NCBI RefSeq assembly: GCF_029906345.1
Contig: NZ_JARYGY010000003.1
Coordinates: 248,001 to 312,000 of the forward strand
DNA: 64,000 nt
Direction of reading: 5' to 3'
Source: Aquimarina mycalae
GTDB taxonomy: Bacteria; Bacteroidota; Bacteroidia; Flavobacteriales; Flavobacteriaceae
Positions 1-64,000 of this stretch are shown one piece after another. Within the stretch, counting starts at the first letter, position 1. Each line of letters starts with the position of its first letter. The position numbers and the translations under genes were made by a program. The notes beneath the pieces are model-generated. The model did no database searches, was not told the DNA's origin, and saw only the letters and a list, made by a program, of their open reading frames with translations.

Positions 1-466
1 AAAACTGTTGTACCGCTGCCATACCAGCCAAAACTACATAATCACCAACATTAATATGACCTGCTAATGTACTGTTATTAGAAAATATACAGTGGTCACC
101 CACAATACAATCATGAGCAATATGGCAATATGCCATTATCCAGCAATTCTTACCTATTTTAGTTTTCATTCTATCGGTAGTACCTCTATTTATGGTAACA
201 CATTCACGAATTGTTGTGTTATCACCTATTTCGGTAGTAGTATCTTCATCATTAAACTTTTTATCCTGCGGAACTGCAGATATAACTGCTCCAGGAAAAA
301 TACTGCAATTTTTACCAATACGAGCACCTTCCATAATAGTAACATTAGAACCTATCCAGGTTCCTTCTCCAATGACTACATTATTATGAATCGTAGTAAA
401 GGGTTCTATAACTACATTTTTTGCGATCTTTGCGCCAGGATGAACGTATGCTAAAGGCTGATTCAT
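1..466 (-). CDS. lpxA: LpxA, acyl-ACP--UDP-GlcNAc O-acyltransferase (3' end cut by window)
   Basis: First step of lipid A synthesis: transfers a 3-hydroxyacyl chain from ACP to UDP-GlcNAc in the cytoplasm. The frame read from the ATG at 466 gives 155 residues beginning MNQPLAYVHPGAKIAKNVVI and made of left-handed beta-helix hexapeptide repeats (VVIGEGTWIG, ARIGKNCSIF, TKIGKNCWIM). The segment CHIAHDCIVGDHC carries the two histidines matching the catalytic region of E. coli LpxA (His122/His125). The family is about 260 residues, so roughly 100 C-terminal residues lie outside the window. It follows lpxC-fabZ by 56 bases on the same strand and is the last visible gene of the lpx operon. No frameshift is seen. 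Confidence 0.95.
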   Translation of the reverse strand, partial: MNQPLAYVHPGAKIAKNVVIEPFTTIHNNVVIGEGTWIGSNVTIMEGARIGKNCSIFPGAVISAVPQDKKFNDEDTTTEIGDNTTIRECVTINRGTTDRMKTKIGKNCWIMAYCHIAHDCIVGDHCIFSNNSTLAGHINVGDYVVLAGMAAVQQF

Positions 467-522
467 TGATTTTATTTTGATATTTCTAGATACAATATAG
501 TATTATATGGTATTCTAAATAA

Positions 523-1932
523 TTATTTTGATTTTACAATTTGCGCCATAAGTTCTGCTTCGGTAACTAATTTTCCATTAGCATACGCGAAAGCCTGCAT
601 ATGACAAATCCCTCTTCTTATAGGTGTAAGTAGCTCTAATTTAAATATTAGTGTATCCCCAGGCAGCACTTGTTGTTTAAATTTCACCTTATCTATTTTC
701 ATAAAATAGGTCAAATAGTTTTCTGGATCTGGTACTGTACTTAATGCTAAAATACCTCCTGTCTGTGCCATTGCTTCTACCTGCATTACTCCAGGCATTA
801 CAGGAGCACCTGGAAAGTGTCCCACAAAAAATGGCTCATTCATGGTCACATTTTTCATTCCAACTACATGACTGTCAGACATTTCTAAAATCCTATCAAT
901 CAATAAAAACGGTGGTCTATGCGGAAGCATAGTCATGATTTTATTAATATCCATTAAAGGCTCTTTATTTAAATCAAATTGCGGAACCTTATTTCGTTTT
1001 TCAATTTTTATAATTTTAGAAAGTTTTTTTGCAAACTGGGTATTTACATAATGCCCAGGTTTATTTGCAATAATTTTCCCTCTAATTCGCGTACCGATAA
1101 GGGCAAGATCTCCTATTACGTCCAACAATTTATGTCGTGCTGCTTCATTAGGATAATGAAGTGTAAGGTTATCTAATATTCCATTAGGTTTTATAGCTAT
1201 AGATTCTTTACCAAAGGCTACCTTTAACTTTTCCATTGTACCAGGACTTAACTCCTTATCTACATATACGATAGCATTGTTTAAGTCTCCTCCTTTAATT
1301 AAACCGTGCTCTAATAGCATTTCTAGTTCATGTAAGAAACTAAAAGTTCTAGCATCGGCAATTTCTTCTTTAAACTCTGAAAGATGTTTTAAAGATGCAT
1401 TTTGCGTTCCTAATACCTTGGTACCAAAATCTACCATAGTAGTTACCTGATACTCATCAGATGGCATTACTATAATTTCGCTTCCAGACTCCTCATCAGT
1501 ATAAGAAATCACATCTTTTACGATATATTCGTCTCTTTCTACTTCTTGTTCTACAATTCCTGCTTCTTCTAAGGCTTGTATAAAAAACTTACTAGAACCA
1601 TCCATAATTGGTGGTTCTGAAGCATTAAGTTCTATTAAAAGGTTATCTATTTCTAGACCTACACAAGCAGCAAGTACATGTTCTGAAGTTTGAATACTAA
1701 CACCATTCTTTTCTAGATTGGTACCTCTCTGTGTATTCACCACATAATTAGCATCTGCCTCAATAATTGGGCTTCCTTCTAAATCCACACGACAAAAAGC
1801 ATATCCATGATTCTCTGGAGCTGGTTTAAAAGTTAAAATAACTTCTTTTCCTGTATGAAGTCCTACTCCTTTGAGTTCAACTTCTTTTTGTATGGTCCTT
1901 TGTTTATTTGCAACGGCATTACTCATTGTCAT
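523..1932 (-). CDS. lpxC/fabZ: Bifunctional LpxC-FabZ (UDP-3-O-acyl-GlcNAc deacetylase / 3-hydroxyacyl-ACP dehydratase)
   Basis: A 469-residue fusion characteristic of Bacteroidetes. Residues about 1-305 are LpxC, the zinc deacetylase that commits to lipid A synthesis: KGVGLHTGKE near the start, the zinc histidine in SEHVLAAC (His85), and ARHKLLDVIGDL with the second zinc histidine and aspartate. Residues about 315-469 are the hotdog dehydratase FabZ: LPHRPPFLLIDRI, then VGHFPGAPVMPGVMQVEAMA with the catalytic histidine and glutamate. Joining the two links lipid A commitment to fatty-acid elongation. The start at 1932 overlaps the end of lpxD by 14 bases; a second ATG lies two codons downstream. 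Both active sites look intact. Confidence 0.97.
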   Translation of the reverse strand: MTMSNAVANKQRTIQKEVELKGVGLHTGKEVILTFKPAPENHGYAFCRVDLEGSPIIEADANYVVNTQRGTNLEKNGVSIQTSEHVLAACVGLEIDNLLIELNASEPPIMDGSSKFFIQALEEAGIVEQEVERDEYIVKDVISYTDEESGSEIIVMPSDEYQVTTMVDFGTKVLGTQNASLKHLSEFKEEIADARTFSFLHELEMLLEHGLIKGGDLNNAIVYVDKELSPGTMEKLKVAFGKESIAIKPNGILDNLTLHYPNEAARHKLLDVIGDLALIGTRIRGKIIANKPGHYVNTQFAKKLSKIIKIEKRNKVPQFDLNKEPLMDINKIMTMLPHRPPFLLIDRILEMSDSHVVGMKNVTMNEPFFVGHFPGAPVMPGVMQVEAMAQTGGILALSTVPDPENYLTYFMKIDKVKFKQQVLPGDTLIFKLELLTPIRRGICHMQAFAYANGKLVTEAELMAQIVKSK

Positions 1933-2947
1933 TTATCTTTTTCTCAAGTTTGTATACTCTATCTACAATTTTGGGTAAATTTTTAAAATGTACGTAAGAT
2001 TTGTTATAATCTGAATATCCTAGTGCTGGAGAACCTTGAATCGCTTCTCCATCTTTTATATTCCTTCCTATACCAGATTGCGCCTGGATTCTTACTCCAT
2101 TACCAATAACAAGGTGCCCTGCAATACCAACTTGTCCACCAATCAAACAATGTTTTCCTATTTTGGTTGATCCTGCTATACCAGTTTGTGCCGCAATTGC
2201 TGTATGTTCTCCTATTTCTACATTATGTGCTATCTGAATCTGATTATCCAGCTTCACTCCTTTACGAATCACTGTAGATCCTAAAGTTGCTCTATCGATG
2301 GTAGTTCCAGCTCCAACATCTACATTGGATTCTATAATAACATTTCCTGTTTGTGGTACTTTACTATATTCTCCTTTTTCATTAGGGGTAAAACCAAATC
2401 CATCTGCACCGACAATGGCGCCACTATGAATAACACAATTATCCCCAATAATGGATTCAGAATATATTTTGGCTCCTGCAAAAACTACAACATCATCTCC
2501 TATTGTTACATTATCCCCTATATAAACATTCGGGTAAATCTTTGCATTTCTACCAATACTTACATTATCGCCTAAATAAGAAAATGCACCTAAGTACATA
2601 TTTTCTCCATATTTGGCTGTGTCAGAAATAAAACTTGGTTGTTCTATACCCGTTTTATTCATCTTAACCATATTGTAATAATCCAATAACTGAGAGAATG
2701 CTTTATACGCATCATCAACCCTTATCAGTGTTGTCTTAATATCAGACTCAGCTTCAAACTTTTTATCCACAATAGTAATGGATGCATCAGTAGAATAGAT
2801 ATATGGAGTATATTTGGGATTAGACAAGAATGTTAGTGAACCTTTAGTTCCTTCTTCTATCTTTGCTAGTTTTGATACTTCTACGGTTTCATCTCCTTCG
2901 ATTTCACCATTCAAAATACCTGCAATCTGTGTGGCTGTAAAAATCAT
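1919..2947 (-). CDS. lpxD: LpxD, UDP-3-O-(3-hydroxyacyl)glucosamine N-acyltransferase
   Basis: Third enzyme of lipid A synthesis; adds the N-linked acyl chain to the product of LpxC. The ATG at 2947 is chosen over a TTG three codons upstream because MIFTATQIAGILNGEIEG is a normal LpxD N-terminus; the product is 342 residues, a usual length. An N-terminal uridine-binding domain (about 1-105) precedes hexapeptide repeats (YLGDNVSIGRNAKIYPNVYI and following). QIAHNVEIGEHTAIAAQTGI holds the expected catalytic histidine (His241). It lies 25 bases after the HD phosphohydrolase gene and overlaps lpxC-fabZ, so the genes are probably co-transcribed. Confidence 0.96.
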   Translation of the reverse strand: MIFTATQIAGILNGEIEGDETVEVSKLAKIEEGTKGSLTFLSNPKYTPYIYSTDASITIVDKKFEAESDIKTTLIRVDDAYKAFSQLLDYYNMVKMNKTGIEQPSFISDTAKYGENMYLGAFSYLGDNVSIGRNAKIYPNVYIGDNVTIGDDVVVFAGAKIYSESIIGDNCVIHSGAIVGADGFGFTPNEKGEYSKVPQTGNVIIESNVDVGAGTTIDRATLGSTVIRKGVKLDNQIQIAHNVEIGEHTAIAAQTGIAGSTKIGKHCLIGGQVGIAGHLVIGNGVRIQAQSGIGRNIKDGEAIQGSPALGYSDYNKSYVHFKNLPKIVDRVYKLEKKINDNE

Positions 2948-2972
2948 TAGCAACAAAAGTATAAAAAATGTG

Positions 2973-4202
2973 TTAATCTTTATGCTTTGGATAACATATA
3001 AAATATTTAGTTACTGGTTTTGACAACGCCTTCAAATTGAATTGATCCGTAGCACTCACAATATCAACTATTTTCCTCGATTTATACAAAATGTTTATAT
3101 TCTGTTTATTTTGGTGATATGCTTGATTAGAAATGGTCCCAGTAAAAACAAAATAGCTTGCCTCTTGATCAGAAATATCATATTTCTGTTTAAATTCATC
3201 AATATGCTTATTTATTTTATCTGTGCTAAAAACTTTCTTCTTTATCTTTATTCGTAACAAATCTCTATTAATAATCATAGAGCAAAGGTTACGTAATACA
3301 AAATCTTCTGATGTTGCCCAATCTTTCATGGCCGATACGATATCGTAATCATCCAAATTAGAAAACGTATTCAACACATCTTCTGTAAAATTATCTGCTG
3401 AAATCTTATTTTCTAAAAAGAACTTCAACGCTTTGCTTGCTTGCAATTCAAATCCTTGTTCTACTAATTCTTTAGCTCTTTTAAGCACTCTAATTAATAG
3501 ATTTTCTGCAACCAGACTCGTTTTATGCAAGTATACCTGCCAATACATAAGACGTCTTGCTAATAAAAATTTTTCTACAGAATAGATTCCTTTCTCTTCA
3601 ATTACCAACTCATCATTAACAACGTTAAGCATGGTAATCAAACGTTCACTATTTATATTTCCTTCTGCTACACCAGTATAAAAACTATCTCTTTTCAAGT
3701 AATCTAACCGATCCATATCCAATTGTCCAGAAATTAACTGATGAAGGAAGTTACGATGATACTCGCCCTTGAAAATTTGAATCGCAAGCGTTAAACTACC
3801 GTTAAATTCTTCATTAATCTTCTCCATAAACATAAGCGATATGGACTCATGACTTACTTCATTTACAATGCTATGTTCCATAGCATGAGAAAAAGGTCCG
3901 TGACCAATATCATGCAACAAAATGGCAATACACAATGCATCTTCTTCTTCTAAAGAAACACTAACTCCTTTAAAACGAAGCACTCGTATAGCATTTTGCA
4001 TCAAGTGCATACATCCCAGCGCATGATGAAATCTAGTATGATGTGCGCCTGGATAAACTAAATAAGAAAGTCCCATCTGAGATATTCTTCGTAGTCTTTG
4101 AAAATATCTATGCTCAATAAGATCAAAAATTAGTTCATTGGGTATGGTAATAAAACCGTAAATTGGATCGTTTAATATTTTAAGCTTATTTCTTTTTTTC
4201 AA
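2973..4202 (-). CDS. HD-domain phosphohydrolase (YdhJ/dGTPase-like)
   Basis: A 409-residue cytoplasmic protein of the HD superfamily, related to dNTP triphosphohydrolases. Metal-binding residues are visible: HHTRFHHALGCMHLM (His60 region), LLHDIGHGPFSHAMEH (His97-Asp98, His101) and LDMDRLDYLKRDSFYTG near residue 190. The substrate cannot be told from sequence. It is the first gene of the minus-strand unit ending in lpxA. A possible TAnnTTTG promoter element lies about 20 bases upstream of its start. The link to lipid A synthesis is positional only. Confidence 0.9.
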   Translation of the reverse strand: MKKRNKLKILNDPIYGFITIPNELIFDLIEHRYFQRLRRISQMGLSYLVYPGAHHTRFHHALGCMHLMQNAIRVLRFKGVSVSLEEEDALCIAILLHDIGHGPFSHAMEHSIVNEVSHESISLMFMEKINEEFNGSLTLAIQIFKGEYHRNFLHQLISGQLDMDRLDYLKRDSFYTGVAEGNINSERLITMLNVVNDELVIEEKGIYSVEKFLLARRLMYWQVYLHKTSLVAENLLIRVLKRAKELVEQGFELQASKALKFFLENKISADNFTEDVLNTFSNLDDYDIVSAMKDWATSEDFVLRNLCSMIINRDLLRIKIKKKVFSTDKINKHIDEFKQKYDISDQEASYFVFTGTISNQAYHQNKQNINILYKSRKIVDIVSATDQFNLKALSKPVTKYFICYPKHKD

Positions 4203-4222
4203 GTTTACTCTACTTTTATAAA

Positions 4223-4230
4223 CAAATATA
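4223..4230 (-). promoter_or_regulatory. Candidate -7 element for the HD / lpx operon
   Basis: Read on the minus strand this is TATATTTG, matching the Bacteroidetes -7 consensus TAnnTTTG, 20 bases upstream of the HD gene start. No TTG is found at the expected -33 distance. The 9-base repeat TACGAATTA occurs twice just upstream (4249-4257 and 4263-4271), period 14. Confidence 0.35.
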
Positions 4231-4445
4231 TATGTATGGATTCAGAATTACGAATTAAGGAATACGAATTATCAAATAACACGTTTATTTTATAATTAAA
4301 ATTGTAATTATTAAAAGAAAGAAGAGTCAATTAAATAGATATTGTTATTTGACTTTAACTTACAACTAAAAATTAAATGCTATATATTGCATTTAAACAA
4401 TATTAAACATAGGCATCTTAATAATAGATAAAAAAATAGCGCACG

Positions 4446-5996
4446 ATGAGCAGTATAAAAATACTTTGGGTGGACGATGAAATTGATTTATTAAAACCAC
4501 ACATATTATTTCTAGAAAAGAAAAATTATGAAGTTACTAAATGCCAAAGTGGTACAGAAGCTTTAGAAACATTAGAAGAAAAGAATTTTGATATTGTTTT
4601 TCTTGATGAGAACATGCCAGGACTTTCGGGTATTGAAACTTTATCAGAGATTAAAGAAAAAAATGATAGTCTTCCTGTAGTTATGATCACCAAAAGTGAG
4701 GAAGAGTATATTATGGAAGAGGCTATCGGGAGTAAAATTGCCGATTACCTAATAAAGCCTGTTAATCCAAATCAAATTTTACTAAGCCTTAAGAAGAATC
4801 TGGATCATTCTAGATTGATTTCAGAAAAAACAACTTCCAATTATCAGCAAGAATTTAGAAAAATAGCAATGGATATGGCTATGGTAAATTCTTATGAAGA
4901 ATGGGTAGATTTATATCAAAAATTAGTGTATTGGGAAATACAGTTGGAAGACATTGAAGATTCAGGTATGTTCGAAATTCTGGAATCTCAAAAAGTAGAA
5001 GCAAATTCTCAATTTTGTAAATATATTGACAAAAATTATCCAGATTGGTTTAATGGAGATGAAGACGCACCAATTATGTCTCATACATTATTTAAAGAAA
5101 AAGTAGTTCCTGAAATTAGTAAAGAGCAACCTACCCTATTTATTGTAATAGATAATCTAAGGTACGATCAATGGAAAGCCTTTGAGCCTATTGTAAACAA
5201 TTATTACAAAAAAGAAGAAGAACTATCGTATTGCAGTATCCTACCAACGGCAACACAATATGCACGTAATGCTATTTTCTCTGGGCTTATGCCTGCAGAT
5301 ATGAAAAAAAGACATCCTGATCTTTGGTTGGACGATACAGACGAAGGTGGTAAGAATATGAATGAAAATGAGTTTCTCACCGCTCAATTACAACGATTAG
5401 GTCTAGACATTAAGCATGAATATTACAAAATAACGAATGAAAGATCTGGTAAAACACTTGCGGCAAATTTTAAAGGATTAAAGGATAATGACCTAACTGT
5501 AGTAGTTTATAATTTTGTAGATATGCTATCTCATAGCAAAACAGAAATGGAAGTAATCAAAGAATTAGCTTCTAATGACAAATCATACAGATCATTAACT
5601 CAGAGTTGGTTTAAAAACTCTCCTTTGTTAGAAATGATACAACAAGCTCAACAAATGGGCTTTAAACTATTAATTACGACAGATCACGGAACAATTAATG
5701 TAAAAAACCCGTCAAAAGTAATTGGTGATAAGAACACAAGTTTAAACTTGCGTTATAAAACAGGTAAAAGTTTAACGTATGAAAACCGAGAAGTACTGGC
5801 AGCTACCAATCCAAAGTCTATTCATCTTCCTTCTATAAACATGAGTAGTTCTTTTATATTTGCTAAAGGAGATTATTTCTTTGCTTATCCTAATAACTAT
5901 AATCATTATGTAAGTTATTATAGAAACACATATCAACATGGAGGTGTTTCTCTAGAAGAAATGATTATACCTTTTGCAGTATTGAAGCCAAGATAA
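4446..5996 (+). CDS. porX: PorX, response regulator with PglZ-type output domain (T9SS regulator)
   Basis: A 516-residue orphan-type response regulator. The receiver domain (1-120) has the acidic pair Asp10-Asp11, phosphoacceptor Asp54 in FLDENMPG, Thr82 and Lys104 in DYLIKPVNP. The rest is a PglZ/alkaline-phosphatase-superfamily output domain with metal-site-like segments FIVIDNLRYDQW and LLITTDHGTINVKNP. In Porphyromonas gingivalis and Flavobacterium, PorX works with the kinase PorY to control T9SS function. A T9SS cargo protein is encoded at about 23.4 kb. No porY lies in the window. It is followed by tsaE and, further on, alanine dehydrogenase, an arrangement I recall from other Flavobacteriaceae. 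Confidence 0.93.
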   Translation: MSSIKILWVDDEIDLLKPHILFLEKKNYEVTKCQSGTEALETLEEKNFDIVFLDENMPGLSGIETLSEIKEKNDSLPVVMITKSEEEYIMEEAIGSKIADYLIKPVNPNQILLSLKKNLDHSRLISEKTTSNYQQEFRKIAMDMAMVNSYEEWVDLYQKLVYWEIQLEDIEDSGMFEILESQKVEANSQFCKYIDKNYPDWFNGDEDAPIMSHTLFKEKVVPEISKEQPTLFIVIDNLRYDQWKAFEPIVNNYYKKEEELSYCSILPTATQYARNAIFSGLMPADMKKRHPDLWLDDTDEGGKNMNENEFLTAQLQRLGLDIKHEYYKITNERSGKTLAANFKGLKDNDLTVVVYNFVDMLSHSKTEMEVIKELASNDKSYRSLTQSWFKNSPLLEMIQQAQQMGFKLLITTDHGTINVKNPSKVIGDKNTSLNLRYKTGKSLTYENREVLAATNPKSIHLPSINMSSSFIFAKGDYFFAYPNNYNHYVSYYRNTYQHGGVSLEEMIIPFAVLKPR

Positions 5997-6009
5997 TCGA
6001 AGTAACATC

Positions 6010-6050
6010 AACAGCACGTATTGCACTAAATAAGAGCAATACATGCTGTT
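6010..6050. other. Long stem-loop between porX and tsaE
   Basis: Two 15-base arms pair except for one C-A mismatch: AACAGCA c GTATTGC (6010-6024) and GCAATAC a TGCTGTT (6036-6050), with an 11-base A-rich loop. It starts 13 bases after the porX stop and ends 6 bases before the ATG at 6057. No T-tract follows, so it is not a standard intrinsic terminator. It could be an RNA processing or stability element, or a translational block if tsaE uses the ATG at 6057. Confidence 0.6.
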
Positions 6051-6056
6051 ATCATA

Positions 6057-6494
6057 ATGTCCCCGATTATATTAAAACAATATACCTTCGTGAAAATAAT
6101 ATATACTTTAGAAGAACTTTCGCAAGCTGCTCAACAGATCATTACTAACGCAGCACACAAAATAATACTCTTTGATGCAGCAATGGGAGTTGGTAAAACT
6201 ACATTAATCAAAGAAATCTGTACACAACTAGGCGTACAGGATGTGATATCCAGTCCAACCTACTCACTCGTGAATGAATATAAGGGAAAACAAGAAACTA
6301 TATTTCATTTTGATTTCTATAGAATACAGGATGAAGAAGAAGCCTATGATATTGGATTTGAAGAATACTTAGATACCAATGCCTGGATATTCATAGAATG
6401 GCCAGAAAAAATAGCGAACTTATTACCAGAAAACACTGTTAAAATTAAAATTGACCTACTAGACGACGGTAAAAGAGTACTTTTATTAAGGTGA
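6057..6494 (+). CDS. tsaE: TsaE, tRNA N6-threonylcarbamoyladenosine synthesis ATPase
   Basis: Small P-loop ATPase that works with TsaB and TsaD to make t6A37 in ANN-decoding tRNAs. The 145-residue frame has Walker A AAMGVGKTTLIKE (about residues 41-53), SSPTYSLVNEY, FHFDFYRI and FIEWPEKI, all typical of the family. The start is uncertain: the ATG at 6057 adds 11 residues, while a GTG at 6090 gives VKIIYTLEEL, closer to usual TsaE N-termini and further from the upstream hairpin. It follows porX by 60 bases and may be read through from it. TsaB and TsaD are not in the window. Confidence 0.93.
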   Translation: MSPIILKQYTFVKIIYTLEELSQAAQQIITNAAHKIILFDAAMGVGKTTLIKEICTQLGVQDVISSPTYSLVNEYKGKQETIFHFDFYRIQDEEEAYDIGFEEYLDTNAWIFIEWPEKIANLLPENTVKIKIDLLDDGKRVLLLR

Positions 6495-6697
6495 AATTAT
6501 GTTAAAAAAGCGATTTTAGTAAATTTTAACAATTTTACTCTTTTTCTTACAACTATATTAGACTATTTTTATTATTGTTTTTTACTTGTACTTAATCAGC
6601 AAAAACATGTGTTTTAACAGAAACAGCATATCTAGTTTACTTTTTTGTAGTAGAAAAAAAGCTGCCTTACAGCTTGCAAAATTACAATTTTTTTGAA

Positions 6698-6729
6698 TTG
6701 AACAACTGTTATAATTTCATCTATGTTTG
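6698..6729 (+). promoter_or_regulatory. Bacteroidetes-type promoter for the small secreted protein gene
   Basis: TTG at 6698-6700 and TATGTTTG at 6722-6729 are separated by 21 bases, fitting the -33/-7 consensus (TTG, TAnnTTTG). Transcription would start near 6736, giving a leader of about 20 bases before the ATG at 6757. The surrounding gap 6495-6756 holds no gene; a short stem (AAGCTG/CAGCTT, 6659-6675) also lies in it. Confidence 0.5.
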
Positions 6730-6756
6730 GGTCGTAACTAATTAAACCCTATAAAA

Positions 6757-6948
6757 ATGAAAATTACAACAACTATCTTTTTAAGCTTTTTCTTTGCATT
6801 AGGAACCTACATCATTACAGATGCAGATGGCAATAACAACACACAAATCAATACTCCAACCACACAAAATGACGACATCGGAAACAAAGGAAAAAAATCA
6901 GCCGCTTTCGGAAAAAAAGCACCACTCAAAATACCTACGAAAAAGTAG
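6757..6948 (+). CDS. Small secreted protein, unknown function
   Basis: A 63-residue frame not recognised as any family. The first 23 residues (MKITTTIFLSFFFALGTYII plus TDA) look like a signal peptide; the remainder is polar, Asn/Thr-rich and then Lys-rich, ending APLKIPTKK. A good Bacteroidetes promoter lies just upstream, which is the best evidence that it is real. Its last 80 bases overlap, in another frame, the start of the membrane protein gene at 6869. It might act as a leader peptide coupling translation to that gene, or encode a small periplasmic protein. Low-complexity composition limits confidence. Confidence 0.5.
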   Translation: MKITTTIFLSFFFALGTYIITDADGNNNTQINTPTTQNDDIGNKGKKSAAFGKKAPLKIPTKK

Positions 6949-7396
6949 TTTTATAGCTCTCGCAATAGCGATAATACCTTTTTTATTTTATACAACAGAT
7001 ATTTTCCCAGATGGTGCCATCTGGGAAAATTCTTTTTTCACCTATAAGAGTATCTATTTTGAAAGTGTAAGAACTTTTGCTTGGATGATTATGAGTAAAC
7101 TAATTCCTCTTATTTTACTTTTAATTTGGTTTTTAACATGTCGACATTGGTGGTATTTAGTTTTATTAATACCTATATCGATGTATTTTTTTCAATTAAT
7201 ATCACTTATAAATGATGACATAGAATATTACGACGAAAATGAAATTTATCTTGTAGTCCCGATTATCATATTAATTCTTGGAATCTTATATAAGATTCGA
7301 ACAAAAATTTTCGATAAAATTCATGGTATAGATTTATCTGAATTAAGTACATTCAAAAAATCAAACAAAAAATCTTGGTGGAATCGCTTTCGCTAG
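6869..7396 (+). CDS. Conserved multi-pass membrane protein, unknown function
   Basis: From the ATG at 6869 the product is 175 residues. A basic cytosolic-looking start (MTTSETKEKNQPLSEKKHHS) is followed by four hydrophobic segments: SFIALAIAIIPFLFYTT, KLIPLILLLIWFLTC, WWYLVLLIPISMYFFQLISL and YLVVPIIILILGILYKI. The C-terminus is Lys-rich. The open frame extends upstream to 6821, but that part overlaps the small secreted protein and adds nothing membrane-like. I recall similar proteins next to ald in other Flavobacteriaceae, without a known role. A 30-base perfect palindrome followed by a T-rich run lies inside the gene (7001-7030), which is unusual for coding DNA. Confidence 0.75.
   Translation: MTTSETKEKNQPLSEKKHHSKYLRKSSFIALAIAIIPFLFYTTDIFPDGAIWENSFFTYKSIYFESVRTFAWMIMSKLIPLILLLIWFLTCRHWWYLVLLIPISMYFFQLISLINDDIEYYDENEIYLVVPIIILILGILYKIRTKIFDKIHGIDLSELSTFKKSNKKSWWNRFR
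7001..7030 (+). repeat. 30-base palindrome with T-rich tail inside a coding region
   Basis: Arms ATTTTCCCAGATGG (7001-7014) and CCATCTGGGAAAAT (7017-7030) are perfect inverted repeats around a central TG, followed at once by TCTTTTTT. On the plus strand this has the form of an intrinsic terminator. It lies within the membrane protein frame, encoding a segment like DIFPDGAIWENSFF, about 50 bases after the end of the small secreted protein gene. Confidence 0.65.
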
Positions 7397-7474
7397 TGAT
7401 TTGTTGAATATTTAGACAAGAAGGTTATTAACTTTTATCTTCTTACAAACTACACCAATCAGATACTCTATGAC

Positions 7475-7482
7475 TAAATTTG
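7475..7482 (+). promoter_or_regulatory. Candidate -7 element for ald
   Basis: TAAATTTG fits TAnnTTTG, 48 bases upstream of the ald ATG. No TTG is present at the usual -33 spacing, so it is a partial match. Confidence 0.35.
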
Positions 7483-7530
7483 CATACTATCCTTTTTTAT
7501 TCGTAATTTGAGATACCGAATATCGCACAA

Positions 7531-8730
7531 ATGAACAAACCAACCTCTCCTTTTACAAAAGAGCAATTACTGCCACAAGAAGAAATGATCGAAGTGGCTC
7601 GAAAAAAAGGAAAACTTTTTATCGGTATCCCAAAAGAAACCAGCTATCAGGAAAAACGAGTGTGCCTTACTCCAGATGCTGTTGCGGCGTTGACAGCTCA
7701 TGGACACCGTGTTATGATCGAAGTTAATGCAGGGCTTGGAGCAAGTTTTACAGATCGTGATTATAGTGAAGCTGGAGCAGAAATTACGAATGATGCGACA
7801 AAAGTATTTGGATGTCCTATTATACTTAAAGTAGAACCACCTTCTATAGAAGAATTAGCGCATATCAATCCACAAACCGTGTTGATCTCTGCCCTACAAC
7901 TAAAAACGCAATCCAAAGAGTACTTTCAGGAATTGGCAAAAAAGAGGATTACTGCCTTAGGCTTTGAATTTATCCGTGATGCTGATGGTGCATATCCCGC
8001 AGTGCGTGCTTTAAGTGAAATTGCTGGTACCGCAGCAGTGTTAATCGCCTCAGAGCTTATGAGTAATGCTACTATAGGTTCTGGATTGATGATGGGTAAT
8101 ATTAGTGGTGTTCCACCTGCAGAAGTAGTAATTATTGGTGCTGGGACTGTAGGAGAGTTTGCTGCTCGATCTGCTATCGGATTAGGTGCTAATGTAAAAG
8201 TGTTTGATAATTCTATAACCAAATTAAGATGCATACAAACTAATATAGGACGACCTTTATACACCTCTACCATACAGCCTAAAAATTTACTAAAAGCTTT
8301 ACGTCGATGCGATGCTGTAATTGGTGCCGTTAGAGGTAAGAATCGTTCTCCAATTATTGTATCAGAAACCATGGTAGAAGGTATGAAAAGTGGTTCGATT
8401 ATTATTGATGTAAGTATCGATATGGGTGGTTGTTTTGAAACTAGCGAAGTTACATCTCATGACCATCCAACCTTCGAGAAACACGGAGTAATACATTATT
8501 GCGTACCTAATATCCCATCAAGATATGCTAAAACATCTTCATTATCTATCAGTAACATTTTCACCCCATATTTGATGCAGATTGGTGAAGAAGGTGGTAT
8601 TGAAAATGCTGTGCGTTTTGATCGTGGATTAAAGAATGGGTTATATTTCTATCACGGTATCCTAACCAGTAAATCTATTGCGGATTGGTTTGACTTATCC
8701 TATCGGGATATTAATTTATTAATCCTTTAA
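7531..8730 (+). CDS. ald: Alanine dehydrogenase
   Basis: NAD-dependent enzyme interconverting L-alanine and pyruvate plus ammonia. The 399-residue product has an N-terminal catalytic domain (IGIPKETSYQEKRVCLTPDA near residue 30, with the substrate-binding Arg/Lys region) and a Rossmann NAD-binding domain (VVIIGAGTVGEFAARSAIGL near residue 206, a GxGxxG motif). It is slightly longer than the usual 360-370 residues because of about 25 extra N-terminal residues, as in other Bacteroidetes homologues. It is preceded by the porX-tsaE group and has a candidate -7 element of its own. No defect is visible. Confidence 0.93.
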   Translation: MNKPTSPFTKEQLLPQEEMIEVARKKGKLFIGIPKETSYQEKRVCLTPDAVAALTAHGHRVMIEVNAGLGASFTDRDYSEAGAEITNDATKVFGCPIILKVEPPSIEELAHINPQTVLISALQLKTQSKEYFQELAKKRITALGFEFIRDADGAYPAVRALSEIAGTAAVLIASELMSNATIGSGLMMGNISGVPPAEVVIIGAGTVGEFAARSAIGLGANVKVFDNSITKLRCIQTNIGRPLYTSTIQPKNLLKALRRCDAVIGAVRGKNRSPIIVSETMVEGMKSGSIIIDVSIDMGGCFETSEVTSHDHPTFEKHGVIHYCVPNIPSRYAKTSSLSISNIFTPYLMQIGEEGGIENAVRFDRGLKNGLYFYHGILTSKSIADWFDLSYRDINLLIL

Positions 8731-8826
8731 AGAGTATAAAAACCTTGTTTTCAAGCTAAAGAATTGCACTTTATTTAAGCTTCGAAATTTTGCTGTTATC
8801 AAACTCCTAAACTCATAAACTTTATT

Positions 8827-8834
8827 TACTTTTG
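8827..8834 (+). promoter_or_regulatory. Candidate -7 element for the DUF4258 gene
   Basis: TACTTTTG fits TAnnTTTG, 21 bases upstream of the ATG at 8856. No TTG is found at the -33 spacing. Confidence 0.35.
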
Positions 8835-8855
8835 AGCTCAGAATTTTTATAAGGC

Positions 8856-9230
8856 ATGAAACTAGCGCATCGACTGGGATTTTACTTTTTTGGTTTTATT
8901 ATTGGATTGTTTTTACTCTTCTTTTTCTTAGGTGGTAAAAAAGCTTCTTGCGACTATACTCCTACCGCCAGAGTCTTAAAGAACATACGATTAAAGGATC
9001 GATCATTTTCTGAAGAAGTTTTAACTGCAATGCATAATTACAGCATAGATACTGCAGATATTTCTAATATATTAACATCTGGAAGCGTAGATTTTGGAAA
9101 AAGTAATACGAAGTTAGATTCTTGTAACACCTATTTTATAGAAGGAGAAGCCAAAGAAAAAACAATTGGGTTAACAATTGCTAATTGTGATTCTATTGCA
9201 AAGGTAAATAGTTTGGAAATAATTAATTAA
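8856..9230 (+). CDS. DUF4258-type membrane-anchored protein
   Basis: A 124-residue protein with a single N-terminal membrane segment (LGFYFFGFIIGLFLLFFFLG) and an outward-facing domain of about 95 residues. That domain has a conserved-looking CDY near the membrane and paired cysteines later (LDSCNTYFI, TIANCDSIAKV). It resembles the DUF4258 proteins that often accompany ald in flavobacteria; function unknown. The stop overlaps the end of the convergent acetyltransferase gene by 4 bases. Confidence 0.7.
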   Translation: MKLAHRLGFYFFGFIIGLFLLFFFLGGKKASCDYTPTARVLKNIRLKDRSFSEEVLTAMHNYSIDTADISNILTSGSVDFGKSNTKLDSCNTYFIEGEAKEKTIGLTIANCDSIAKVNSLEIIN

Positions 9231-9751
9231 TGTATTTTTTTGGACATTACCCAAAACTCAAAATTCTCTTTACCAATACTAAAAGGATGTTCTCCTATGA
9301 TTTGGTAGTCATTTCTCTTATAAAAAACTACTGCTTTTTCATTAGACTTTAGAACAGACAGCCAGATAAATTCAATTCCACTAGTTTTAACCTTATCAAA
9401 AATATGTTCTTGTAATTGAGCTCCTATCCCCATAGATAAATATTCCTTGAGCATATAGATTTTTTGGAGTTTACATACTTTCTTGGATGAAATAAACTCT
9501 GAAGGTGAATTCAATTGTATTTTTGCATATCCAACAGCCACATCTCCATAATATACAATCCAATATACATTATCCGATTTAACCATACTGGTATGTAATT
9601 TTTCGATTGAAAATGTTGTCTCCAAATACCCTGTAAGATCATTTCTATCTCTGAATAAGTGTCCAAAAGATTGATCAAAAGTTTTCTTTCCTAAAAAAGA
9701 AATATCACTCGCTTCTTGAACTCCTGCTATTCGTATAGTAATATCATTCAT
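9227..9751 (-). CDS. GNAT family N-acetyltransferase
   Basis: A 174-residue acetyl-CoA-dependent N-acetyltransferase. The ATG at 9751 is preferred to a TTG two codons upstream. The fold is shown by YAKIQLN (beta4), LQKIYMLKEYLSMGIGAQLQ with an acetyl-CoA pyrophosphate loop (Q/R-x-x-G-x-G/A variant), and WLSVLKSNEKAVVFYKRNDY before the C-terminal strand. It resembles the spermidine/spermine-like GNAT group, but the substrate is not evident. It is convergent with, and overlaps by 4 bases, the DUF4258 gene. Confidence 0.87.
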   Translation of the reverse strand: MNDITIRIAGVQEASDISFLGKKTFDQSFGHLFRDRNDLTGYLETTFSIEKLHTSMVKSDNVYWIVYYGDVAVGYAKIQLNSPSEFISSKKVCKLQKIYMLKEYLSMGIGAQLQEHIFDKVKTSGIEFIWLSVLKSNEKAVVFYKRNDYQIIGEHPFSIGKENFEFWVMSKKIH

Positions 9752-9840
9752 ACACAATTTATTAAATCAATCACAAAAAAATTAAAACCCTTAGACAGAA
9801 AGTTATAAAAAACATCTTCAATCTTAATTACAAGATCCCA

Positions 9841-10131
9841 CTATCGTTCTCTAGGGCTTATATTTCTGTATGTATCCATCAATTCTTTAAACACTTTTTC
9901 ATCAACAGGTTTATGGATTGTTTTGGTACTTAGAGGATATTTTGATAATAAATGAGAAGGTCTAGTAGGCCTTTTTGTAAAACCTCCTCCACAATTAGGA
10001 CATACATTATGCAAAATAGTATCTACACAATCTTTACAAAATGTACACTCAAAAGTACATATCATAGCTTCCTTACTATCATTAGGCAAAGGGATATTAC
10101 AATTTTCGCAAGTGGGTCTTATTTCTAACAT
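9841..10131 (-). CDS. DUF1272 zinc-ribbon protein
   Basis: A 96-residue cytoplasmic protein with four CxxC-like pairs: CENCNIPLP, CTFECTFCKDC and CPNCGGGF, followed by KRPTRPSHLLSKYP. This matches the DUF1272 family of small zinc-binding proteins, whose function is unknown. It is spaced 89 bases from the GNAT gene and 114 bases from the flavin-oxidase gene, so co-transcription is possible but not evident. Confidence 0.88.
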   Translation of the reverse strand: MLEIRPTCENCNIPLPNDSKEAMICTFECTFCKDCVDTILHNVCPNCGGGFTKRPTRPSHLLSKYPLSTKTIHKPVDEKVFKELMDTYRNISPRER

Positions 10132-10245
10132 AATAGTGTAATAGTAGTTTTAAATTAAAAAAATCAGAAAATATCTCAAAAGACAAAAACCAACTCTTAA
10201 TCTGTTGAAGACTATCTTAGAACAATGTATAAAAAACTTTGACAA

Positions 10246-10908
10246 TTATACCTTATTTCTTTTTACATACTTTATTACCGCATCAGGAACGCTAACACCT
10301 TCCAGCAAATCATGTTCGGCAATAGGATCGCTTGCTACTTGCTTAATAGGGATTACTCCTGCCCAAATCGGTAAATCATGATCTTCTTTTTCATCTACAA
10401 CACCTTCAGCTCTTATTTTAGCAGACGCAGTATCAATCTTAATTGCCATTACCAAGGTCGCATTAAACTCTTTTTTATTAGGTTGTCTAATATTATCCCA
10501 ATGTCCAGGAACCATATGATCAAGTATACAAGCTAATGCATCCATTTTTTCTTTAGGATCATCTACTTTACGTACTTTACCAAAAATGGTTACAGATCGA
10601 TAATTAGCAGAATGATGAAAAGCAGATCGGGCTAAAACTAAACCATCAAGATGGGTAACTGAAATACTAATTTCACCAGTTTTTAATAAGCTAGTCATCA
10701 TTCTGTTTTTTAATGATCCATGGATATAGATTGTATCCTCTTTTCTACCATATGCAGTAGGAATCACAACTACTTTATCTTGCCAGAGATACCCAATATG
10801 ACATAAAAAAGCATCATCTAAAATCGTATTAATTTCGTTTACATTATAATTCGCTCTTTTAGAACCTCTAACTACTTTATTAAGATTTTCGATTGGATAT
10901 TCTGACAT
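10246..10908 (-). CDS. Pyridoxamine 5'-phosphate oxidase-family flavoprotein
   Basis: A 220-residue split beta-barrel FMN-binding protein of the PPOx/NimA-like group. It starts with RANYNVNEINTILDDAFLCH, then VVVIPTAYGRKEDTIYIHGS and FHHSANYRSVTIFGKVRKVD, the pattern of this family. The exact reaction is unknown; members reduce or oxidise various small molecules. It is divergent from a MocR-type regulator 73 bases away, a common pairing in which the PLP-binding regulator controls the oxidase, so a role in vitamin B6 metabolism is possible but inferred. Confidence 0.88.
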   Translation of the reverse strand: MSEYPIENLNKVVRGSKRANYNVNEINTILDDAFLCHIGYLWQDKVVVIPTAYGRKEDTIYIHGSLKNRMMTSLLKTGEISISVTHLDGLVLARSAFHHSANYRSVTIFGKVRKVDDPKEKMDALACILDHMVPGHWDNIRQPNKKEFNATLVMAIKIDTASAKIRAEGVVDEKEDHDLPIWAGVIPIKQVASDPIAEHDLLEGVSVPDAVIKYVKRNKV

Positions 10909-10922
10909 TACTTGCTCGTTTT

Positions 10923-10950
10923 TTGATTTATTTCAAAATTAGTAGTTTTG
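10923..10950 (+). promoter_or_regulatory. Promoter for the MocR regulator gene
   Basis: TTG at 10923-10925 and TAGTTTTG at 10943-10950 are 17 bases apart and fit the Bacteroidetes -33/-7 consensus. The start codon follows 32 bases after the -7 element. Confidence 0.5.
10934..10941 (-). promoter_or_regulatory. Candidate -7 element for the PPOx gene, overlapping the divergent promoter
   Basis: On the minus strand this reads TAATTTTG, fitting TAnnTTTG, 26 bases upstream of the PPOx start. It lies inside the spacer of the divergent MocR promoter, so the two promoters could not easily be occupied at the same time. No -33 TTG is seen for it. Confidence 0.4.
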
Positions 10951-10981
10951 TGGTGTGTTATATTAATCCAGTTTTAACATT

Positions 10982-12493
10982 ATGAGTAGTCCAGTTGTAT
11001 TTCCTTTTAAAAGTAATATTCTACTTGATCGAAAATCAAGTAGACATCTATACTTACAGTTATGTGACCAAATCATTGGTTACATAAAATCTGGAAAAAT
11101 TGCACCATCAACCAAGCTACCTGGATCACGAAAATTATCTGAAGACCTTTCTATACATAGAAAAACTGTTATAGCAACATATGATGAATTAATGTCTCAA
11201 GGATGGATAGAAAGTATTCCAGCTAGAGGAACTTTTGTAAGTAAAGATTTACCCATTATTAGTCCAAAAAAATTGAAAGAAACGTCTACAATTGATTCTT
11301 TAAAAAACACATCAGGTTTTGAATTTAGGAAACGACATCATTTGGTTAGAAAAGGCATTGAAACCATTCAAGCAAGCTTAAAAATAGATGATGGAGTACC
11401 CGATCATAGACTAGCTCCAATCGAAGATATTGCAAAGATCTACAGAAATATTACTAAAAAAACCTATCATCAACACCTTTTAAATTATGGCGATACTTAT
11501 GGCAACATAGAACTTCGTAGAGCCTTGGTTATTTACCTCAATCAGACAAGAGGGTTAAAAATCACTGAAGATAATGTATTAATTACTCGAGGAAGTCAAA
11601 TGGGAATCTATCTCGCTAGTCAATTGTTGCTAAATGATCGCAAAACGATTATCGCAGGAAATACCAATTATATGACAGCGGACAATACTTTTACAGAAGC
11701 TGGAGGAATTATAAAACGTGTTTCTGTAGATGAATATGGTATGAATACCCAAGAAATCGAATCAATATGTAAACAACAACCAATCCATGCAGTATATGTT
11801 ACATCACACCACCACCACCCTACTACTGTTACCTTATCAGCAGAGCGACGTATGCATTTACTTGACATAGCTCATAAATACAACCTAGCAATAGTAGAAG
11901 ATGATTATGATTATGACTTTCATTATAACAATGCACCTATACTTCCTTTAGCAAGTAATGATCACCATGGAAATGTGGTTTATATTGGTGGTTTTACAAA
12001 AATTATTGCTCCAGCACTAAGAATCGGGTATTTTATAGCTCCTAAGGATATGATAGATGAGGCGGCGAGATTAAGGCGTATCCTGGATCGACAAGGAGAC
12101 ACATTGTTAGAACAAACATTGGCTAGAATGATTCATAATGGTGATGTACAAAGACATAGTAATAAGGTGCGGAGAATTTATAAAGCACGTAGAGATTTAT
12201 TCTGTACATTACTAAGGGAAAAACTAGGTGATTTTTTTGATTTCAAGACTCCTAAAGGAGGTATGGCTGTTTGGGTGCAACTAAAGAAACCTTATCACTG
12301 GGATATTGTAATAGCTGAAGCATTAAAACAAGATATTGCTTTTAATCCTGAATGGAGACGTTATGACAATGATAATTCTGGTCATAATGGGATACGAATA
12401 GGATTTGCTGCTTTAAATGAAAAGGAAATCATAGCATTTATTGATAAAATGATATTGGTAATGAAAATAATCAAAGTGAAACCTACCGAATGA
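10982..12493 (+). CDS. MocR/PdxR-family transcription regulator (GntR wHTH fused to aminotransferase fold)
   Basis: A 503-residue protein. Residues about 15-85 form a GntR winged helix (LYLQLCDQIIGYIKSGKIAP, KLPGSRKLSEDLSIHRKTVI). Residues about 130-495 are a fold-type I aminotransferase domain with the PLP-site aspartate region (VEDDYDYDFHYN) and the Schiff-base lysine in GGFTKIIAPALRIGYF. Members such as PdxR sense PLP or related ligands. The divergent PPOx-family gene is the likely target. The PLP lysine is kept, so PLP binding is expected. Confidence 0.93.
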   Translation: MSSPVVFPFKSNILLDRKSSRHLYLQLCDQIIGYIKSGKIAPSTKLPGSRKLSEDLSIHRKTVIATYDELMSQGWIESIPARGTFVSKDLPIISPKKLKETSTIDSLKNTSGFEFRKRHHLVRKGIETIQASLKIDDGVPDHRLAPIEDIAKIYRNITKKTYHQHLLNYGDTYGNIELRRALVIYLNQTRGLKITEDNVLITRGSQMGIYLASQLLLNDRKTIIAGNTNYMTADNTFTEAGGIIKRVSVDEYGMNTQEIESICKQQPIHAVYVTSHHHHPTTVTLSAERRMHLLDIAHKYNLAIVEDDYDYDFHYNNAPILPLASNDHHGNVVYIGGFTKIIAPALRIGYFIAPKDMIDEAARLRRILDRQGDTLLEQTLARMIHNGDVQRHSNKVRRIYKARRDLFCTLLREKLGDFFDFKTPKGGMAVWVQLKKPYHWDIVIAEALKQDIAFNPEWRRYDNDNSGHNGIRIGFAALNEKEIIAFIDKMILVMKIIKVKPTE

Positions 12494-12497
12494 ACAG

Positions 12498-13406
12498 TTA
12501 TTTCTCGTTACTTAATTTGAAAAGTTTCGTACTTACCCAATTAATCTTCCAACCTGTTCCAGAAGATTCATTTTCCTCGCAATAAAAAAGAAATGCTTCA
12601 TCTGGTGTTATATATGGATTCCCTTTTCCTTTTACATTAATGAAAGAAGGTAATTTTATGGGGCTAGACCAATTATCAGCACTCGTTCGATAACTAATAT
12701 GTAGATCCAAATATTCATTAATAGATGCAAAGATCAAATAATCTTCATTAGATGAAATATAAGGAGTACAATATTCATTAGTATCAACACCACTAAAATT
12801 TACTTTTTTTGCCTGCTGATATTTTCCTTGTATTTGATTCGAATAATAGATTTCCATATTGGTATAATCAATATCACTGGAATGAAAATATATCGTACCA
12901 TCTTTTGTCAATGATGGATGAGAAACTAATTTATCCCTTAAGTTTGGAATATCTACATATTCAGGTGTACTCCATGTTCCATTTATTTTTTCAGATTTCC
13001 ATATATGCCAGGTATTCGATACATGATTAGAATCCACTGGTCTGGTAGAACTAAAAACCAATATATTTCCATTTGGCGAAAAACTCATTCCATGCTCATT
13101 AAATTCACTATTAAAAAACGCATCTTCTGGAGCAGACCATTTACCATTATGTTTTTTAATATATTTCACATCAAAACTACTAAAACTGGTATCTGATATA
13201 GTATAATAGTATTCCTCAAAATCATTAGAAAACACTCCTCTATGTACTAAAAAATCCTTTGGAATTAGATCTGATTTGAACTCCATAGGCTCATTAACAG
13301 GAATTTCATGGGTCAAAAATCGATCCACATATTCCAATCGATTATTCTTGGTTTTACAACTCAATGTTATCAATACAACACTTATATATAATAAAAAGTA
13401 TTTCAT
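12498..13406 (-). CDS. PD40/TolB-like beta-propeller lipoprotein
   Basis: A 302-residue predicted lipoprotein. The ATG at 13406 follows a TTG one codon upstream. The signal MKYFLLYISVVLITLSC ends in a lipobox cysteine. The mature part has WD40-like PD40 repeats: MSFSPNGNILVFSSTRPVDS, SHPSLTKDGTIYFHSSD, TPYISSNEDYLIFAS and NPYITPDEAFLFYC. Such propellers bind peptides or carbohydrate; the function here is unknown. It is convergent with the MocR gene (4 bases between stops) and lies 12 bases after the pentapeptide gene on the same strand. Confidence 0.85.
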   Translation of the reverse strand: MKYFLLYISVVLITLSCKTKNNRLEYVDRFLTHEIPVNEPMEFKSDLIPKDFLVHRGVFSNDFEEYYYTISDTSFSSFDVKYIKKHNGKWSAPEDAFFNSEFNEHGMSFSPNGNILVFSSTRPVDSNHVSNTWHIWKSEKINGTWSTPEYVDIPNLRDKLVSHPSLTKDGTIYFHSSDIDYTNMEIYYSNQIQGKYQQAKKVNFSGVDTNEYCTPYISSNEDYLIFASINEYLDLHISYRTSADNWSSPIKLPSFINVKGKGNPYITPDEAFLFYCEENESSGTGWKINWVSTKLFKLSNEK

Positions 13407-13418
13407 CAATTGCCTTTA

Positions 13419-13991
13419 TTATGTAATCTCTAAATCATATTTCTTTAACAATCCAGGCAATCCTTTTGTAGAAAACTTTGCTTTTTTTAATCTATTTTGA
13501 GTTGGATCAATATCAAAATTAAAAGCAGTACTAAAATCGACTTTTTCTGCTATAGTTTGATCAAAAATAGTATTAGCCAAATCACAATCTCTAAACAAGG
13601 AACCTGTAATTATAGCTTGGGTAAAATCTGCTCCGACAAGTTTACAATCAGTAAATTGGGTGTTTTTTATTTCAAACCCATAAAAAGAGACATAGTCCAT
13701 AATACAACCTCTAAATTCTGCCGAGAACATAAAGTTATCACAACTACTAAAATTTGCTCCCAACAACTTACAATCCTTAAAAGAACATGCATCTCTAAAT
13801 GCAGTTTGTTTCATCATCACTTTAGTAAAATCACAATCCATAAATGTGCACTCTAAAAACACTACTACTGCTATATCCGCTTGTATAAAACTACAATTAG
13901 CAAATGTGCAATTATCATATTCCTTCCCTGCTAATTTCTGGTTAGAAAAGTCTTGGTTGGTAAAGGTTTGATTAGCAATTAAGTCATTCAT
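13419..13991 (-). CDS. Pentapeptide repeat protein, Qnr-like
   Basis: A 190-residue protein made almost entirely of A(D/N)LxF-type repeats that fold as a right-handed quadrilateral beta-helix: TFTNQDFSNQKLAGKEYDNC, CTFMDCDFTKVMMKQTAF, CKLVGADFTQAIITGSLFRD. The C-terminus (FDIDPTQNRLKKAKFS, then LPGLLKKYDLEI) resembles the end of Qnr proteins, which bind DNA gyrase and topoisomerase IV. It is somewhat shorter than Qnr (about 218). Whether it protects gyrase is untested. No signal peptide, so cytoplasmic. Confidence 0.85.
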   Translation of the reverse strand: MNDLIANQTFTNQDFSNQKLAGKEYDNCTFANCSFIQADIAVVVFLECTFMDCDFTKVMMKQTAFRDACSFKDCKLLGANFSSCDNFMFSAEFRGCIMDYVSFYGFEIKNTQFTDCKLVGADFTQAIITGSLFRDCDLANTIFDQTIAEKVDFSTAFNFDIDPTQNRLKKAKFSTKGLPGLLKKYDLEIT

Positions 13992-14033
13992 TTATTAAGA
14001 GACTTATGTTATTTAGAACGGTTGTAGAATAAT

Positions 14034-14411
14034 TCAATTCATCCTCCAAGGTGGATTCTTTCTATTATCTCCTGCAAAATACAAAATGATTTGATTTCCA
14101 TCTGGATCTTTAAGTCTGGCTTCTCTCCACAACCAGCTCTGGTCTTCTGGTAATTGATCAAAGTGAACTCCCGATTTCACTAATTTTTCTACATCCTGAT
14201 CCAATTGTTCTGTTTCAAAATAAACATAAACCCCATCACCATTAGGTAATTTTTCTACCTGATGGATAGAAAATGTTGCTTCTCCTTTTTTACATTCAAA
14301 ACGGGCATAATGCGGTAAAGCTTTAACGATTAACCGTAATCCAAGTTTTTCATAGAAGACAATAGATTGTTCTACATCAATGGATGGAACTGTAACTTGA
14401 TTTAGATTCAT
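14034..14411 (-). CDS. VOC (glyoxalase/bleomycin resistance) family protein
   Basis: A 125-residue vicinal-oxygen-chelate fold protein: MNLNQVTVPSIDVEQSIVFY at the start, FECKKGEATFSIHQ in the middle and ARLKDPDGNQIILYFAGDN near the end. The final motif carries a family-typical DPDGN. Substrate and metal dependence are unknown. The gene lies 9 bases after proline dehydrogenase on the same strand, so it is probably in the same transcript. Confidence 0.88.
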   Translation of the reverse strand: MNLNQVTVPSIDVEQSIVFYEKLGLRLIVKALPHYARFECKKGEATFSIHQVEKLPNGDGVYVYFETEQLDQDVEKLVKSGVHFDQLPEDQSWLWREARLKDPDGNQIILYFAGDNRKNPPWRMN

Positions 14412-14420
14412 AAGCTAAAA

Positions 14421-15596
14421 CTACAACTTTCTTCTTTTTCTTTCTTTCGACAACAAATCCAATTCTCTGGTAGTTTGTCCAGCAACAGAAGTATTTTCTT
14501 CTGCTCTGCGAATTAAGTAAGGCATTACGTCTCTAACAGGGCCAAAAGGTAAATACTTAGCTACATTATATCCTTCAGCTGCAAGGTTAAAACTGATATG
14601 GTCACTCATACCATACAATTGACCTAACCAAACTCTAGGATCATTTTTTAATATTTTTTGTGCTCTCATTAGTGCTATCGCCTGATAACAACTGTCTTCA
14701 TTATGAGTACCGATAAACACAGAAATACTGTCAAGATTTTGCAGTATATATTCTAAGGTAGTATTAAAATTAAGATCAGTTGCTGCCTTACTTTCACAAA
14801 TTGGAGTTGGATACCCTTTTTCCTCAGCACGATCATTTTCTTTTTCCATATAGGCACCACGTACGATCTTCATTCCTATTTTAAAACCTGATTCTTTAGC
14901 TTCCTCTTGTAACTTCTTAAGATACTCAAATCTATCATGACGATATAACTGTAGCGTATTATAGACAATTGCTTTTTCCTTATTATACTTGCGCATCATC
15001 TTAGCTACCAAATCATCTGCTGCATCTTGCATCCAGCTCTCTTCTCCATCAATCAATAATGGAACATCACACTCATATGCTTTCTTACATACCTGATCAA
15101 AACGTTCTTCTATTCTAGCCCATTCTTTTTCTTCATCGGCAGTTAAAGCAGTACCTTCTGTTTTCTTTTGCCAAACTAAAAATCGTCCAAAACCCGTAGG
15201 TTTAAATACACCAAAAGGAATTGCCTCTTTTTGATCAACAAAATCCAAAATCTCCATGGTTTTATCCAATACATGATCAAACTGTTCTTCTTCTTCTTTC
15301 CCTTCTACAGAATAATCTAATACAGAAGAAACTCTACCTTTAGCATACATTTTATCTACTACTGGTAGACAATCTTCTTCATCTACACCACCGCAAAAAT
15401 GATCAAACACTGTTGCACGAATCAAACCCTGTACAGGTAAATGAGCTTTTAGAGCAAAATTAGTAACAGCAGTACCAATGCGTACTAAAGGTTCGTTTGC
15501 TATCATTTTAAAAAGAAAATAAGCTCTCTCTAGTTCAGAATCACTCTTTAGTGCAAAAGCAATTTCTGTATTATCAAACAAGGAATGTTCTTTCAT
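14421..15596 (-). CDS. Proline dehydrogenase (monofunctional, Bacteroidetes type)
   Basis: FAD-dependent oxidation of proline to pyrroline-5-carboxylate. 391 residues from the ATG at 15596 (a TTG lies one codon upstream). Recognised from the TIM-barrel features LIDGEESWMQDAADDL, FKIGMKIVRGAYMEKE, YGMSDHISFNLA and the C-terminal KYLPFGPVRDVMPYLIRRA with the substrate-binding arginines. No P5C dehydrogenase domain is fused, unlike enterobacterial PutA. It is divergent from aroB; a promoter with a 23-base spacer and a palindrome lie between them. Confidence 0.92.
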   Translation of the reverse strand: MKEHSLFDNTEIAFALKSDSELERAYFLFKMIANEPLVRIGTAVTNFALKAHLPVQGLIRATVFDHFCGGVDEEDCLPVVDKMYAKGRVSSVLDYSVEGKEEEEQFDHVLDKTMEILDFVDQKEAIPFGVFKPTGFGRFLVWQKKTEGTALTADEEKEWARIEERFDQVCKKAYECDVPLLIDGEESWMQDAADDLVAKMMRKYNKEKAIVYNTLQLYRHDRFEYLKKLQEEAKESGFKIGMKIVRGAYMEKENDRAEEKGYPTPICESKAATDLNFNTTLEYILQNLDSISVFIGTHNEDSCYQAIALMRAQKILKNDPRVWLGQLYGMSDHISFNLAAEGYNVAKYLPFGPVRDVMPYLIRRAEENTSVAGQTTRELDLLSKERKRRKL

Positions 15597-15651
15597 CAAG
15601 TTTTAACTTTAAAAATTCGTAACTATTACGGTAAATTCACTAAAATTATAA

Positions 15652-15669
15652 TGGTATTATCAAATACCA
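15652..15669. promoter_or_regulatory. Inverted repeat in the proline dehydrogenase leader
   Basis: TGGTATT-ATCA-AATACCA is a perfect 7-base inverted repeat with a 4-base spacer. It lies downstream of the candidate promoter at 15692-15725 and 56 bases upstream of the proline dehydrogenase start, where a repressor could act. The binding factor is unknown. Confidence 0.35.
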
Positions 15670-15691
15670 AGTATTTGTTTTAAGATATCTG

Positions 15692-15725
15692 CAAATATAG
15701 AACTTGGAAGTTTATTTTATTACAA
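15692..15725 (-). promoter_or_regulatory. Promoter for proline dehydrogenase
   Basis: On the minus strand, TTG (15725-15723), a 23-base spacer and TATATTTG (15699-15692) fit the Bacteroidetes consensus at its wide limit. The implied leader is about 90 bases long. Confidence 0.45.
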
Positions 15726-15762
15726 ATTCTGCTTAATTTCACAGCCTGTTAAATCACCTTTT

Positions 15763-16833
15763 ATGAAGCCCATAGTTTCTAAAGATTCGATCGTATATTT
15801 TAACGATGAATGTTACACTGCTCTTAATGCTTATTTAGAAAAAGCAAACCACTCTAAAATATTTATTCTAGTAGATAGCAATACCTATCAGAACTGTTAT
15901 GCTCATTTCATGAGTAAAATTGAAAAAGAATATGAGTTTGAGGTTCTTGAAATTGAACCAGGAGAAATCAATAAAAACATCGATACCTGTAGTAGTATCT
16001 GGAGTGTACTAGCAGAATATGGTGCAGATAGAAAAAGTTTATTAATTAATCTTGGTGGCGGAGTTGTAACTGATCTTGGTGGTTTTATCGCTTGTACGTA
16101 CAAAAGAGGAATCAGTTATATCAACGTTCCTACTTCATTGCTAGCCATGGTAGATGCCTCTGTTGGAGGGAAAACAGGTGTAGATCTTGGAAATCTTAAA
16201 AATATGGTTGGTGTTATCAGTGAATCCGAAATGGTTTTAGTGGACACTGAATTTTTAGGCACATTACCAGTTAATCAAATGTGTAGTGGTTTTGCCGAAA
16301 TGCTAAAACACGGATTAATACAAGATAGAGCTTATTGGGAAAAAATGAGTGACCTTTCTAAGCTTACTACAGATGATTTAGATCAGTTGATCTATGATTC
16401 TGTAGTCATTAAAAACAAGATTGTATTCGAAGATCCAACTGAACAAAATATTCGTAAATACCTTAATTTCGGTCATACTTTAGGACATGCTATCGAATCT
16501 TTTTACCTGACACACCCAGAAAAACCTGAATTATTACATGGAGAGGCGATAGCCATAGGGATGATTCTGGAAGGATTTATCTCTGCAGCTCAATTATCCC
16601 TAAAGGAAGAAGAACTCATAATAATAAGCCAAGTAATCTTAGCCACATTCCCTAAAGTTGATATTGATCCTAAAGATTATAAGACAATTATGGAATTATT
16701 GGTTCATGATAAAAAGAATGAAAAGGGAAATATCTACTTTGTATTATTAAATACGATTGGTGAGGCAAAATATAACTGTACAGTTTCTGATGATATCATC
16801 ATTGATGCTTTTGAGTATTATGCTTCTCTTTAA
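15763..16833 (+). CDS. aroB: 3-dehydroquinate synthase
   Basis: Second step of the shikimate pathway, converting DAHP to 3-dehydroquinate with NAD and zinc. The 356-residue product shows GGGVVTDLGGFIACTYKRGI, PTSLLAMVDASVGGKTGVDL, the zinc-ligand glutamate region GFAEMLKHGLI, and FGHTLGHAIES and LLHGEAIAIGM with the zinc histidines. Length is normal and no defect is visible. It is followed 46 bases later by a membrane-anchored hypothetical protein on the same strand. Confidence 0.96.
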   Translation: MKPIVSKDSIVYFNDECYTALNAYLEKANHSKIFILVDSNTYQNCYAHFMSKIEKEYEFEVLEIEPGEINKNIDTCSSIWSVLAEYGADRKSLLINLGGGVVTDLGGFIACTYKRGISYINVPTSLLAMVDASVGGKTGVDLGNLKNMVGVISESEMVLVDTEFLGTLPVNQMCSGFAEMLKHGLIQDRAYWEKMSDLSKLTTDDLDQLIYDSVVIKNKIVFEDPTEQNIRKYLNFGHTLGHAIESFYLTHPEKPELLHGEAIAIGMILEGFISAAQLSLKEEELIIISQVILATFPKVDIDPKDYKTIMELLVHDKKNEKGNIYFVLLNTIGEAKYNCTVSDDIIIDAFEYYASL

Positions 16834-16879
16834 TATCAATTTGATTTAATACCTTTAAAACGAATAAAAGTACAATATC

Positions 16880-17596
16880 TTGAAAAAAAGACTCTTTAAA
16901 CTCCTTAAAATATTCTTAACCAGCATATTGGTTATTATCGTATTTCTGATTACAATCTTATATTTCTCATTACACAAAAAGATGCCAGAAGGAAAAATTG
17001 GAACAGAAGCAGATAATTTTGCATTACGTATTCAAGAAGCTGTACAACATGATAAATATGTAAACACCGATTATATACAATGGACTTTTAGAAATAAAAA
17101 CCATTATATATGGAACAAAAAATCTGGAACTGTTGAAGTTAAATGGGAAGACTACAAGGCAAACCTAGATCTTCAAAACCCAGAAAACACTACTATTTTA
17201 AAAAATAACACAACTGTTGATCATCCAGAAAAAGAGCAGTTATTAGGGAAGGCACTCTCCTATTTTAATAATGATTCATTTTGGATAGTAGCACCTCATA
17301 AACTATTTGATAAGGGAGTTACCAGAAAAGTAGTAGATCTTGAAGATGGATCTAAAGGCTTGCTGGTTACCTATAGTTCTGGCGGCACCACACCAGGTGA
17401 TTCTTACTTATGGAAAGTGGATAAAAATTACCTTCCAACAAGTTATCAAATGTGGGTTTCTTTAATACCTATTGGTGGTATCGAAGCGAGTTGGGAAAAC
17501 TGGACCACTACAGAAAGTGGTGCTTATTTGTCACAAAAACATAAAGCATTAGGTGTCGGCATTCCAATAAATAACTTGAGAGCTTGGAATGAATAA
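16880..17596 (+). CDS. Membrane-anchored conserved hypothetical protein
   Basis: A 238-residue protein starting at a TTG (16880); no ATG is in a suitable place. One N-terminal membrane segment (IFLTSILVIIVFLITILYFS) anchors a periplasmic domain of about 200 residues rich in beta-strand-like pattern and tryptophan (DYIQWTFRNKNHYIWNKKSG, VTYSSGGTTPGDSYLWKVD). The pattern loosely recalls LolA-like lipoprotein-binding sheets, but I cannot confirm this. It may share a transcript with aroB. Confidence 0.75.
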   Translation: MKKRLFKLLKIFLTSILVIIVFLITILYFSLHKKMPEGKIGTEADNFALRIQEAVQHDKYVNTDYIQWTFRNKNHYIWNKKSGTVEVKWEDYKANLDLQNPENTTILKNNTTVDHPEKEQLLGKALSYFNNDSFWIVAPHKLFDKGVTRKVVDLEDGSKGLLVTYSSGGTTPGDSYLWKVDKNYLPTSYQMWVSLIPIGGIEASWENWTTTESGAYLSQKHKALGVGIPINNLRAWNE

Positions 17597-17641
17597 TATT
17601 TAGTAGTTAATAGCGAATCAAACATTTAACTCTTAGAAAAG

Positions 17642-19084
17642 CTAAAACAATAGGGATACATAAAATTTAAACATCAGGACCAAAAGTATCACAGAGATAA
17701 TATTAAGAATCAATCCTGCTTTTACCATTTTAGATACTTTTACATAACCGCTAGCAAACACAATAGCATTTGGAGGTGTCGCCATTGGTAGCATAAATGC
17801 GCAACTCGCTGCCATAGTAACTGGAATCAACAAATGTAGCATCGGTATATCAAGCCCTAATGCAATTCCTGCAACTACAGGAACAAAAATAGCCACCAAA
17901 GCTACATTGCTCATCAATTCTGTCATAAAGAGCATAAAAACAATCAGCAATAAAGTAACCATCAATAAACTTAAACCTTTATTGGCTGCAATCATATTAG
18001 CTACCAACTCTATCAAGCCTGCGTGAGACAAACCACTTGCCAATGCTAATCCTCCTCCAAATAAAATAAGAATTCCCCAAGGTAGTTTCTGAGTATCTTT
18101 CCAAATTAATGTAAATTCACCTTTACTCAACCGAAACGGTATTACAAACAAGGCGAAAGCACCCATCATACTAATTCCTGTATCAGAAAGTTTTAAATCT
18201 GGAAAAAAACCATTGATCGTAGTTCTAGAAATCCATAAAAATATAACTGCGCAAAAAATGGTCAAAACCCTACGTTCTGTGCGTTTTATTTTTCCAAGTT
18301 TTTTTAATTCTTGATCAATAACATCTTTAGAGGCTGTAAAACTTGTAATACGATTAGGATATATCCATTTGACAATTACCAAATAGACAATTCCGATCAT
18401 CAATACAGAAAAAGGAAATGCAAGCAACATCCAATTTAAAAAAGAGATTTCTATTTGGTATTCATTTTCTAAAAACCCTACCAACACAGAGTTTGGAGGT
18501 GTTCCTATAATTGTAGCCACTCCACCAACGTTAGCAGAAAATGCAATACCCAACATAATACTTAATGCAAAGTTTCGATCGTTTTTAGTAAATCCATCTT
18601 CATCATTTACCAATAACTGGATCACCGATAATGCAATAGGTAACATTACTACCGTACAAGCTGTATTACTAATCCACATACTCATAAAAGCGGTAGCAAT
18701 CATAAATCCAAGAATCACTCGATCTGGGCTTGTTCCAGTGATCTTAATGATCGTCAAGGCAATGCGTTTATGAAGATTAACTTTTTCTAAAGCCAAAGCC
18801 ATTACAAACCCTCCAAAGAATAGAAAAACTATAGGACTTCCATAACTTTGAGAAACTGTTTTTAAGTCCAACACACCAACAAGTGGAAATAATATCAAAG
18901 GAATCAGAGCAGTTACCGATATAGAAACCGCTTCAGTAATCCACCAAATGATCATCCAAACGGCTACTGAAAGTACTTTGTCTGCAATTTCTGAAACTAG
19001 TACGATAGGAAGATTAATCAATAATAGAAACAGTAATGGCCCTGCAATTAATCCTATCTTTTTAATTAATGGATACTTTGTCAT
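17642..19084 (-). CDS. SLC13/DASS family anion:sodium symporter
   Basis: A 480-residue inner-membrane transporter with about 11 hydrophobic segments. The two SNT-like substrate/sodium hairpins of the DASS family are visible: FMSMWISNTACTVVMLPIAL near residue 120 and the second, around MLPMATPPNAIVFASGYVK, near the C-terminus. Likely substrates are dicarboxylates, citrate or sulfate, not distinguishable here. It begins immediately after the stop of the CarD/UvrD-tail-like gene upstream (adjacent, no gap), so the two are probably co-translated. Confidence 0.93.
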   Translation of the reverse strand: MTKYPLIKKIGLIAGPLLFLLLINLPIVLVSEIADKVLSVAVWMIIWWITEAVSISVTALIPLILFPLVGVLDLKTVSQSYGSPIVFLFFGGFVMALALEKVNLHKRIALTIIKITGTSPDRVILGFMIATAFMSMWISNTACTVVMLPIALSVIQLLVNDEDGFTKNDRNFALSIMLGIAFSANVGGVATIIGTPPNSVLVGFLENEYQIEISFLNWMLLAFPFSVLMIGIVYLVIVKWIYPNRITSFTASKDVIDQELKKLGKIKRTERRVLTIFCAVIFLWISRTTINGFFPDLKLSDTGISMMGAFALFVIPFRLSKGEFTLIWKDTQKLPWGILILFGGGLALASGLSHAGLIELVANMIAANKGLSLLMVTLLLIVFMLFMTELMSNVALVAIFVPVVAGIALGLDIPMLHLLIPVTMAASCAFMLPMATPPNAIVFASGYVKVSKMVKAGLILNIISVILLVLMFKFYVSLLF

Positions 19085-19609
19085 TTATTTTTTACTACTG
19101 CCTGTAAACTGTTGAGATTTATTTTTAAAAAGCACATTAAAGGTTGTTAAACTCCCATACATACGTGTAATGTATTGCTGTAGATCAACTTTATCCTGAT
19201 CATCTATCACCTTAGAACTATTGATCTTTTGTTCCATCACCCGAATACGATCTCGTACCATCACAATTTTATGAAAAAAGGTATCCATCGGAATTTCTTT
19301 AGAGGCTAAATTCGTATCTCCTGGTTCTAAGATAATCTTTCCGCCTTTCCATTTATCAGCTATAGGTACAATTTCAGAAATATCGCTATAACGTTTTAAT
19401 AGGTTTCTAAATGTTTGTTCGACTTCATAGAAACTTATGGTATCAACTTCATCTTCTACTCCATCAATGATTTCAAAATCATCATCTACATCAATAGTTT
19501 CTAATCCGTTTTCTATAAAAGTTACCCAATACATTTTTGCTGTGACATTGGTCACTACACCCAATCCATATGTTGGATGTTTTATTCTGGAGCCTATTCC
19601 TAATATCAT
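19085..19609 (-). CDS. Conserved protein with N-terminal tudor-like (UvrD-tail/CarD-like) domain
   Basis: A 174-residue cytoplasmic protein. The start (SRIKHPTYGLGVVTNV, then YWVTFIENGLETIDV) resembles the small beta-barrel at the C-terminus of UvrD/PcrA and in CarD-type RNA-polymerase-binding proteins. The remaining 110 residues are mostly helical (FYEVEQTFRNLLKRYSDISE, VRDRIRVMEQKIN). Function is unknown; interaction with nucleic acid or RNA polymerase is possible. It is divergent from uvrA, which may be relevant, and directly abuts the transporter gene. Confidence 0.75.
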   Translation of the reverse strand: MILGIGSRIKHPTYGLGVVTNVTAKMYWVTFIENGLETIDVDDDFEIIDGVEDEVDTISFYEVEQTFRNLLKRYSDISEIVPIADKWKGGKIILEPGDTNLASKEIPMDTFFHKIVMVRDRIRVMEQKINSSKVIDDQDKVDLQQYITRMYGSLTTFNVLFKNKSQQFTGSSKK

Positions 19610-19735
19610 TGATTTATGTTTTTAAGCTAAAATATAAAAGTATGATGATTAAATTCTTCTGTTTATTGAGAAATTATAACACCTATTTAACAATTGTAAA
19701 AGACGCAGCCATTTTACTAACACATTACAAATAAC

Positions 19736-19743
19736 TACATTTG
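19736..19743 (+). promoter_or_regulatory. Candidate -7 element for uvrA
   Basis: TACATTTG fits TAnnTTTG, 19 bases before the uvrA ATG. No TTG is placed at -33, and I see no obvious damage-response operator. Confidence 0.4.
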
Positions 19744-19762
19744 CAATCTTGGTTAAAAATTT

Positions 19763-22606
19763 ATGGCTGTATTAGAGGAAAATATTGAGGTTTTAGGTGC
19801 AAGAGTTCATAATCTTAAAAACATTGACGTAAAAATACCTCGTGAAAAATTAGTAGTCATTACTGGGCTTTCTGGTTCTGGTAAATCTTCATTGGCTTTT
19901 GATACTATTTATGCAGAAGGACAACGAAGATATATTGAAACCTTTTCTGCATATGCCAGACAGTTTCTTGGTAGTTTAGAACGTCCTGATGTGGATAAAA
20001 TTGATGGTCTTTCGCCCGTAATAGCGATAGAACAAAAAACTACCAGTAAAAGTCCAAGGAGTACTGTTGGAACTATTACAGAGATCTATGATTTTTTAAG
20101 GTTGTTATTTGCTCGTGGTAGTGATGCATATAGTTATAACACTGGTGAAAAAATGGTCAGTTATAGCGATGAACAAATCAAAGACTTAATTCTTAAAGAT
20201 TTTAATGGAAAAAGAATTAATATTCTTGCTCCTATTATTAGATCCAGAAAAGGACATTATAGAGAGCTTTTTGAGCAAATAGCGAAACAAGGGTTTGTAA
20301 AAGTACGTACGGATGGTGAAATAAAAGACATCACCAAAGGCATGAAATTAGATCGTTATAAAACTCACGATATAGAGATTGTAATTGATCGTATTGCTGT
20401 AAGTGATGACAAAGATAATTCTAAACGCTTGATGGAAACTATCAATACCGCAATGTATCACGGTGATGATGTATTAATGGTTATTGAGCAAGAATCGCAA
20501 GAAGCTCGATTTTTTAGTAGAAATCTAATGTGTCCTTCCAGTGGAATCTCATATCCCAATCCAGAACCTAATAACTTTTCTTTTAACTCTCCAAAAGGTG
20601 CTTGTCCTAAGTGTAATGGTATAGGGAATCTTTACGAAGTAAACGTAAAGAAAATCATACCAGATGATTCTAAATCTATTAAAAATGGAGGATTAGTACC
20701 TCAAGGACCACAAAAAAACAATTGGATTTTTAAACAATTAGAATTAATCGCGCAACGATTTAATTTTAAGCTAAGTGATCCTATCAAAAAAATCCCTAAA
20801 GAAGCAATGGAAGTGATTCTTTATGGAGGAAAAGAAAAATTTAGTGTAGACAGCAAAACCTTAGGAGTTACTAGAGAATATAAAATTGATTTTGAAGGCA
20901 TTGCCACCTTTATTGATAATACATATACTAATAACGACTCCACTTCTTTACGAAGATGGGCAAAGGATTTTATGGATAATATTCAATGTCCTGAGTGCAA
21001 TGGATCAAGACTTCGTAAAGAATCTTTATACTTTAAAGTTGGTGAAAAGAACATTGCCGATCTAGCAAATATGGATATTAGTGAATTGGCAGAATGGTTC
21101 TTAAATCTTCCTAATCAATTAAATGAAAAACAACAAAGAATTTCTGGAGAAATTCTTAAAGAAATAAATACCAGGCTTCAATTCTTGATTGATGTAGGTC
21201 TTACTTATTTATCATTAAACCGAAGTAGTAAATCACTTTCTGGTGGAGAAGCACAACGAATTCGTCTTGCTACCCAGATAGGATCTCAATTGGTAGGTGT
21301 ATTGTATATCTTAGATGAGCCAAGTATTGGTTTACATCAACGTGATAATGAAAAATTAATCAATTCACTTGTACAACTAAGAGATATTGGAAATTCCGTT
21401 ATCGTGGTAGAACATGATAAAGATATGATTGAACGCGCAGATCATGTTATTGATATTGGACCAAGAGCTGGAAAACATGGTGGCGAAATCATTAGTGAAG
21501 GCACTCCAGATGATCTTAGAGATCATGATACCCTTACTGCTGATTATTTAAGTGGTAAAAAGCAAATTGAAATCCCTGCAAAAAGAAGAAAAGGAAATGG
21601 CAAAACTATTTCTTTAAAAGGGGCTACAGGAAACAATCTAAAAAACGTATCTATAGATATTCCTTTAGGAAAAATGATTGCAGTAACTGGTGTTTCAGGT
21701 AGTGGTAAATCCACACTTATCAATGAAACACTCTACCCTATTCTTAACGCCTATTATTTTAATGGTGTTCGTAAACCAATGCCTTACAAAAGTATTAAAG
21801 GACTAGAACATGCAGATAAAGTAATAGATATTAATCAATCGCCTATTGGTCGTACACCCAGATCTAATCCCGCAACTTATACTGGAGTTTTTTCTGAAAT
21901 CAGGACATTATTCTCTAAAACTCCTGAAGCCATGATTCGTGGTTATAAACCAGGTAGATTTAGTTTTAATGTTACTGGAGGAAGATGTGAAACGTGTAAA
22001 GGTGGTGGTTTACGCGTAATTGAAATGAATTTCTTACCTGATGTATATGTAGAATGTGAAACATGTCAAGGAAAAAGATTTAATAGAGAAACTCTGGAAA
22101 TAAGGTATAAGGGAAAATCCATCTCTGATGTACTAGAAATGACGATTAACGAATCCTGCGAGTTCTTCGAGCATATCCCTAAAATTTTCAGGAAACTAAA
22201 AACTATTAGAAGCGTTGGTTTAGGATACATTACTCTAGGTCAGCAATCTACTACATTATCTGGTGGTGAAGCACAACGCATTAAATTAGCGACAGAATTA
22301 TCTAAAAGAGATACGGGCAATACTTTTTATATATTAGACGAACCAACAACGGGCTTACACTTTGAAGATATCAGAGTATTAATGGAAGTATTAAACGAGC
22401 TAGTAAACAAAGGAAACACTGTATTAATCATAGAACATAATCTAGATGTAGTAAAAATGGCGGATTACATTATAGATATAGGATACGAAGGAGGGAAAAA
22501 TGGCGGTGAAATAGTCGCAAAAGGAACTCCAGAGGATATTATTAAAAACAAGAAAAGTTATACCGCTAAATTTTTGAAGAAAGAATTAGTAATTAATAAA
22601 AACTAA
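19763..22606 (+). CDS. uvrA: UvrA, excinuclease ABC subunit A
   Basis: Damage-recognition ATPase of nucleotide excision repair; forms a dimer that loads UvrB. 947 residues, close to E. coli UvrA (940). First ABC unit: Walker [10 protein letters not shown] (35-43), CPKCNGIGN and CPECNGSR zinc-binding motifs, signature [20 protein letters not shown], and Walker [15 protein letters not shown]. Second unit: Walker [10 protein letters not shown], the conserved zinc finger CETCKGGG...CETCQGKRF, signature [16 protein letters not shown], and [13 protein letters not shown]. No uvrB or uvrC is nearby. Confidence 0.98.
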
Positions 22607-22700
22607 AATAATTTACTATTAAATTCTTCATTTTTAGAATCAATAAACAACCAATCAAAAGCTCTATGTCATTGACAAAAAGCTGAAAAAATATCATAAT

Positions 22701-23390
22701 ATGAGAAAAGAACAACGTCACAAAGGATGGAATGAGATTAAAACAAATGATTCATGGGCAATTTTTAAGATCATGGGTGAATTTGTTAATGGATTCGAAA
22801 AAATGAGTAAAATTGGACCTTGTGTTTCTATCTTTGGATCTGCAAGAACCAAAACAGATGATAAATATTATCAATTAGCCGTAGATGTAGCCCACAAGAT
22901 AGTGGAACATGGATATGGAGTAATTACTGGTGGTGGTCCAGGTATTATGGAAGCGGGTAATAAAGGAGCACATTTAGGAGGAGGAACCTCTGTGGGGCTT
23001 AATATAGAACTACCATTTGAGCAACACGATAATCCTTATATAGATAGTGATAAGAGCTTAGATTTTGATTATTTCTTTGTTCGTAAAGTAATGTTTGTAA
23101 AATATTCTCAGGGATTTGTAGTAATGCCTGGTGGATTTGGAACATTGGACGAATTATTTGAAGCAATTACACTAATACAAACCAAAAAAATTGCAGTATT
23201 TCCAATCATTTTAGTAAGTACTGAGTTTTGGGGAGGACTAATAGACTGGGTAAAAAGTACGTTATTAGATAAATTTGGAAATATTAGTGCTGTAGACATG
23301 GATTTAATTCACGTTGTAGACACACCAGAAGAGGTATTGAATATATTGGATAAGTTCTATACAGAATACAATTTAAGTCCAAATTTCTAA
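22701..23390 (+). CDS. LOG-family Rossmann-fold protein (TIGR00730)
   Basis: A 229-residue member of the LONELY GUY/lysine-decarboxylase-like family. The hallmark PGGFGTLDE is present near residue 140, with GVITGGGPGIMEAGNKGAHL before it. Many characterised members are cytokinin-riboside-5'-phosphate phosphoribohydrolases; the bacterial role is often a nucleotide 5'-monophosphate glycosidase. It follows uvrA by 94 bases and precedes the T9SS protein by 38 bases. Confidence 0.9.
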   Translation: MRKEQRHKGWNEIKTNDSWAIFKIMGEFVNGFEKMSKIGPCVSIFGSARTKTDDKYYQLAVDVAHKIVEHGYGVITGGGPGIMEAGNKGAHLGGGTSVGLNIELPFEQHDNPYIDSDKSLDFDYFFVRKVMFVKYSQGFVVMPGGFGTLDELFEAITLIQTKKIAVFPIILVSTEFWGGLIDWVKSTLLDKFGNISAVDMDLIHVVDTPEEVLNILDKFYTEYNLSPNF

Positions 23391-23428
23391 TACCTATATC
23401 TTTTCACACAAACTCAACAAACTCTAGA

Positions 23429-24679
23429 ATGAAAAGAATATTTATAAATATAGTAGTATTTAGTATTGTTCAAACGGCATTAGGTCAGGCAACAATTAAA
23501 ACGATGTTTTATAATGTCTTGAACTATCCTTCTGCTCCTCCCACAAATAGAGAGGAAATATTGGAAACAATTATAGACAGTTATGAACCTGATATCTTTA
23601 TGATTTGTGAATTAGAAACTGAAGCAGGCGGCGACGAAATACTTAATAGTTCTTTAAATGATGACCATACCAACTATTCTAGTGCCCCTTTTCTAAGTAA
23701 TTTCTCTAATTCAGATGTAGAACTGCATCAGTTATTATATTATAACAATCAGAAGTTTACCTTAATACAAAGCCAACGACTAATAACTACAATTCGAGAT
23801 ATCAACTGGTATACTCTAGAATTAATTTCAGTAGATCAAACGAATAACCCAATTAGAATAGAGGTTTTTGTTGCACATCTTAAAGCTAGTCAAGGTGCAA
23901 CTAATGAGACTAAACGACTCAATATGGTAAAAGAGTTTACAGATAACTATGCAAATCTCGATGAAAACGACTATGTCATTTTTGCTGGTGATTTTAATGT
24001 ATATTCCTCTAATGAGCCAGCATACCAAGAACTACTTGATGTAAATAATAAAATCATCATGGCTGATCCAATAAACACTCCTGGTAATTGGACCAGTAAC
24101 AGTACTTTTGAAGATATCCATACGCAAAGTACACGTTTAAGTAACAATGACTTTGATGATTTTGGAAGTGGCGGCGGTTTAGATGATAGATTTGATTTCA
24201 TTCTTATATCAGAGAATATGATAAATAGTACTGAGTTAAGCTATATTCCTAACACCTACGGATCTTATGGAAACAATGGTAATTGTTATAATCAACGTAT
24301 TGATGATGTGGATTGCACAGGTGTTTATGATAATGCGTTAAGAGATGCATTATACAATATGAGTGATCATCTTCCTGTAGTTATGGAACTGCAAGTTGAC
24401 CAACAATTCCTTAGTACTCCAGATTTTGTAGAGACTCCAAGAACAATCCAACTAAATAACGGTACTATAATTGAGGATCACTTATCTTTACAAATTAACA
24501 ATAATTCTGATTTCATTAATTTCAAAATATATAATACTTTGGGACAAGAAATAAAATCGTTTTCTTTAAAAGGTAACAGTGTTACGGAAATTTCAGTATC
24601 CGAACTCAGTAATGGGTTATATTACCTTATTCCTACTAACATTGATAATAATGTAATTAAATTTTTAAAGAGAAATTGA
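23429..24679 (+). CDS. Secreted endonuclease/exonuclease/phosphatase-fold protein with T9SS sorting domain
   Basis: 416 residues: a signal peptide (MKRIFINIVVFSIVQTALGQ), an EEP-fold catalytic domain (about 22-330) and a C-terminal type A T9SS sorting domain (about 345-416). Active-site segments include MICELETEAGGDE, FAGDFNVYSSNEPAYQEL, RFDFILISENM and SDHLPVVMEL with the catalytic histidine. The tail (FKIYNTLGQEIKSFSL, SNGLYYLIPT) is typical of T9SS cargo. The substrate could be nucleic acid or a phosphoester. The stop overlaps the TTG start of the next gene. Confidence 0.88.
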   Translation: MKRIFINIVVFSIVQTALGQATIKTMFYNVLNYPSAPPTNREEILETIIDSYEPDIFMICELETEAGGDEILNSSLNDDHTNYSSAPFLSNFSNSDVELHQLLYYNNQKFTLIQSQRLITTIRDINWYTLELISVDQTNNPIRIEVFVAHLKASQGATNETKRLNMVKEFTDNYANLDENDYVIFAGDFNVYSSNEPAYQELLDVNNKIIMADPINTPGNWTSNSTFEDIHTQSTRLSNNDFDDFGSGGGLDDRFDFILISENMINSTELSYIPNTYGSYGNNGNCYNQRIDDVDCTGVYDNALRDALYNMSDHLPVVMELQVDQQFLSTPDFVETPRTIQLNNGTIIEDHLSLQINNNSDFINFKIYNTLGQEIKSFSLKGNSVTEISVSELSNGLYYLIPTNIDNNVIKFLKRN

Positions 24680-27501
24680 TTAAGTTTCGAATACTATATA
24701 TAATTATTGCATTTTCGCTTCATACTGTATCTGCACAGAACAGTATTGTAATCGATGGTATTCTGGATACAGAAAACAAAGTCATTTCGATTACACAAGA
24801 GATAACATATACCAATACATCGAGGGATGCATTACAGGAAATTTTCTTACAAGATTGGGCAAATAGTTTTGTAAGCAAAACAACTCCATTAGGTGAACGT
24901 TTTTCCGAAGACTTTCTAAAACGATTCTATTTTGCTAAAGAATATGAACGTGGAGGTACTGCAATCATGTCTATTAAAGATAAATCGTTGAAGGATATAT
25001 CTTGGGAACGGTTTAACCAAACTCCTGATATTATAAAACTGGACATTAATAAATCCTTACATCCAGGAGAAAGCATTACCTTTAATTTAGACTATAAAGT
25101 AAAAATTCCGAGCGAAAAATTTACTCGTTATGGATATTATAAAAATGGCGATTTTAGTTTAAAATATTGGTACATAGTTCCAGCCGTATATGATTCCAAG
25201 TGGAACACCTATAGCCATAAGCATCTTGATGACTTATATGCTCCGCTAGCTGATTATAAGGTGAATCTAACTATACCTTCTTCATATACCCTAACTAGTG
25301 AGTTTGATCAAAAAGAATCTTCTGATCCTGATAATGAAACTAAAACAGTTCAACTTTTTGGTAAAAACAGAAACGAAGTAAATCTATACTTAGAAAAAAA
25401 CAGTTCATTTTATGATTTTAGAATGAACGGCGTTAAGCTTATTAGTAATATTGAAGACAATGAGTTGATGCCAGAAATGAAAAGTGTAGCGACTAAAAGG
25501 ATCATTAAGTTTTTAGAAGATCGGTTAGGACCATACCCATTCGATAAAATTTTAGTTTCAGAAAATGACTATAAAAATAATCCTGTGTATGGTTTGAATC
25601 AACTACCTGATATCCTAAGACCATTCCCAGACGGCTTTCAATATGAAATCAAACAACTTAAGTCTATTACAGAAAGTTATTTGGAAAAAACATTAATTAT
25701 CAATCCCCGATATGATGCCTGGATAAAAGACGCTATGCATATTTACCTAATGATGGCATATACAGAACAGTATTATCCAGATATGAAAATCATTGGGAAC
25801 CTAAGTAAAATTATTGGGATTAGATGGTTTCACGCAGCAGATTTAGATTTTAATGACCAGTATTTTTTAGGATATAAAAATATGGCTAGATTATTTCTGG
25901 ATCAATCGCTTACCACACCACAAGATAAGCTAGTAAAATTCAATAAAAATATTGCTAATGCCTATAAAGCAGGAATTGGTTTTAAATACCTAGAAGATTA
26001 TCTGGAGGATGATAACATTTTAGCAGAAGCAGTTAAGAGTTATTATACTAACAATACTCTAAAACTCACAAACTCTAAAGACTTTGAAAAAATCCTCAAT
26101 AATCTAACTCCAAAAAATATTGATTGGTTTTTTGAAGATTATATTCCTACCAACGAGAAATTAGACTTCAAAATCACTTCGATCAAAAAAAGAAATGACT
26201 CTCTTGAAGTAACCATAAAAAATAAAAGAAATAATGACATGCCCGTTTCTTTAGCAGGATTACGAGATGGACAGTTGGTTTCTAAAACGTGGGTTACTGG
26301 CATTACAGGTAAGAAAAAAGTAAAAATTGCTAATGAAGATATTGACAAACTGATATTAGATTATGATCAGAATATTCCTGAGGTAAACAGAAGAAACAAT
26401 CATAGAAATCTAAAAGGAATCTTTAATAAGCCAATACAATTCAGGTTTCTACAAGATGTTGAAGATCCTACAAGAAGTCAGGTTTTTTATATTCCAGAAT
26501 TCGAATTTAACAATGTATATGACGGTTTTACGATAGGGTCTAAATTTTATAATAAAACATTTATAAGAAGAGATTTTGATTACAGAATCACTCCTAGTTA
26601 TGGCTTTCTTTCGAAAAAACTACTAGGTTCTGCGTTTTTTCAATATAGAGATCAGATTGCAGAGTATGATCTTTACCAAATAAAATATGCGGTAAGTGGT
26701 AGTATGTTTAGTTATGCTCCTGACTTATTATTCAGGCGCTTCTCCCCTTCTGTTGATTTCTACTGGCGACCACAAGATTTAAGATCAAACAAAAGACAAC
26801 GTTTATCTATAAGAAGTATAAATGTTTTTAGAGAACGAGACGATATAAATCCTGTAGAAACACCCGATTATAGTGTTTTTAATGTTAGGTATAGATACTC
26901 TGATTTCAACCTATTAGACTTAAGTTCTTATATAATTGATTATCAAATAGCCAAAAACTTTAGTAAATTCTCTGCTACTTTCAATTACAGAAATGTATTC
27001 CTGAATAACAGGCAATTAAATCTTCGTTTATTTGCAGGAGCTTTTATATATAACGACACTGAAAGAGATGGTGATTTTTTTAGTTTTGCTTTAGATAGAC
27101 CAACAGATTATCTGTTTGATTTTAGTTACTTGGGCCGCAGTGAAGAAACGGGATTGGTAAGTCAGCAAATTATTATTGCAGAAGGAGGATTTAAATCTCA
27201 GCTTGATTACCCCTTTGCTAATCAATGGATCACAACGCTCAATGCCAATACAAACATCTGGAATTGGATATATGCTTATGGTGATGTAGGACTTGTTAAA
27301 AACAAGGGAATATCACCAAAATTTGTGTATGATGCTGGTGTGCGCGTAAGTCTTGTTGCGGATTATTTCGAACTTTTCTTTCCAGTAGTTTCTAATAATG
27401 GATTTGAGATCAATCAACCCAATTACAATGAAAAAATCAGGTTTATCATAACCCTAAGTCCACAAACTCTAATTAGTCTCTTTACTAGAGAGTGGTATTA
27501 A
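24676..27501 (+). CDS. M1-peptidase-like protein with degenerate zinc site, fused to an outer-membrane beta-barrel
   Basis: A 941-residue protein with a signal peptide (ILYIIIAFSLHTVSA) and a TTG start overlapping the preceding stop. Residues about 22-540 follow the layout of M1 (gluzincin) aminopeptidases: an N-terminal beta domain, then LGPYPFDKILVS (285-296). The zinc motif HExxH is replaced by SITESYLEKT (330-339), and the downstream glutamate helix by KDAMHIYLMM (351-360), so no zinc ligand remains. Residues about 570-941 are alternating beta-strands ending in an aromatic residue (SLFTREWY), as expected for a barrel. I infer surface binding rather than catalysis. Confidence 0.75.
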   Translation: MIKFRILYIIIAFSLHTVSAQNSIVIDGILDTENKVISITQEITYTNTSRDALQEIFLQDWANSFVSKTTPLGERFSEDFLKRFYFAKEYERGGTAIMSIKDKSLKDISWERFNQTPDIIKLDINKSLHPGESITFNLDYKVKIPSEKFTRYGYYKNGDFSLKYWYIVPAVYDSKWNTYSHKHLDDLYAPLADYKVNLTIPSSYTLTSEFDQKESSDPDNETKTVQLFGKNRNEVNLYLEKNSSFYDFRMNGVKLISNIEDNELMPEMKSVATKRIIKFLEDRLGPYPFDKILVSENDYKNNPVYGLNQLPDILRPFPDGFQYEIKQLKSITESYLEKTLIINPRYDAWIKDAMHIYLMMAYTEQYYPDMKIIGNLSKIIGIRWFHAADLDFNDQYFLGYKNMARLFLDQSLTTPQDKLVKFNKNIANAYKAGIGFKYLEDYLEDDNILAEAVKSYYTNNTLKLTNSKDFEKILNNLTPKNIDWFFEDYIPTNEKLDFKITSIKKRNDSLEVTIKNKRNNDMPVSLAGLRDGQLVSKTWVTGITGKKKVKIANEDIDKLILDYDQNIPEVNRRNNHRNLKGIFNKPIQFRFLQDVEDPTRSQVFYIPEFEFNNVYDGFTIGSKFYNKTFIRRDFDYRITPSYGFLSKKLLGSAFFQYRDQIAEYDLYQIKYAVSGSMFSYAPDLLFRRFSPSVDFYWRPQDLRSNKRQRLSIRSINVFRERDDINPVETPDYSVFNVRYRYSDFNLLDLSSYIIDYQIAKNFSKFSATFNYRNVFLNNRQLNLRLFAGAFIYNDTERDGDFFSFALDRPTDYLFDFSYLGRSEETGLVSQQIIIAEGGFKSQLDYPFANQWITTLNANTNIWNWIYAYGDVGLVKNKGISPKFVYDAGVRVSLVADYFELFFPVVSNNGFEINQPNYNEKIRFIITLSPQTLISLFTREWY

Positions 27502-27552
27502 TACTTATTTTTCAAACAATTTTCTATTGGGAGAAATTACAATAAAAGAGTT

Positions 27553-28257
27553 TTAAAGATATTTTTCCTTATTCGTAGTTACCTTTTCTTCATGAGTTTC
27601 AATTAGAAATTTCATAAAAATATAAAGACTTAATACATGTGCTATATTAATAAATACGGTGAAAATCTTATTTGGATAAAACAATTCATTGATAGGTAAT
27701 AATGACACTATGAATATACACAAAAAAGCAACGACAATCAGCTTTAAACCTTCTTTATACCTATCATGTATATATATTAAATATGCCGTTAAAACATATA
27801 ATGTAGTACTTAATATACAAAGAGTAACCTGTGGTATAATTTCTATCACCACATCAATCAATAGTTGAGAAATAGAATATATCAAATAACAAATTAAAGC
27901 AGCACTCACTACGATCGGAACGGTCCAAAAAGTTTTTCTTTTAATGTCTTTAATTAATATATACTTTCTTAGAGCTAAAGTACAGGCAACAAAATATACA
28001 GATGTTAGTAAACAAATTATTCCAAAATTCGTAACGAAATCTGTATAAATAATAACATCACAAACAATCATTGTCAATAAACTCAATATATACCAAAAGT
28101 TTATCTTGTCAATATACTGAAGATAAATTATCCCTATTGAAAGAATAACAACTGGCAATGCGTACGCTAAATATTTCTTATCAAAAAAAACAGCAATAAT
28201 GATAACTACTACAAAAGCAAAGTAGAATAATATATCTGTAAGTTTTATATCTTTCAA
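27553..28257 (-). CDS. Multi-pass membrane protein, possibly YhhN-like
   Basis: A 234-residue protein with about eight hydrophobic helices (ILFYFAFVVVIIIAVFF, YALPVVILSIGIIYL, GIICLLTSVYFVACTLAL and others) and few charges between. The arrangement recalls YhhN/TMEM86 (lysoplasmalogenase-like) proteins, but I see no decisive motif. It is convergent with the beta-barrel gene (51 bases between stops) and lies next to a 515-base gap. Function unknown. Confidence 0.65.
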   Translation of the reverse strand: MKDIKLTDILFYFAFVVVIIIAVFFDKKYLAYALPVVILSIGIIYLQYIDKINFWYILSLLTMIVCDVIIYTDFVTNFGIICLLTSVYFVACTLALRKYILIKDIKRKTFWTVPIVVSAALICYLIYSISQLLIDVVIEIIPQVTLCILSTTLYVLTAYLIYIHDRYKEGLKLIVVAFLCIFIVSLLPINELFYPNKIFTVFINIAHVLSLYIFMKFLIETHEEKVTTNKEKYL

Positions 28258-28772
28258 AAAATAACGTATTTTATTTCTTAGAATCCTCGATCACTAAAGA
28301 AAAGATCTAATGATTCCTGTATTGTTTTCTACGTATGTTCTAAAATATGCTATTTTTTTCAATTCCTTGGATAATTAATAAATCCTTTGATTAAAAATTA
28401 AAAAAATCAGGTTTCTATGGTATGACAAAATGTGTAATAATTGTGATAACTAACGAATAAAAAACAGGTTTTTACGCAACTAAAAAGCTTTATAACAACA
28501 CATAATCAACTTATTACATATGATATAGATAGAAAAATATTTATATCATTAAAAATTTATAAAATATTCAATTGTATATAAATAATCAGAGTATTATTAC
28601 AAATGTGAAAATTTTGAATATTTGTTAACCAAGTCTTAAAATAAACCACTAAAACAATAATTCAATAACAAAAATACGTTTTAACTGAATTATCATCAAT
28701 AAATTTAAGACTTTCACACTTGGAAATGGCGTTAATTTTAGCTAAATTTGCACACCGTAAAACATCGTTCAC
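28258..28772. other. Gene-free AT-rich stretch (515 bases)
   Basis: No coding region, RNA gene or repeat could be recognised. The right end carries the promoter for the E1 gene. Confidence 0.6.
28720..28750 (+). promoter_or_regulatory. Promoter for the E1 alpha/beta gene
   Basis: TTG at 28720-28722, a 20-base spacer and TAAATTTG at 28743-28750 form a textbook Bacteroidetes promoter. Start of transcription near 28757 leaves a leader of about 16 bases. Confidence 0.6.
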
Positions 28773-31187
28773 ATGCAGCCTGAAACAACTATTACACCTA
28801 ATATTTCTTTTGAAGAATATAGAAATCAAATACTTAGAGATTACAAAATCGCTTTAATAAGTAGAGAGTGTAGTTTGTTGGGCCGAAGAGAGGTTCTGAC
28901 TGGAAAATCTAAATTCGGAATTTTTGGTGGTGGAAAAGAATTACCACAGTTAGCGATGGCTAGAGTTTTTCGTAATGGAGATTTTAGATCTGGATACTAT
29001 CGTGATCAAACCTTTATGATGGCTATAGAACAATATTCTGTAGAACAGTTCTTTGCAGGTCTATATGCACATACTGATATAGAAAAAGAGCCTTTTGCCG
29101 CTGGAAGACAGATGGGTGGTCACTTTGCGACTCATAGTCTTAATGAAGATGGTACCTGGAAAAACCTTACCAAACAAAAAAACTCTAGTGCCGATATCTC
29201 TCCTACTGCAGGTCAGATGCCTAGATTATTAGGGTTAGCTCAAGCATCTAAAGTATACAGAAACGAAAAAAGTGTCTCTGAGCATACTAATTTTTCTATC
29301 AAAGGTAATGAAGTAGCTTGGGGAACTATTGGTAATGCCAGTACAAGCGAAGGGCTATTTTGGGAAACTATTAATGCAGGTGGTGTATTACAAGTTCCTA
29401 TGGTAGTTAGCATTTGGGATGATGAATATGGTATTTCTGTACATGCAAAACACCAGACTACAAAAGAAAATATATCATTAATCCTTGAAGGATTCAGACG
29501 TGATGAAAAACACGATGGATATGAAATCATTGTCGTAAATGGTTGGGATTATCCTGCACTGGTAGAAGCCTATGAAACTGCAGAAGACTTAGCCAGAGAA
29601 CAACATATCCCTGTTATAGTTCATGTAAAAGAATTAACACAACCCCAAGGACACTCTACTTCTGGATCTCACGAAAGATACAAAAGCGAAGAACGTTTAA
29701 ACTGGGAGCGCGAGCATGATTGTAATAAGAAATTCAAAGAATGGATAATTGAACATAACGTAGCTACAGCGGATGAATTACTAGAAATAGAAAAATCATC
29801 TAAAAAAACAGTAAGACAAGGTAAAAATAGTGCCTGGAATGCTTATTTATCAGAAATTAAAGATGAACAAAAGCAAGCACTGATTCAATTAGAAGCAGTA
29901 GAAAATAAAAGTGCTAATAAGAATTTTATATCTCCTTTAGTAAAAACCTTAGCTGATAAGGATGAACCTATTCGAAAAGATATTCTTGAAGCTACTAGAA
30001 AAACACTAAGATATATTACTAAAGAAGATTATCCTGAAAAAACAGCTCTTCAGAACTGGATTAATCAGTATACCGCAAAAATTAAACCTAAATATAGTGA
30101 TCATCTTTATAATGATTTCGACTCTAATGTAACCAACATTAAAGAGGTAAGGCCAGAATACTCTGAAGATGCGGAAATGGTGGATGGTCGTGTAATTCTT
30201 AGAGACAACTTTGATCAAATATTTAGTCGAGTACCAGAGTCTTTAATCTTTGGAGAAGATAGTGGTAAAATTGGTGACGTTAATCAAGGACTTGAAGGTT
30301 TACAACAAAAGTATGGTGAAATAAGAGTTTCTGATGCAGGAATCAGGGAAGCTACCATCATTGGACAAGGAATAGGCATGGCAATGCGAGGTCTTAGACC
30401 AATCGCAGAGATTCAATACTTAGATTATATATTATACTGTATACAAGGATTAAGTGATGATCTTGCTACCTTAAGGTATAGAACATTTGCTAAACAAAAA
30501 GCCCCTTTAATCATTAGAACCAGAGGACATCGATTAGAAGGAATATGGCATTCTGGTTCCCAAATGGGTGGTTTAGTTCATTTACTAAGAGGTATTCATA
30601 TTCTTGTTCCTAGGAACATGACTAAAGCTGCTGGGTTTTATAATACTTTATTAGATAGTGATGAACCAGCTGTGATGGTTGAATGTCTTAATGGATACAG
30701 ACTTAAGGAAAAAATGCCTGCTAATCTGTCTGAAATAAGAACTCCTCTAGGCGTGGTTGAAACTATAAAAGAAGGAAATGATATTACTCTTGTTTCTTAT
30801 GGGTCAACACTAAGACTGGTTGAACAAGCTGCTAAAGAGCTGTTATCTGTTGGTATTAATGCAGAAGTAATTGATGTGCAATCTCTTATTCCTTTCGATT
30901 TAACTCATGACATCGTAAAGAGTGTTGCTAAAACGAATAGAGTTATGATCATTGATGAAGATGTTCCAGGAGGAGCTACAGGATACATATTACACAAGCT
31001 AATTGATGAGCAGAATATATATCAGTATCTTGATAGTGAACCGCAAACACTAAGCGCACAACCACATCGCCCAGCTTTTGGTACCGATGGAGATTATTTT
31101 AGTAAACCATCTACAGAAGACATTTTTGAGAAAGTATATGAACTCATGAATGAAGTTGATCCAGCGAGTTATCCTAAATTAAGATAA
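28773..31187 (+). CDS. Branched-chain 2-oxoacid dehydrogenase E1, fused alpha and beta subunits
   Basis: An 804-residue thiamine-diphosphate enzyme. Residues about 1-400 are E1 alpha (RDQTFMMAIEQYSVEQFFA, GNASTSEGLFWETINAGG, WDDEYGISVHAKHQTTKENI). Residues about 440-804 are E1 beta (FGEDSGKIGDVNQGLEGLQQ, SDAGIREATIIGQGIGMAMR, RTRGHRLEGIWHSGSQMGGL). The fusion, common in Bacteroidetes, decarboxylates branched-chain 2-oxoacids, feeding iso-fatty-acid synthesis. E2 and E3 genes are not adjacent. It is convergent with the SPOR-like gene (5 bases). Confidence 0.92.
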   Translation: MQPETTITPNISFEEYRNQILRDYKIALISRECSLLGRREVLTGKSKFGIFGGGKELPQLAMARVFRNGDFRSGYYRDQTFMMAIEQYSVEQFFAGLYAHTDIEKEPFAAGRQMGGHFATHSLNEDGTWKNLTKQKNSSADISPTAGQMPRLLGLAQASKVYRNEKSVSEHTNFSIKGNEVAWGTIGNASTSEGLFWETINAGGVLQVPMVVSIWDDEYGISVHAKHQTTKENISLILEGFRRDEKHDGYEIIVVNGWDYPALVEAYETAEDLAREQHIPVIVHVKELTQPQGHSTSGSHERYKSEERLNWEREHDCNKKFKEWIIEHNVATADELLEIEKSSKKTVRQGKNSAWNAYLSEIKDEQKQALIQLEAVENKSANKNFISPLVKTLADKDEPIRKDILEATRKTLRYITKEDYPEKTALQNWINQYTAKIKPKYSDHLYNDFDSNVTNIKEVRPEYSEDAEMVDGRVILRDNFDQIFSRVPESLIFGEDSGKIGDVNQGLEGLQQKYGEIRVSDAGIREATIIGQGIGMAMRGLRPIAEIQYLDYILYCIQGLSDDLATLRYRTFAKQKAPLIIRTRGHRLEGIWHSGSQMGGLVHLLRGIHILVPRNMTKAAGFYNTLLDSDEPAVMVECLNGYRLKEKMPANLSEIRTPLGVVETIKEGNDITLVSYGSTLRLVEQAAKELLSVGINAEVIDVQSLIPFDLTHDIVKSVAKTNRVMIIDEDVPGGATGYILHKLIDEQNIYQYLDSEPQTLSAQPHRPAFGTDGDYFSKPSTEDIFEKVYELMNEVDPASYPKLR

Positions 31188-31192
31188 TAGTT

Positions 31193-31804
31193 TTAAAAAG
31201 GGTTTTCAATTCTGATGCGCTCACCTTCTTTATAAGATATCACAAAGATATTCTTATCAATAACTCCTGATCGTATTAGAGTTTTTCTAAATTCTTGGGC
31301 TTCTGTTAATGTTTCAAAAATTCCAAGACTGAATTTGTAATAAGACGAATCATTATAAAACAATGCATTCGTGAATTTTTCTGACACCAATGAAATCTTA
31401 TCATCTGTAAAAGATTGAATCTGCACAGAGTATACAGTATCTTTATTAATCAAACTCCTATACAAATAGAGCTCTTTTAAATCATTATTCTTTAATTGAT
31501 CATTTTTTAATTGACTCAATTCTTTCTTAAGCGTATTTATTTCTAACTGAAAAGAGGATAATTCTTTATTATTATTTGTAATAGGTTTATCATTGTCCAC
31601 CCAAAAGACAGCATACACTATCAAAGTGAGTGTAGTTATCAATAAAACTGAACAAAGTATTTTAAGCATCATCTTAGATGCTCTATTTTTTTTAAGTTCT
31701 ACTGATTTATCATTTAATAGATCTTCCAGCTTCCTTTGTTCTATCTCAGCTTTTTCTATTTGATAGTGTAATGATAAAAGATCTTCATTTTTAATATCTG
31801 GCAT
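31193..31804 (-). CDS. Coiled-coil membrane protein with SPOR-like C-terminal domain
   Basis: 203 residues. An N-terminal cytosolic coiled coil (about 5-42, LLSLHYQIEKAEIEQRKLED) precedes one membrane segment (MMLKILCSVLLITTLTLIVY, about 46-65), a second coiled coil (FQLEINTLKKELSQLKNDQ) and a domain from about 120 (YSVQIQSFTDDKISLVSEKF, YYKFSLGIFETLTEAQEFRK) that looks like SPOR, a peptidoglycan-binding fold. The N-terminal region closely matches the upstream neighbour (31838-32614), from which it is 33 bases away. I infer a cell-envelope role. Confidence 0.7.
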   Translation of the reverse strand: MPDIKNEDLLSLHYQIEKAEIEQRKLEDLLNDKSVELKKNRASKMMLKILCSVLLITTLTLIVYAVFWVDNDKPITNNNKELSSFQLEINTLKKELSQLKNDQLKNNDLKELYLYRSLINKDTVYSVQIQSFTDDKISLVSEKFTNALFYNDSSYYKFSLGIFETLTEAQEFRKTLIRSGVIDKNIFVISYKEGERIRIENPF

Positions 31805-31837
31805 TTTACAGGGGATTAAGAGCAGTTTATTAAAAGT

Positions 31838-32614
31838 TTATGGTAATTTTTGTTTAGTCATTTTATATACTATTCCATCACGTATCTCTATAATCATAAT
31901 CGGATTATCCTTAATAATTCTCTGGAAGGCCTTTAACGGAAACCCATTCGAAATTTGATTTACGTCTTGGATTCTTATCTTATCATTTAATTCTAATCTA
32001 ATTAACTTAGTATCTTTATTATATACATAATAGTTATCATATAAAAAATACAAGGTATCACCTTCTTTATTGATATCATACTCTGCATCATTGTTTTCCT
32101 TAGCCTTCTTTACTGCTCTTTTCCCTTTAAAGTACTCAATAAAATCTACTTCGATAAAAACTACTCCATTATTTCTGAAAACTCTTTTTACAAAACAGTG
32201 TTTCCGTATATATTTTAATTTTGTTTTATCCGTATCGGTTGTATCAACAACTGATGTTTTAGTACTATCAGTAACAACAATAAACTCTTTACGATAATCA
32301 GCAATATCAGACTTTAGCTTTGTTAATTCTTTTCGGAGCGAATCGTTAATTCCCTTTATTTCATCCAAATCAGTTTGTGTATTCTCTTCTTGGCTCAAAG
32401 GAACTGCGTCATTGTTTTGATTTAAATAATACATCCCGCCAGCCATCACTGCTATTACAGTGAGAAAAAAAATCATGAAGACTAAACTATTTCTCTTACT
32501 TCTCTTTAATTCTTCTGAAATAGATGCAAGACGATTCTCCAGCTTTTGCTGTTTCATTCCAGATTTTTCGATCCTATATTGTACAGATAATAATTCGTCT
32601 TCTTTATTTTCCAT
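31838..32614 (-). CDS. Coiled-coil membrane protein, paralogue of its neighbour with a different C-terminal domain
   Basis: 258 residues from the ATG at 32614. N-terminal coiled coil LLSVQYRIEKSGMKQQKLEN (about 8-27) resembles LLSLHYQIEKAEIEQRKLED of the next gene; a membrane segment (SLVFMIFFLTVIAVMAGGMY) and a second coiled coil follow. The C-terminal 120 residues are a beta-rich domain (GVVFIEVDFIEYFKGKRAVK, DTLYFLYDNYYVYNKDTKLI) not recognised, and not SPOR-like. The pair looks like a duplication of the anchor with swapped or diverged outer domains. Confidence 0.75.
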   Translation of the reverse strand: MENKEDELLSVQYRIEKSGMKQQKLENRLASISEELKRSKRNSLVFMIFFLTVIAVMAGGMYYLNQNNDAVPLSQEENTQTDLDEIKGINDSLRKELTKLKSDIADYRKEFIVVTDSTKTSVVDTTDTDKTKLKYIRKHCFVKRVFRNNGVVFIEVDFIEYFKGKRAVKKAKENNDAEYDINKEGDTLYFLYDNYYVYNKDTKLIRLELNDKIRIQDVNQISNGFPLKAFQRIIKDNPIMIIEIRDGIVYKMTKQKLP

Positions 32615-32645
32615 GATGTAATGCAAATTTAGAGCACTTTTAATA

Positions 32646-33488
32646 TTAAGGGATCCATTTTACATCCTTAAAATCAGGTTTTCTTTTTTCCAAAAATGCA
32701 TTTCTACCTTCTTTAGCTTCTTCAGTCATATACGCTAGTCTGGTAGCTTCTCCCGCAAAAACCTGTTGACCAACCATACCATCATCTGTAAGGTTCATAG
32801 CAAATTTTAGCATTTTTATAGATGTTGGTGATTTTTCTAAAATCTCCTGCGCCCATTGATATGCTGTCTCTTCTAATTCTTGATGAGGTATAACTGCATT
32901 GACCATCCCCATTTCATATGCTTCTTGTGCCGAATAGTTTCTTCCTAAAAAGAAAATTTCGCGAGCCTTTTTTTGCCCTACCATTTTTGCTAAATATGCA
33001 GAACCATATCCGCCATCAAAACTAGTTACATCAGCATCTGTTTGTTTAAATATCGCATGCTCTTTACTAGCTAGTGTAAGATCACAAACCACATGCAAGC
33101 TATGTCCTCCACCTACAGCCCATCCTGGAACTACAGCTATTACCACTTTTGGCATAAAACGTATAAGCCGTTGAACTTCTAAGATATTTAATCTATGCAT
33201 ACCGTCTTGTCCCACATATCCCTGATGTCCTCTAGCTTTTTGATCACCTCCACTACAAAAGCTATATACACCATCTTTTGTAGACGGACCTTCCGCGGAC
33301 AATAAAACCACTCCAATTGAAGTGTCTTCTTGTGCATCATAAAAAGCGTCATACAGTTCACTAGTTGTATTAGGTCTAAAAGCATTACGAACATTCGGTC
33401 TATTAAACGCAATGCGTGCAACTCCATTTGATTTTTTATAGGTTATATCTTGATATTCTTTTGCAGTTTTCCAGTTTATTGAACTCAT
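32646..33488 (-). CDS. menB: 1,4-dihydroxy-2-naphthoyl-CoA synthase
   Basis: Ring-closure step of menaquinone synthesis, converting o-succinylbenzoyl-CoA to DHNA-CoA. The 280-residue crotonase-fold protein has RIAFNRPNVRNAFRPNT, CSGGDQKARGHQGYVG, VPGWAVGGGHSLHVVCDLTL and TSFDGGYGSAYLAKMVGQKK, which together identify MenB rather than other crotonases. It is separated from menD/menF by a plus-strand gene plus CvfB and DUF2853. Its promoter region contains a perfect palindrome. Confidence 0.95.
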   Translation of the reverse strand: MSSINWKTAKEYQDITYKKSNGVARIAFNRPNVRNAFRPNTTSELYDAFYDAQEDTSIGVVLLSAEGPSTKDGVYSFCSGGDQKARGHQGYVGQDGMHRLNILEVQRLIRFMPKVVIAVVPGWAVGGGHSLHVVCDLTLASKEHAIFKQTDADVTSFDGGYGSAYLAKMVGQKKAREIFFLGRNYSAQEAYEMGMVNAVIPHQELEETAYQWAQEILEKSPTSIKMLKFAMNLTDDGMVGQQVFAGEATRLAYMTEEAKEGRNAFLEKRKPDFKDVKWIP

Positions 33489-33508
33489 TGTATTTTATTT
33501 AGTGCTAT

Positions 33509-33535
33509 CAAAAATAATACAATATATTGTATCAA
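33509..33535 (-). promoter_or_regulatory. menB promoter with a perfect palindrome filling the spacer
   Basis: Minus-strand TATTTTTG (33516-33509) fits TAnnTTTG, and TTG lies at 33535-33533. The 16 bases between are exactly the perfect palindrome ATACAATATATTGTAT (33517-33532). A palindrome between -33 and -7 suggests direct regulation; the spacer is one base under the usual range. Confidence 0.45.
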
Positions 33536-33652
33536 GCTATACGATCAGTAGAGTTAAATCAAGTTAAAAAATCGATATTTTGTATATTTCACTTAAATTA
33601 ACATAGGTTTTGCACGATTTTTGATACTTTTAAAAAAAATACATCAGTTAGA

Positions 33653-34138
33653 ATGGTTAAGAATATCTTTTTCGGATTGCTTTTTAGTACAGTAAGTTTT
33701 GTTTCTTTTGGACAAGAAAAACCAATTTACATAGTAGAATGGGAAGAATTAGACAATAAATTATCTGAAGAGGAATTGTACTATGTGATAGAATTAAAGG
33801 AGATCACTCCTTCACTTTCATTCATAAACCAAAGAATTGCTACAGGAAATTACCAGTTAATGGAAATAGACCTTACGATAGATTTACGTACGCAACATCT
33901 AAGAAAAGACTCCACTGACTTTCTTCAACTACCAGAAAATAAATATATCCAATCTGATTATGCCCTAGCAATTCCATCTGGGTTAAACGAAAGAAGAGGG
34001 AGAATAACAATTACTGGAAGCGGTGGTTATAATAGTAGCTCAACCAATAATGGTGGTATTAAAAACACAGCTTATAGAGATGCTGGTTCTTATACAGGAA
34101 TATATTGTCCTGTAACTGGTGTACCCCTAACCTACTAA
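33653..34138 (+). CDS. Secreted hypothetical protein
   Basis: 161 residues with a signal peptide (IFFGLLFSTVSFVSFGQ). The mature part is acidic at first (YIVEWEELDNKLSEEELYYV) and ends in a Gly/Ser/Asn-rich stretch. It is not recognised and has no T9SS tail. It sits alone on the plus strand between menB and CvfB, convergent with the latter. Confidence 0.65.
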   Translation: MVKNIFFGLLFSTVSFVSFGQEKPIYIVEWEELDNKLSEEELYYVIELKEITPSLSFINQRIATGNYQLMEIDLTIDLRTQHLRKDSTDFLQLPENKYIQSDYALAIPSGLNERRGRITITGSGGYNSSSTNNGGIKNTAYRDAGSYTGIYCPVTGVPLTY

Positions 34139-34181
34139 ATTTTGATAGCTATCTTATAATAAACCGTAAATAATAAAAAGA

Positions 34182-35015
34182 TTATTCTACTAATCGAATT
34201 CCATCTTTTTCTATTACAATCTTTTTTGCCTTATATAATGACCCTATAGCTTTTTTAAAACTTTTCTTACTTAATTGAAAAACTTCTTTAATATCATTAG
34301 GATCTGATTTGTCGTTAAGGTCAATAAAGCCTCCACTAGATTTTAATTCATCTAATATTTGTTGAGCATTAGGTTCTATTGCTCTAAATCCATGTCGCTG
34401 TAAAGTAAGATCAATTTTACCATCTGGACGAACTTTTTTTACATATCCCTTAAGTTGATCACCAGGAGTAATTTTCTGAAAAACCTCATCTTCATATACC
34501 AATCCTAAATATTTTTGATTTACAATCATGTTCCAACCATAAGGAGATGGATGTGAAGCTATCAAATCTACTTCATCGTATGGTGATAATAACACCAAAG
34601 AATTATCTAGGAAAGCATTCGTCTTACTAGAACCTACTAACCTGTTTGTTTTTTCATCAAGATATACAAAAACCAGATACCAACTACCAGCTCTCATTTT
34701 AGAAGCTTGCTCTTTATAAGGAACAAAAAGATCTTTCTCCAAACCCCAATCCATAAAAGCACCAATCTCGGATACATTAGTGCATTTTAGATATGCAAAT
34801 GAGTTCACTGTAGCATAAGGCTCTAAAGTTGTGGCAACAATTCGTTCCTCATGATCTAAATACAAAAACACTTTGATTTCATCCCTAATCATGAATTCGC
34901 TAGGAACATATTTGTTTGGCAATAAAACTTCATTTCCATCATCATCACTGAGATAAACTCCTTGATCTCTTTCTCTAACTATTTCTAAAGTATTATATAC
35001 ACCAAGCTTAAGCAT
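34182..35015 (-). CDS. CvfB-like S1 RNA-binding protein
   Basis: 277 residues with S1-like OB-fold domains and a C-terminal winged helix. Segments include YLKCTNVSEIGAFMDWGLEK, KDLFVPYKEQASKMRAGSWY and a second S1 unit GDQLKGYVKKVRPDGKIDLT, followed by VFQLSKKSFKKAIGSLYKAK in the winged-helix part. In Staphylococcus, CvfB affects virulence-gene expression; the target here is unknown. It lies 106 bases after the DUF2853 gene, with an intrinsic terminator between, so it probably has its own promoter. Confidence 0.88.
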   Translation of the reverse strand: MLKLGVYNTLEIVRERDQGVYLSDDDGNEVLLPNKYVPSEFMIRDEIKVFLYLDHEERIVATTLEPYATVNSFAYLKCTNVSEIGAFMDWGLEKDLFVPYKEQASKMRAGSWYLVFVYLDEKTNRLVGSSKTNAFLDNSLVLLSPYDEVDLIASHPSPYGWNMIVNQKYLGLVYEDEVFQKITPGDQLKGYVKKVRPDGKIDLTLQRHGFRAIEPNAQQILDELKSSGGFIDLNDKSDPNDIKEVFQLSKKSFKKAIGSLYKAKKIVIEKDGIRLVE

Positions 35016-35070
35016 GTCTTATTTTTTTGCGCAAAGATAATTCTTTAATTGTCCTATTAATCAATTAAAA

Positions 35071-35099
35071 CAAAAAAGGTGCTCCAATAGGAACACCTT
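35071..35099 (-). terminator. Intrinsic terminator after the DUF2853 gene
   Basis: Stem AAGGTG (35076-35081) with CACCTT (35094-35099), extended inward by TCC/GGA after one mismatch, then a run of six T on the minus strand. It follows the DUF2853 stop by about 22 bases. Confidence 0.75.
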
Positions 35100-35121
35100 G
35101 TATTTTTTTCTGAACCGTTTT

Positions 35122-35463
35122 CTATTTGTAAACAGATTCTTTTCCGAAATGCTTAGCCAAAAGGTAATATACTACTGCTCTATATTTATTACGGTTAGAT
35201 TTACCATACGCATCCATTACAGAAGCAATTCCTTCGTCTAACTTTGGTCCATCAGAAAGACCTAATTTTTTGATTAAGAAATTTTTCTTTACTGTATCTA
35301 ATTCTGCCTGATCACTTCCAGATACTGTAGCAGCATCTTTATTGTAAATAGAAGGTCCACAACCTATAGTAACTTTGGTTAAAAAATCCACATCTGGTGT
35401 CTGACCAATTTTATCTTTGATATCAGCAGCATACTTAGTAATTAATTCGTCTCTTTTACTCAT
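35122..35463 (-). CDS. DUF2853 family protein
   Basis: A 113-residue cytoplasmic helical protein. MSKRDELITKYAADIKDKI, then FLIKKLGLSDGPKLDEGIAS and KYRAVVYYLLAKHFGKESVY match the DUF2853 family; no function is known. It has its own candidate promoter with an adjoining 27-base palindrome and its own terminator, so it seems to be a single-gene unit despite lying between menD and CvfB. Confidence 0.88.
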   Translation of the reverse strand: MSKRDELITKYAADIKDKIGQTPDVDFLTKVTIGCGPSIYNKDAATVSGSDQAELDTVKKNFLIKKLGLSDGPKLDEGIASVMDAYGKSNRNKYRAVVYYLLAKHFGKESVYK

Positions 35464-35507
35464 AAGATGATAATGTTTTAGGTTTTAGTTAATTTATTAT
35501 GTTATCT

Positions 35508-35515
35508 CAAATATA
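35508..35515 (-). promoter_or_regulatory. Candidate -7 element for the DUF2853 gene
   Basis: Minus-strand TATATTTG fits TAnnTTTG and lies 45 bases before the start. The usual -33 region is occupied by a palindrome (35521-35547) rather than by a TTG. Confidence 0.45.
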
Positions 35516-35520
35516 ATCTT

Positions 35521-35547
35521 TTTATAAATGAATAATTCATTTATAAA
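35521..35547. promoter_or_regulatory. 27-base palindrome directly upstream of the DUF2853 -7 element
   Basis: TTTATAAATGAA (35521-35532), TAA, TTCATTTATAAA (35536-35547): perfect 12-base arms. It lies 5 bases from the -7 element and 19 bases past the end of menD, so it may be an operator. As a menD terminator it would be weak, since no T-tract follows. Confidence 0.5.
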
Positions 35548-35566
35548 TTATAATAAAAGGAGATTT

Positions 35567-37291
35567 TTAGATAAAATGCTTGAAATAATCGATTAAAGCA
35601 CTATCATTCCTTTTTCTTGGTGTAAAAACCTCTAATAATTGAGGACGATTATTCTTAACATACAGTTCTTCTACTTCATGTACTAAACTTTGCATTTCAT
35701 TCGCTTCATGATATTCGATCTGAAACATCTCACATAATTTCTTAGCAGTAAGATTATGCGTAGTTTCAAAATAAGTACTGAAATTATTGCTTTCTGTTTT
35801 TCCAGGTAAAATTCTAAAAATACCTCCTCCTTCATTATTAATTAAGATAATCTTAAAATTAGAAGGGATGGTATCATTCCATAATCCATTGCTATCATAA
35901 AAAAAACTAAGATCACCCGTAATAAGCGTTGTAGGTAACCCAGAAGCAACTGCAGCTCCAATTGCAGTAGATGTGCTACCGTCAATACCACTAGTACCTC
36001 TATTACAATACACTTTAAAACTTGGGTTTAAAGAGAACAATTGAGCATAGCGAACTGTTGAACTATTACTTAACTCAATCAATTGTCCATCAGGAATAAA
36101 ATTAAAAATAGTTTCAAACACTTTAAGGTCTGTGAAATCAACTTTTTCCAAATATTCTTTATGTTTTAACCTTCTTTGATCTCTTATCGTTAACCAGTAA
36201 GATTTATAATCATTTTTAATTGGTTGCGTATTTGGTAAGAAATCAGAAAAAAATGAATTAGGTTTCATTTTTATATGTTCTGTTAAGCAGAAATAGGTAT
36301 CATATGCCTTTTTCTTATCGATATGCCAATGTACCTTGGGTTGATAATTTCGTAAAAAAGCCTTTATACGTTTAGAAACCACCATTCCTCCAAAAGTCAA
36401 TAAGATTTCAGGCTGTAGTTCTTTAAATTCATCTTCTTGCAATGATGTTATTAATTGATCAATACAGTTTATATGAGAAGCATGATGAATATTCGAAGTT
36501 GTTTCTGTTAACACTAATACTGAAGGGTCTTCTGCAAAACAATCAATCCATTGTTGATCAATATGATCAGGTGAGTTTACACCTATCAAAATGATTTTTC
36601 GTTTCGCTTTATTCCATTCAGTAAGCATTTTTGATTGCAAAGTTTCAGAAATATGATGCTCTACAGTTTCTACAGGAATATTTTTGGGAACGATTGTAGG
36701 TTCATTCACTGTATCATATAGAGGTTCATAAAAGGGAACATTAATATGAACTGGACCACTATTTTCTATTGCCGCATTAAGCGCCAAATTAATTTCTCTT
36801 TCATTATGTTTCTGTGCTTCATGCTGTTTCTGCTTGATTTTAAGATCCCCTACTTCCATTTCGGGTACAATCTCAGAATATAAATTTGCGGAGTACAAGA
36901 TATGATTCTGGAACACATTTTTCTGGCGTATTGTTTGTCCATCTCCAATATCAATGCGCTCAATAGGGCGGTCTGCACTTAATACCACAAGAGGAATATC
37001 ACTGTAAAAAGCTTCAGCAATAGCTGGATAATAATTTAATAATGCACTACCTGAAGTACATACTAAAACCACAGGCTTCTTTACTTGTTGTGCAATCCCT
37101 AATGCAAAAAATGCAGCGCACCGTTCATCTACAATGCTATAACAATGCATATCAGGGTTTTCAGTAAAACCAATGATTAATGGTGCATTTCTAGATCCAG
37201 GAGATATAACTATATGATCAATTCCCTTTGCTTTACATAAAGCAACAATGGTCTGCGACAAAGGAATTTTGGAATATAAATGTTTCTTCAT
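35567..37291 (-). CDS. menD: SEPHCHC synthase
   Basis: 2-succinyl-5-enolpyruvyl-6-hydroxy-3-cyclohexene-1-carboxylate synthase, a ThDP enzyme of menaquinone synthesis. 574 residues: IDHIVISPGSRNAPLIIGF at the N-terminus, DERCAAFFALGIAQ with the catalytic glutamate, VVLVCTSGSALLNYYPAIAE, and the C-terminal ThDP/metal motif ITGDLSFFYDSNGLWND and INNEGGGIFRILPG. Length is normal for MenD. It follows menF by 55 bases on the same strand and is probably co-transcribed with it. Confidence 0.96.
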   Translation of the reverse strand: MKKHLYSKIPLSQTIVALCKAKGIDHIVISPGSRNAPLIIGFTENPDMHCYSIVDERCAAFFALGIAQQVKKPVVLVCTSGSALLNYYPAIAEAFYSDIPLVVLSADRPIERIDIGDGQTIRQKNVFQNHILYSANLYSEIVPEMEVGDLKIKQKQHEAQKHNEREINLALNAAIENSGPVHINVPFYEPLYDTVNEPTIVPKNIPVETVEHHISETLQSKMLTEWNKAKRKIILIGVNSPDHIDQQWIDCFAEDPSVLVLTETTSNIHHASHINCIDQLITSLQEDEFKELQPEILLTFGGMVVSKRIKAFLRNYQPKVHWHIDKKKAYDTYFCLTEHIKMKPNSFFSDFLPNTQPIKNDYKSYWLTIRDQRRLKHKEYLEKVDFTDLKVFETIFNFIPDGQLIELSNSSTVRYAQLFSLNPSFKVYCNRGTSGIDGSTSTAIGAAVASGLPTTLITGDLSFFYDSNGLWNDTIPSNFKIILINNEGGGIFRILPGKTESNNFSTYFETTHNLTAKKLCEMFQIEYHEANEMQSLVHEVEELYVKNNRPQLLEVFTPRKRNDSALIDYFKHFI

Positions 37292-37346
37292 TCGAAACGC
37301 TAAATTACGATATAGGCTTAATTAAAGCCAACCTTTTGGAAGTAAT

Positions 37347-38426
37347 TTACTGCAAAACCTTTTTCATGGTTTCAGTCTTCTTTACAGTTTCCTCCCATTC
37401 TTTTTCTGGAATAGAATCTTTAGTAACTCCTCCTCCTACATAGACTATAGCTTTATCAGCTTTTAATTCCATACAGCGAAGGTTCACAAATAAATTAGAC
37501 GCTGTTGTTCCGTTTTGATTGAAATTCAGCTCTCCTAAAAATCCTGTATAAAATTTTCGATCGTATTGTTCTTTTTCAACTATAAAAGATTTTGCCTCGT
37601 TTTTAGGTAAACCGCATACGGCAGGAGTAGGATGTAATGCTTTTATAACTTCTCCAATACTTGTTTTTTCATTCAGAGTACCTTTTATATCCGTTCTAAG
37701 ATGCAAAAGTGTTCCTGCCTTATAGGTATATGTTTCAGATTTTTTGATGTCATTCACCTTGGTTGATAATTCCTGTAACACAAAATCCGTAACCATTGAC
37801 TGCTCTTCTATCTCTTTTAGTCCCCAATCTACATGAACAGTATCTACATAAGGCTGCGTACCCGCCAAAGCCATTGTAAAAAACTGATTCCCTCTAATTT
37901 TCACCAAAGTTTCAGGTGTAGCACCAAGCCATGTTCCTACCAAAGGATGATACCAATAATAAACAAAGGCATTAGGATAACTACGAATCAATCGTTTAAA
38001 CACCATTAAAGGACTATCCGAAGAATACTGTATTTCCTCTTTACGGGACAATACTACTTTTTTAAAAAAATCATCCTGAATTGCCTTAACACCTTTGTCA
38101 ACCAGCTCTATATGTGCTTTTTTAGCCGCTATACTCGTATTAATCGATTGCTTTTTCTTCTTTACATCAATAGACATTTTATTATTATTCGGAATAGTAA
38201 TATCATAACAATCGCTATTTTCTGTCGGAATCAATATTGACTTCTTTATACTATCAAATGGTGCAAATACAAACCCAGAATCACTGGTTGTTTCCAATAG
38301 ATACATGTCATCATCATGCTGCAGAAGAGCATGTAACTTTTGTTCTCCTGATTTTCGATATACCACAAAAGGTAATTGATGATCCAATTGAGATTGGATT
38401 TTGATATAAATATCTTCGACATCCAT
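37347..38426 (-). CDS. menF: Isochorismate synthase
   Basis: Converts chorismate to isochorismate at the start of menaquinone synthesis. I choose the ATG at 38426, one base after the stop of the thioesterase gene, over an upstream TTG at 38450; this gives 359 residues. Chorismate-binding motifs are visible: KKVVLSRKEEIQYS, GTWLGATPETLVKIRGNQFF, TMALAGTQPY, LHPTPAVCGLPKNEAKSFI and FYTGFLGELN. Position before menD favours MenF rather than a siderophore EntC. Confidence 0.94.
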   Translation of the reverse strand: MDVEDIYIKIQSQLDHQLPFVVYRKSGEQKLHALLQHDDDMYLLETTSDSGFVFAPFDSIKKSILIPTENSDCYDITIPNNNKMSIDVKKKKQSINTSIAAKKAHIELVDKGVKAIQDDFFKKVVLSRKEEIQYSSDSPLMVFKRLIRSYPNAFVYYWYHPLVGTWLGATPETLVKIRGNQFFTMALAGTQPYVDTVHVDWGLKEIEEQSMVTDFVLQELSTKVNDIKKSETYTYKAGTLLHLRTDIKGTLNEKTSIGEVIKALHPTPAVCGLPKNEAKSFIVEKEQYDRKFYTGFLGELNFNQNGTTASNLFVNLRCMELKADKAIVYVGGGVTKDSIPEKEWEETVKKTETMKKVLQ

Positions 38427-38427
38427 A

Positions 38428-38853
38428 TTACTTGGATTTGGGAAGTGCAATCGTTGTTAATTTTACAATAGAAATCAAATTATCTTCTTCGTCTCGTATT
38501 TTGATATCCCATAATTGAGTAGTCCTTCCTGGATGTACTATTTCTGCTTTTGCATATACATACCCTTCTTTAACACTCTTTACATGATTAGCAGATATTT
38601 CAATACCACGAATATAAAATTCTTTAGAATTCAAAAACATATAAGAAGCTGCACTACCAACACTTTCAGCAAGAGCCACCATTGCTCCTCCGTGCAAAAC
38701 ACCATCAGGTTGATGAACTCTTGGTGTAACTGGCATTTTGGCTATTAAATAGTCCTTCCCCACTTTACAAAAAGAAATCTCCAATGTCTCCATTAGCGTA
38801 TTCTCGCACATTTTAGCACATTGTTTAAGTATTTCTTCTTCGGTTAAATTCAT
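38428..38853 (-). CDS. PaaI-type hotdog thioesterase, probable DHNA-CoA thioesterase
   Basis: A 141-residue hotdog-fold protein with VHQPDGVLHGGAMVALAESV, the HGG-containing active-site segment of the PaaI/YdiI group, and a carboxylate in the following helix. It heads the thioesterase-menF-menD unit, adjacent to menF, so hydrolysis of DHNA-CoA (MenI activity) is the likely role; this is inference from context. It is divergent from a TetR regulator 86 bases away. Confidence 0.87.
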   Translation of the reverse strand: MNLTEEEILKQCAKMCENTLMETLEISFCKVGKDYLIAKMPVTPRVHQPDGVLHGGAMVALAESVGSAASYMFLNSKEFYIRGIEISANHVKSVKEGYVYAKAEIVHPGRTTQLWDIKIRDEEDNLISIVKLTTIALPKSK

Positions 38854-38925
38854 AGTGTTTAAATTTTAAGTAAAAATAAACAATGACATTAAATAATTCT
38901 AACTATATTTATTTATTATTTTAAC

Positions 38926-38933
38926 GAACGTTC
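38926..38933. promoter_or_regulatory. Operator-like palindrome before the TetR gene
   Basis: GAACGTTC, within TTAACGAACGTTCAA, is a perfect 8-base palindrome 6 bases before the TetR start. Such ACGAACGTTC-type sites are usual for TetR-family autorepression. It could also affect the divergent thioesterase-men operon. Confidence 0.5.
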
Positions 38934-38939
38934 AATAAA

Positions 38940-39503
38940 ATGCCAATAACAAAAACATCCAAAGAAGAAGTCTTGCAAACAGTTATTCCGATACTTAGAG
39001 AACGTGGTATCTGTAAAAGCAGCATGAGCGAATTAGCTAAAGCTTGTGGTATTCAAAAATCACATTTCTATTACTATTTCAGTAATAAAGAACAACTGAT
39101 AAAAGAAGTTCTTTCTACGGTGAATAGTTATTTTAAGTACAACCTATTTAAGGTTATTGAAAACAACGATTTAACTACTAAGCAAAAGTTGGATAAATTA
39201 CGCAAGCTTATAGATAAAATGTTTCGAAATGCAAACAGTGGTTGTATTATGGCCAATACCGCTTTAGAAACTGCTCATCTAAATCCTGTCTATAAAGATG
39301 AAATAAAACACTTTTTTGAAGATTTTATTAATGGACTTCAAATATTGTTAGCGCCAAACTATTCTAAACAAGAATCACTTGCTTTAGCAGAGCAAATGGT
39401 TCAGGATTTGGAAGGTGGTATTTTATTGATGAGAATATACAACGATCATAAATACATTAATAATGCTGTTTCCAGAATGGAAAAAATAATTCTTAAAGCT
39501 TAA
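38940..39503 (+). CDS. TetR family transcription regulator
   Basis: 187 residues. The N-terminal helix-turn-helix is clear (CKSSMSELAKACGIQKSHFY, then YYFSNKEQLIKEVL); the C-terminal ligand domain (about 60-187) is helical and not assigned to a ligand. It is the first of a plus-strand group with two alpha/beta hydrolases, starting 2 bases before the next gene, and is probably autoregulated through the palindrome just upstream. Confidence 0.92.
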   Translation: MPITKTSKEEVLQTVIPILRERGICKSSMSELAKACGIQKSHFYYYFSNKEQLIKEVLSTVNSYFKYNLFKVIENNDLTTKQKLDKLRKLIDKMFRNANSGCIMANTALETAHLNPVYKDEIKHFFEDFINGLQILLAPNYSKQESLALAEQMVQDLEGGILLMRIYNDHKYINNAVSRMEKIILKA

Positions 39504-39505
39504 TT

Positions 39506-40354
39506 ATGAAATCATACACTATCGAATCTATTGATGGACATCCCATTTCTGTACATGAATTCGTTCCTGAATCATCTATACACAAAAGCATTGTTTTTGC
39601 ACCTGCAGTTGCGGTTCCGCAGAAATTCTATTTCAGTATGGCAACATATCTTGCTAAAAAAGGGTGTAATGTAATTACATTTGATTATCGCAGCATTGGC
39701 ACTTCTACATCCCAAAGTATTAAATCTCTAAAAGATCATGGTTTCTTTTCATGGGCAATGGATTTTAAAGCTATTTCTAAATACGTAAAAGAGAAATTTC
39801 CTGATAATTATCAATATATGATTGGACATAGTTACGGAGGGAATAGTGTTGGATTTAGTGATGCATATCAATATTATGACAAATATATTACTATCGGATC
39901 TCAATTTGGTTATTACAAGCATTTTACTACAAGAATGCAGCTTTTGATTTATCTAAACTTTAAATTCTTTGTACCTATCACAACTTCCATATTAGGGTAT
40001 TACCCATCAGGATGGTTTGGACTAGGAAGGCCATTAACTACTAAAGCTGCAAATGATTGGGCTACATTTTTGTTACATCCTGATTCTATGCTACATTTTA
40101 CTAAAGATAATTCTGAAACCCATTATCGAGATATTAATGAACCTATGTTACTAATTAGTATTGAAGATGACCTTTTTGCTCCGAAAAAATCAGTTGACAT
40201 CTTGGGAGATCGTGTTTATAAGAATGCAAAAACAATTCGAAAACACTTAAAACCATCAGATTACAACCTGAAAACAATTGGTCATTTTGATTTTTTTAGA
40301 AAGAAAAATCAGAATATCTTGTGGTCAATTATAGATGAATGGTTTCAATTATAA
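39506..40354 (+). CDS. Alpha/beta hydrolase
   Basis: 282 residues. The nucleophile elbow is MIGHSYGGNS (GxSxG) near residue 111, with an oxyanion region FAPAVAVPQKFYFSMATYLA and a C-terminal histidine in IGHFDFF; the acid is probably in ISIEDDLFAP. It is a cytoplasmic serine hydrolase of unknown substrate, perhaps an ester or lipid. It is translated directly after the TetR gene (2-base gap). Confidence 0.9.
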   Translation: MKSYTIESIDGHPISVHEFVPESSIHKSIVFAPAVAVPQKFYFSMATYLAKKGCNVITFDYRSIGTSTSQSIKSLKDHGFFSWAMDFKAISKYVKEKFPDNYQYMIGHSYGGNSVGFSDAYQYYDKYITIGSQFGYYKHFTTRMQLLIYLNFKFFVPITTSILGYYPSGWFGLGRPLTTKAANDWATFLLHPDSMLHFTKDNSETHYRDINEPMLLISIEDDLFAPKKSVDILGDRVYKNAKTIRKHLKPSDYNLKTIGHFDFFRKKNQNILWSIIDEWFQL

Positions 40355-40367
40355 AAAGTTACTGATT

Positions 40368-40997
40368 ATGCAAAAAGAAGTTATGTATCAATCTACAAAT
40401 ACGTATGATACATTAAATGAATTAACCAAGGAGACTACAACAGTTTGGCTTGTTTTTCACGGAATAGGATACCTAAGCAGATATTTTATTCGTCTTTTTC
40501 AAAGTCTGAATTCTGAAAAAAATTACATTATTGCTCCGCAGGCTCCGTCTAAATATTATAAAAACAATGATTATAAAAAGGTAGGTTCTAGTTGGCTAAC
40601 AAAGGAAAACACGGTTACTGAGACTAAAAACGTTCTTAATTATGTAGATTCAGTAATTGATGCTGAACAGCTTCCTGAAAACATAAAATTCGTGGTATTA
40701 GGATACTCTCAAGGTGTTAGTATTGCTAGTAGATGGATCGCCAATAGAAAGATAAAACCTGATGCTTTTGTAATGGTTTCTGGAGGTTTTCCTAAAGAAC
40801 TCGAGAAAGATGACTTTGCATTTCTAACCAACTCAACTACTATAACTCATATTTTAGGAGAGAAAGATCCTTATTTTGAAATAGAAAAAGTGAAGGCAGA
40901 AAAAGTAAGAGTACAGAATATTTTACCCCAAATAGAATTCAAAACTCATTCTGGAGGTCATGAATTAGATATTGAGACTTTAAAAAATATTGTTTAA
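40368..40997 (+). CDS. Carboxylesterase/phospholipase-like alpha/beta hydrolase
   Basis: 209 residues from the ATG at 40368; the open frame extends to 40335 but overlaps the previous gene. VWLVFHGIGYLSRYFIRLFQ, IIAPQAPSKYYKN, the nucleophile elbow VLGYSQGVSIASRW (GxSxG), the aspartate in ILGEKDPYFE and the histidine in THSGGHELD form a full triad, as in the YpfH/carboxylesterase group. Its nearby TetR regulator and partner hydrolase suggest a shared ester substrate (inference). Confidence 0.87.
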   Translation: MQKEVMYQSTNTYDTLNELTKETTTVWLVFHGIGYLSRYFIRLFQSLNSEKNYIIAPQAPSKYYKNNDYKKVGSSWLTKENTVTETKNVLNYVDSVIDAEQLPENIKFVVLGYSQGVSIASRWIANRKIKPDAFVMVSGGFPKELEKDDFAFLTNSTTITHILGEKDPYFEIEKVKAEKVRVQNILPQIEFKTHSGGHELDIETLKNIV

Positions 40998-41024
40998 ATT
41001 TAAGAAGGATTTAAACATATAATA

Positions 41025-41816
41025 ATGATTAAGAATATACTATGCTTTATTTTAACTTTGTTTTGCACCTTTAACTCTTTTTCTTTTACCATAGCATTCT
41101 CTGATTATTATATTGATCGAGTTACTGGAAAACAGCTCGGTTCAGATGGTTCTAAAACGAATAATCTAAGAGTAATTGATAGAAGAGAATGGGATTATGT
41201 AATTGAAGAAAAAGGAGGAACTTATTCCCGTCCTGGTATTCGTGAATTACATAAGAATAGTTATATCATTTCTGTAGACGAGAATCAAATACAACAAGAA
41301 ATACAAAAAGTAGCTGATGACACGATGAAAGAAGGGCTTGAAAATCAAGTTTTTATTGTCTTGAATGTCAATACTGGAAAAATATTTGCCGTAAGAGATT
41401 GGATTCCAGAACTCAAAACTAATAAAGAAATTGTAATTAACACCTATGGAGTTGGATTAAACAGTGCCCCAAGAGTAGGTGAAGGATTGATGCTTCTTGC
41501 TCAGCTACATGGACATCCAAAAGAAATGCGAAAAGACAAAAAAAATGTCAGAACCGTTTCTGAGTTTGATATAAAAGTAGCCAAACACTTAGGGATTACG
41601 GTGTTTGCTATCGATGCATTTGATTCTTTTGTTTCCATGAGATCAAAATCATCCTACCAATACTCCAGAGCATTACATATGCATAAAGTTACAAAAGATG
41701 GTCGCACTAGAAATTTTGTAGGTAAAACATTTGGAAGGAATGGATTTCATACTTTCAATTTTTCTGACTATTTTGATTTAATGTTGAGAAAAGATGAATA
41801 TGCCCCAATACTATGA
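41025..41816 (+). CDS. Secreted protein with a JAMM/DUF4329-like motif
   Basis: 263 residues with a signal peptide (MIKNILCFILTLFCTFNSFS). The central region has HGHPKE (His162, His164) and, 14 residues on, SEFD (Ser179, Asp182), a HxH...SxxD pattern like that of JAMM metallo-isopeptidases and DUF4329 proteins; AKHLGITVFAID follows as in those families. The expected glutamate is not certain. It is 27 bases after the esterase gene and may be part of the same transcript. Its stop overlaps the convergent NTF2-like gene. Confidence 0.7.
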   Translation: MIKNILCFILTLFCTFNSFSFTIAFSDYYIDRVTGKQLGSDGSKTNNLRVIDRREWDYVIEEKGGTYSRPGIRELHKNSYIISVDENQIQQEIQKVADDTMKEGLENQVFIVLNVNTGKIFAVRDWIPELKTNKEIVINTYGVGLNSAPRVGEGLMLLAQLHGHPKEMRKDKKNVRTVSEFDIKVAKHLGITVFAIDAFDSFVSMRSKSSYQYSRALHMHKVTKDGRTRNFVGKTFGRNGFHTFNFSDYFDLMLRKDEYAPIL

Positions 41817-42188
41817 CTTAGACGCTGCTAATATTTTTCTTGCCTCTATAGTATCATAAATAATAATCAATTTTTCAATTTTGTTTTCTGAAGAGAATTC
41901 TAAAATATCCACTACCTTAAACTCTACTTTAGTATTATTTTTTAAGGTCCATATATACTTAAAAAGTACTGATATTCTATTTGAATTGTTTTCGCTAAAA
42001 ACACCATCTAATTGTAATTCTGAAGCGTTTGTATCCTCTGCTAAGACACGATAAAACTCCCTTGCTGGCAACACACCATACAAAGGAGATTCTACGATCC
42101 CGTTATCAGTAAAAAGAGCAATTACTTTATCTACTTCTCCTTTCTCTAAAAAAGAAAGATAATGCTCTGCGACTTCTATTTTTGTCAT
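41811..42188 (-). CDS. NTF2-like/SnoaL-like protein
   Basis: A 125-residue cone-fold protein: KIEVAEHYLSFLEKGEVDKV, IALFTDNGIVESPLYGVLPA and VEFKVVDILEFSSENKIEKL. Such proteins bind or convert small hydrophobic molecules; the substrate is unknown. It follows the DinB-like gene by 22 bases on the same strand. Confidence 0.83.
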   Translation of the reverse strand: MTKIEVAEHYLSFLEKGEVDKVIALFTDNGIVESPLYGVLPAREFYRVLAEDTNASELQLDGVFSENNSNRISVLFKYIWTLKNNTKVEFKVVDILEFSSENKIEKLIIIYDTIEARKILAASKS

Positions 42189-42210
42189 GGTTTAAATCAA
42201 GTAATAGAGT

Positions 42211-42723
42211 TTATAAATACCGTTCTTCAATTACCTCTACATGATGTCTTTGATGTCCAGAAAGTATATAACCAGAAGCTCTGACACTCATGGGACTTCC
42301 ACTAGCCTCTCCTATTTTGATTAACATATCATCTGTAAAACTTTTGAATAATGTAATTGAACTATTTCTAACTGCCTTAAAATCATCCAACAATTCTTTC
42401 TTAGTATAGTTATTAGCATTAGAATTAGGCACATATTCATCTTGATCAAACCCCATTAAAGGGCTTTTATCATTTCTAGCAAAACGCAGTGCTCTATATG
42501 CAAACACTCGTTCTGTATCTATAATATGCTGTAACACTTCTGCAATGGTCCATTTTCCTTCAGCATAAGCATAGGTTAATTTTTCATCAGGAATTGTATT
42601 CACAAAATCCAAAAACCCTTGTTTGCTTTGTTGTAAACCATCTATAATATTTGGAGCTTCAGCTTTATCAATAAAGGTTCCATAATACGGATTATATTCT
42701 TCTGGAGTAAGATAAGATTGCAT
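42211..42723 (-). CDS. DinB family protein
   Basis: 170 residues with the four-helix DinB/YfiT-like fold. Metal-site histidines are visible in EGKWTIAEVLQHIIDTERVF and in ILSGHQRHHVEVIEERYL near the C-terminus. Members can be metal-dependent thiol transferases; the actual substrate is unknown. It may share a transcript with the NTF2-like gene. Confidence 0.87.
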   Translation of the reverse strand: MQSYLTPEEYNPYYGTFIDKAEAPNIIDGLQQSKQGFLDFVNTIPDEKLTYAYAEGKWTIAEVLQHIIDTERVFAYRALRFARNDKSPLMGFDQDEYVPNSNANNYTKKELLDDFKAVRNSSITLFKSFTDDMLIKIGEASGSPMSVRASGYILSGHQRHHVEVIEERYL

Positions 42724-42847
42724 AAATAAATAATTATAAATAAAAATAGAAATGTACTAATTCTAATTTCATTCTATGACAGCATTAACAGTTCTTTATT
42801 ATTCTGGGAAGAAATCAAAAAAAGAAATCAAGAACGTTTAAAACGCG

Positions 42848-43183
42848 CTATTTATCATCGTTTAGTTTTTCTAATTTACAGGCTCTAAAATATAAAAACA
42901 ACGGAAAAGTAAATGCTATAGCTAGCACAAAAGTTAGCGGAATGAATAACCACCAATGTTTCATTTTTAATTTAATTGCTTCTGGAATATACCATACAAA
43001 AAAGGTGAATACTACTACCAACAAATCTGCACTATAGGATTTTGCAGGGAACGTTGTTTTTGTTTGCGCAATATAATGCAGAATTGAAGTATTTTCTTCA
43101 GTCATAAAAAACTGAATATTAAAATACCAAGTATAACAAAGACCAAGAATTGCTAACAATAAATATGCATATTTGAGTTTCAT
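42848..43183 (-). CDS. DUF2834 family membrane protein
   Basis: 111 residues with three hydrophobic segments: YAYLLLAILGLCYTWYFNI, ADLLVVVFTFFVWYIPEA and HWWLFIPLTFVLAIAFTFPL. The FPLFLYFRACKLE ending and overall pattern match DUF2834; function unknown. Confidence 0.78.
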   Translation of the reverse strand: MKLKYAYLLLAILGLCYTWYFNIQFFMTEENTSILHYIAQTKTTFPAKSYSADLLVVVFTFFVWYIPEAIKLKMKHWWLFIPLTFVLAIAFTFPLFLYFRACKLEKLNDDK

Positions 43184-43258
43184 TTGTGTGATTTTATATA
43201 TTGACTATATCCTAATTAAGGGTTTTCTAACTATCTTTCATATTATTAACTAGCATCA

Positions 43259-43807
43259 TCATTTATCAAGCAATTTTGTATAATGCTCTAATGTTATTCT
43301 ATATACAAAAACATCCATATCCATATACGTTGTTCTTACTCCTCTGATCATTCCATTTCTTTCTGCAACTTTTTGGGATGCAACGTTATCTATATCAATA
43401 ATTGAAATCACTGACGTGGCCAGGTTATTTTCAAAACATAACTTTTTGAATTCGTTTGCTGCTTCTATTGCATATCCATTTCCTTGATATCGTGAAATTA
43501 AATGATACCCTACTTCTATCTCGTTTTTATCATCAATATTTTGTAATAAAAGACCACATTGGCCAACAAATTCACCAGATTTTTTATCTATCAATGCTTG
43601 CAAACCATATCTTTGCTCCTTATACCTATTTAACTGAAAATCAATCCACTCCTTAGATTTTTCTGGTTTCATTTTCCAATCATCAGGAAAAAACTTTGTA
43701 GCAACTTCATCCATGATAAATTCTTGCCAAACCGCAGCATCCTTATCAATAAGCGGTCGTATTAATAAACGTTCAGTTTCTCTTTTTTCGAGATAATTAG
43801 TCCACAT
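43259..43807 (-). CDS. GNAT acetyltransferase, RimJ/RimL type
   Basis: 182 residues from the ATG at 43807 (a TTG further upstream is less likely). KRETERLLIRPLIDKDAAVW, QCGLLLQNIDDKNEIEVGYH, LISRYQGNGYAIEAANEFKK (acetyl-CoA loop) and IIDIDNVASQKVAERNGM are typical of the ribosomal-protein-alanine-type GNAT group. Target not known. Confidence 0.9.
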   Translation of the reverse strand: MWTNYLEKRETERLLIRPLIDKDAAVWQEFIMDEVATKFFPDDWKMKPEKSKEWIDFQLNRYKEQRYGLQALIDKKSGEFVGQCGLLLQNIDDKNEIEVGYHLISRYQGNGYAIEAANEFKKLCFENNLATSVISIIDIDNVASQKVAERNGMIRGVRTTYMDMDVFVYRITLEHYTKLLDK

Positions 43808-43854
43808 GTTTATGTATTTAAATAATGAAATCAAAATCGATAAGGTCTATTAAA

Positions 43855-44547
43855 CTATCGATCTAATTCTTTTGTTATCTTCTCCTCTAAACTTTTTACT
43901 TTTTTCTTAGTTTTTTGATAAAATCTAAGAACCCCTTTTCTGTTTAATTCTATTTTTATTAAATAACTCATCAAGATATTTTTTTGTTTCTTACTCAAAT
44001 TTATTGGAGTCTCAAGACTTATCAATACACCATTTTCATCAAACACAAAACTTGGAGCCAAGAATTCATTAATTTCTTTAAAATAATTCTTTTGATACTG
44101 CATTTCTTCATACTCTTCTTCAAGTATTTTTAAAGTATAGTAATCATATTCATATAAAGAAATTAGCTCTGATCTTAAGGAGTCATTCTCGATTAACTCT
44201 AAGCCTCTTGATTTTAGCGTTTCATAGGCAGAACTATTTTGTAATGATGTATAATCTCTTGTTAATTCTATAAATCGAAATTGTAATGAATCAAGAGTCA
44301 TTTCTTTATTCTGAATTACATTTCTCCAAAACTCACAAGCTTTAATACCACGCTTATGACCATTAAGATTAATATTTAAATCTTCAATATCATTTTTTAA
44401 TCCATTATTTAATTCTTCTAATATTTTTTGTTTCGCAGTATTATCCCTTCGGTTTTCATTCCAATTATTTAAGGCAAAAGCCGAAACAACTGCTATAAAT
44501 ATTGAAACAAATTCGAATATGTACTTTTTCCAATTCTTGTTTTTCAA
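43855..44547 (-). CDS. DUF6090-like membrane-anchored helical protein
   Basis: 230 residues starting at a TTG (44547); no in-frame ATG lies upstream before a stop. An N-terminal membrane segment (YIFEFVSIFIAVVSAFALNN) is followed by the NNWNENRR that typifies this family, then a long helical and coiled-coil region rich in Glu, Lys, Leu and Tyr (DYYTLKILEEEYEEMQYQK). Function unknown. It lies 47 bases upstream of the GNAT gene on the same strand. Confidence 0.72.
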   Translation of the reverse strand: MKNKNWKKYIFEFVSIFIAVVSAFALNNWNENRRDNTAKQKILEELNNGLKNDIEDLNINLNGHKRGIKACEFWRNVIQNKEMTLDSLQFRFIELTRDYTSLQNSSAYETLKSRGLELIENDSLRSELISLYEYDYYTLKILEEEYEEMQYQKNYFKEINEFLAPSFVFDENGVLISLETPINLSKKQKNILMSYLIKIELNRKGVLRFYQKTKKKVKSLEEKITKELDR

Positions 44548-44774
44548 TTCAATTCATATTTAATAATAGTTAGTGTTTCGAATTTACTGTCTTTTCAATT
44601 AGCAAGATGTATTTAATACATATGATATCTAACACAATAATTTAGAAAACTAAAGCTAACAAATGATGATACTATTATTTAATTTTTATAGTATCTAAAG
44701 TACTAATAAAATTGTGAAATATTTTTATCTATCGAATTATCGTTTGTAGAATATCTGTTGCCATAGATAATTTG

Positions 44775-44782
44775 TAGGTTTG
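44775..44782 (+). promoter_or_regulatory. Candidate -7 element for the methyltransferase gene
   Basis: TAGGTTTG fits TAnnTTTG, 59 bases before the ATG at 44842. No TTG sits at the normal -33 spacing. The rest of the 294-base gap 44548-44841 holds nothing I can recognise. Confidence 0.35.
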
Positions 44783-44841
44783 TCTTAAAGTTATGTATAG
44801 AGTCTGTATAATAATGCTTTTAGAACTTATGTAAATCCATT

Positions 44842-45519
44842 ATGATGGATCAAGAAAACGAAACAAAAAGAAAAAAGAAACCTTGGCCAACTAAAGATGC
44901 TATGAAACAGGTTTATGAAATGAAGCTTTGGGGTGATCATAATTCTGAATTTTATTCTGGTATTGGATCGCATCATCCAGAGATAATACAACCATATATC
45001 GAAGTTATAACTTCATTTTTAAAATCTTTCAAAAACCCAATTACAGTATGTGATTTAGGTTGCGGAGATTTTAATGTAGGAAAAGCTCTGGTAAAACATA
45101 CCAAAAAGTATATAGCTATTGATATCGTAGATGACCTTATCAAACGTAATAAGGAAACATTTAAAGAAGAAAATCTAGCGTTCGATTGTTTGGATATCGC
45201 AACGGACGATTTACCTTCTGGAGATTGTGTTTTATTAAGACAAGTATTACAACACTTATCAAATACCGAAGTACAAAATATTGTAACTAAATTAGCTGAT
45301 TTTAAATATGTTATTTTAACAGAACATGTACCAGAAGGAACTTTTACACCCAATAAAGATATAATTTCTGGACAGGGAATTAGATTAAAAAAACAAAGTG
45401 GATTAAATTTATTGGTTTCTCCGTTTAATTTTAAAGTAAAAGAAGAAAAACAATTATTATCTATTACTCCAAAGGATTCAAAAGGAGTTATAGTAACCAC
45501 TTTCTATCAAGTTTTTTAA
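44842..45519 (+). CDS. Class I SAM-dependent methyltransferase
   Basis: 225 residues. The SAM-binding motif is ITVCDLGCGDFNVGKALV (about residues 66-83), with YIAIDIVDDLIKRN as the acidic second strand and DCVLLRQVLQHLSNTEVQ as the later motif. No substrate domain is recognised. The N-terminus is lysine-rich (ETKRKKKPWPTKDAMKQVYE). It is convergent with the large PLP enzyme gene (28 bases between stops). Confidence 0.88.
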   Translation: MMDQENETKRKKKPWPTKDAMKQVYEMKLWGDHNSEFYSGIGSHHPEIIQPYIEVITSFLKSFKNPITVCDLGCGDFNVGKALVKHTKKYIAIDIVDDLIKRNKETFKEENLAFDCLDIATDDLPSGDCVLLRQVLQHLSNTEVQNIVTKLADFKYVILTEHVPEGTFTPNKDIISGQGIRLKKQSGLNLLVSPFNFKVKEEKQLLSITPKDSKGVIVTTFYQVF

Positions 45520-45547
45520 ACCATATTTATGTTAAGGATATACTATT

Positions 45548-47392
45548 TTACATTTTTTCAATAAAATCCAAAAACACCTTTTTATGAAGTTCCAAATCTA
45601 GATTAGGCGAAAGTGCTACACGCACGATATAATCTTTATCTCCTTCTTTAGTAGTTCCTTGGGTAGAAGTGGCAGGTATAGTCCAATAACAGCCTTTTAA
45701 CTGCCCGTAACTAACACAAAACTTACTTTCATTAGGAATTTCCTTTATCATTAGGTTGATCAATGTAAGATTTAATGCTCTTTTATAGGATTCTTTTTCT
45801 TCTTCGGTATTACCTTTAGTAGGAAGATCTAATGAAAATACAGATGGTGTAAACCCTTTATTTGCCAATTCATCAGAAACAAAATTAATTTTTGCTTCTG
45901 GTAAATTATCGTTAATAAAGTTTACAAATTCACGAGTATTCTTATAAGCACCATCAATTCTTTGAAGCATAGATGGCAATTGCTCTGCCAATAATTCCAT
46001 CTGAAGGTTTGTAGCTTCATTATCACAAAGTCTAAGATGCAACGCTATTTTATGCATTAAATCTTCAGATTTTTTATTTGACACACAGTAACCAGCTGTA
46101 CATTTTCCTCCACTAGGGAATTTTGAACCACTAACATATGCAATCGTTCTAACCGAAGAAAGTATTTCATCTTCACCTAAAAAGTGTACATTAGGGCAAA
46201 ATGTTTGGTCTAAAATAAAAACAGGATCAATCGCTATTTCTCCATTCTTAGTTTTACGTTCCTTACTTAAAACCTCTTTTAATTTTTGAAGATCTGGGAC
46301 TTCTACTCTTGGATTTGTTGGAATCTCTGCAATTATATATGGTATCGCATCTTCTTCTGCTATTTCTTTCAAAACCGTATCAATACTCTGAACCATGTCT
46401 TTACCGCCATCAACTGGTAAATCCATTACTTCAATAGTATCAATACATGCGGCAACTCTTCTTGCTTGGTCATTGGTTCCTCCATAACAATTTGGTGGAA
46501 CTATAATTTTGATCGCTTTTCCTTTATGTTTTTCTTGTGCATCATGAATAAGTCCCATTACAATAGCATACTGCATAGAGAGTCCACTAGAACCGACAAG
46601 TGCCTTTATATCAGTACCAGTAATGTTTTTTATTGAATTTAAGACTTGGTTTTTATTTGTTTCTCGATTAGCAGTCTTATCATCAGAAGAAGTCTTTTGT
46701 AATGCATATTTTAAAGCAATCAGCGTATTAGCAGGTGTCATCGCAATAGTCTCTCTTCTTCTTACATGCTGAATTTCTGACACGTAACTTTCATTTTGTT
46801 CACCATTTACTAATAAAACACTACCTAGGTCAACATGAATATTAATAAAAAAATCAATATTTGGCGTTAGATCAAAATTACAAACATCATCTTGTTCTGT
46901 AATCAAAATTGTACTACCGTCAAATTCTGAAATCTCTTTTGTGTGCGTTATTTTTTTTAGATCAAACGTATAACCATAAACTTGTCGTAGAATTTGAGCA
47001 TCAAAAAAATCTGGCAACTCACCAGAGTATAAGATTTGAGTATTTTTATTATCTAACAAATTCTTTCGCAGCACAGCCATCACAGGAATTGTCCTTGATG
47101 AAAAGCTTATTACATTTTCTGAGTTTATACTATTTAAATTAGCTATAACCCATTCTAACACACAGGATAATGGATGACCTAATCGAATATAATCAAATGC
47201 AGTAGGTAATTCATTTAGGGCTGACGATCTAGAATTATTAGTATTAAACAGGATTTCAAACTGCCCTAAAAATTGAGTTTTTGCTAATTCTTCATCATAA
47301 ATATCCAATCGATGAGTAGTTAGATTTAGCCAGTCTGCGGGCATGTTTTGCAATACATTATTAATATAATTCAGCACTTTATTGTCTTCCAT
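45548..47392 (-). CDS. PLP-dependent Cys/Met-metabolism-type enzyme with long N-terminal extension
   Basis: 614 residues from the ATG at 47392 (alternatives: ATG at 47404, TTG at 47419). Residues from about 240 on resemble the cystathionine gamma-synthase/lyase fold: GSSGLSMQYAIVMGLIHDA, the PLP aspartate in FILDQTFCPNVHF, and the Schiff-base lysine in VSGSKFPSGGKCTAG. The N-terminal 240 residues, including YIRLGHPLSCVLEWVIANLN, are not part of the usual 380-400-residue enzymes. The substrate is unknown; a carbon-sulfur lyase or synthase is likely. Confidence 0.8.
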   Translation of the reverse strand: MEDNKVLNYINNVLQNMPADWLNLTTHRLDIYDEELAKTQFLGQFEILFNTNNSRSSALNELPTAFDYIRLGHPLSCVLEWVIANLNSINSENVISFSSRTIPVMAVLRKNLLDNKNTQILYSGELPDFFDAQILRQVYGYTFDLKKITHTKEISEFDGSTILITEQDDVCNFDLTPNIDFFINIHVDLGSVLLVNGEQNESYVSEIQHVRRRETIAMTPANTLIALKYALQKTSSDDKTANRETNKNQVLNSIKNITGTDIKALVGSSGLSMQYAIVMGLIHDAQEKHKGKAIKIIVPPNCYGGTNDQARRVAACIDTIEVMDLPVDGGKDMVQSIDTVLKEIAEEDAIPYIIAEIPTNPRVEVPDLQKLKEVLSKERKTKNGEIAIDPVFILDQTFCPNVHFLGEDEILSSVRTIAYVSGSKFPSGGKCTAGYCVSNKKSEDLMHKIALHLRLCDNEATNLQMELLAEQLPSMLQRIDGAYKNTREFVNFINDNLPEAKINFVSDELANKGFTPSVFSLDLPTKGNTEEEKESYKRALNLTLINLMIKEIPNESKFCVSYGQLKGCYWTIPATSTQGTTKEGDKDYIVRVALSPNLDLELHKKVFLDFIEKM

Positions 47393-47644
47393 TATTGTTA
47401 CCATTAGATAGGCTGCCAATATATATTAATTAGATATATTTTAAAAGCATTACAAGATGTTTTGTTATTCAAAAATCTAACATTTCTCATGTGGCAAATT
47501 AGTATCAGAACGATGCTATATAATGTTTTGTTTATAGCTCACCATTATTTTCTTTAAACAGAACTTTCATAAGAAGTTTATTATATCTGTATGGAGTCAT
47601 TTTCAAACCTTCAACCTAATCCGATTCTAGTTTTCAAATAGTTA

Positions 47645-48511
47645 TCATTTTTCTAACTTAGCAAAACCAACTGTTTTTCTATAAATATCTGGTGAAACTC
47701 CTACTTTCTTTTTAAAAAATCGACTGAAATAAAATTCATCCTGATATCCCAAAAAAGCAGCTATCTGTTTTACTGGTTTAGAAGTTAAATAAAGTTCACG
47801 TTTAGCTTCTATAATAATCCTATTAGTAATTAAGGAAGTAGGTGTTTGATTAAGGTACTTCTTTGCGATCCCTGCTAATGTTTTTGGACTAACACATAAT
47901 ACATCAGCATATTCTTGAGGAGAATGTAAGCTCGAATAATTATTCTCAATCGCATCTACTAAATTTTGTAGTATCTCTGATTGACTATCAGAAAATTTTG
48001 GTACAATATCTTTATCAAATTGTCTTTTTTGTCGTACCGCCTCTATTAAAAAAACTTTCAAAAAAGCTACAAGAACTTCGTGTTGAGCAATAGAGTTTTT
48101 ATCCATCTCTTTTGAAATTTGTTCTATTAAATTAAAAAACAAAGTTTCTTCAGAAATTTTAAAATAAGGAAGTCCATGAAAATTATTGAAAAGGATTCCT
48201 TCGGTTTCAATTTCATTCTGATGACGATAGATACAAAAAAAATCAGGATGAAAGTTTAACAGATATCCTGAGCATCGCTCATCAGAAGCAATCATAAAAG
48301 GCTGGTAAGGAGCTAAACAAATTATCTGATTTCCTTCCAATTCATATTTAGAAAAATCCGCTGTTAACTCATATATTCCTCCGTTTAACAAAATAATAGA
48401 GTAATAATTTTTTCGTTGCAAATGGTCAAATTGATTTAGGTCATTGAATTGCTCCAATCTAAAAGCTAACTCACCATTTTGTTTATCAATAATAATTTGA
48501 GCCATAATCAT
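47645..48511 (-). CDS. AraC family transcription regulator
   Basis: 288 residues. A cupin-like sensor domain (about 20-170) precedes the two helix-turn-helix units (LHSPQEYADVLCVSPKTLAG and KQIAAFLGYQDEFYFSRFFK, then VGVSPDIYRK). It lies next to, and on the same strand as, the secreted double-ABM gene, which may be its target. The ligand is unknown. The ATG at 48511 is used; another is two codons downstream. Confidence 0.93.
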   Translation of the reverse strand: MIMAQIIIDKQNGELAFRLEQFNDLNQFDHLQRKNYYSIILLNGGIYELTADFSKYELEGNQIICLAPYQPFMIASDERCSGYLLNFHPDFFCIYRHQNEIETEGILFNNFHGLPYFKISEETLFFNLIEQISKEMDKNSIAQHEVLVAFLKVFLIEAVRQKRQFDKDIVPKFSDSQSEILQNLVDAIENNYSSLHSPQEYADVLCVSPKTLAGIAKKYLNQTPTSLITNRIIIEAKRELYLTSKPVKQIAAFLGYQDEFYFSRFFKKKVGVSPDIYRKTVGFAKLEK

Positions 48512-48531
48512 CTATTAATCTTCCTTAATAC

Positions 48532-48565
48532 AAAAAAGAAAGGAGTGCATTGAACACTCCTTTCT
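48532..48565 (-). terminator. Intrinsic terminator after the double-ABM gene
   Basis: A perfect 11-base stem (AGAAAGGAGTG, 48537-48547, with CACTCCTTTCT, 48555-48565), a 7-base loop and a run of six T on the minus strand. It starts 12 bases past the ABM gene stop and separates it from the AraC gene. Confidence 0.85.
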
Positions 48566-48576
48566 AAAGATAATAA

Positions 48577-49296
48577 TTATTTGGAAGCTAAAATATCTAT
48601 TTTTTGGATTGCTGATGCATCAAAACTTTCCAAAATAACAGGAGCGTTTTCCATAAGAGCAGCAGCTACTTTACCTGTTAGATGTGCATCTCTTCCTGTA
48701 TCTTCTTTAAAAGTATCGAATATAGCAAAAGTACTCTCATCTAACTGGATAGCATACCAGGACAATGTTTTTGGTTCATCTCCTACCAATTGCTTACCTA
48801 CGTTTAGAAAATTTTCTACATCTCCAGACTTTCCTTGTTTAGCTTTCATAATTACCAATAATCCTTTGTTTTGTATACCAGGTTTATGATTAGAAGCTAC
48901 CACATTAACTGCCTGTATACTTCTACTGACATCAAAGCTTTCCAACAGATTATCTGCATTCGCTAATAAAGCTTTTGCAACTTCACCACTTAAATGAGCT
49001 TGTCTACCTACTTCTGTTTCAAAAGTGTCATAGATTCCAAAGGTTTTATCATCAATCTGAAATGCATACCAGGATACCGTTTGGGGCTCTTGATTTACCA
49101 GTGCCAATCCACCAAGTAGAAAATTTTTAACATCTTGTTCTTTTCCTGCTTTAGCTTTCATAATTACTAATAATCCGATTGTTTCTTTTTTTACGTCGTT
49201 CATGTTATTACTATTTATAGATTTAGAAAATGTTTGAATTGAAGATCCTAGAAGCATTACTAGGGCGATTAATTTTAATGGAACTTTAGTTTTCAT
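48577..49296 (-). CDS. Secreted protein with two tandem ABM domains
   Basis: 239 residues from the ATG at 49296. A signal peptide (LKLIALVMLLGSSIQTFS) is followed by two copies of an antibiotic-biosynthesis-monooxygenase (ABM, ferredoxin-like) domain at about 37-130 and 147-235: GLLVIMKAKAGKEQDVKNFL and GLLVIMKAKQGKSGDVENFL, each followed by SWYA and a conserved (D/E)SFD. Signal-peptide export of an ABM protein is unusual. The duplication appears recent. It is adjacent to an AraC regulator. Confidence 0.83.
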   Translation of the reverse strand: MKTKVPLKLIALVMLLGSSIQTFSKSINSNNMNDVKKETIGLLVIMKAKAGKEQDVKNFLLGGLALVNQEPQTVSWYAFQIDDKTFGIYDTFETEVGRQAHLSGEVAKALLANADNLLESFDVSRSIQAVNVVASNHKPGIQNKGLLVIMKAKQGKSGDVENFLNVGKQLVGDEPKTLSWYAIQLDESTFAIFDTFKEDTGRDAHLTGKVAAALMENAPVILESFDASAIQKIDILASK

Positions 49297-49317
49297 ATTT
49301 TCTTTATTTTTTGTCAC

Positions 49318-49639
49318 AGTGCAAATTTGGCACTAAACAAGAGATCCTGGAATGGACATTTATTACTAATGCATGGACAATTTTCAGAAAGGACTTTCAG
49401 TAATTTTATATATTAGATTAACGCATAACGCAAACGCATCACTGTATACGTAAACAGTGACCATACACTGATTTATTAGGGTTCTTTTTTTATCGAAGAA
49501 TATTTTTCCCTATTTGATACTATTCACTAATACATCGTCCCAAATTAAGTTTATTGTTATTCTAGGCAAGATATTGGGTAAAAAAAAAACCACAACAGTA
49601 AAACTGTTGTGGTTTATATAATTAAAAAGATATTTATTC
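49318..49639. other. Gap between the double-ABM gene and ppc, with repeats
   Basis: Contains three AACGCA units (49420-49425, 49427-49432, 49433-49438), a 7-base inverted repeat TCACTGT...ACAGTGA (49439-49460) directly after them, and the ppc terminator near 49.6 kb. No gene is seen. Confidence 0.5.
49581..49615 (-). terminator. Intrinsic terminator after ppc
   Basis: A perfect 13-base stem (AAACCACAACAGT, 49587-49599, with ACTGTTGTGGTTT, 49603-49615), a three-base loop, then nine T in a row on the minus strand. It starts 24 bases after the ppc stop. Confidence 0.92.
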
Positions 49640-52222
49640 TTAAGCCGAGTTACGACTGGCGTTGATATTACCAAATAAAGAACGTGTTACCATTTTTTCA
49701 TAGATTTCCAAATCTTTGGCATCTTTACCAGATCTTGTAATATCTTGAATCTTCTTCAATGCATATTGTTGGATCGTAAGCAAAGGCAATACAATGTTTT
49801 CTCTAATATCTATAGATGCCTTTCCTGCTGGTTCATTTTCCATTAATTCAGAATACCCTGTTAGTTTTAATAAAAGACGTTTAGTCAATTCATATTCATC
49901 ATGGATGATATTCCAGAATGCGCCATACTCTTCATCGTCTTTCATATATGAAGTTAACTCAAAAAATGATTTAGTCAAACTCATCATACTATTTCCAACT
50001 AAAGCCCTAAAAAACGCTGAACCTTTATACAAGGATGTTATTTTATCAAATTCTCCTCGATCTTCATAGACTTTTAAAGCAGTACCTACTCCATAAAACC
50101 CTGGAACATTTTGTTTTAGCTGACTCCAACTACCTACAAACGGTATTGCTCTTAAATCACCAAAATCTAATGTACTACTCTTACTTCGCTTAGATGGACG
50201 ACTACCTATATTAGCTTTACCATAATACTTAAGTGTACTCATATGTTCTAAATACGGTAAAAACTTAGGATGATTTTTAAAATCAACATAGGTCTGATAA
50301 CTAATATCAGCTAATTCTTGCATTGTTTCTTTATTCTCTTTGGAAAAAAGATTCGCCTCATTAGCAGTCAACTCGTTTTCAACTCCTGCTCCTAACAATT
50401 GCTCCAGATTATACTGACAAGAATCTAAGGTTCCAAAATTAGAACTGATTGTTTGTCCTTGAACAGTAAGCTGAATTTCTTCATCCTCTACTGTTGGTCC
50501 AAGAGAGGCATAAAATTGATTTGTATTTCCTCCTCCTCTTGCTGGTGGTCCTCCACGTCCGTCGAAGAATACTACTTTTATATCATATTTTCTTGACACT
50601 TCTGTCAAGGCTTCTTTTGCTTTAAAGATTCCCCAGTTAGCCATCAGATATCCACCATCTTTAGTTCCATCAGAGAAACCAAGCATAATAGTCTGCTTCA
50701 TTCCACGACGTTTTAGATGCTCCATATACACTGGATTACTATACAATGCTTCCATTACTTGATGAGAAACCTGCAGATCTGGAACTGTTTCAAACAATGG
50801 AATCACATCTACAGAAGGTTGTTCCCAATCACATAATCTGATCATTGCAAAAGTTTCCATCACATTAAGAACACTTCCGTTATTACTAATAATGTAACGG
50901 TTTGCTCCTCGTTCTCCGTTGTTCTTCTGTATAGTTTTGATAGCATATATAGATTCTATAGTGGCCCTTGCCATATCATCTTCTAGTACAGATGGATCTA
51001 ATTTTCCAGTGGTATTGGATAATACTTTTATTTGATCCTTTTCTGTTAAAGAATCATAATCCTCAGGAAAAAACCCTAAGCCTAGCGCATTCGTACTTTT
51101 TACCACTTCAGTTAATACATTATGATGTACTCTGGAATCTTGTCTGATATCTAAGGTTCCAAAATGGAATCCAAAAATCTTTATCTTATTTATCAGATCC
51201 TGAAGCTCTTCTAAGAACAAAGACTGATGCTTGGCAATCAGTTCTTCTCTCACCTCCAATAAACCATTCATCAATGTATCAATAGACAAAGGTTCGGCCG
51301 TTCTGGCATAATAGAAATTTTCATACAATGCTTCTTCAAGCACTCCTAATTTGTCCTGTAGATTACCAAAAGTGATTCTACGTTTTAGTTTACGCATATC
51401 CCTATAATAGTTTATCAGAATTGTTTTGCGCAATCTTTTTGCCACTTTAAGTGTCGTTTCTGTAGTCACAAATGGATTACCGTCTCTATCTCCGCCAGGC
51501 CAAAACCCAAGATTAATAAGATCATTTCCTAGATCTTCGTCTTTAAAAAAGTTTTGTTGAATATAATTATAGATAGTACCTACAGCATGATAAAATACAT
51601 TCTCTAAATACCAAATCAAGCTTACCGCCTCGTCATAAGGAGTTGGTTTTTCCTTTTTGAAAAAGGCTGTTTTACCAAGTTGCGCCAACAATCTTTTGAT
51701 ACCTTGCGAATCATTATTTCGAATTGCTAAATCCAAATCGTGAATTATCCCTAATACTGTTCCAGGATAAAATTGTGTAGGATGCGCTGTTAAGGTCGGT
51801 CTAATCTTAAACCTTCTCAAATACTCTTTTAGTTCTTCTAATTGTCCTTTTGCTTGCGCTTCTTCTTTGATACTTCTCAAAGTACCACGTCCATCCATAT
51901 TATTTACAATAGGAAAAGCTGCATCTTCTATTGCATCAAATAATACTACCTGACGCTCTATATACTGAATAAACCTAAACAAAAGATCATGTTTTTCTTT
52001 ATCTGATGGATTATCTTGATAGAGTTTAAAAAAGTTTTCTACAATTTCGGAAGGGTTTTTCTTTTGATCATATCCTTTTTCGCAAACTTCTTTAAAAAGT
52101 GGAAGTAAAACCCCTGTATTCGTGATTTCATCAAAGGGTAATGTAATAAATATACTATTGTATATCTGATACTTAGTCAGAACGTTGTGGTTAAAACGCT
52201 CTATTTTTGGTTGTCTTGCCAT
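49640..52222 (-). CDS. ppc: Phosphoenolpyruvate carboxylase
   Basis: Carboxylates PEP to oxaloacetate to refill the TCA cycle. 860 residues. The active-site histidine lies in RPTLTAHPTQFYPG, and FWPGGDRDGNPFVTTETT, MLGFSDGTKDGGYLMANWG and FFDGRGGPPARGGGN are all conserved. Length is near the usual 880. The C-terminus ends in NASRNSA rather than the usual QNTG-type ending. It has its own terminator and a candidate Lrp-gene terminator upstream, so it seems to be monocistronic. Confidence 0.96.
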   Translation of the reverse strand: MARQPKIERFNHNVLTKYQIYNSIFITLPFDEITNTGVLLPLFKEVCEKGYDQKKNPSEIVENFFKLYQDNPSDKEKHDLLFRFIQYIERQVVLFDAIEDAAFPIVNNMDGRGTLRSIKEEAQAKGQLEELKEYLRRFKIRPTLTAHPTQFYPGTVLGIIHDLDLAIRNNDSQGIKRLLAQLGKTAFFKKEKPTPYDEAVSLIWYLENVFYHAVGTIYNYIQQNFFKDEDLGNDLINLGFWPGGDRDGNPFVTTETTLKVAKRLRKTILINYYRDMRKLKRRITFGNLQDKLGVLEEALYENFYYARTAEPLSIDTLMNGLLEVREELIAKHQSLFLEELQDLINKIKIFGFHFGTLDIRQDSRVHHNVLTEVVKSTNALGLGFFPEDYDSLTEKDQIKVLSNTTGKLDPSVLEDDMARATIESIYAIKTIQKNNGERGANRYIISNNGSVLNVMETFAMIRLCDWEQPSVDVIPLFETVPDLQVSHQVMEALYSNPVYMEHLKRRGMKQTIMLGFSDGTKDGGYLMANWGIFKAKEALTEVSRKYDIKVVFFDGRGGPPARGGGNTNQFYASLGPTVEDEEIQLTVQGQTISSNFGTLDSCQYNLEQLLGAGVENELTANEANLFSKENKETMQELADISYQTYVDFKNHPKFLPYLEHMSTLKYYGKANIGSRPSKRSKSSTLDFGDLRAIPFVGSWSQLKQNVPGFYGVGTALKVYEDRGEFDKITSLYKGSAFFRALVGNSMMSLTKSFFELTSYMKDDEEYGAFWNIIHDEYELTKRLLLKLTGYSELMENEPAGKASIDIRENIVLPLLTIQQYALKKIQDITRSGKDAKDLEIYEKMVTRSLFGNINASRNSA

Positions 52223-52266
52223 AATTGTGGTTACTAATATGGTTGATTAATAAATTATTTTACAAT

Positions 52267-52300
52267 AAAAAACCCTCTAAGATTGGTTCCTAAAGGGTTT
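52267..52300 (-). terminator. Intrinsic terminator after the Lrp gene
   Basis: AAACCCT...AGGGTTT arms (roughly 52269-52300) with a partly paired inner stem, then six A on the plus strand, i.e. a T-run on the minus strand. It lies between the Lrp stop and the ppc start. Confidence 0.75.
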
Positions 52301-52321
52301 ATATATGAATAGCATCGCCCT

Positions 52322-52801
52322 TTACATATCCTGAAAAATAGAATGCATCAAGCGTTTTTTATCATTAATACTTTCTTCTAAAGAAATCATAGTTTCTGTA
52401 CGATACACACCATCAATATCATCTAATTGAAAAATAATATCCTTTGCATGATTAGTGTCCTTTGCTCTAACTTTACAAAAGATATTAAACTTACCAGTAG
52501 TAATATGTGCAACAGTTACAAATGGTATTTCTTTAATTCTTTGTAATACAAATTTGGTTTGCGAGGTATTCTGAAGATAAATACCGACATAAGCGATAAA
52601 AGAATATCCTAATTTTTTGTAGTCTAATGTTAATGAAGATCCTTCAATAATTCCCGCTTCTTCCATTTTCTTAACACGTACATGAACGGTACCAGCAGAA
52701 ATCAATAATTTCTTTGCAATATCCGTAAAAGGAGTACGAGTATTTTCGATCAACATGTCTAAAATTTGGTGATCTACTTCGTCTAATTTAAATTTTGCCA
52801 T
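52322..52801 (-). CDS. Lrp/AsnC family transcription regulator
   Basis: 159 residues. N-terminal helix-turn-helix (DMLIENTRTPFTDIAKKLLI, then GTVHVRVKKMEEAGIIEG) and a C-terminal RAM ligand domain (VAHITTGKFNIFCKVRAKDT, IFQLDDIDGVYRTETMISLE). The ligand is probably an amino acid; the target is unknown. It is 75 bases after the M14 peptidase gene. Confidence 0.94.
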   Translation of the reverse strand: MAKFKLDEVDHQILDMLIENTRTPFTDIAKKLLISAGTVHVRVKKMEEAGIIEGSSLTLDYKKLGYSFIAYVGIYLQNTSQTKFVLQRIKEIPFVTVAHITTGKFNIFCKVRAKDTNHAKDIIFQLDDIDGVYRTETMISLEESINDKKRLMHSIFQDM

Positions 52802-52837
52802 AGTAATTCTAATAAATTTTCCCGATTATTTACATTG

Positions 52838-52845
52838 CAAAAATA
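52838..52845 (-). promoter_or_regulatory. Candidate -7 element for the Lrp gene
   Basis: Minus-strand TATTTTTG fits TAnnTTTG, 37 bases before the start; no -33 TTG at the normal distance. Confidence 0.35.
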
Positions 52846-52876
52846 ACAGAAAAATAATGTTTTCATACATTTTTTT

Positions 52877-54034
52877 TCAACTTTTTCTCAATTCTGTTGA
52901 GAATAATTCATCATTTAACCTGAATTTTAACAACTGATTTTCTCGAACTACCTCTACTGTAACGTTTTCGTTATATATTTCCCTTTTATTACCTATAATT
53001 TCTCTGTGTCCATAAAATTTTTCTAAATCTCCAATTTTTTCAATTTTCGGAATGAATTTGACAGCGTTTTCGGACAACTTCTCGGTATATTGAATGGCAA
53101 TATCCACATTTTTTTTATCCAAAATTACATCTCTTATGATAATGTCATAAAAACATTTGCCATTTTCAGGAATATCAAAATATTTTTGATAATATTCTCC
53201 TGTTACGTTTTTTTCTGAAATATATCCTACTGCTCTAATAAGCGCATAAAAAATAAACTCTCGGGTTTTTTCACGACCATAATCATCCTTATAATGTCCT
53301 GCTTCAAATAATATGGTCGGTATCTCCATATCCGACAATGTATCACCAACACAATTGATATTAAAACCATCATCATACCTTCCTATACTATTTGGAATAC
53401 ATTGTTGTAATACAGTATTGATCTCTGATATGATTTCCATCGCAATCTTTCTGCAGGGAGTTATAGAGCGATCTTTATCACCAGCAGGAGACAAAAAAGA
53501 AACAGTAGCAGACGAATTCACCTCTCCTGCACTAAAGATAGTGCGTTGTCCATGCAAATTAAAAGCATAATGGGGTTGAACTCTTTGAATCACTTTACTC
53601 AGAATTACACTTTCTTTTTGAGTTCTATTCTGAGCGTCTCGATTAAGATCTACTTGGTTATAATTAAGTCTTGTATATGCTTTTGCTCCATCTGGACTTA
53701 ACATAGGTATTATATATAAAGTACAGGATGTCAAAATATGTTTAGAAAGTTCATTAGAACCATCATTAAGCATATTTATAAAGTCAAAAATTCCTTTTGT
53801 AGTAGTGCTTTCATTCCCATGCATTTGAGACCAGAATAATAACTTCTTAGGTCCATTACCTAATTTTATAAGATGGATAGGTGCATTATTTTCAGAAGTA
53901 CCTAAAAATTCAACACAGTCTTTTTTTGACAAAATTTCTATTAGAGGGTTAATATGCTCTAAATGTATATAGCGTCCATATAAAGAAAGCTCTTTGTATG
54001 TAGTAAACCAATTCGATAATTCGTGAGTATTCAT
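52877..54034 (-). CDS. M14 family zinc carboxypeptidase
   Basis: 385 residues. The zinc ligands are in MHGNEST (His72, Glu75), with the third histidine in YAFNLHGQRT; LNRDAQNRT carries the substrate arginine, and TILFEAGHYKDD the catalytic glutamate. There is no signal peptide, so it acts in the cytoplasm. The first four-residue region MNTH is a plausible start. Three palindromic TTTACA-N2-TGTAAA sites lie just upstream of its start, on the side of the divergent XRE gene. Confidence 0.92.
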   Translation of the reverse strand: MNTHELSNWFTTYKELSLYGRYIHLEHINPLIEILSKKDCVEFLGTSENNAPIHLIKLGNGPKKLLFWSQMHGNESTTTKGIFDFINMLNDGSNELSKHILTSCTLYIIPMLSPDGAKAYTRLNYNQVDLNRDAQNRTQKESVILSKVIQRVQPHYAFNLHGQRTIFSAGEVNSSATVSFLSPAGDKDRSITPCRKIAMEIISEINTVLQQCIPNSIGRYDDGFNINCVGDTLSDMEIPTILFEAGHYKDDYGREKTREFIFYALIRAVGYISEKNVTGEYYQKYFDIPENGKCFYDIIIRDVILDKKNVDIAIQYTEKLSENAVKFIPKIEKIGDLEKFYGHREIIGNKREIYNENVTVEVVRENQLLKFRLNDELFSTELRKS

Positions 54035-54096
54035 AAATCTATAAAAGCGTCTAAATTACTACTGTTTAAGGAAGATTCATAACAATTAATTTAATT

Positions 54097-54110
54097 TTTA
54101 CAGATGTAAA
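54097..54110. promoter_or_regulatory. Operator-like site 1, TTTACA-GA-TGTAAA
   Basis: A perfect 6-base inverted repeat with a 2-base centre, 63 bases from the M14 start. One of four such sites in this gap. Confidence 0.65.
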
Positions 54111-54121
54111 CTTCAATTATT

Positions 54122-54135
54122 GTTACAATTGTAAA
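54122..54135. promoter_or_regulatory. Operator-like site 2, gTTACA-AT-TGTAAa
   Basis: Same motif and spacing as site 1, with five of six bases paired per arm. It starts 25 bases after site 1. Confidence 0.6.
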
Positions 54136-54144
54136 TTATCCGCA

Positions 54145-54158
54145 TTTACAGATGTAAA
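54145..54158. promoter_or_regulatory. Operator-like site 3, TTTACA-GA-TGTAAA
   Basis: Identical to site 1, and 23 bases after site 2. It ends 8 bases before a TATCTTTG promoter element. Confidence 0.65.
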
Positions 54159-54166
54159 CAACTATT

Positions 54167-54174
54167 TATCTTTG
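54167..54174 (+). promoter_or_regulatory. Candidate -7 element (plus strand) after operator site 3
   Basis: TATCTTTG fits TAnnTTTG. Operator site 3 covers the region just upstream. It would give a long leader to the XRE gene, or a transcript with no other obvious gene. Confidence 0.35.
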
Positions 54175-54344
54175 TTTGTTTAAAATGTTAAACAGCATGT
54201 TTATATCGATTTAAAAAGAACCTTAAGTTATTAACAAATAACAAGGGTCATTTTATAAATATTGCTAATATTCTGTTTTTCAATGTTTAAATTACATTTA
54301 TTTAAAGTGTATATTTAATATTAAGTAACGATTCTTTTTAGTAA

Positions 54345-54358
54345 TTTACAAATGTAAA
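54345..54358. promoter_or_regulatory. Operator-like site 4, TTTACA-AA-TGTAAA
   Basis: Perfect copy of the motif, 22 bases upstream of the -7 element at 54381 and so covering its -33 region. Two imperfect copies follow (54379-54392 and 54414-54427). Confidence 0.65.
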
Positions 54359-54380
54359 CTCATTTTTTAAACCGTTTGTT

Positions 54381-54388
54381 TACCTTTG
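54381..54388 (+). promoter_or_regulatory. Candidate -7 element for the XRE regulator
   Basis: TACCTTTG fits TAnnTTTG. Transcription would start near 54395, 25 bases before the ATC at 54420. It overlaps a degenerate operator copy. No -33 TTG is seen; operator site 4 lies there instead. Confidence 0.45.
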
Positions 54389-54419
54389 TAATCATATTGC
54401 TAACTTAAATCTGTTTACA

Positions 54420-54896
54420 ATCGTCAACACAGCTGCTTTCGGAAAAAGAATACAAGAAATCATGAAGTTCTATCATGTTTCTGCGTCAGGATTTGCTGAT
54501 GCGATGGGCGTTGGACGTTCTTCTATTTCGCATATTCTTTCTGGTAGAAACAAACCCAGTTTAGATTTTGTAATGAAAATTACCGAAGCTTATCCCGAAG
54601 CTGAATTATACTGGTTATTGTATGGAAAAGGCACATTTCCTAAATCTGAAAAACCTACAAGTATTGACCAGATAAAACCTCAAACTTTAACGCCACCTTC
54701 TACTCCAACGAAAATTACAGAACAAATCACATCGAAACAAGATTTGTTCTCACCACAAACATCTACTTCAAAACCAGATATAAATACTACTCCTGAAGCG
54801 GAAAAACCTGTTAGACAGGTTTTGTCTACCACTAAAGAGATTAGCCAGATCGTAATTTTTTATATAGATGGTACATTTGATGTGTTCAAGAATTAA
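54420..54896 (+). CDS. XRE/CI-like helix-turn-helix regulator, apparent non-ATG start
   Basis: The helix-turn-helix is clear: SASGFADAMGVGRSSISHIL followed by SGRNKPSLDFVMKITEAYPE and LYWLLYGKGTFPKS, typical of flavobacterial XRE proteins. The first ATG (54462) would remove the preceding VNTAAFGKRIQEI, which forms the first helix and looks conserved. No ATG, GTG or TTG lies in frame upstream, so I place the start at the ATC (54420), giving about 158 residues. The C-terminal half is Thr/Pro/Ser-rich and ends in VIFYIDGTFDVFKN. It probably binds the four palindromes upstream. Confidence 0.7.
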   Translation: MVNTAAFGKRIQEIMKFYHVSASGFADAMGVGRSSISHILSGRNKPSLDFVMKITEAYPEAELYWLLYGKGTFPKSEKPTSIDQIKPQTLTPPSTPTKITEQITSKQDLFSPQTSTSKPDINTTPEAEKPVRQVLSTTKEISQIVIFYIDGTFDVFKN

Positions 54897-54976
54897 AAAA
54901 TCTTAACAACTTTTCTTGTCTATATTACAGAATCTATTGAAATAAATTTATTTTCGTTTATTCTTATAAAAAATCT

Positions 54977-55354
54977 ATGAAGCGAGTCGCTTTTCTATTA
55001 TTTATCATCATTTTTATTTCGGGTTGTTACCAACAAGAACGGGATTGTACGGATTTTCAAACAGGTACTTTTGAATTTGAGACCTATCTTAACGGAGAAC
55101 TAGCTAAAACTACTTTTATTCGTAATGATTCTATTGAGATTGATTTTTTTCAGGGTAAAAGTGATACCGCTAGCATTCGATGGATAAATGATTGTGAATA
55201 CATCGTAAAAAAACTGCATCCAAAGAATATGGCAGAAGAAAAAGCTATACATATGAAAATATTATCTACCGATAAAGACACTTATACTTTTGAATATGGA
55301 TTGGTAGGCGCAAAAAAAAATAAACAAAGAGGAACCGCTAAAAAAATTAAATAA
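54977..55354 (+). CDS. Small lipoprotein, unknown function
   Basis: 125 residues. The signal MKRVAFLLFIIIFISGC ends in a lipobox cysteine at position 17. The mature part is a beta-rich domain with DFQTGTFEFETYLNGELAKT and RNDSIEIDFFQGKSDTASIR. I recall similar proteins near TerC in Flavobacteriaceae, sometimes misnamed as topoisomerase IV because of their position. It overlaps terC by one base (stop TAA / start ATG), so the two are coupled. Confidence 0.75.
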   Translation: MKRVAFLLFIIIFISGCYQQERDCTDFQTGTFEFETYLNGELAKTTFIRNDSIEIDFFQGKSDTASIRWINDCEYIVKKLHPKNMAEEKAIHMKILSTDKDTYTFEYGLVGAKKNKQRGTAKKIK

Positions 55355-56160
55355 TGTTAGAGATTTTTACAACCGCAGATGCCTGGGTAGCCCTGTTAAC
55401 ATTAACATTTCTTGAAATTGTACTTGGTATTGATAACATCATATTTATTTCATTAGCCTCAAGCAAATTACCAGATCAAGAACAAAAAAAAGCAACCAAT
55501 ATAGGGTTGTTATTGGCAATGGTAATGAGGATAGTGTTGTTATTTGGAATTTCTTTACTTGTGGCTATGGAAGCTCCTTTCTGGCATATCAATCTCCCAT
55601 GGATTGAAGCAGGAATCAGTGGACAATCCTTAATACTCTTTGGAGGTGGAATGTTTCTATTATATAAAAGTGTTCATGAGATTCATGAAAAAGTAGATGA
55701 AAAAGGAGAAGAAGAAAAAGAAATTCAAGCCAAAAGTTCTAGCTCACTATCCAAAGCTATCGTTCAGATCACTTTGATTAATGTAGTGTTTTCTTTTGAT
55801 TCTATTCTTACCGCTGTTGGTATGACAAATGGATTAAGTGATAATCCAACTGATGCATTAATTATAATGATCATTGCTGTAGTAATTTCTGTTTTGATTA
55901 TGATGGTATTTGCTACTCCAGTAGGGCGTTTTGTAAACAAACACCCTTCTATACAGATACTTGGGCTTTCTTTTTTAATTTTAATCGGTTTCATGTTGAT
56001 TGCAGAAGCTGCACATCTTGCACATCTCCAAATATTTAATACAGAAGTAGGTACCATACCTAAAGGATATTTATATTTCACGATTGCATTTTCTCTATTT
56101 GTGGAGTTTATCAATTTTAAACTAAGAAAAAACGGGAAGCCTCAGAAACAAGAAGATTAA
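55354..56160 (+). CDS. TerC family integral membrane protein
   Basis: 268 residues and about seven membrane segments. The conserved aspartates are in EIVLGIDNIIFISL and in VFSFDSILTAVGMTNGL, which also contains the family GMT signature. TerC proteins are linked to tellurite resistance and, in newer work, to metal (manganese) export for secreted proteins; the substrate here is untested. Its start overlaps the lipoprotein stop. Confidence 0.92.
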   Translation: MLEIFTTADAWVALLTLTFLEIVLGIDNIIFISLASSKLPDQEQKKATNIGLLLAMVMRIVLLFGISLLVAMEAPFWHINLPWIEAGISGQSLILFGGGMFLLYKSVHEIHEKVDEKGEEEKEIQAKSSSSLSKAIVQITLINVVFSFDSILTAVGMTNGLSDNPTDALIIMIIAVVISVLIMMVFATPVGRFVNKHPSIQILGLSFLILIGFMLIAEAAHLAHLQIFNTEVGTIPKGYLYFTIAFSLFVEFINFKLRKNGKPQKQED

Positions 56161-56220
56161 GACTAAAGAATACATTATTATTTTTCTTAAGCACTAATCC
56201 TAACGTATTGACTAAAACAA

Positions 56221-56799
56221 ATGAGTAAATTAAAAGAATTACAAGATCGTAGTGGATCTGTATGCGAATTATGTAGTACTACTAATGACTTGTCGATATA
56301 TGATATTCCAGAATCGCCTAATGTGGGATTAGACTCCAGTATTTTGATATGTATAACCTGTAAAAAGCAAATCGAAGATTCATTAACAATGGATGTGAAT
56401 CATTGGCGTTGTCTTAATGACAGTATGTGGAGTCAGGTTCCAGGTGTACAAGTAATTGCATGGCGAATGTTATCTAGATTAAGAACTGAAGGTTGGCCAC
56501 AAGATCTATTAGATATGTTGTATCTAGAAGATGACATATTAAAATGGGCTCAAGCTACAGGAGAAGGCAAAGATGAAAGTAACAACATAAAACATATAGA
56601 TTCTAATGGTGCTGTATTGCAAGCTGGAGATAACGTGGTTCTGATAAAGGATCTGAATGTAAAAGGAGCTAATTTTACTGCAAAACGTGGAACCGCAGTT
56701 CGAAACATATCTTTAGTACATGATAATCCAGAACATATCGAAGGTAAAGTAAGTGGTCAACATATTGTAATTTTGACCAAATTTGTTAAAAAATCATAG
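56221..56799 (+). CDS. PhnA/YjdM-like zinc-ribbon protein
   Basis: 192 residues. An N-terminal zinc ribbon (CELCSTTNDLSIY, then ILICITCKKQI) and a C-terminal PhnA-type domain (GAVLQAGDNVVLIKDLNVKG, KRGTAVRNISLVHDNPEHIE). Despite the name, members have no shown role in phosphonate use. It is 60 bases after terC. Confidence 0.88.
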   Translation: MSKLKELQDRSGSVCELCSTTNDLSIYDIPESPNVGLDSSILICITCKKQIEDSLTMDVNHWRCLNDSMWSQVPGVQVIAWRMLSRLRTEGWPQDLLDMLYLEDDILKWAQATGEGKDESNNIKHIDSNGAVLQAGDNVVLIKDLNVKGANFTAKRGTAVRNISLVHDNPEHIEGKVSGQHIVILTKFVKKS

Positions 56800-56924
56800 C
56801 TACTCACTGCAAAATCAAACTGTATCTTAACCAATTTTCATATATTAGTAATACTAATATTTTTATTCCCTATTGCTCTAAATATCAACAAACCTACATC
56901 ATCATCTGATATTAAACTCTTTTT

Positions 56925-57635
56925 ATGTTTGCGAATTTTAGTTCTACGGAATATAGACAAACAAGAATAGCCTATCGTAATGCGATCGTTCTTATTCGTC
57001 AAGCCCATTATGCACTACATGATTACATAACAATTGGTCGTCAGAGTACTGTTAGTACGGGAGATCGAATTAGAATTGAAAATGCTTTATTCAATTCGTT
57101 TTATTATTTTGAGAGAAATAACAGCTCATATACCAGAAGAAACGGAACGAATTCTAATAATAGATTCTTAAGAGATTATGGTTATTCTATTGATTCTATT
57201 TCCAGAAATCTTAATCAACTAAATAGACATGCTACGCATTATGAAGTACAGCGTTCTTGGAGCGATATGGATGGAGATGATTTTATAAGAGTGTACGAAA
57301 GTAGTAATGATTTAAACAATGTTGTCAATAGGATAATAGCGTATTCTGTTAGATCCCGACCTCATGTACATACCGATCAGAGATCTAGAGAACATGGAAA
57401 TATTTATTTAAATTCTGGTTTTTTTACTTTAAGCGCAGATCATCAAATAGGTGTGATAATCCACGAAATGTGTCATACCGTATTAAGGTTTGGGTTTTCT
57501 AGAACCACTCCTAATTCTAATGATACTTACATGCAAGACAATGGATATGACACTATGACCTTAAGCCAAGCTATTGTTAATCCCGACAAATATGCACAGT
57601 TTATTTTACTTCTTGCAGAAAGAAGTTTACTCTAA
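56925..57635 (+). CDS. Aspzincin (M35-like) metallopeptidase-like protein
   Basis: 236 residues with no signal peptide. HEMCH (His180, Glu181, His184) is a zinc HExxH motif inside DHQIGVIIHEMCHTVLRFGF, preceded by GNIYLNSGFFTL. The tail DNGYDTMTLSQAIVNPDKYA resembles the aspzincin end, where an aspartate is the third ligand and an NA-like pair stabilises the Tyr. Aspzincins are normally secreted; the lack of an export signal is notable. It stands alone, convergent with parC (65 bases). Confidence 0.72.
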   Translation: MFANFSSTEYRQTRIAYRNAIVLIRQAHYALHDYITIGRQSTVSTGDRIRIENALFNSFYYFERNNSSYTRRNGTNSNNRFLRDYGYSIDSISRNLNQLNRHATHYEVQRSWSDMDGDDFIRVYESSNDLNNVVNRIIAYSVRSRPHVHTDQRSREHGNIYLNSGFFTLSADHQIGVIIHEMCHTVLRFGFSRTTPNSNDTYMQDNGYDTMTLSQAIVNPDKYAQFILLLAERSLL

Positions 57636-57700
57636 AATATAGTTCTAAATTTTTGAAGTTAACTAGTAAACAAACACTTTAAATAATCACACTTAAGACG

Positions 57701-60355
57701 CTAAAAAAGAGTTGTTTGATCTGTATTATCTTCGTTTTTTCCGTCGCTTTCTTTAGTGTTGTTTTTAGTACCTGAGCTCACCGCCTCTTCCTCTATAACT
57801 TCTATTTCTTCAGTTGGTATTTCTTGAGGCTCTTCATATGGTAACGAGTCCAACAGGTTTATTTGTCTTACCTTTTCTGTAGTTAATTGATTACCTTGAG
57901 CCTTGATACCTTTTACAGAAATGAAATCCTCTAAGCTTATTTCGTCATTTGGTTTCTGATCTTTTCCTCTAAGTTTATTGTATACAATTTCGGCTACTGG
58001 TCTATGATCTGTAGAAACAATTTCTAAAAATGATTTCTGATGTTCAGAAATAAACACCTCTTCTCTATCTGCATTCTCAACCAAAAATCGTTTCACATAG
58101 TATCGTTCTTTTTCTCCATCCCAATAAATGGCCGATATTGGTTTCATCGGTTTCCATTTTTCAAGCACAATCATATCAGAACCAAAATGCACTGTAATCT
58201 CAGGTACAATTGTTTTAAGAGCTCCTTTTTGATTAATAATCAAGAGTCGGTCTTCTCCTTTAAATTCACCAAGCAACTCTCCTCTTCCATCAACATTTAA
58301 TCGTCTAACGGTATCATCAAACCAAATTTTACGAGGCTTCAAGGTTGAAACCCCTTGTTCCTTCAGTTCAATTTTTTTAATATTATACTTAGTTACAATA
58401 TTTCCTTTTACTCCTCTTCCTTTAATTAACAAGTCAGAAAAATCAAGATCAAACTTTAATTTCTTTATACTTCCTGCTTGTCGTAAGAAAATCGTAATCA
58501 CTTCAGCTTCTCCATTCGGGTTAGCAGTAAAATAAGTAATCTTTGAACTCTTCTTCCCTTGAGTTAAATCATACTCTTTATCTCTTGTAACTCCAGTAAC
58601 TGCAAATCGTTTCACATAAGATGCTCCTCCTCGACCATCCTGATAAATCATATTATAAATCGTACGTTTATCTTTTTTCTTAAAGACAGCAACGTGGATA
58701 ATATCCTTACCAACAAAAGTTTTAGCATCTACTTTAGTAATCATCATTTTACCATCTGCCATAAAGCAAATAATATCATCAATATCGGAGCAATCTGTTA
58801 CATATTCATTTTTTCGAAGTGACGTTCCTACAAAACCTTCTTCACGATTTACATATAACTTAGTATTTCTAATAACTACCTTAGTAGCTTCAATGTCATC
58901 AAAAATTCTTATTTCGGTTTTACGTTCTCTTCCTTTACCATAGGTGTCTTTCAATCTTTTAAAATAAGAGATTGCATACTCTATAAGGTGTTCCAGATGG
59001 TGTTTTACTTGCGCAATATCTTCTTCTAAGGCTTCGATTTTTTGTTGTGCTTTATCAATATCGAATTTGGATATTCTCTTAATCCTAATTTCTGTTAAGC
59101 GTACAATATCATCTTCGGTGACAGGTCTCTTTAAATGCTTTATATGTGGTTGTAAGCCTTTATCAATAGCCTTAATAACACCTTCCCAAGTTTCTTCTTC
59201 TTCTATTTCGCGATAAATACGGTTTTCGATAAAGATTCTTTCCAGTGATGCAAAATGCCATTGTTCTTGCAATTCGTTTAATTGAATCTCTAGTTCTTTC
59301 TTCAACAATTCTACAGTATGATCTGTAGAACGTCTTAGCATCTCCGAAACTCCAATAAAATTTGGTCTGCTATTTTCTTCAATTACACATCCCAAAGGAG
59401 AGATTGATGTTTCACAATTTGTAAAAGCGTATAATGCATCAATAGTTTTATCTGGAGAAATACCGCTTGGCAAATGCACCAATATCTCTACTTCTGCAGC
59501 TGTATTATCTTCAATTTTTTTAACTTTTATCTTACCTTTATCGTTAGCTTTTAGAATAGAATCTATTAAACTAGAAGTTGTGGTAGAGAACGGTATCTCG
59601 CTTATAACCAGCGTGTTCTTATCTAGTTGAGAGATTTTTGCACGTACCCTGACTTTTCCACCTCGGTTACCATCATTATAGTTTGTAAAATCTGCAATTC
59701 CTGCAGTTGGAAAATCTGGTAGAATTGTAAATCGTTTTCCTTGTAAATGTTTTATTGAAGCTCCAATTAACTCTATAAAATTATGCGGAAGAATTTTAGT
59801 ACTCAACCCAACAGCAATTCCTTCTGCTCCTTGTGTAAGTAACAAAGGAAATTTTACAGGAAGATTAATAGGTTCTTTTTTTCGACCATCATAGGATAGC
59901 TGCCAATCTGTAACTTTTGGATTATACACAACATCCAATGCAAACTTAGATAAACGTGCTTCTATATATCTGGATGCAGCTGCTCTATCTCCTGTAAGAA
60001 TATTACCCCAGTTACCTTGCATATCAATTAGCAAATCTCTTTGACCTATTTGCACCATCGCATCTGCAATACTAGCATCACCATGTGGATGATACTGCAT
60101 AGTATGCCCTACAATATTTGCCACCTTATTATATCGGCCATCGTCTAAATCTTTCATAGAATGTAAGATTCTTCGCTGTACTGGTTTCAAACCATCTTCT
60201 ATTGCTGGTACAGCTCGCTCCAGGATTACATAGGATGCATAATCCAGAAACCAGTCTTTATACATTCCGGTAACTTTGGTAATTACTTCCTGAGGTTGAT
60301 GGTCCTCTGGAGTTATATCGTTATGTAGTTCTTCGTTTTCGTTTTCTATATCCAT
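57701..60355 (-). CDS. parC: DNA topoisomerase IV subunit A
   Basis: 884 residues. ATP-dependent decatenation of chromosomes with ParE. The catalytic tyrosine is Tyr130 in RAAASRYIEARLSKFALDV. The DNA-gate segment HGDASIADAMVQIGQRDLL and a C-terminal beta-pinwheel-like region (YVKRFAVTGVTRDKEYDL and others) are as in ParC. The acidic tail (about 50 residues, rich in Glu/Asp) is extra. Position after parE favours topoisomerase IV over gyrase. Confidence 0.94.
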   Translation of the reverse strand: MDIENENEELHNDITPEDHQPQEVITKVTGMYKDWFLDYASYVILERAVPAIEDGLKPVQRRILHSMKDLDDGRYNKVANIVGHTMQYHPHGDASIADAMVQIGQRDLLIDMQGNWGNILTGDRAAASRYIEARLSKFALDVVYNPKVTDWQLSYDGRKKEPINLPVKFPLLLTQGAEGIAVGLSTKILPHNFIELIGASIKHLQGKRFTILPDFPTAGIADFTNYNDGNRGGKVRVRAKISQLDKNTLVISEIPFSTTTSSLIDSILKANDKGKIKVKKIEDNTAAEVEILVHLPSGISPDKTIDALYAFTNCETSISPLGCVIEENSRPNFIGVSEMLRRSTDHTVELLKKELEIQLNELQEQWHFASLERIFIENRIYREIEEEETWEGVIKAIDKGLQPHIKHLKRPVTEDDIVRLTEIRIKRISKFDIDKAQQKIEALEEDIAQVKHHLEHLIEYAISYFKRLKDTYGKGRERKTEIRIFDDIEATKVVIRNTKLYVNREEGFVGTSLRKNEYVTDCSDIDDIICFMADGKMMITKVDAKTFVGKDIIHVAVFKKKDKRTIYNMIYQDGRGGASYVKRFAVTGVTRDKEYDLTQGKKSSKITYFTANPNGEAEVITIFLRQAGSIKKLKFDLDFSDLLIKGRGVKGNIVTKYNIKKIELKEQGVSTLKPRKIWFDDTVRRLNVDGRGELLGEFKGEDRLLIINQKGALKTIVPEITVHFGSDMIVLEKWKPMKPISAIYWDGEKERYYVKRFLVENADREEVFISEHQKSFLEIVSTDHRPVAEIVYNKLRGKDQKPNDEISLEDFISVKGIKAQGNQLTTEKVRQINLLDSLPYEEPQEIPTEEIEVIEEEAVSSGTKNNTKESDGKNEDNTDQTTLF

Positions 60356-60390
60356 ACCTTTTTGCGGGCACTTTTTTGTATTCCTTTAGA

Positions 60391-62244
60391 TTATTCTTCT
60401 ACTGCGTCTAATTCCACCTTTAAGTTTTCTATAATAAACTCTTGTCTACTTGGTGTGTTTTTCCCCATATAAAAAGACAACAGTTCTTCTATAGACTTAT
60501 CTTTATCCAGCATTACTGGATCCAAGCGAATGTCTTCACCTATAAAATGTACAAATTCATCTGGTGATATTTCTCCCAGCCCTTTAAATCGAGTGATTTC
60601 TGGTTTACCAGATAACTTATTAATTGCATCCCTTCTTTCTTGTTCAGAATAACAATAGATTGTTTCTTTTTTATTTCGCACTCTAAAAAGTGGTGTTTGT
60701 AAAATGTACAAATGTCCTTCTTTAATCACCTCAGGAAAAAACTGTAGAAAGAATGTGATTAACAGCAATCGAATATGCATTCCATCCACATCGGCATCAG
60801 TAGCAATAACAATATTATTATACCTAAGATCTTCTAGAGATTCTTCAATATTTAGCGCAGCTTGTAATAGATTGAATTCTTCATTTTCATACACAATTTT
60901 CTTACTCATATTATAGCTGTTTAGTGGTTTCCCACGTAAGCTAAAAACAGCTTGTGTATTTACATCCCTTGATTTGGTAATAGATCCACTTGCAGAATCT
61001 CCCTCTGTAATAAACAAGGTACTTTCCAGATTTCGGTCTTTTTTACTATCGGTAAGATGTACACGGCAATCTCTTAGTTTTTTATTATGTAAACTTGCCT
61101 TTTTTGCACGTTCGCGAGCTAGTTTACGAATCCCAGATAAATCTTTACGTTCTCGTTCTGCTTGTAATATCTTTCGTTGGATACTCTCCGCTACGTCAGA
61201 ATTCTTATGCAAAAAGTTATCTAGTTTTGTTTTTACAAAGTCATTAATAAAAGTTCGTACCGTTGGCAGTTTTCCACCCATTTCGGTTGATCCGAGTTTG
61301 GTTTTGGTTTGACTCTCAAAAACTGGCTCCATTACTTTAATACTTATAGCAGATACTATAGATTTACGAATATCACTAGCTTCATAGTTTTTACCATAAA
61401 ACTCTCTTATCGTTTTTACAACTGCTTCTCGGAATGCCGCTTGATGTGTACCTCCTTGCGTGGTATGTTGTCCATTAACAAAAGAGTGATACTCCTCGCT
61501 ATACTGAGTCTTACTATGTGTAATAGCTATTTCTATATCTTCTCCTAACAAATGAATAATAGGATATAGTCGATCATCTTCATTAATATTATCCGATAGC
61601 AGGTCTTTAAGTCCATTTTCCGAAAAATATTTTTCACCATTAAAAATTATGGTTAATCCAGGATTTAGATACACATAATTTTTAAGCATCTTGGCTACAT
61701 ATTCTGTACGGTACTTAAAGTGTTTAAAAATAGTGTCATCTGGTACAAATGAAACTTTTGTACCTCTTCTACGAGAAGTTTCACCTAATGTATCCTGATT
61801 TGTAAGGTTTCCTTTTTCAAATTCTGCAGAAGCCGATTTACCATCACGTGTAGATTCTACTCTAAAATAAGTCGACAAAGCATTTACTGCTTTGGTACCA
61901 ACCCCATTTAATCCTACGGATTTTTTAAAAGCTCTGGAATCGTACTTACCACCAGTATTCATTTTAGATACCACATCCACTACTTTACCTAATGGAATTC
62001 CTCGGCCATAATCTCTTACAATTACTTTATCACCTTGAATGGATATTTCAATAGTCTTACCAGCACCCATGACATATTCATCAATAGAATTGTCTAATAC
62101 TTCTTTTAGTAAAATATAGATTCCATCATCTGCAGAAGATCCATCTCCGAGTTTACCAATATACATTCCAGGACGCATACGGATATGCTCTTTCCAATCG
62201 AGGGATCGTATATTATCTTCGGTATATTTAGTTTCCTTACTCAT
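60391..62244 (-). CDS. parE: DNA topoisomerase IV subunit B
   Basis: 617 residues from the ATG at 62244 (an upstream GTG would add 13). GHKL ATPase motifs: [33 protein letters not shown] and [17 protein letters not shown]; the TOPRIM domain shows [19 protein letters not shown] and [20 protein letters not shown]. It supplies ATPase energy to ParC. The gap to parC is 35 bases, so the two form an operon. Confidence 0.95.
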
Positions 62245-62646
62245 AAAATTTTGGGTAGAATGCTTGCTAATATAAGCTTTCACTTACAGAATTAAAATAG
62301 TCATACTACAAAGTAATTAACAATTCTAAAAAGGTTTTTGTTGATTATTTGGCACACAGTAGATTGAAGAGTTATATGGTCTTCTTTTACCATCAAAATA
62401 AGTTCTAAATACACTGTACTGATATATTACAGTTGTTTTTCTATATTGCCACAAGAGTATAAAATTATTGCTTTTGTATTGATTATATTTTTTTATTTAA
62501 AATAGACGTTTTTATAGTTTTCAATACATAAACACAACATAATTAACTCAATACACGATTAAAAATTTTAAATATACAATCAATCAGTTTCGACAAAAAA
62601 AGATATCTATAAAAGTCCTCTTATTTTACATTAAAATCTTCTCAAT
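62245..62646. other. Gene-free stretch between parE and a GNAT gene
   Basis: About 400 AT-rich bases. I see no gene, no clear hairpin and no full promoter match; it holds the starts of two divergent units. Confidence 0.5.
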
Positions 62647-63102
62647 ATGAAATTTAGAAAAGCAACCAAAAAAGATCTCCCAACCATTATAGAAATGATT
62701 GCTGATGATCCATTAGGAAAAACAAGAGAGCGCTTTCAAACACCATTACCAATGGAGTATTTAAAAGCTTTTAAACAAATAGATGCTGATCAAAATCAAG
62801 AATTAATTGTATTAGAAAATGAAGACTCTGAAATTATAGGAACATTGCAATTAACCTTTATTCAATATTTAACGTATCGTGGAGGAATCAGAGCTCAAAT
62901 TGAAGCGGTAAGAGTTAGAAAAGATCAAAGAGGGCTTGGAATTGGAAAAGCAATGTTTACATGGGCAATTGAGAGATCCAAAGAACGAAATGCACATTTA
63001 CTTCAGTTAACAACAGATAAAAAGAGGCCTAAAGCAATTAATTTTTATAAAGAATTAGGATTTATAGATTCTCATGAAGGAATGAAGATACATTTTAAAT
63101 AA
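62647..63102 (+). CDS. GNAT family N-acetyltransferase
   Basis: 151 residues. FRKATKKDLPTIIEMIADDP at the start, LQLTFIQYLTYRGGIRAQIE, then VRVRKDQRGLGIGKAMFTWA with the acetyl-CoA loop RGLGIG, and NFYKELGFIDSHEG. Members of this group resemble aminoglycoside or small-molecule acetyltransferases; the substrate is unknown. The next gene, another GNAT, starts 28 bases later. Confidence 0.92.
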   Translation: MKFRKATKKDLPTIIEMIADDPLGKTRERFQTPLPMEYLKAFKQIDADQNQELIVLENEDSEIIGTLQLTFIQYLTYRGGIRAQIEAVRVRKDQRGLGIGKAMFTWAIERSKERNAHLLQLTTDKKRPKAINFYKELGFIDSHEGMKIHFK

Positions 63103-63130
63103 AAATAATTTTATATTGGTAATTAAAACG

Positions 63131-63577
63131 ATGAAATATCAAATAGATAATATTAATAAAACAGAATACCCAGAAGTTGTAGATGTATGGGAATCTTCAG
63201 TTAGAGCCACTCATCACTTTCTAAAAGAAGAGGATATTGCGTATTTCAAGCCTTTAATTCTGAATACTTATCTAGATGCCGTAACATTAAGATGTATTAG
63301 AAATGAGCACAAAAAAATAATTGGTTTTATGGGAGTAGCAGATCAAAATTTAGAAATGTTATTCATTCTTCCCGAATATAGAGGAAATAGCATAGGCAAA
63401 ACATTAGTAGAACATGCTGTTCAGCAACTAGATATTATAAAAGTAGATGTAAATGAACAAAATGAGCAAGCAATTGGGTTTTATGAACATTATGGATTTG
63501 AAACAATTGGTCGTTCTGAACTAGATTCTTCTGGAAAACCTTATCCAATTTTACATATGAAACTAAACCACAAATAA
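63131..63577 (+). CDS. GNAT family N-acetyltransferase, YjaB-like
   Basis: 148 residues from the ATG at 63131 (a TTG five codons upstream is less likely). WESSVRATHHFLKEEDIAYF, FMGVADQNLEMLFILPEYRG and NSIGKTLVEHAVQQL with the acetyl-CoA loop, then VDVNEQNEQAIGFYEHYGFE. This resembles the YjaB group. It is distinct from the neighbouring GNAT, not a recent copy. Confidence 0.91.
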   Translation: MKYQIDNINKTEYPEVVDVWESSVRATHHFLKEEDIAYFKPLILNTYLDAVTLRCIRNEHKKIIGFMGVADQNLEMLFILPEYRGNSIGKTLVEHAVQQLDIIKVDVNEQNEQAIGFYEHYGFETIGRSELDSSGKPYPILHMKLNHK

Positions 63578-63679
63578 CGATTTATATGATGCTCACCTAA
63601 GCAACAAGCAAAAATCCATACATACAAACACATTGGATATCACAACAATTCAAAACACCTTTTCCAACATACCCAAATT

Positions 63680-64000
63680 ATGAACACAAAAATCGCCTAC
63701 ATTACCGATATTCATCTAGATGAACAATTTACTACTGATCAAGGAATAGATGCTCGCAAAAATTGGCAAACCATCTTAAAAGATATTACTGATAAAGAAA
63801 TTGATGAAATCATTTTTGGAGGAGATATAGGCAAAGAATCTGCAAACAAGTGGTTTTTTGAATCATTACGTGCATACAATATTGCTATTTCTTTAGGGAA
63901 TCATGATTCTTTTAATGAAGTTACACAACACTATGACAATCGTATTGATAAGACGCAAACCGAGTTATACTATACTCAGGAAAGAGGTTTTTACAAATTC
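63680..64000 (+). CDS. Metallophosphoesterase (start only; cut by window end)
   Basis: The frame from the ATG at 63680 runs through the window end (107 codons). It begins MNTKIAYITDIHLDEQFTTD, with the metal-ligand motifs ITDIHLD, FGGDIG and LGNHDS of calcineurin-like phosphoesterases. The C-terminal half, including the GHTH-type motif, lies outside. It is 102 bases after the second GNAT gene on the same strand. Confidence 0.88.
   Translation, partial: MNTKIAYITDIHLDEQFTTDQGIDARKNWQTILKDITDKEIDEIIFGGDIGKESANKWFFESLRAYNIAISLGNHDSFNEVTQHYDNRIDKTQTELYYTQERGFYKF

Follow-up and report, generated by a model that had tools for sequence, protein, structure and literature searches.

Can a cluster of palindromes beside a single small regulator gene be read as the operator array of that regulator, and is such an arrangement peculiar to the genome in which it was seen? 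The window (the whole stretch of DNA analysed, 64,000 nt) contains an XRE-type regulator gene (xre; 54420..54896, plus strand) and, divergent from it, an M14 peptidase gene (52877..54034, minus strand). The gap between the two genes holds repeated copies of the 14-bp palindrome TTTACA-N2-TGTAAA. To our knowledge, operators have been defined for few of the regulators known from Bacteroidota, and no description of the XRE regulator or of the motif was found in the open-access literature.

Sites, gene start and product in the window

An earlier note on this DNA had listed six palindromes in the gap, and all six were recovered at their positions, three of them exact, one with one mismatch and two with two mismatches. 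The cluster next to M14 (D) comprises D0 (54097..54110), an exact palindrome and the outermost site of the Aquimarina array, with an offset kept in most of the 30 Aquimarina loci; D1 (54122..54135), with one mismatch; D2 (54145..54158), again exact; and the degenerate D3 (54179..54192), absent from the earlier list, which has three mismatches, retains the outer arms TGTTTA...TAAACA and lies 34 bp from D2 (54145), in register with the better-preserved D3 of relatives. The cluster next to xre (P) consists of the exact site P1 (54345..54358), located upstream of the -7 box of xre, and of P2 (54379..54392) and P3 (54414..54427), each with two mismatches. P2, 234 bp from D2, includes the candidate -7 box of the xre promoter, TACCTTTG (54381..54388, plus strand), and P3 includes the likely start codon. 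The box fits TAnnTTTG, the sigma-A -7 consensus as given in excerpts of PMC9723704. A clear -33 box for xre was not found in the window sequence. The first three sites are about 24 bp apart (25 and 23 bp), as had been noted earlier, but this amounts to about 2.3 helical turns instead of the two turns proposed. The stretch between the clusters (54260-54344) has AT-rich positions conserved in Aquimarina, without a palindrome, and is perhaps curved DNA or another binding site.

Three exact copies of the motif occur in the window, compared to a mean of 0.04 and a maximum of 1 in 300 dinucleotide shuffles. The densest 350-bp cluster (up to two mismatches) holds six sites, compared to a maximum of three in 300 such shuffles. 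The site cluster at the XRE-M14 gap is far beyond chance.

The regulator gene of the window most likely starts with ATC (54420), the alternative being CTG at 54411, and the gene start is corrected in this way. A start at 54462, the first canonical ATG, was rejected because it would remove the first conserved helix. No in-frame ATG, GTG or TTG occurs between P1 and the ATC in the window. ATC stands at the start in the window and in one relative (L006), ATG in the other 28 of the 30 Aquimarina loci. Since the XRE proteins of the window and of L006 are 72% identical and both begin with ATC, a sequencing error is unlikely.

The product scores 31.3 bits with HTH_3 (PF01381, cutoff 23), which places it in the XRE/HTH_3 superfamily, and 29.2 bits with Phage_CI_repr (PF07022, cutoff 22), as does an HTH of the CI type. 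In the AlphaFold2 model, a confident HTH (residues 4-68) is followed by a disordered linker and a C-terminal beta hairpin (residues 143-157). Fold matches to an MPnS domain, designed DNA-binding proteins, C.AhdI, C.BclI, SinR, P22 c2 and 434 Cro all had E values above 0.001, and no solved structure of a sequence relative was found at E 0.001. Within the variable disordered linker, a D-L-F-S motif (residues 108-111; window 54741-54754) is conserved in Aquimarina.

Conservation of the array

A match to XRE was obtained in 48 of the 56 Aquimarina genomes searched (own genome included), some of them weak, and 30 loci, again including the own one, were compared. In all 30, xre is flanked by M14 and by a downstream lipoprotein-like gene (54977-55354, plus strand, in the window), which is followed in 29 by a TerC-family gene (55354-56160, plus strand) as a further context gene. 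Site offsets are nearly constant, although the intervening sequence varies. D0, D1 and D2 follow each other at 25 and 23 bp, often with D3 34-35 bp further on, while P1, P2 and P3 come in steps of 34-35 bp, with the start codon within P3 in 28 of the 30 loci. Between three and eight sites with up to two mismatches were counted per locus, with few in the most distant members of the genus (L032-L034). The Aquimarina alignment also contains a conserved block between D0 and M14 (54052..54084, minus strand) with no clear TAnnTTTG. It is possibly the M14 promoter in this genus, a weak assignment, and the M14 promoter in Aquimarina is not visibly covered by sites.

XRE was matched in 186 of the 199 Flavobacteriaceae genomes searched (about one per genus). 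The genera compared comprise the window, 28 of the best-ranked matches and the next 80 in rank, a sample that leans towards better-scoring XRE matches; L211 was too short for the site counts, which cover 108 genera, and L145, a second Aquimarina, was excluded. On average, 4.56 sites with up to two mismatches were found upstream of XRE, compared to 0.27 in shuffled sequence, and 2.54 compared to 0.026 at up to one mismatch; as the genera share ancestry, genus counts are not independent. In a set of 80 loci from named genomes (the best 80 of 582), each contains at least four sites; M14 is divergent in all 80 and in 106 of 109 genera. Sites and register are thus kept in the 30 Aquimarina loci and in the 108 genera, the conservation on which the earlier note had made its reading depend. 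Its view that so many sites are unusual for a single regulator is not supported, since this arrangement (mean 4.56 over the 108 genera) is usual for XRE in Flavobacteriaceae. Judged by sequence comparison, the array is typical of its family and not a local oddity.

A P2 equivalent is absent in 18 of the 108 genera. In the 90 genera having one, this best proximal site contains TAnnTTTG in 83 and has TT at the two free positions in 84; at D2, the free bases are AT, AA and TT in 34, 29 and 19 of 92 genera, respectively. The D1-D2 pair is present in 92 of the 108 genera and missing in 16. On its reverse complement, D1 holds a TAnnTTTG facing M14 in 86 of these 92. The distance between the start of D1 and the M14 start codon is 13-17 nt in 56 of the 86 genera measured. 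No TAnnTTTG facing M14 was seen in the D sites of the window, and Aquimarina differs in this respect from most genera.

In 78 of 108 genera, the start codon falls within a site placed at -6. The other 30 are without a site of up to two mismatches at -6, and in some of these (e.g. L148 and L161) the site is found one helical turn further upstream. Start codons assigned by script over the 108 genera were ATG in 102, TTG in two, and ATC, ATT, GTG and AAA in one each, the AAA being a misplacement. Apparent non-ATG starts at the operator were observed in L180 (ATT), L216 and L237 (both TTG) and L243 (GTG), from which it follows that such starts arose more than once. The Asn at codon 3 is encoded by AAC in 96 of 101 cases, compared to 232 of 873 Asn codons at other places in these genes, and 79 of 108 genera have T at -6. 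According to excerpts of PMC6847099, A at -6 is a positive determinant in F. johnsoniae. The bias towards AAC at codon 3 and the T at -6 suggest that the start-codon site is more than a translation signal. In L012, the palindrome is perfect and the ATG is located 12 nt further on; from this locus and the ATC starts we infer that operator and start codon compete.

The 13 Flavobacteriaceae genomes without an XRE match, some of which are incomplete, retain M14 in nine cases, and in seven of the nine M14 adjoins the lipoprotein-like gene across a short gap. The region upstream of M14 is free of sites in six of the nine; the other three carry one or two sites with two mismatches, and one of these three genomes offers only 234 bp of this region. 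No clustering of exact motif copies was found in the 13 genomes. One deletion may have removed XRE and the sites together, in which case their joint absence would be weaker evidence than site decay.

Beyond the family, 17 loci (16 from other families of the order and one from the same genus) all contain at least one site with up to two mismatches, and some contain arrays. In the class, XRE was matched in 73 of 247 genomes (six of these belonging to the family and one to the order). The 28 class loci compared include several from other orders with an array but no M14, and some with no array at all. M14 as an invariant partner holds in Flavobacteriales and fails in the other orders compared. There, the array gene has a gene for a metal-dependent repressor, a ZnuA-like gene or a TonB-receptor gene next to it, or a RecF-like gene upstream. 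In another order, the array lies by a divergent gene of the iron-dependent-repressor type (L276), a ZnuA-like gene (L287) or a TonB receptor plug gene (L281), and the same metal-related surroundings were judged by eye for L277 and L280. In five genomes of another family (L288 and L290-L293; Pfam check on L288 only), the regulator and the array are located just downstream of a same-strand RecF-like gene. The metal-related neighbours and the TerC-family gene downstream of xre hint at metal homeostasis.

Other copies of the motif and the phase between the clusters

A genome-wide search for the palindrome, as proposed in the earlier note, found that the motif is not scattered: five exact copies occur in 5.19 Mb, and three of the five fall in the XRE-M14 gap. 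The longer pattern GTTTACANNTGTAAAC (up to two mismatches) had 41 matches in the own genome, compared to 32 for a control pattern, which together with the share of exact copies in the gap points to a single array without a clear regulon. The first of the two remaining exact copies is found inside a long coding frame, read as aspartokinase/homoserine dehydrogenase. The other is situated between a secretion-tail-domain gene and a TPR gene, beside a terminator-like hairpin, and has a one-mismatch partner 103 bp away (locus L001, 1398-1514, own genome). This site pair was rejected as a second target because no site occurs within 400 bp upstream in any of the six best-matching relatives of the TPR gene (67-77% identical, one 59%). 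In these comparisons, the two exact copies outside the array show no conserved role.

Over 30 Aquimarina genomes, 124 exact sites were found, 65 in the array and 59 elsewhere. The latter number compares to 33 for the control pattern (hand count), so that a few extra targets are possible. When 20 non-array exact sites from other Aquimarina genomes were sampled, 18 were located inside stop-to-stop frames of at least 150 codons, and two had an orthologous partner within the sample. With the other exact sites lacking a conserved role and no genome-wide excess of the motif, a genome-wide regulon is not supported.

D1 and D2 are 24 bp apart in 91 of 92 genera and 23 bp in the remaining one, as determined with a script that accepted spacings of 23-25 bp only. 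The D2-P2 distances of 84 genera group near 192, 202, 213, 224, 234, 243 and 255 bp. Their Rayleigh R at 10.5 bp is 0.79, which was matched by none of 5000 uniform sets, and is 0.53 on the 21 distinct values alone. Pairing of 179 loci on an M14+XRE tree gave 89 pairs, of which 24 differ by at least 3 bp. For these 24 independent pairs, V at 10.5 bp is 0.49, matched by none of 20,000 random sets. In this pairing, four Aquimarina values (247-257) probably stem from misassigned sites and should blur the phase signal, and some species are represented both among the loci from named genomes and among the others. The phasing of two clusters by which a looping repressor is recognised was found both over the 84 genera (R 0.79) and in the 24 pairs (V 0.49). 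Steps of about 10.5 bp in the D-P distance suggest looping, and this keeping of phase supports contacts between the D and P clusters, possibly through a DNA loop.

Proposed mechanism and known systems

Based on these comparisons, XRE very probably constitutes an inherited autorepressor circuit of lambda-like layout, with the sites as its operators. Palindromes of the same kind lie on the regulator's own promoter, beyond chance and conserved. The proposal of an autoregulatory operator array is well supported, as the sites and their register are conserved along with the XRE gene, and genomes without XRE have no sites or weak ones only. Weak points of the operator reading in the window are the degenerate D3 and the two mismatches each of P2 and P3. 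Spacing alone would point to cooperativity among the sites. The most telling features, absent from the earlier note, are the -7 box and the start codon inside sites, the helical phase kept between the two clusters and the non-standard start codon of the window.

XRE dimers would bind palindromes of 14-18 bp in cluster D, by M14, and in cluster P, at the XRE promoter and start codon. The P sites over the -7 box, over the start codon and upstream would block transcription initiation and early elongation, and would thereby act in repression. Most genera carry a -7 box in D1 that faces M14, with D2 immediately upstream of it, and M14 is probably co-repressed there. The Aquimarina D sites are found upstream of the block that may be the M14 promoter, which would leave their effect on M14 less clear. 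With spacings of 23-25 or 34-35 bp within clusters and a constant D-P phase, the bound proteins might touch across a DNA loop. The simplest function would be a tight control of the amounts of regulator and M14 enzyme.

The sites could also bind XRE with D controlling M14 and P controlling xre separately, without a loop, the phase then reflecting another constraint such as curved DNA. Each cluster adjoins its own gene and the intervening stretch has conserved AT-rich positions, as this alternative would have it; we consider it possible but rather unlikely, as spacer changes group at multiples of about 10.5 bp in non-overlapping locus pairs. Lambda CI at PRM combines activation with self-repression, and by analogy XRE might activate M14 from D while repressing itself from P. 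The location of the Aquimarina D sites upstream of the conserved block, the possible M14 promoter, is in line with such a role. However, D1 contains the M14-facing -7 box, a blocking position, in 86 of 92 genera, and genera without XRE retain M14, which makes activation improbable.

It is very unlikely that the sites serve another regulator with a similar palindrome which XRE merely adjoins. XRE-type genes are common neighbours of many things, but arrays accompany XRE without M14 and are missing where M14 stays and XRE is gone. In addition, out-of-family homologs with a recognition helix of the RS(S/A/R) type have 4.3 sites (n=21) compared to 2.2 for the others (n=18), in a grouping made post hoc. 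Hardly any credence is given to a remnant of a phage immunity region or of another mobile element, even though the HTH scores above the Phage_CI_repr cutoff, the protein matches phage repressor families in PHROGs and the site spacing resembles that of lambda operators. Most members of the family carry the locus beside the same host genes, and none of the seven proteins scanned around XRE is encoded by a phage gene (Cro, integrase, lysis or structural). This agrees with the earlier statement that no phage genes are nearby, and conserved host genes flank the locus. A phage immunity region was rejected on account of these scanned proteins and the retained host synteny.

Taken together, the regulator of this circuit may belong to the core of Flavobacteriales, be related to regulators in further orders of the class and have no recognisable target beyond its own locus. 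Its phased and looped array would use both divergent -7 boxes and the start codon as operator, and operator and start codon would compete, so that some lineages have a site one turn upstream of ATG and the window gave up ATG for ATC. We put this fuller reading forward tentatively, as quite possible but short of probable. Comparing genomes was enough to draw a complete operator map of a regulator that was matched in 186 of the 199 Flavobacteriaceae genomes searched, and looping in helical phase is a prediction open to simple reporters. The array is also a large natural data set in which operators, promoters and a start codon use the same bases.

Among known systems, a restriction-modification controller was rejected, as no restriction endonuclease or methylase gene occurs among the seven proteins scanned. 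C proteins such as C.AhdI and C.BclI are small autoregulatory HTH proteins with operators on their own promoter. XRE would share these traits and has them among its nearest fold matches, but it differs in having no restriction-modification gene among the scanned neighbours and many more putative operators, and in not being mobile. HigA-type antitoxins have the HTH fold in common with XRE. The match to the HigA model is weak (NCBIfam TIGR02607, 23.1 bits, cutoff 47.7) and no toxin family was found among the neighbours scanned, for which reason a HigA antitoxin was rejected. SinR-type regulators are likewise chromosomal HTH proteins that are not phage-borne. SinR has the antagonist SinI and other targets, whereas no antagonist gene was recognised and no regulon found for XRE.

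The OR and OL regions of lambda, 434 and P22 form two clusters of palindromic operators, several to a promoter region and spaced by about 23-24 bp. XRE resembles these systems as a small HTH protein of the CI/Cro type whose putative own-gene operators overlap promoters in two clusters of similar spacing. In contrast to them, its locus has no Cro partner and no phage genes and is inherited with host genes. The operator sequence is different, the -7 box and start codon lie within the putative operators, and a short beta hairpin takes the place of the cleavable C-terminal domain of CI. We rate the system as one that works like the operators of the lambda and 434 type without being phage, ordinary for its family and unusually clear.
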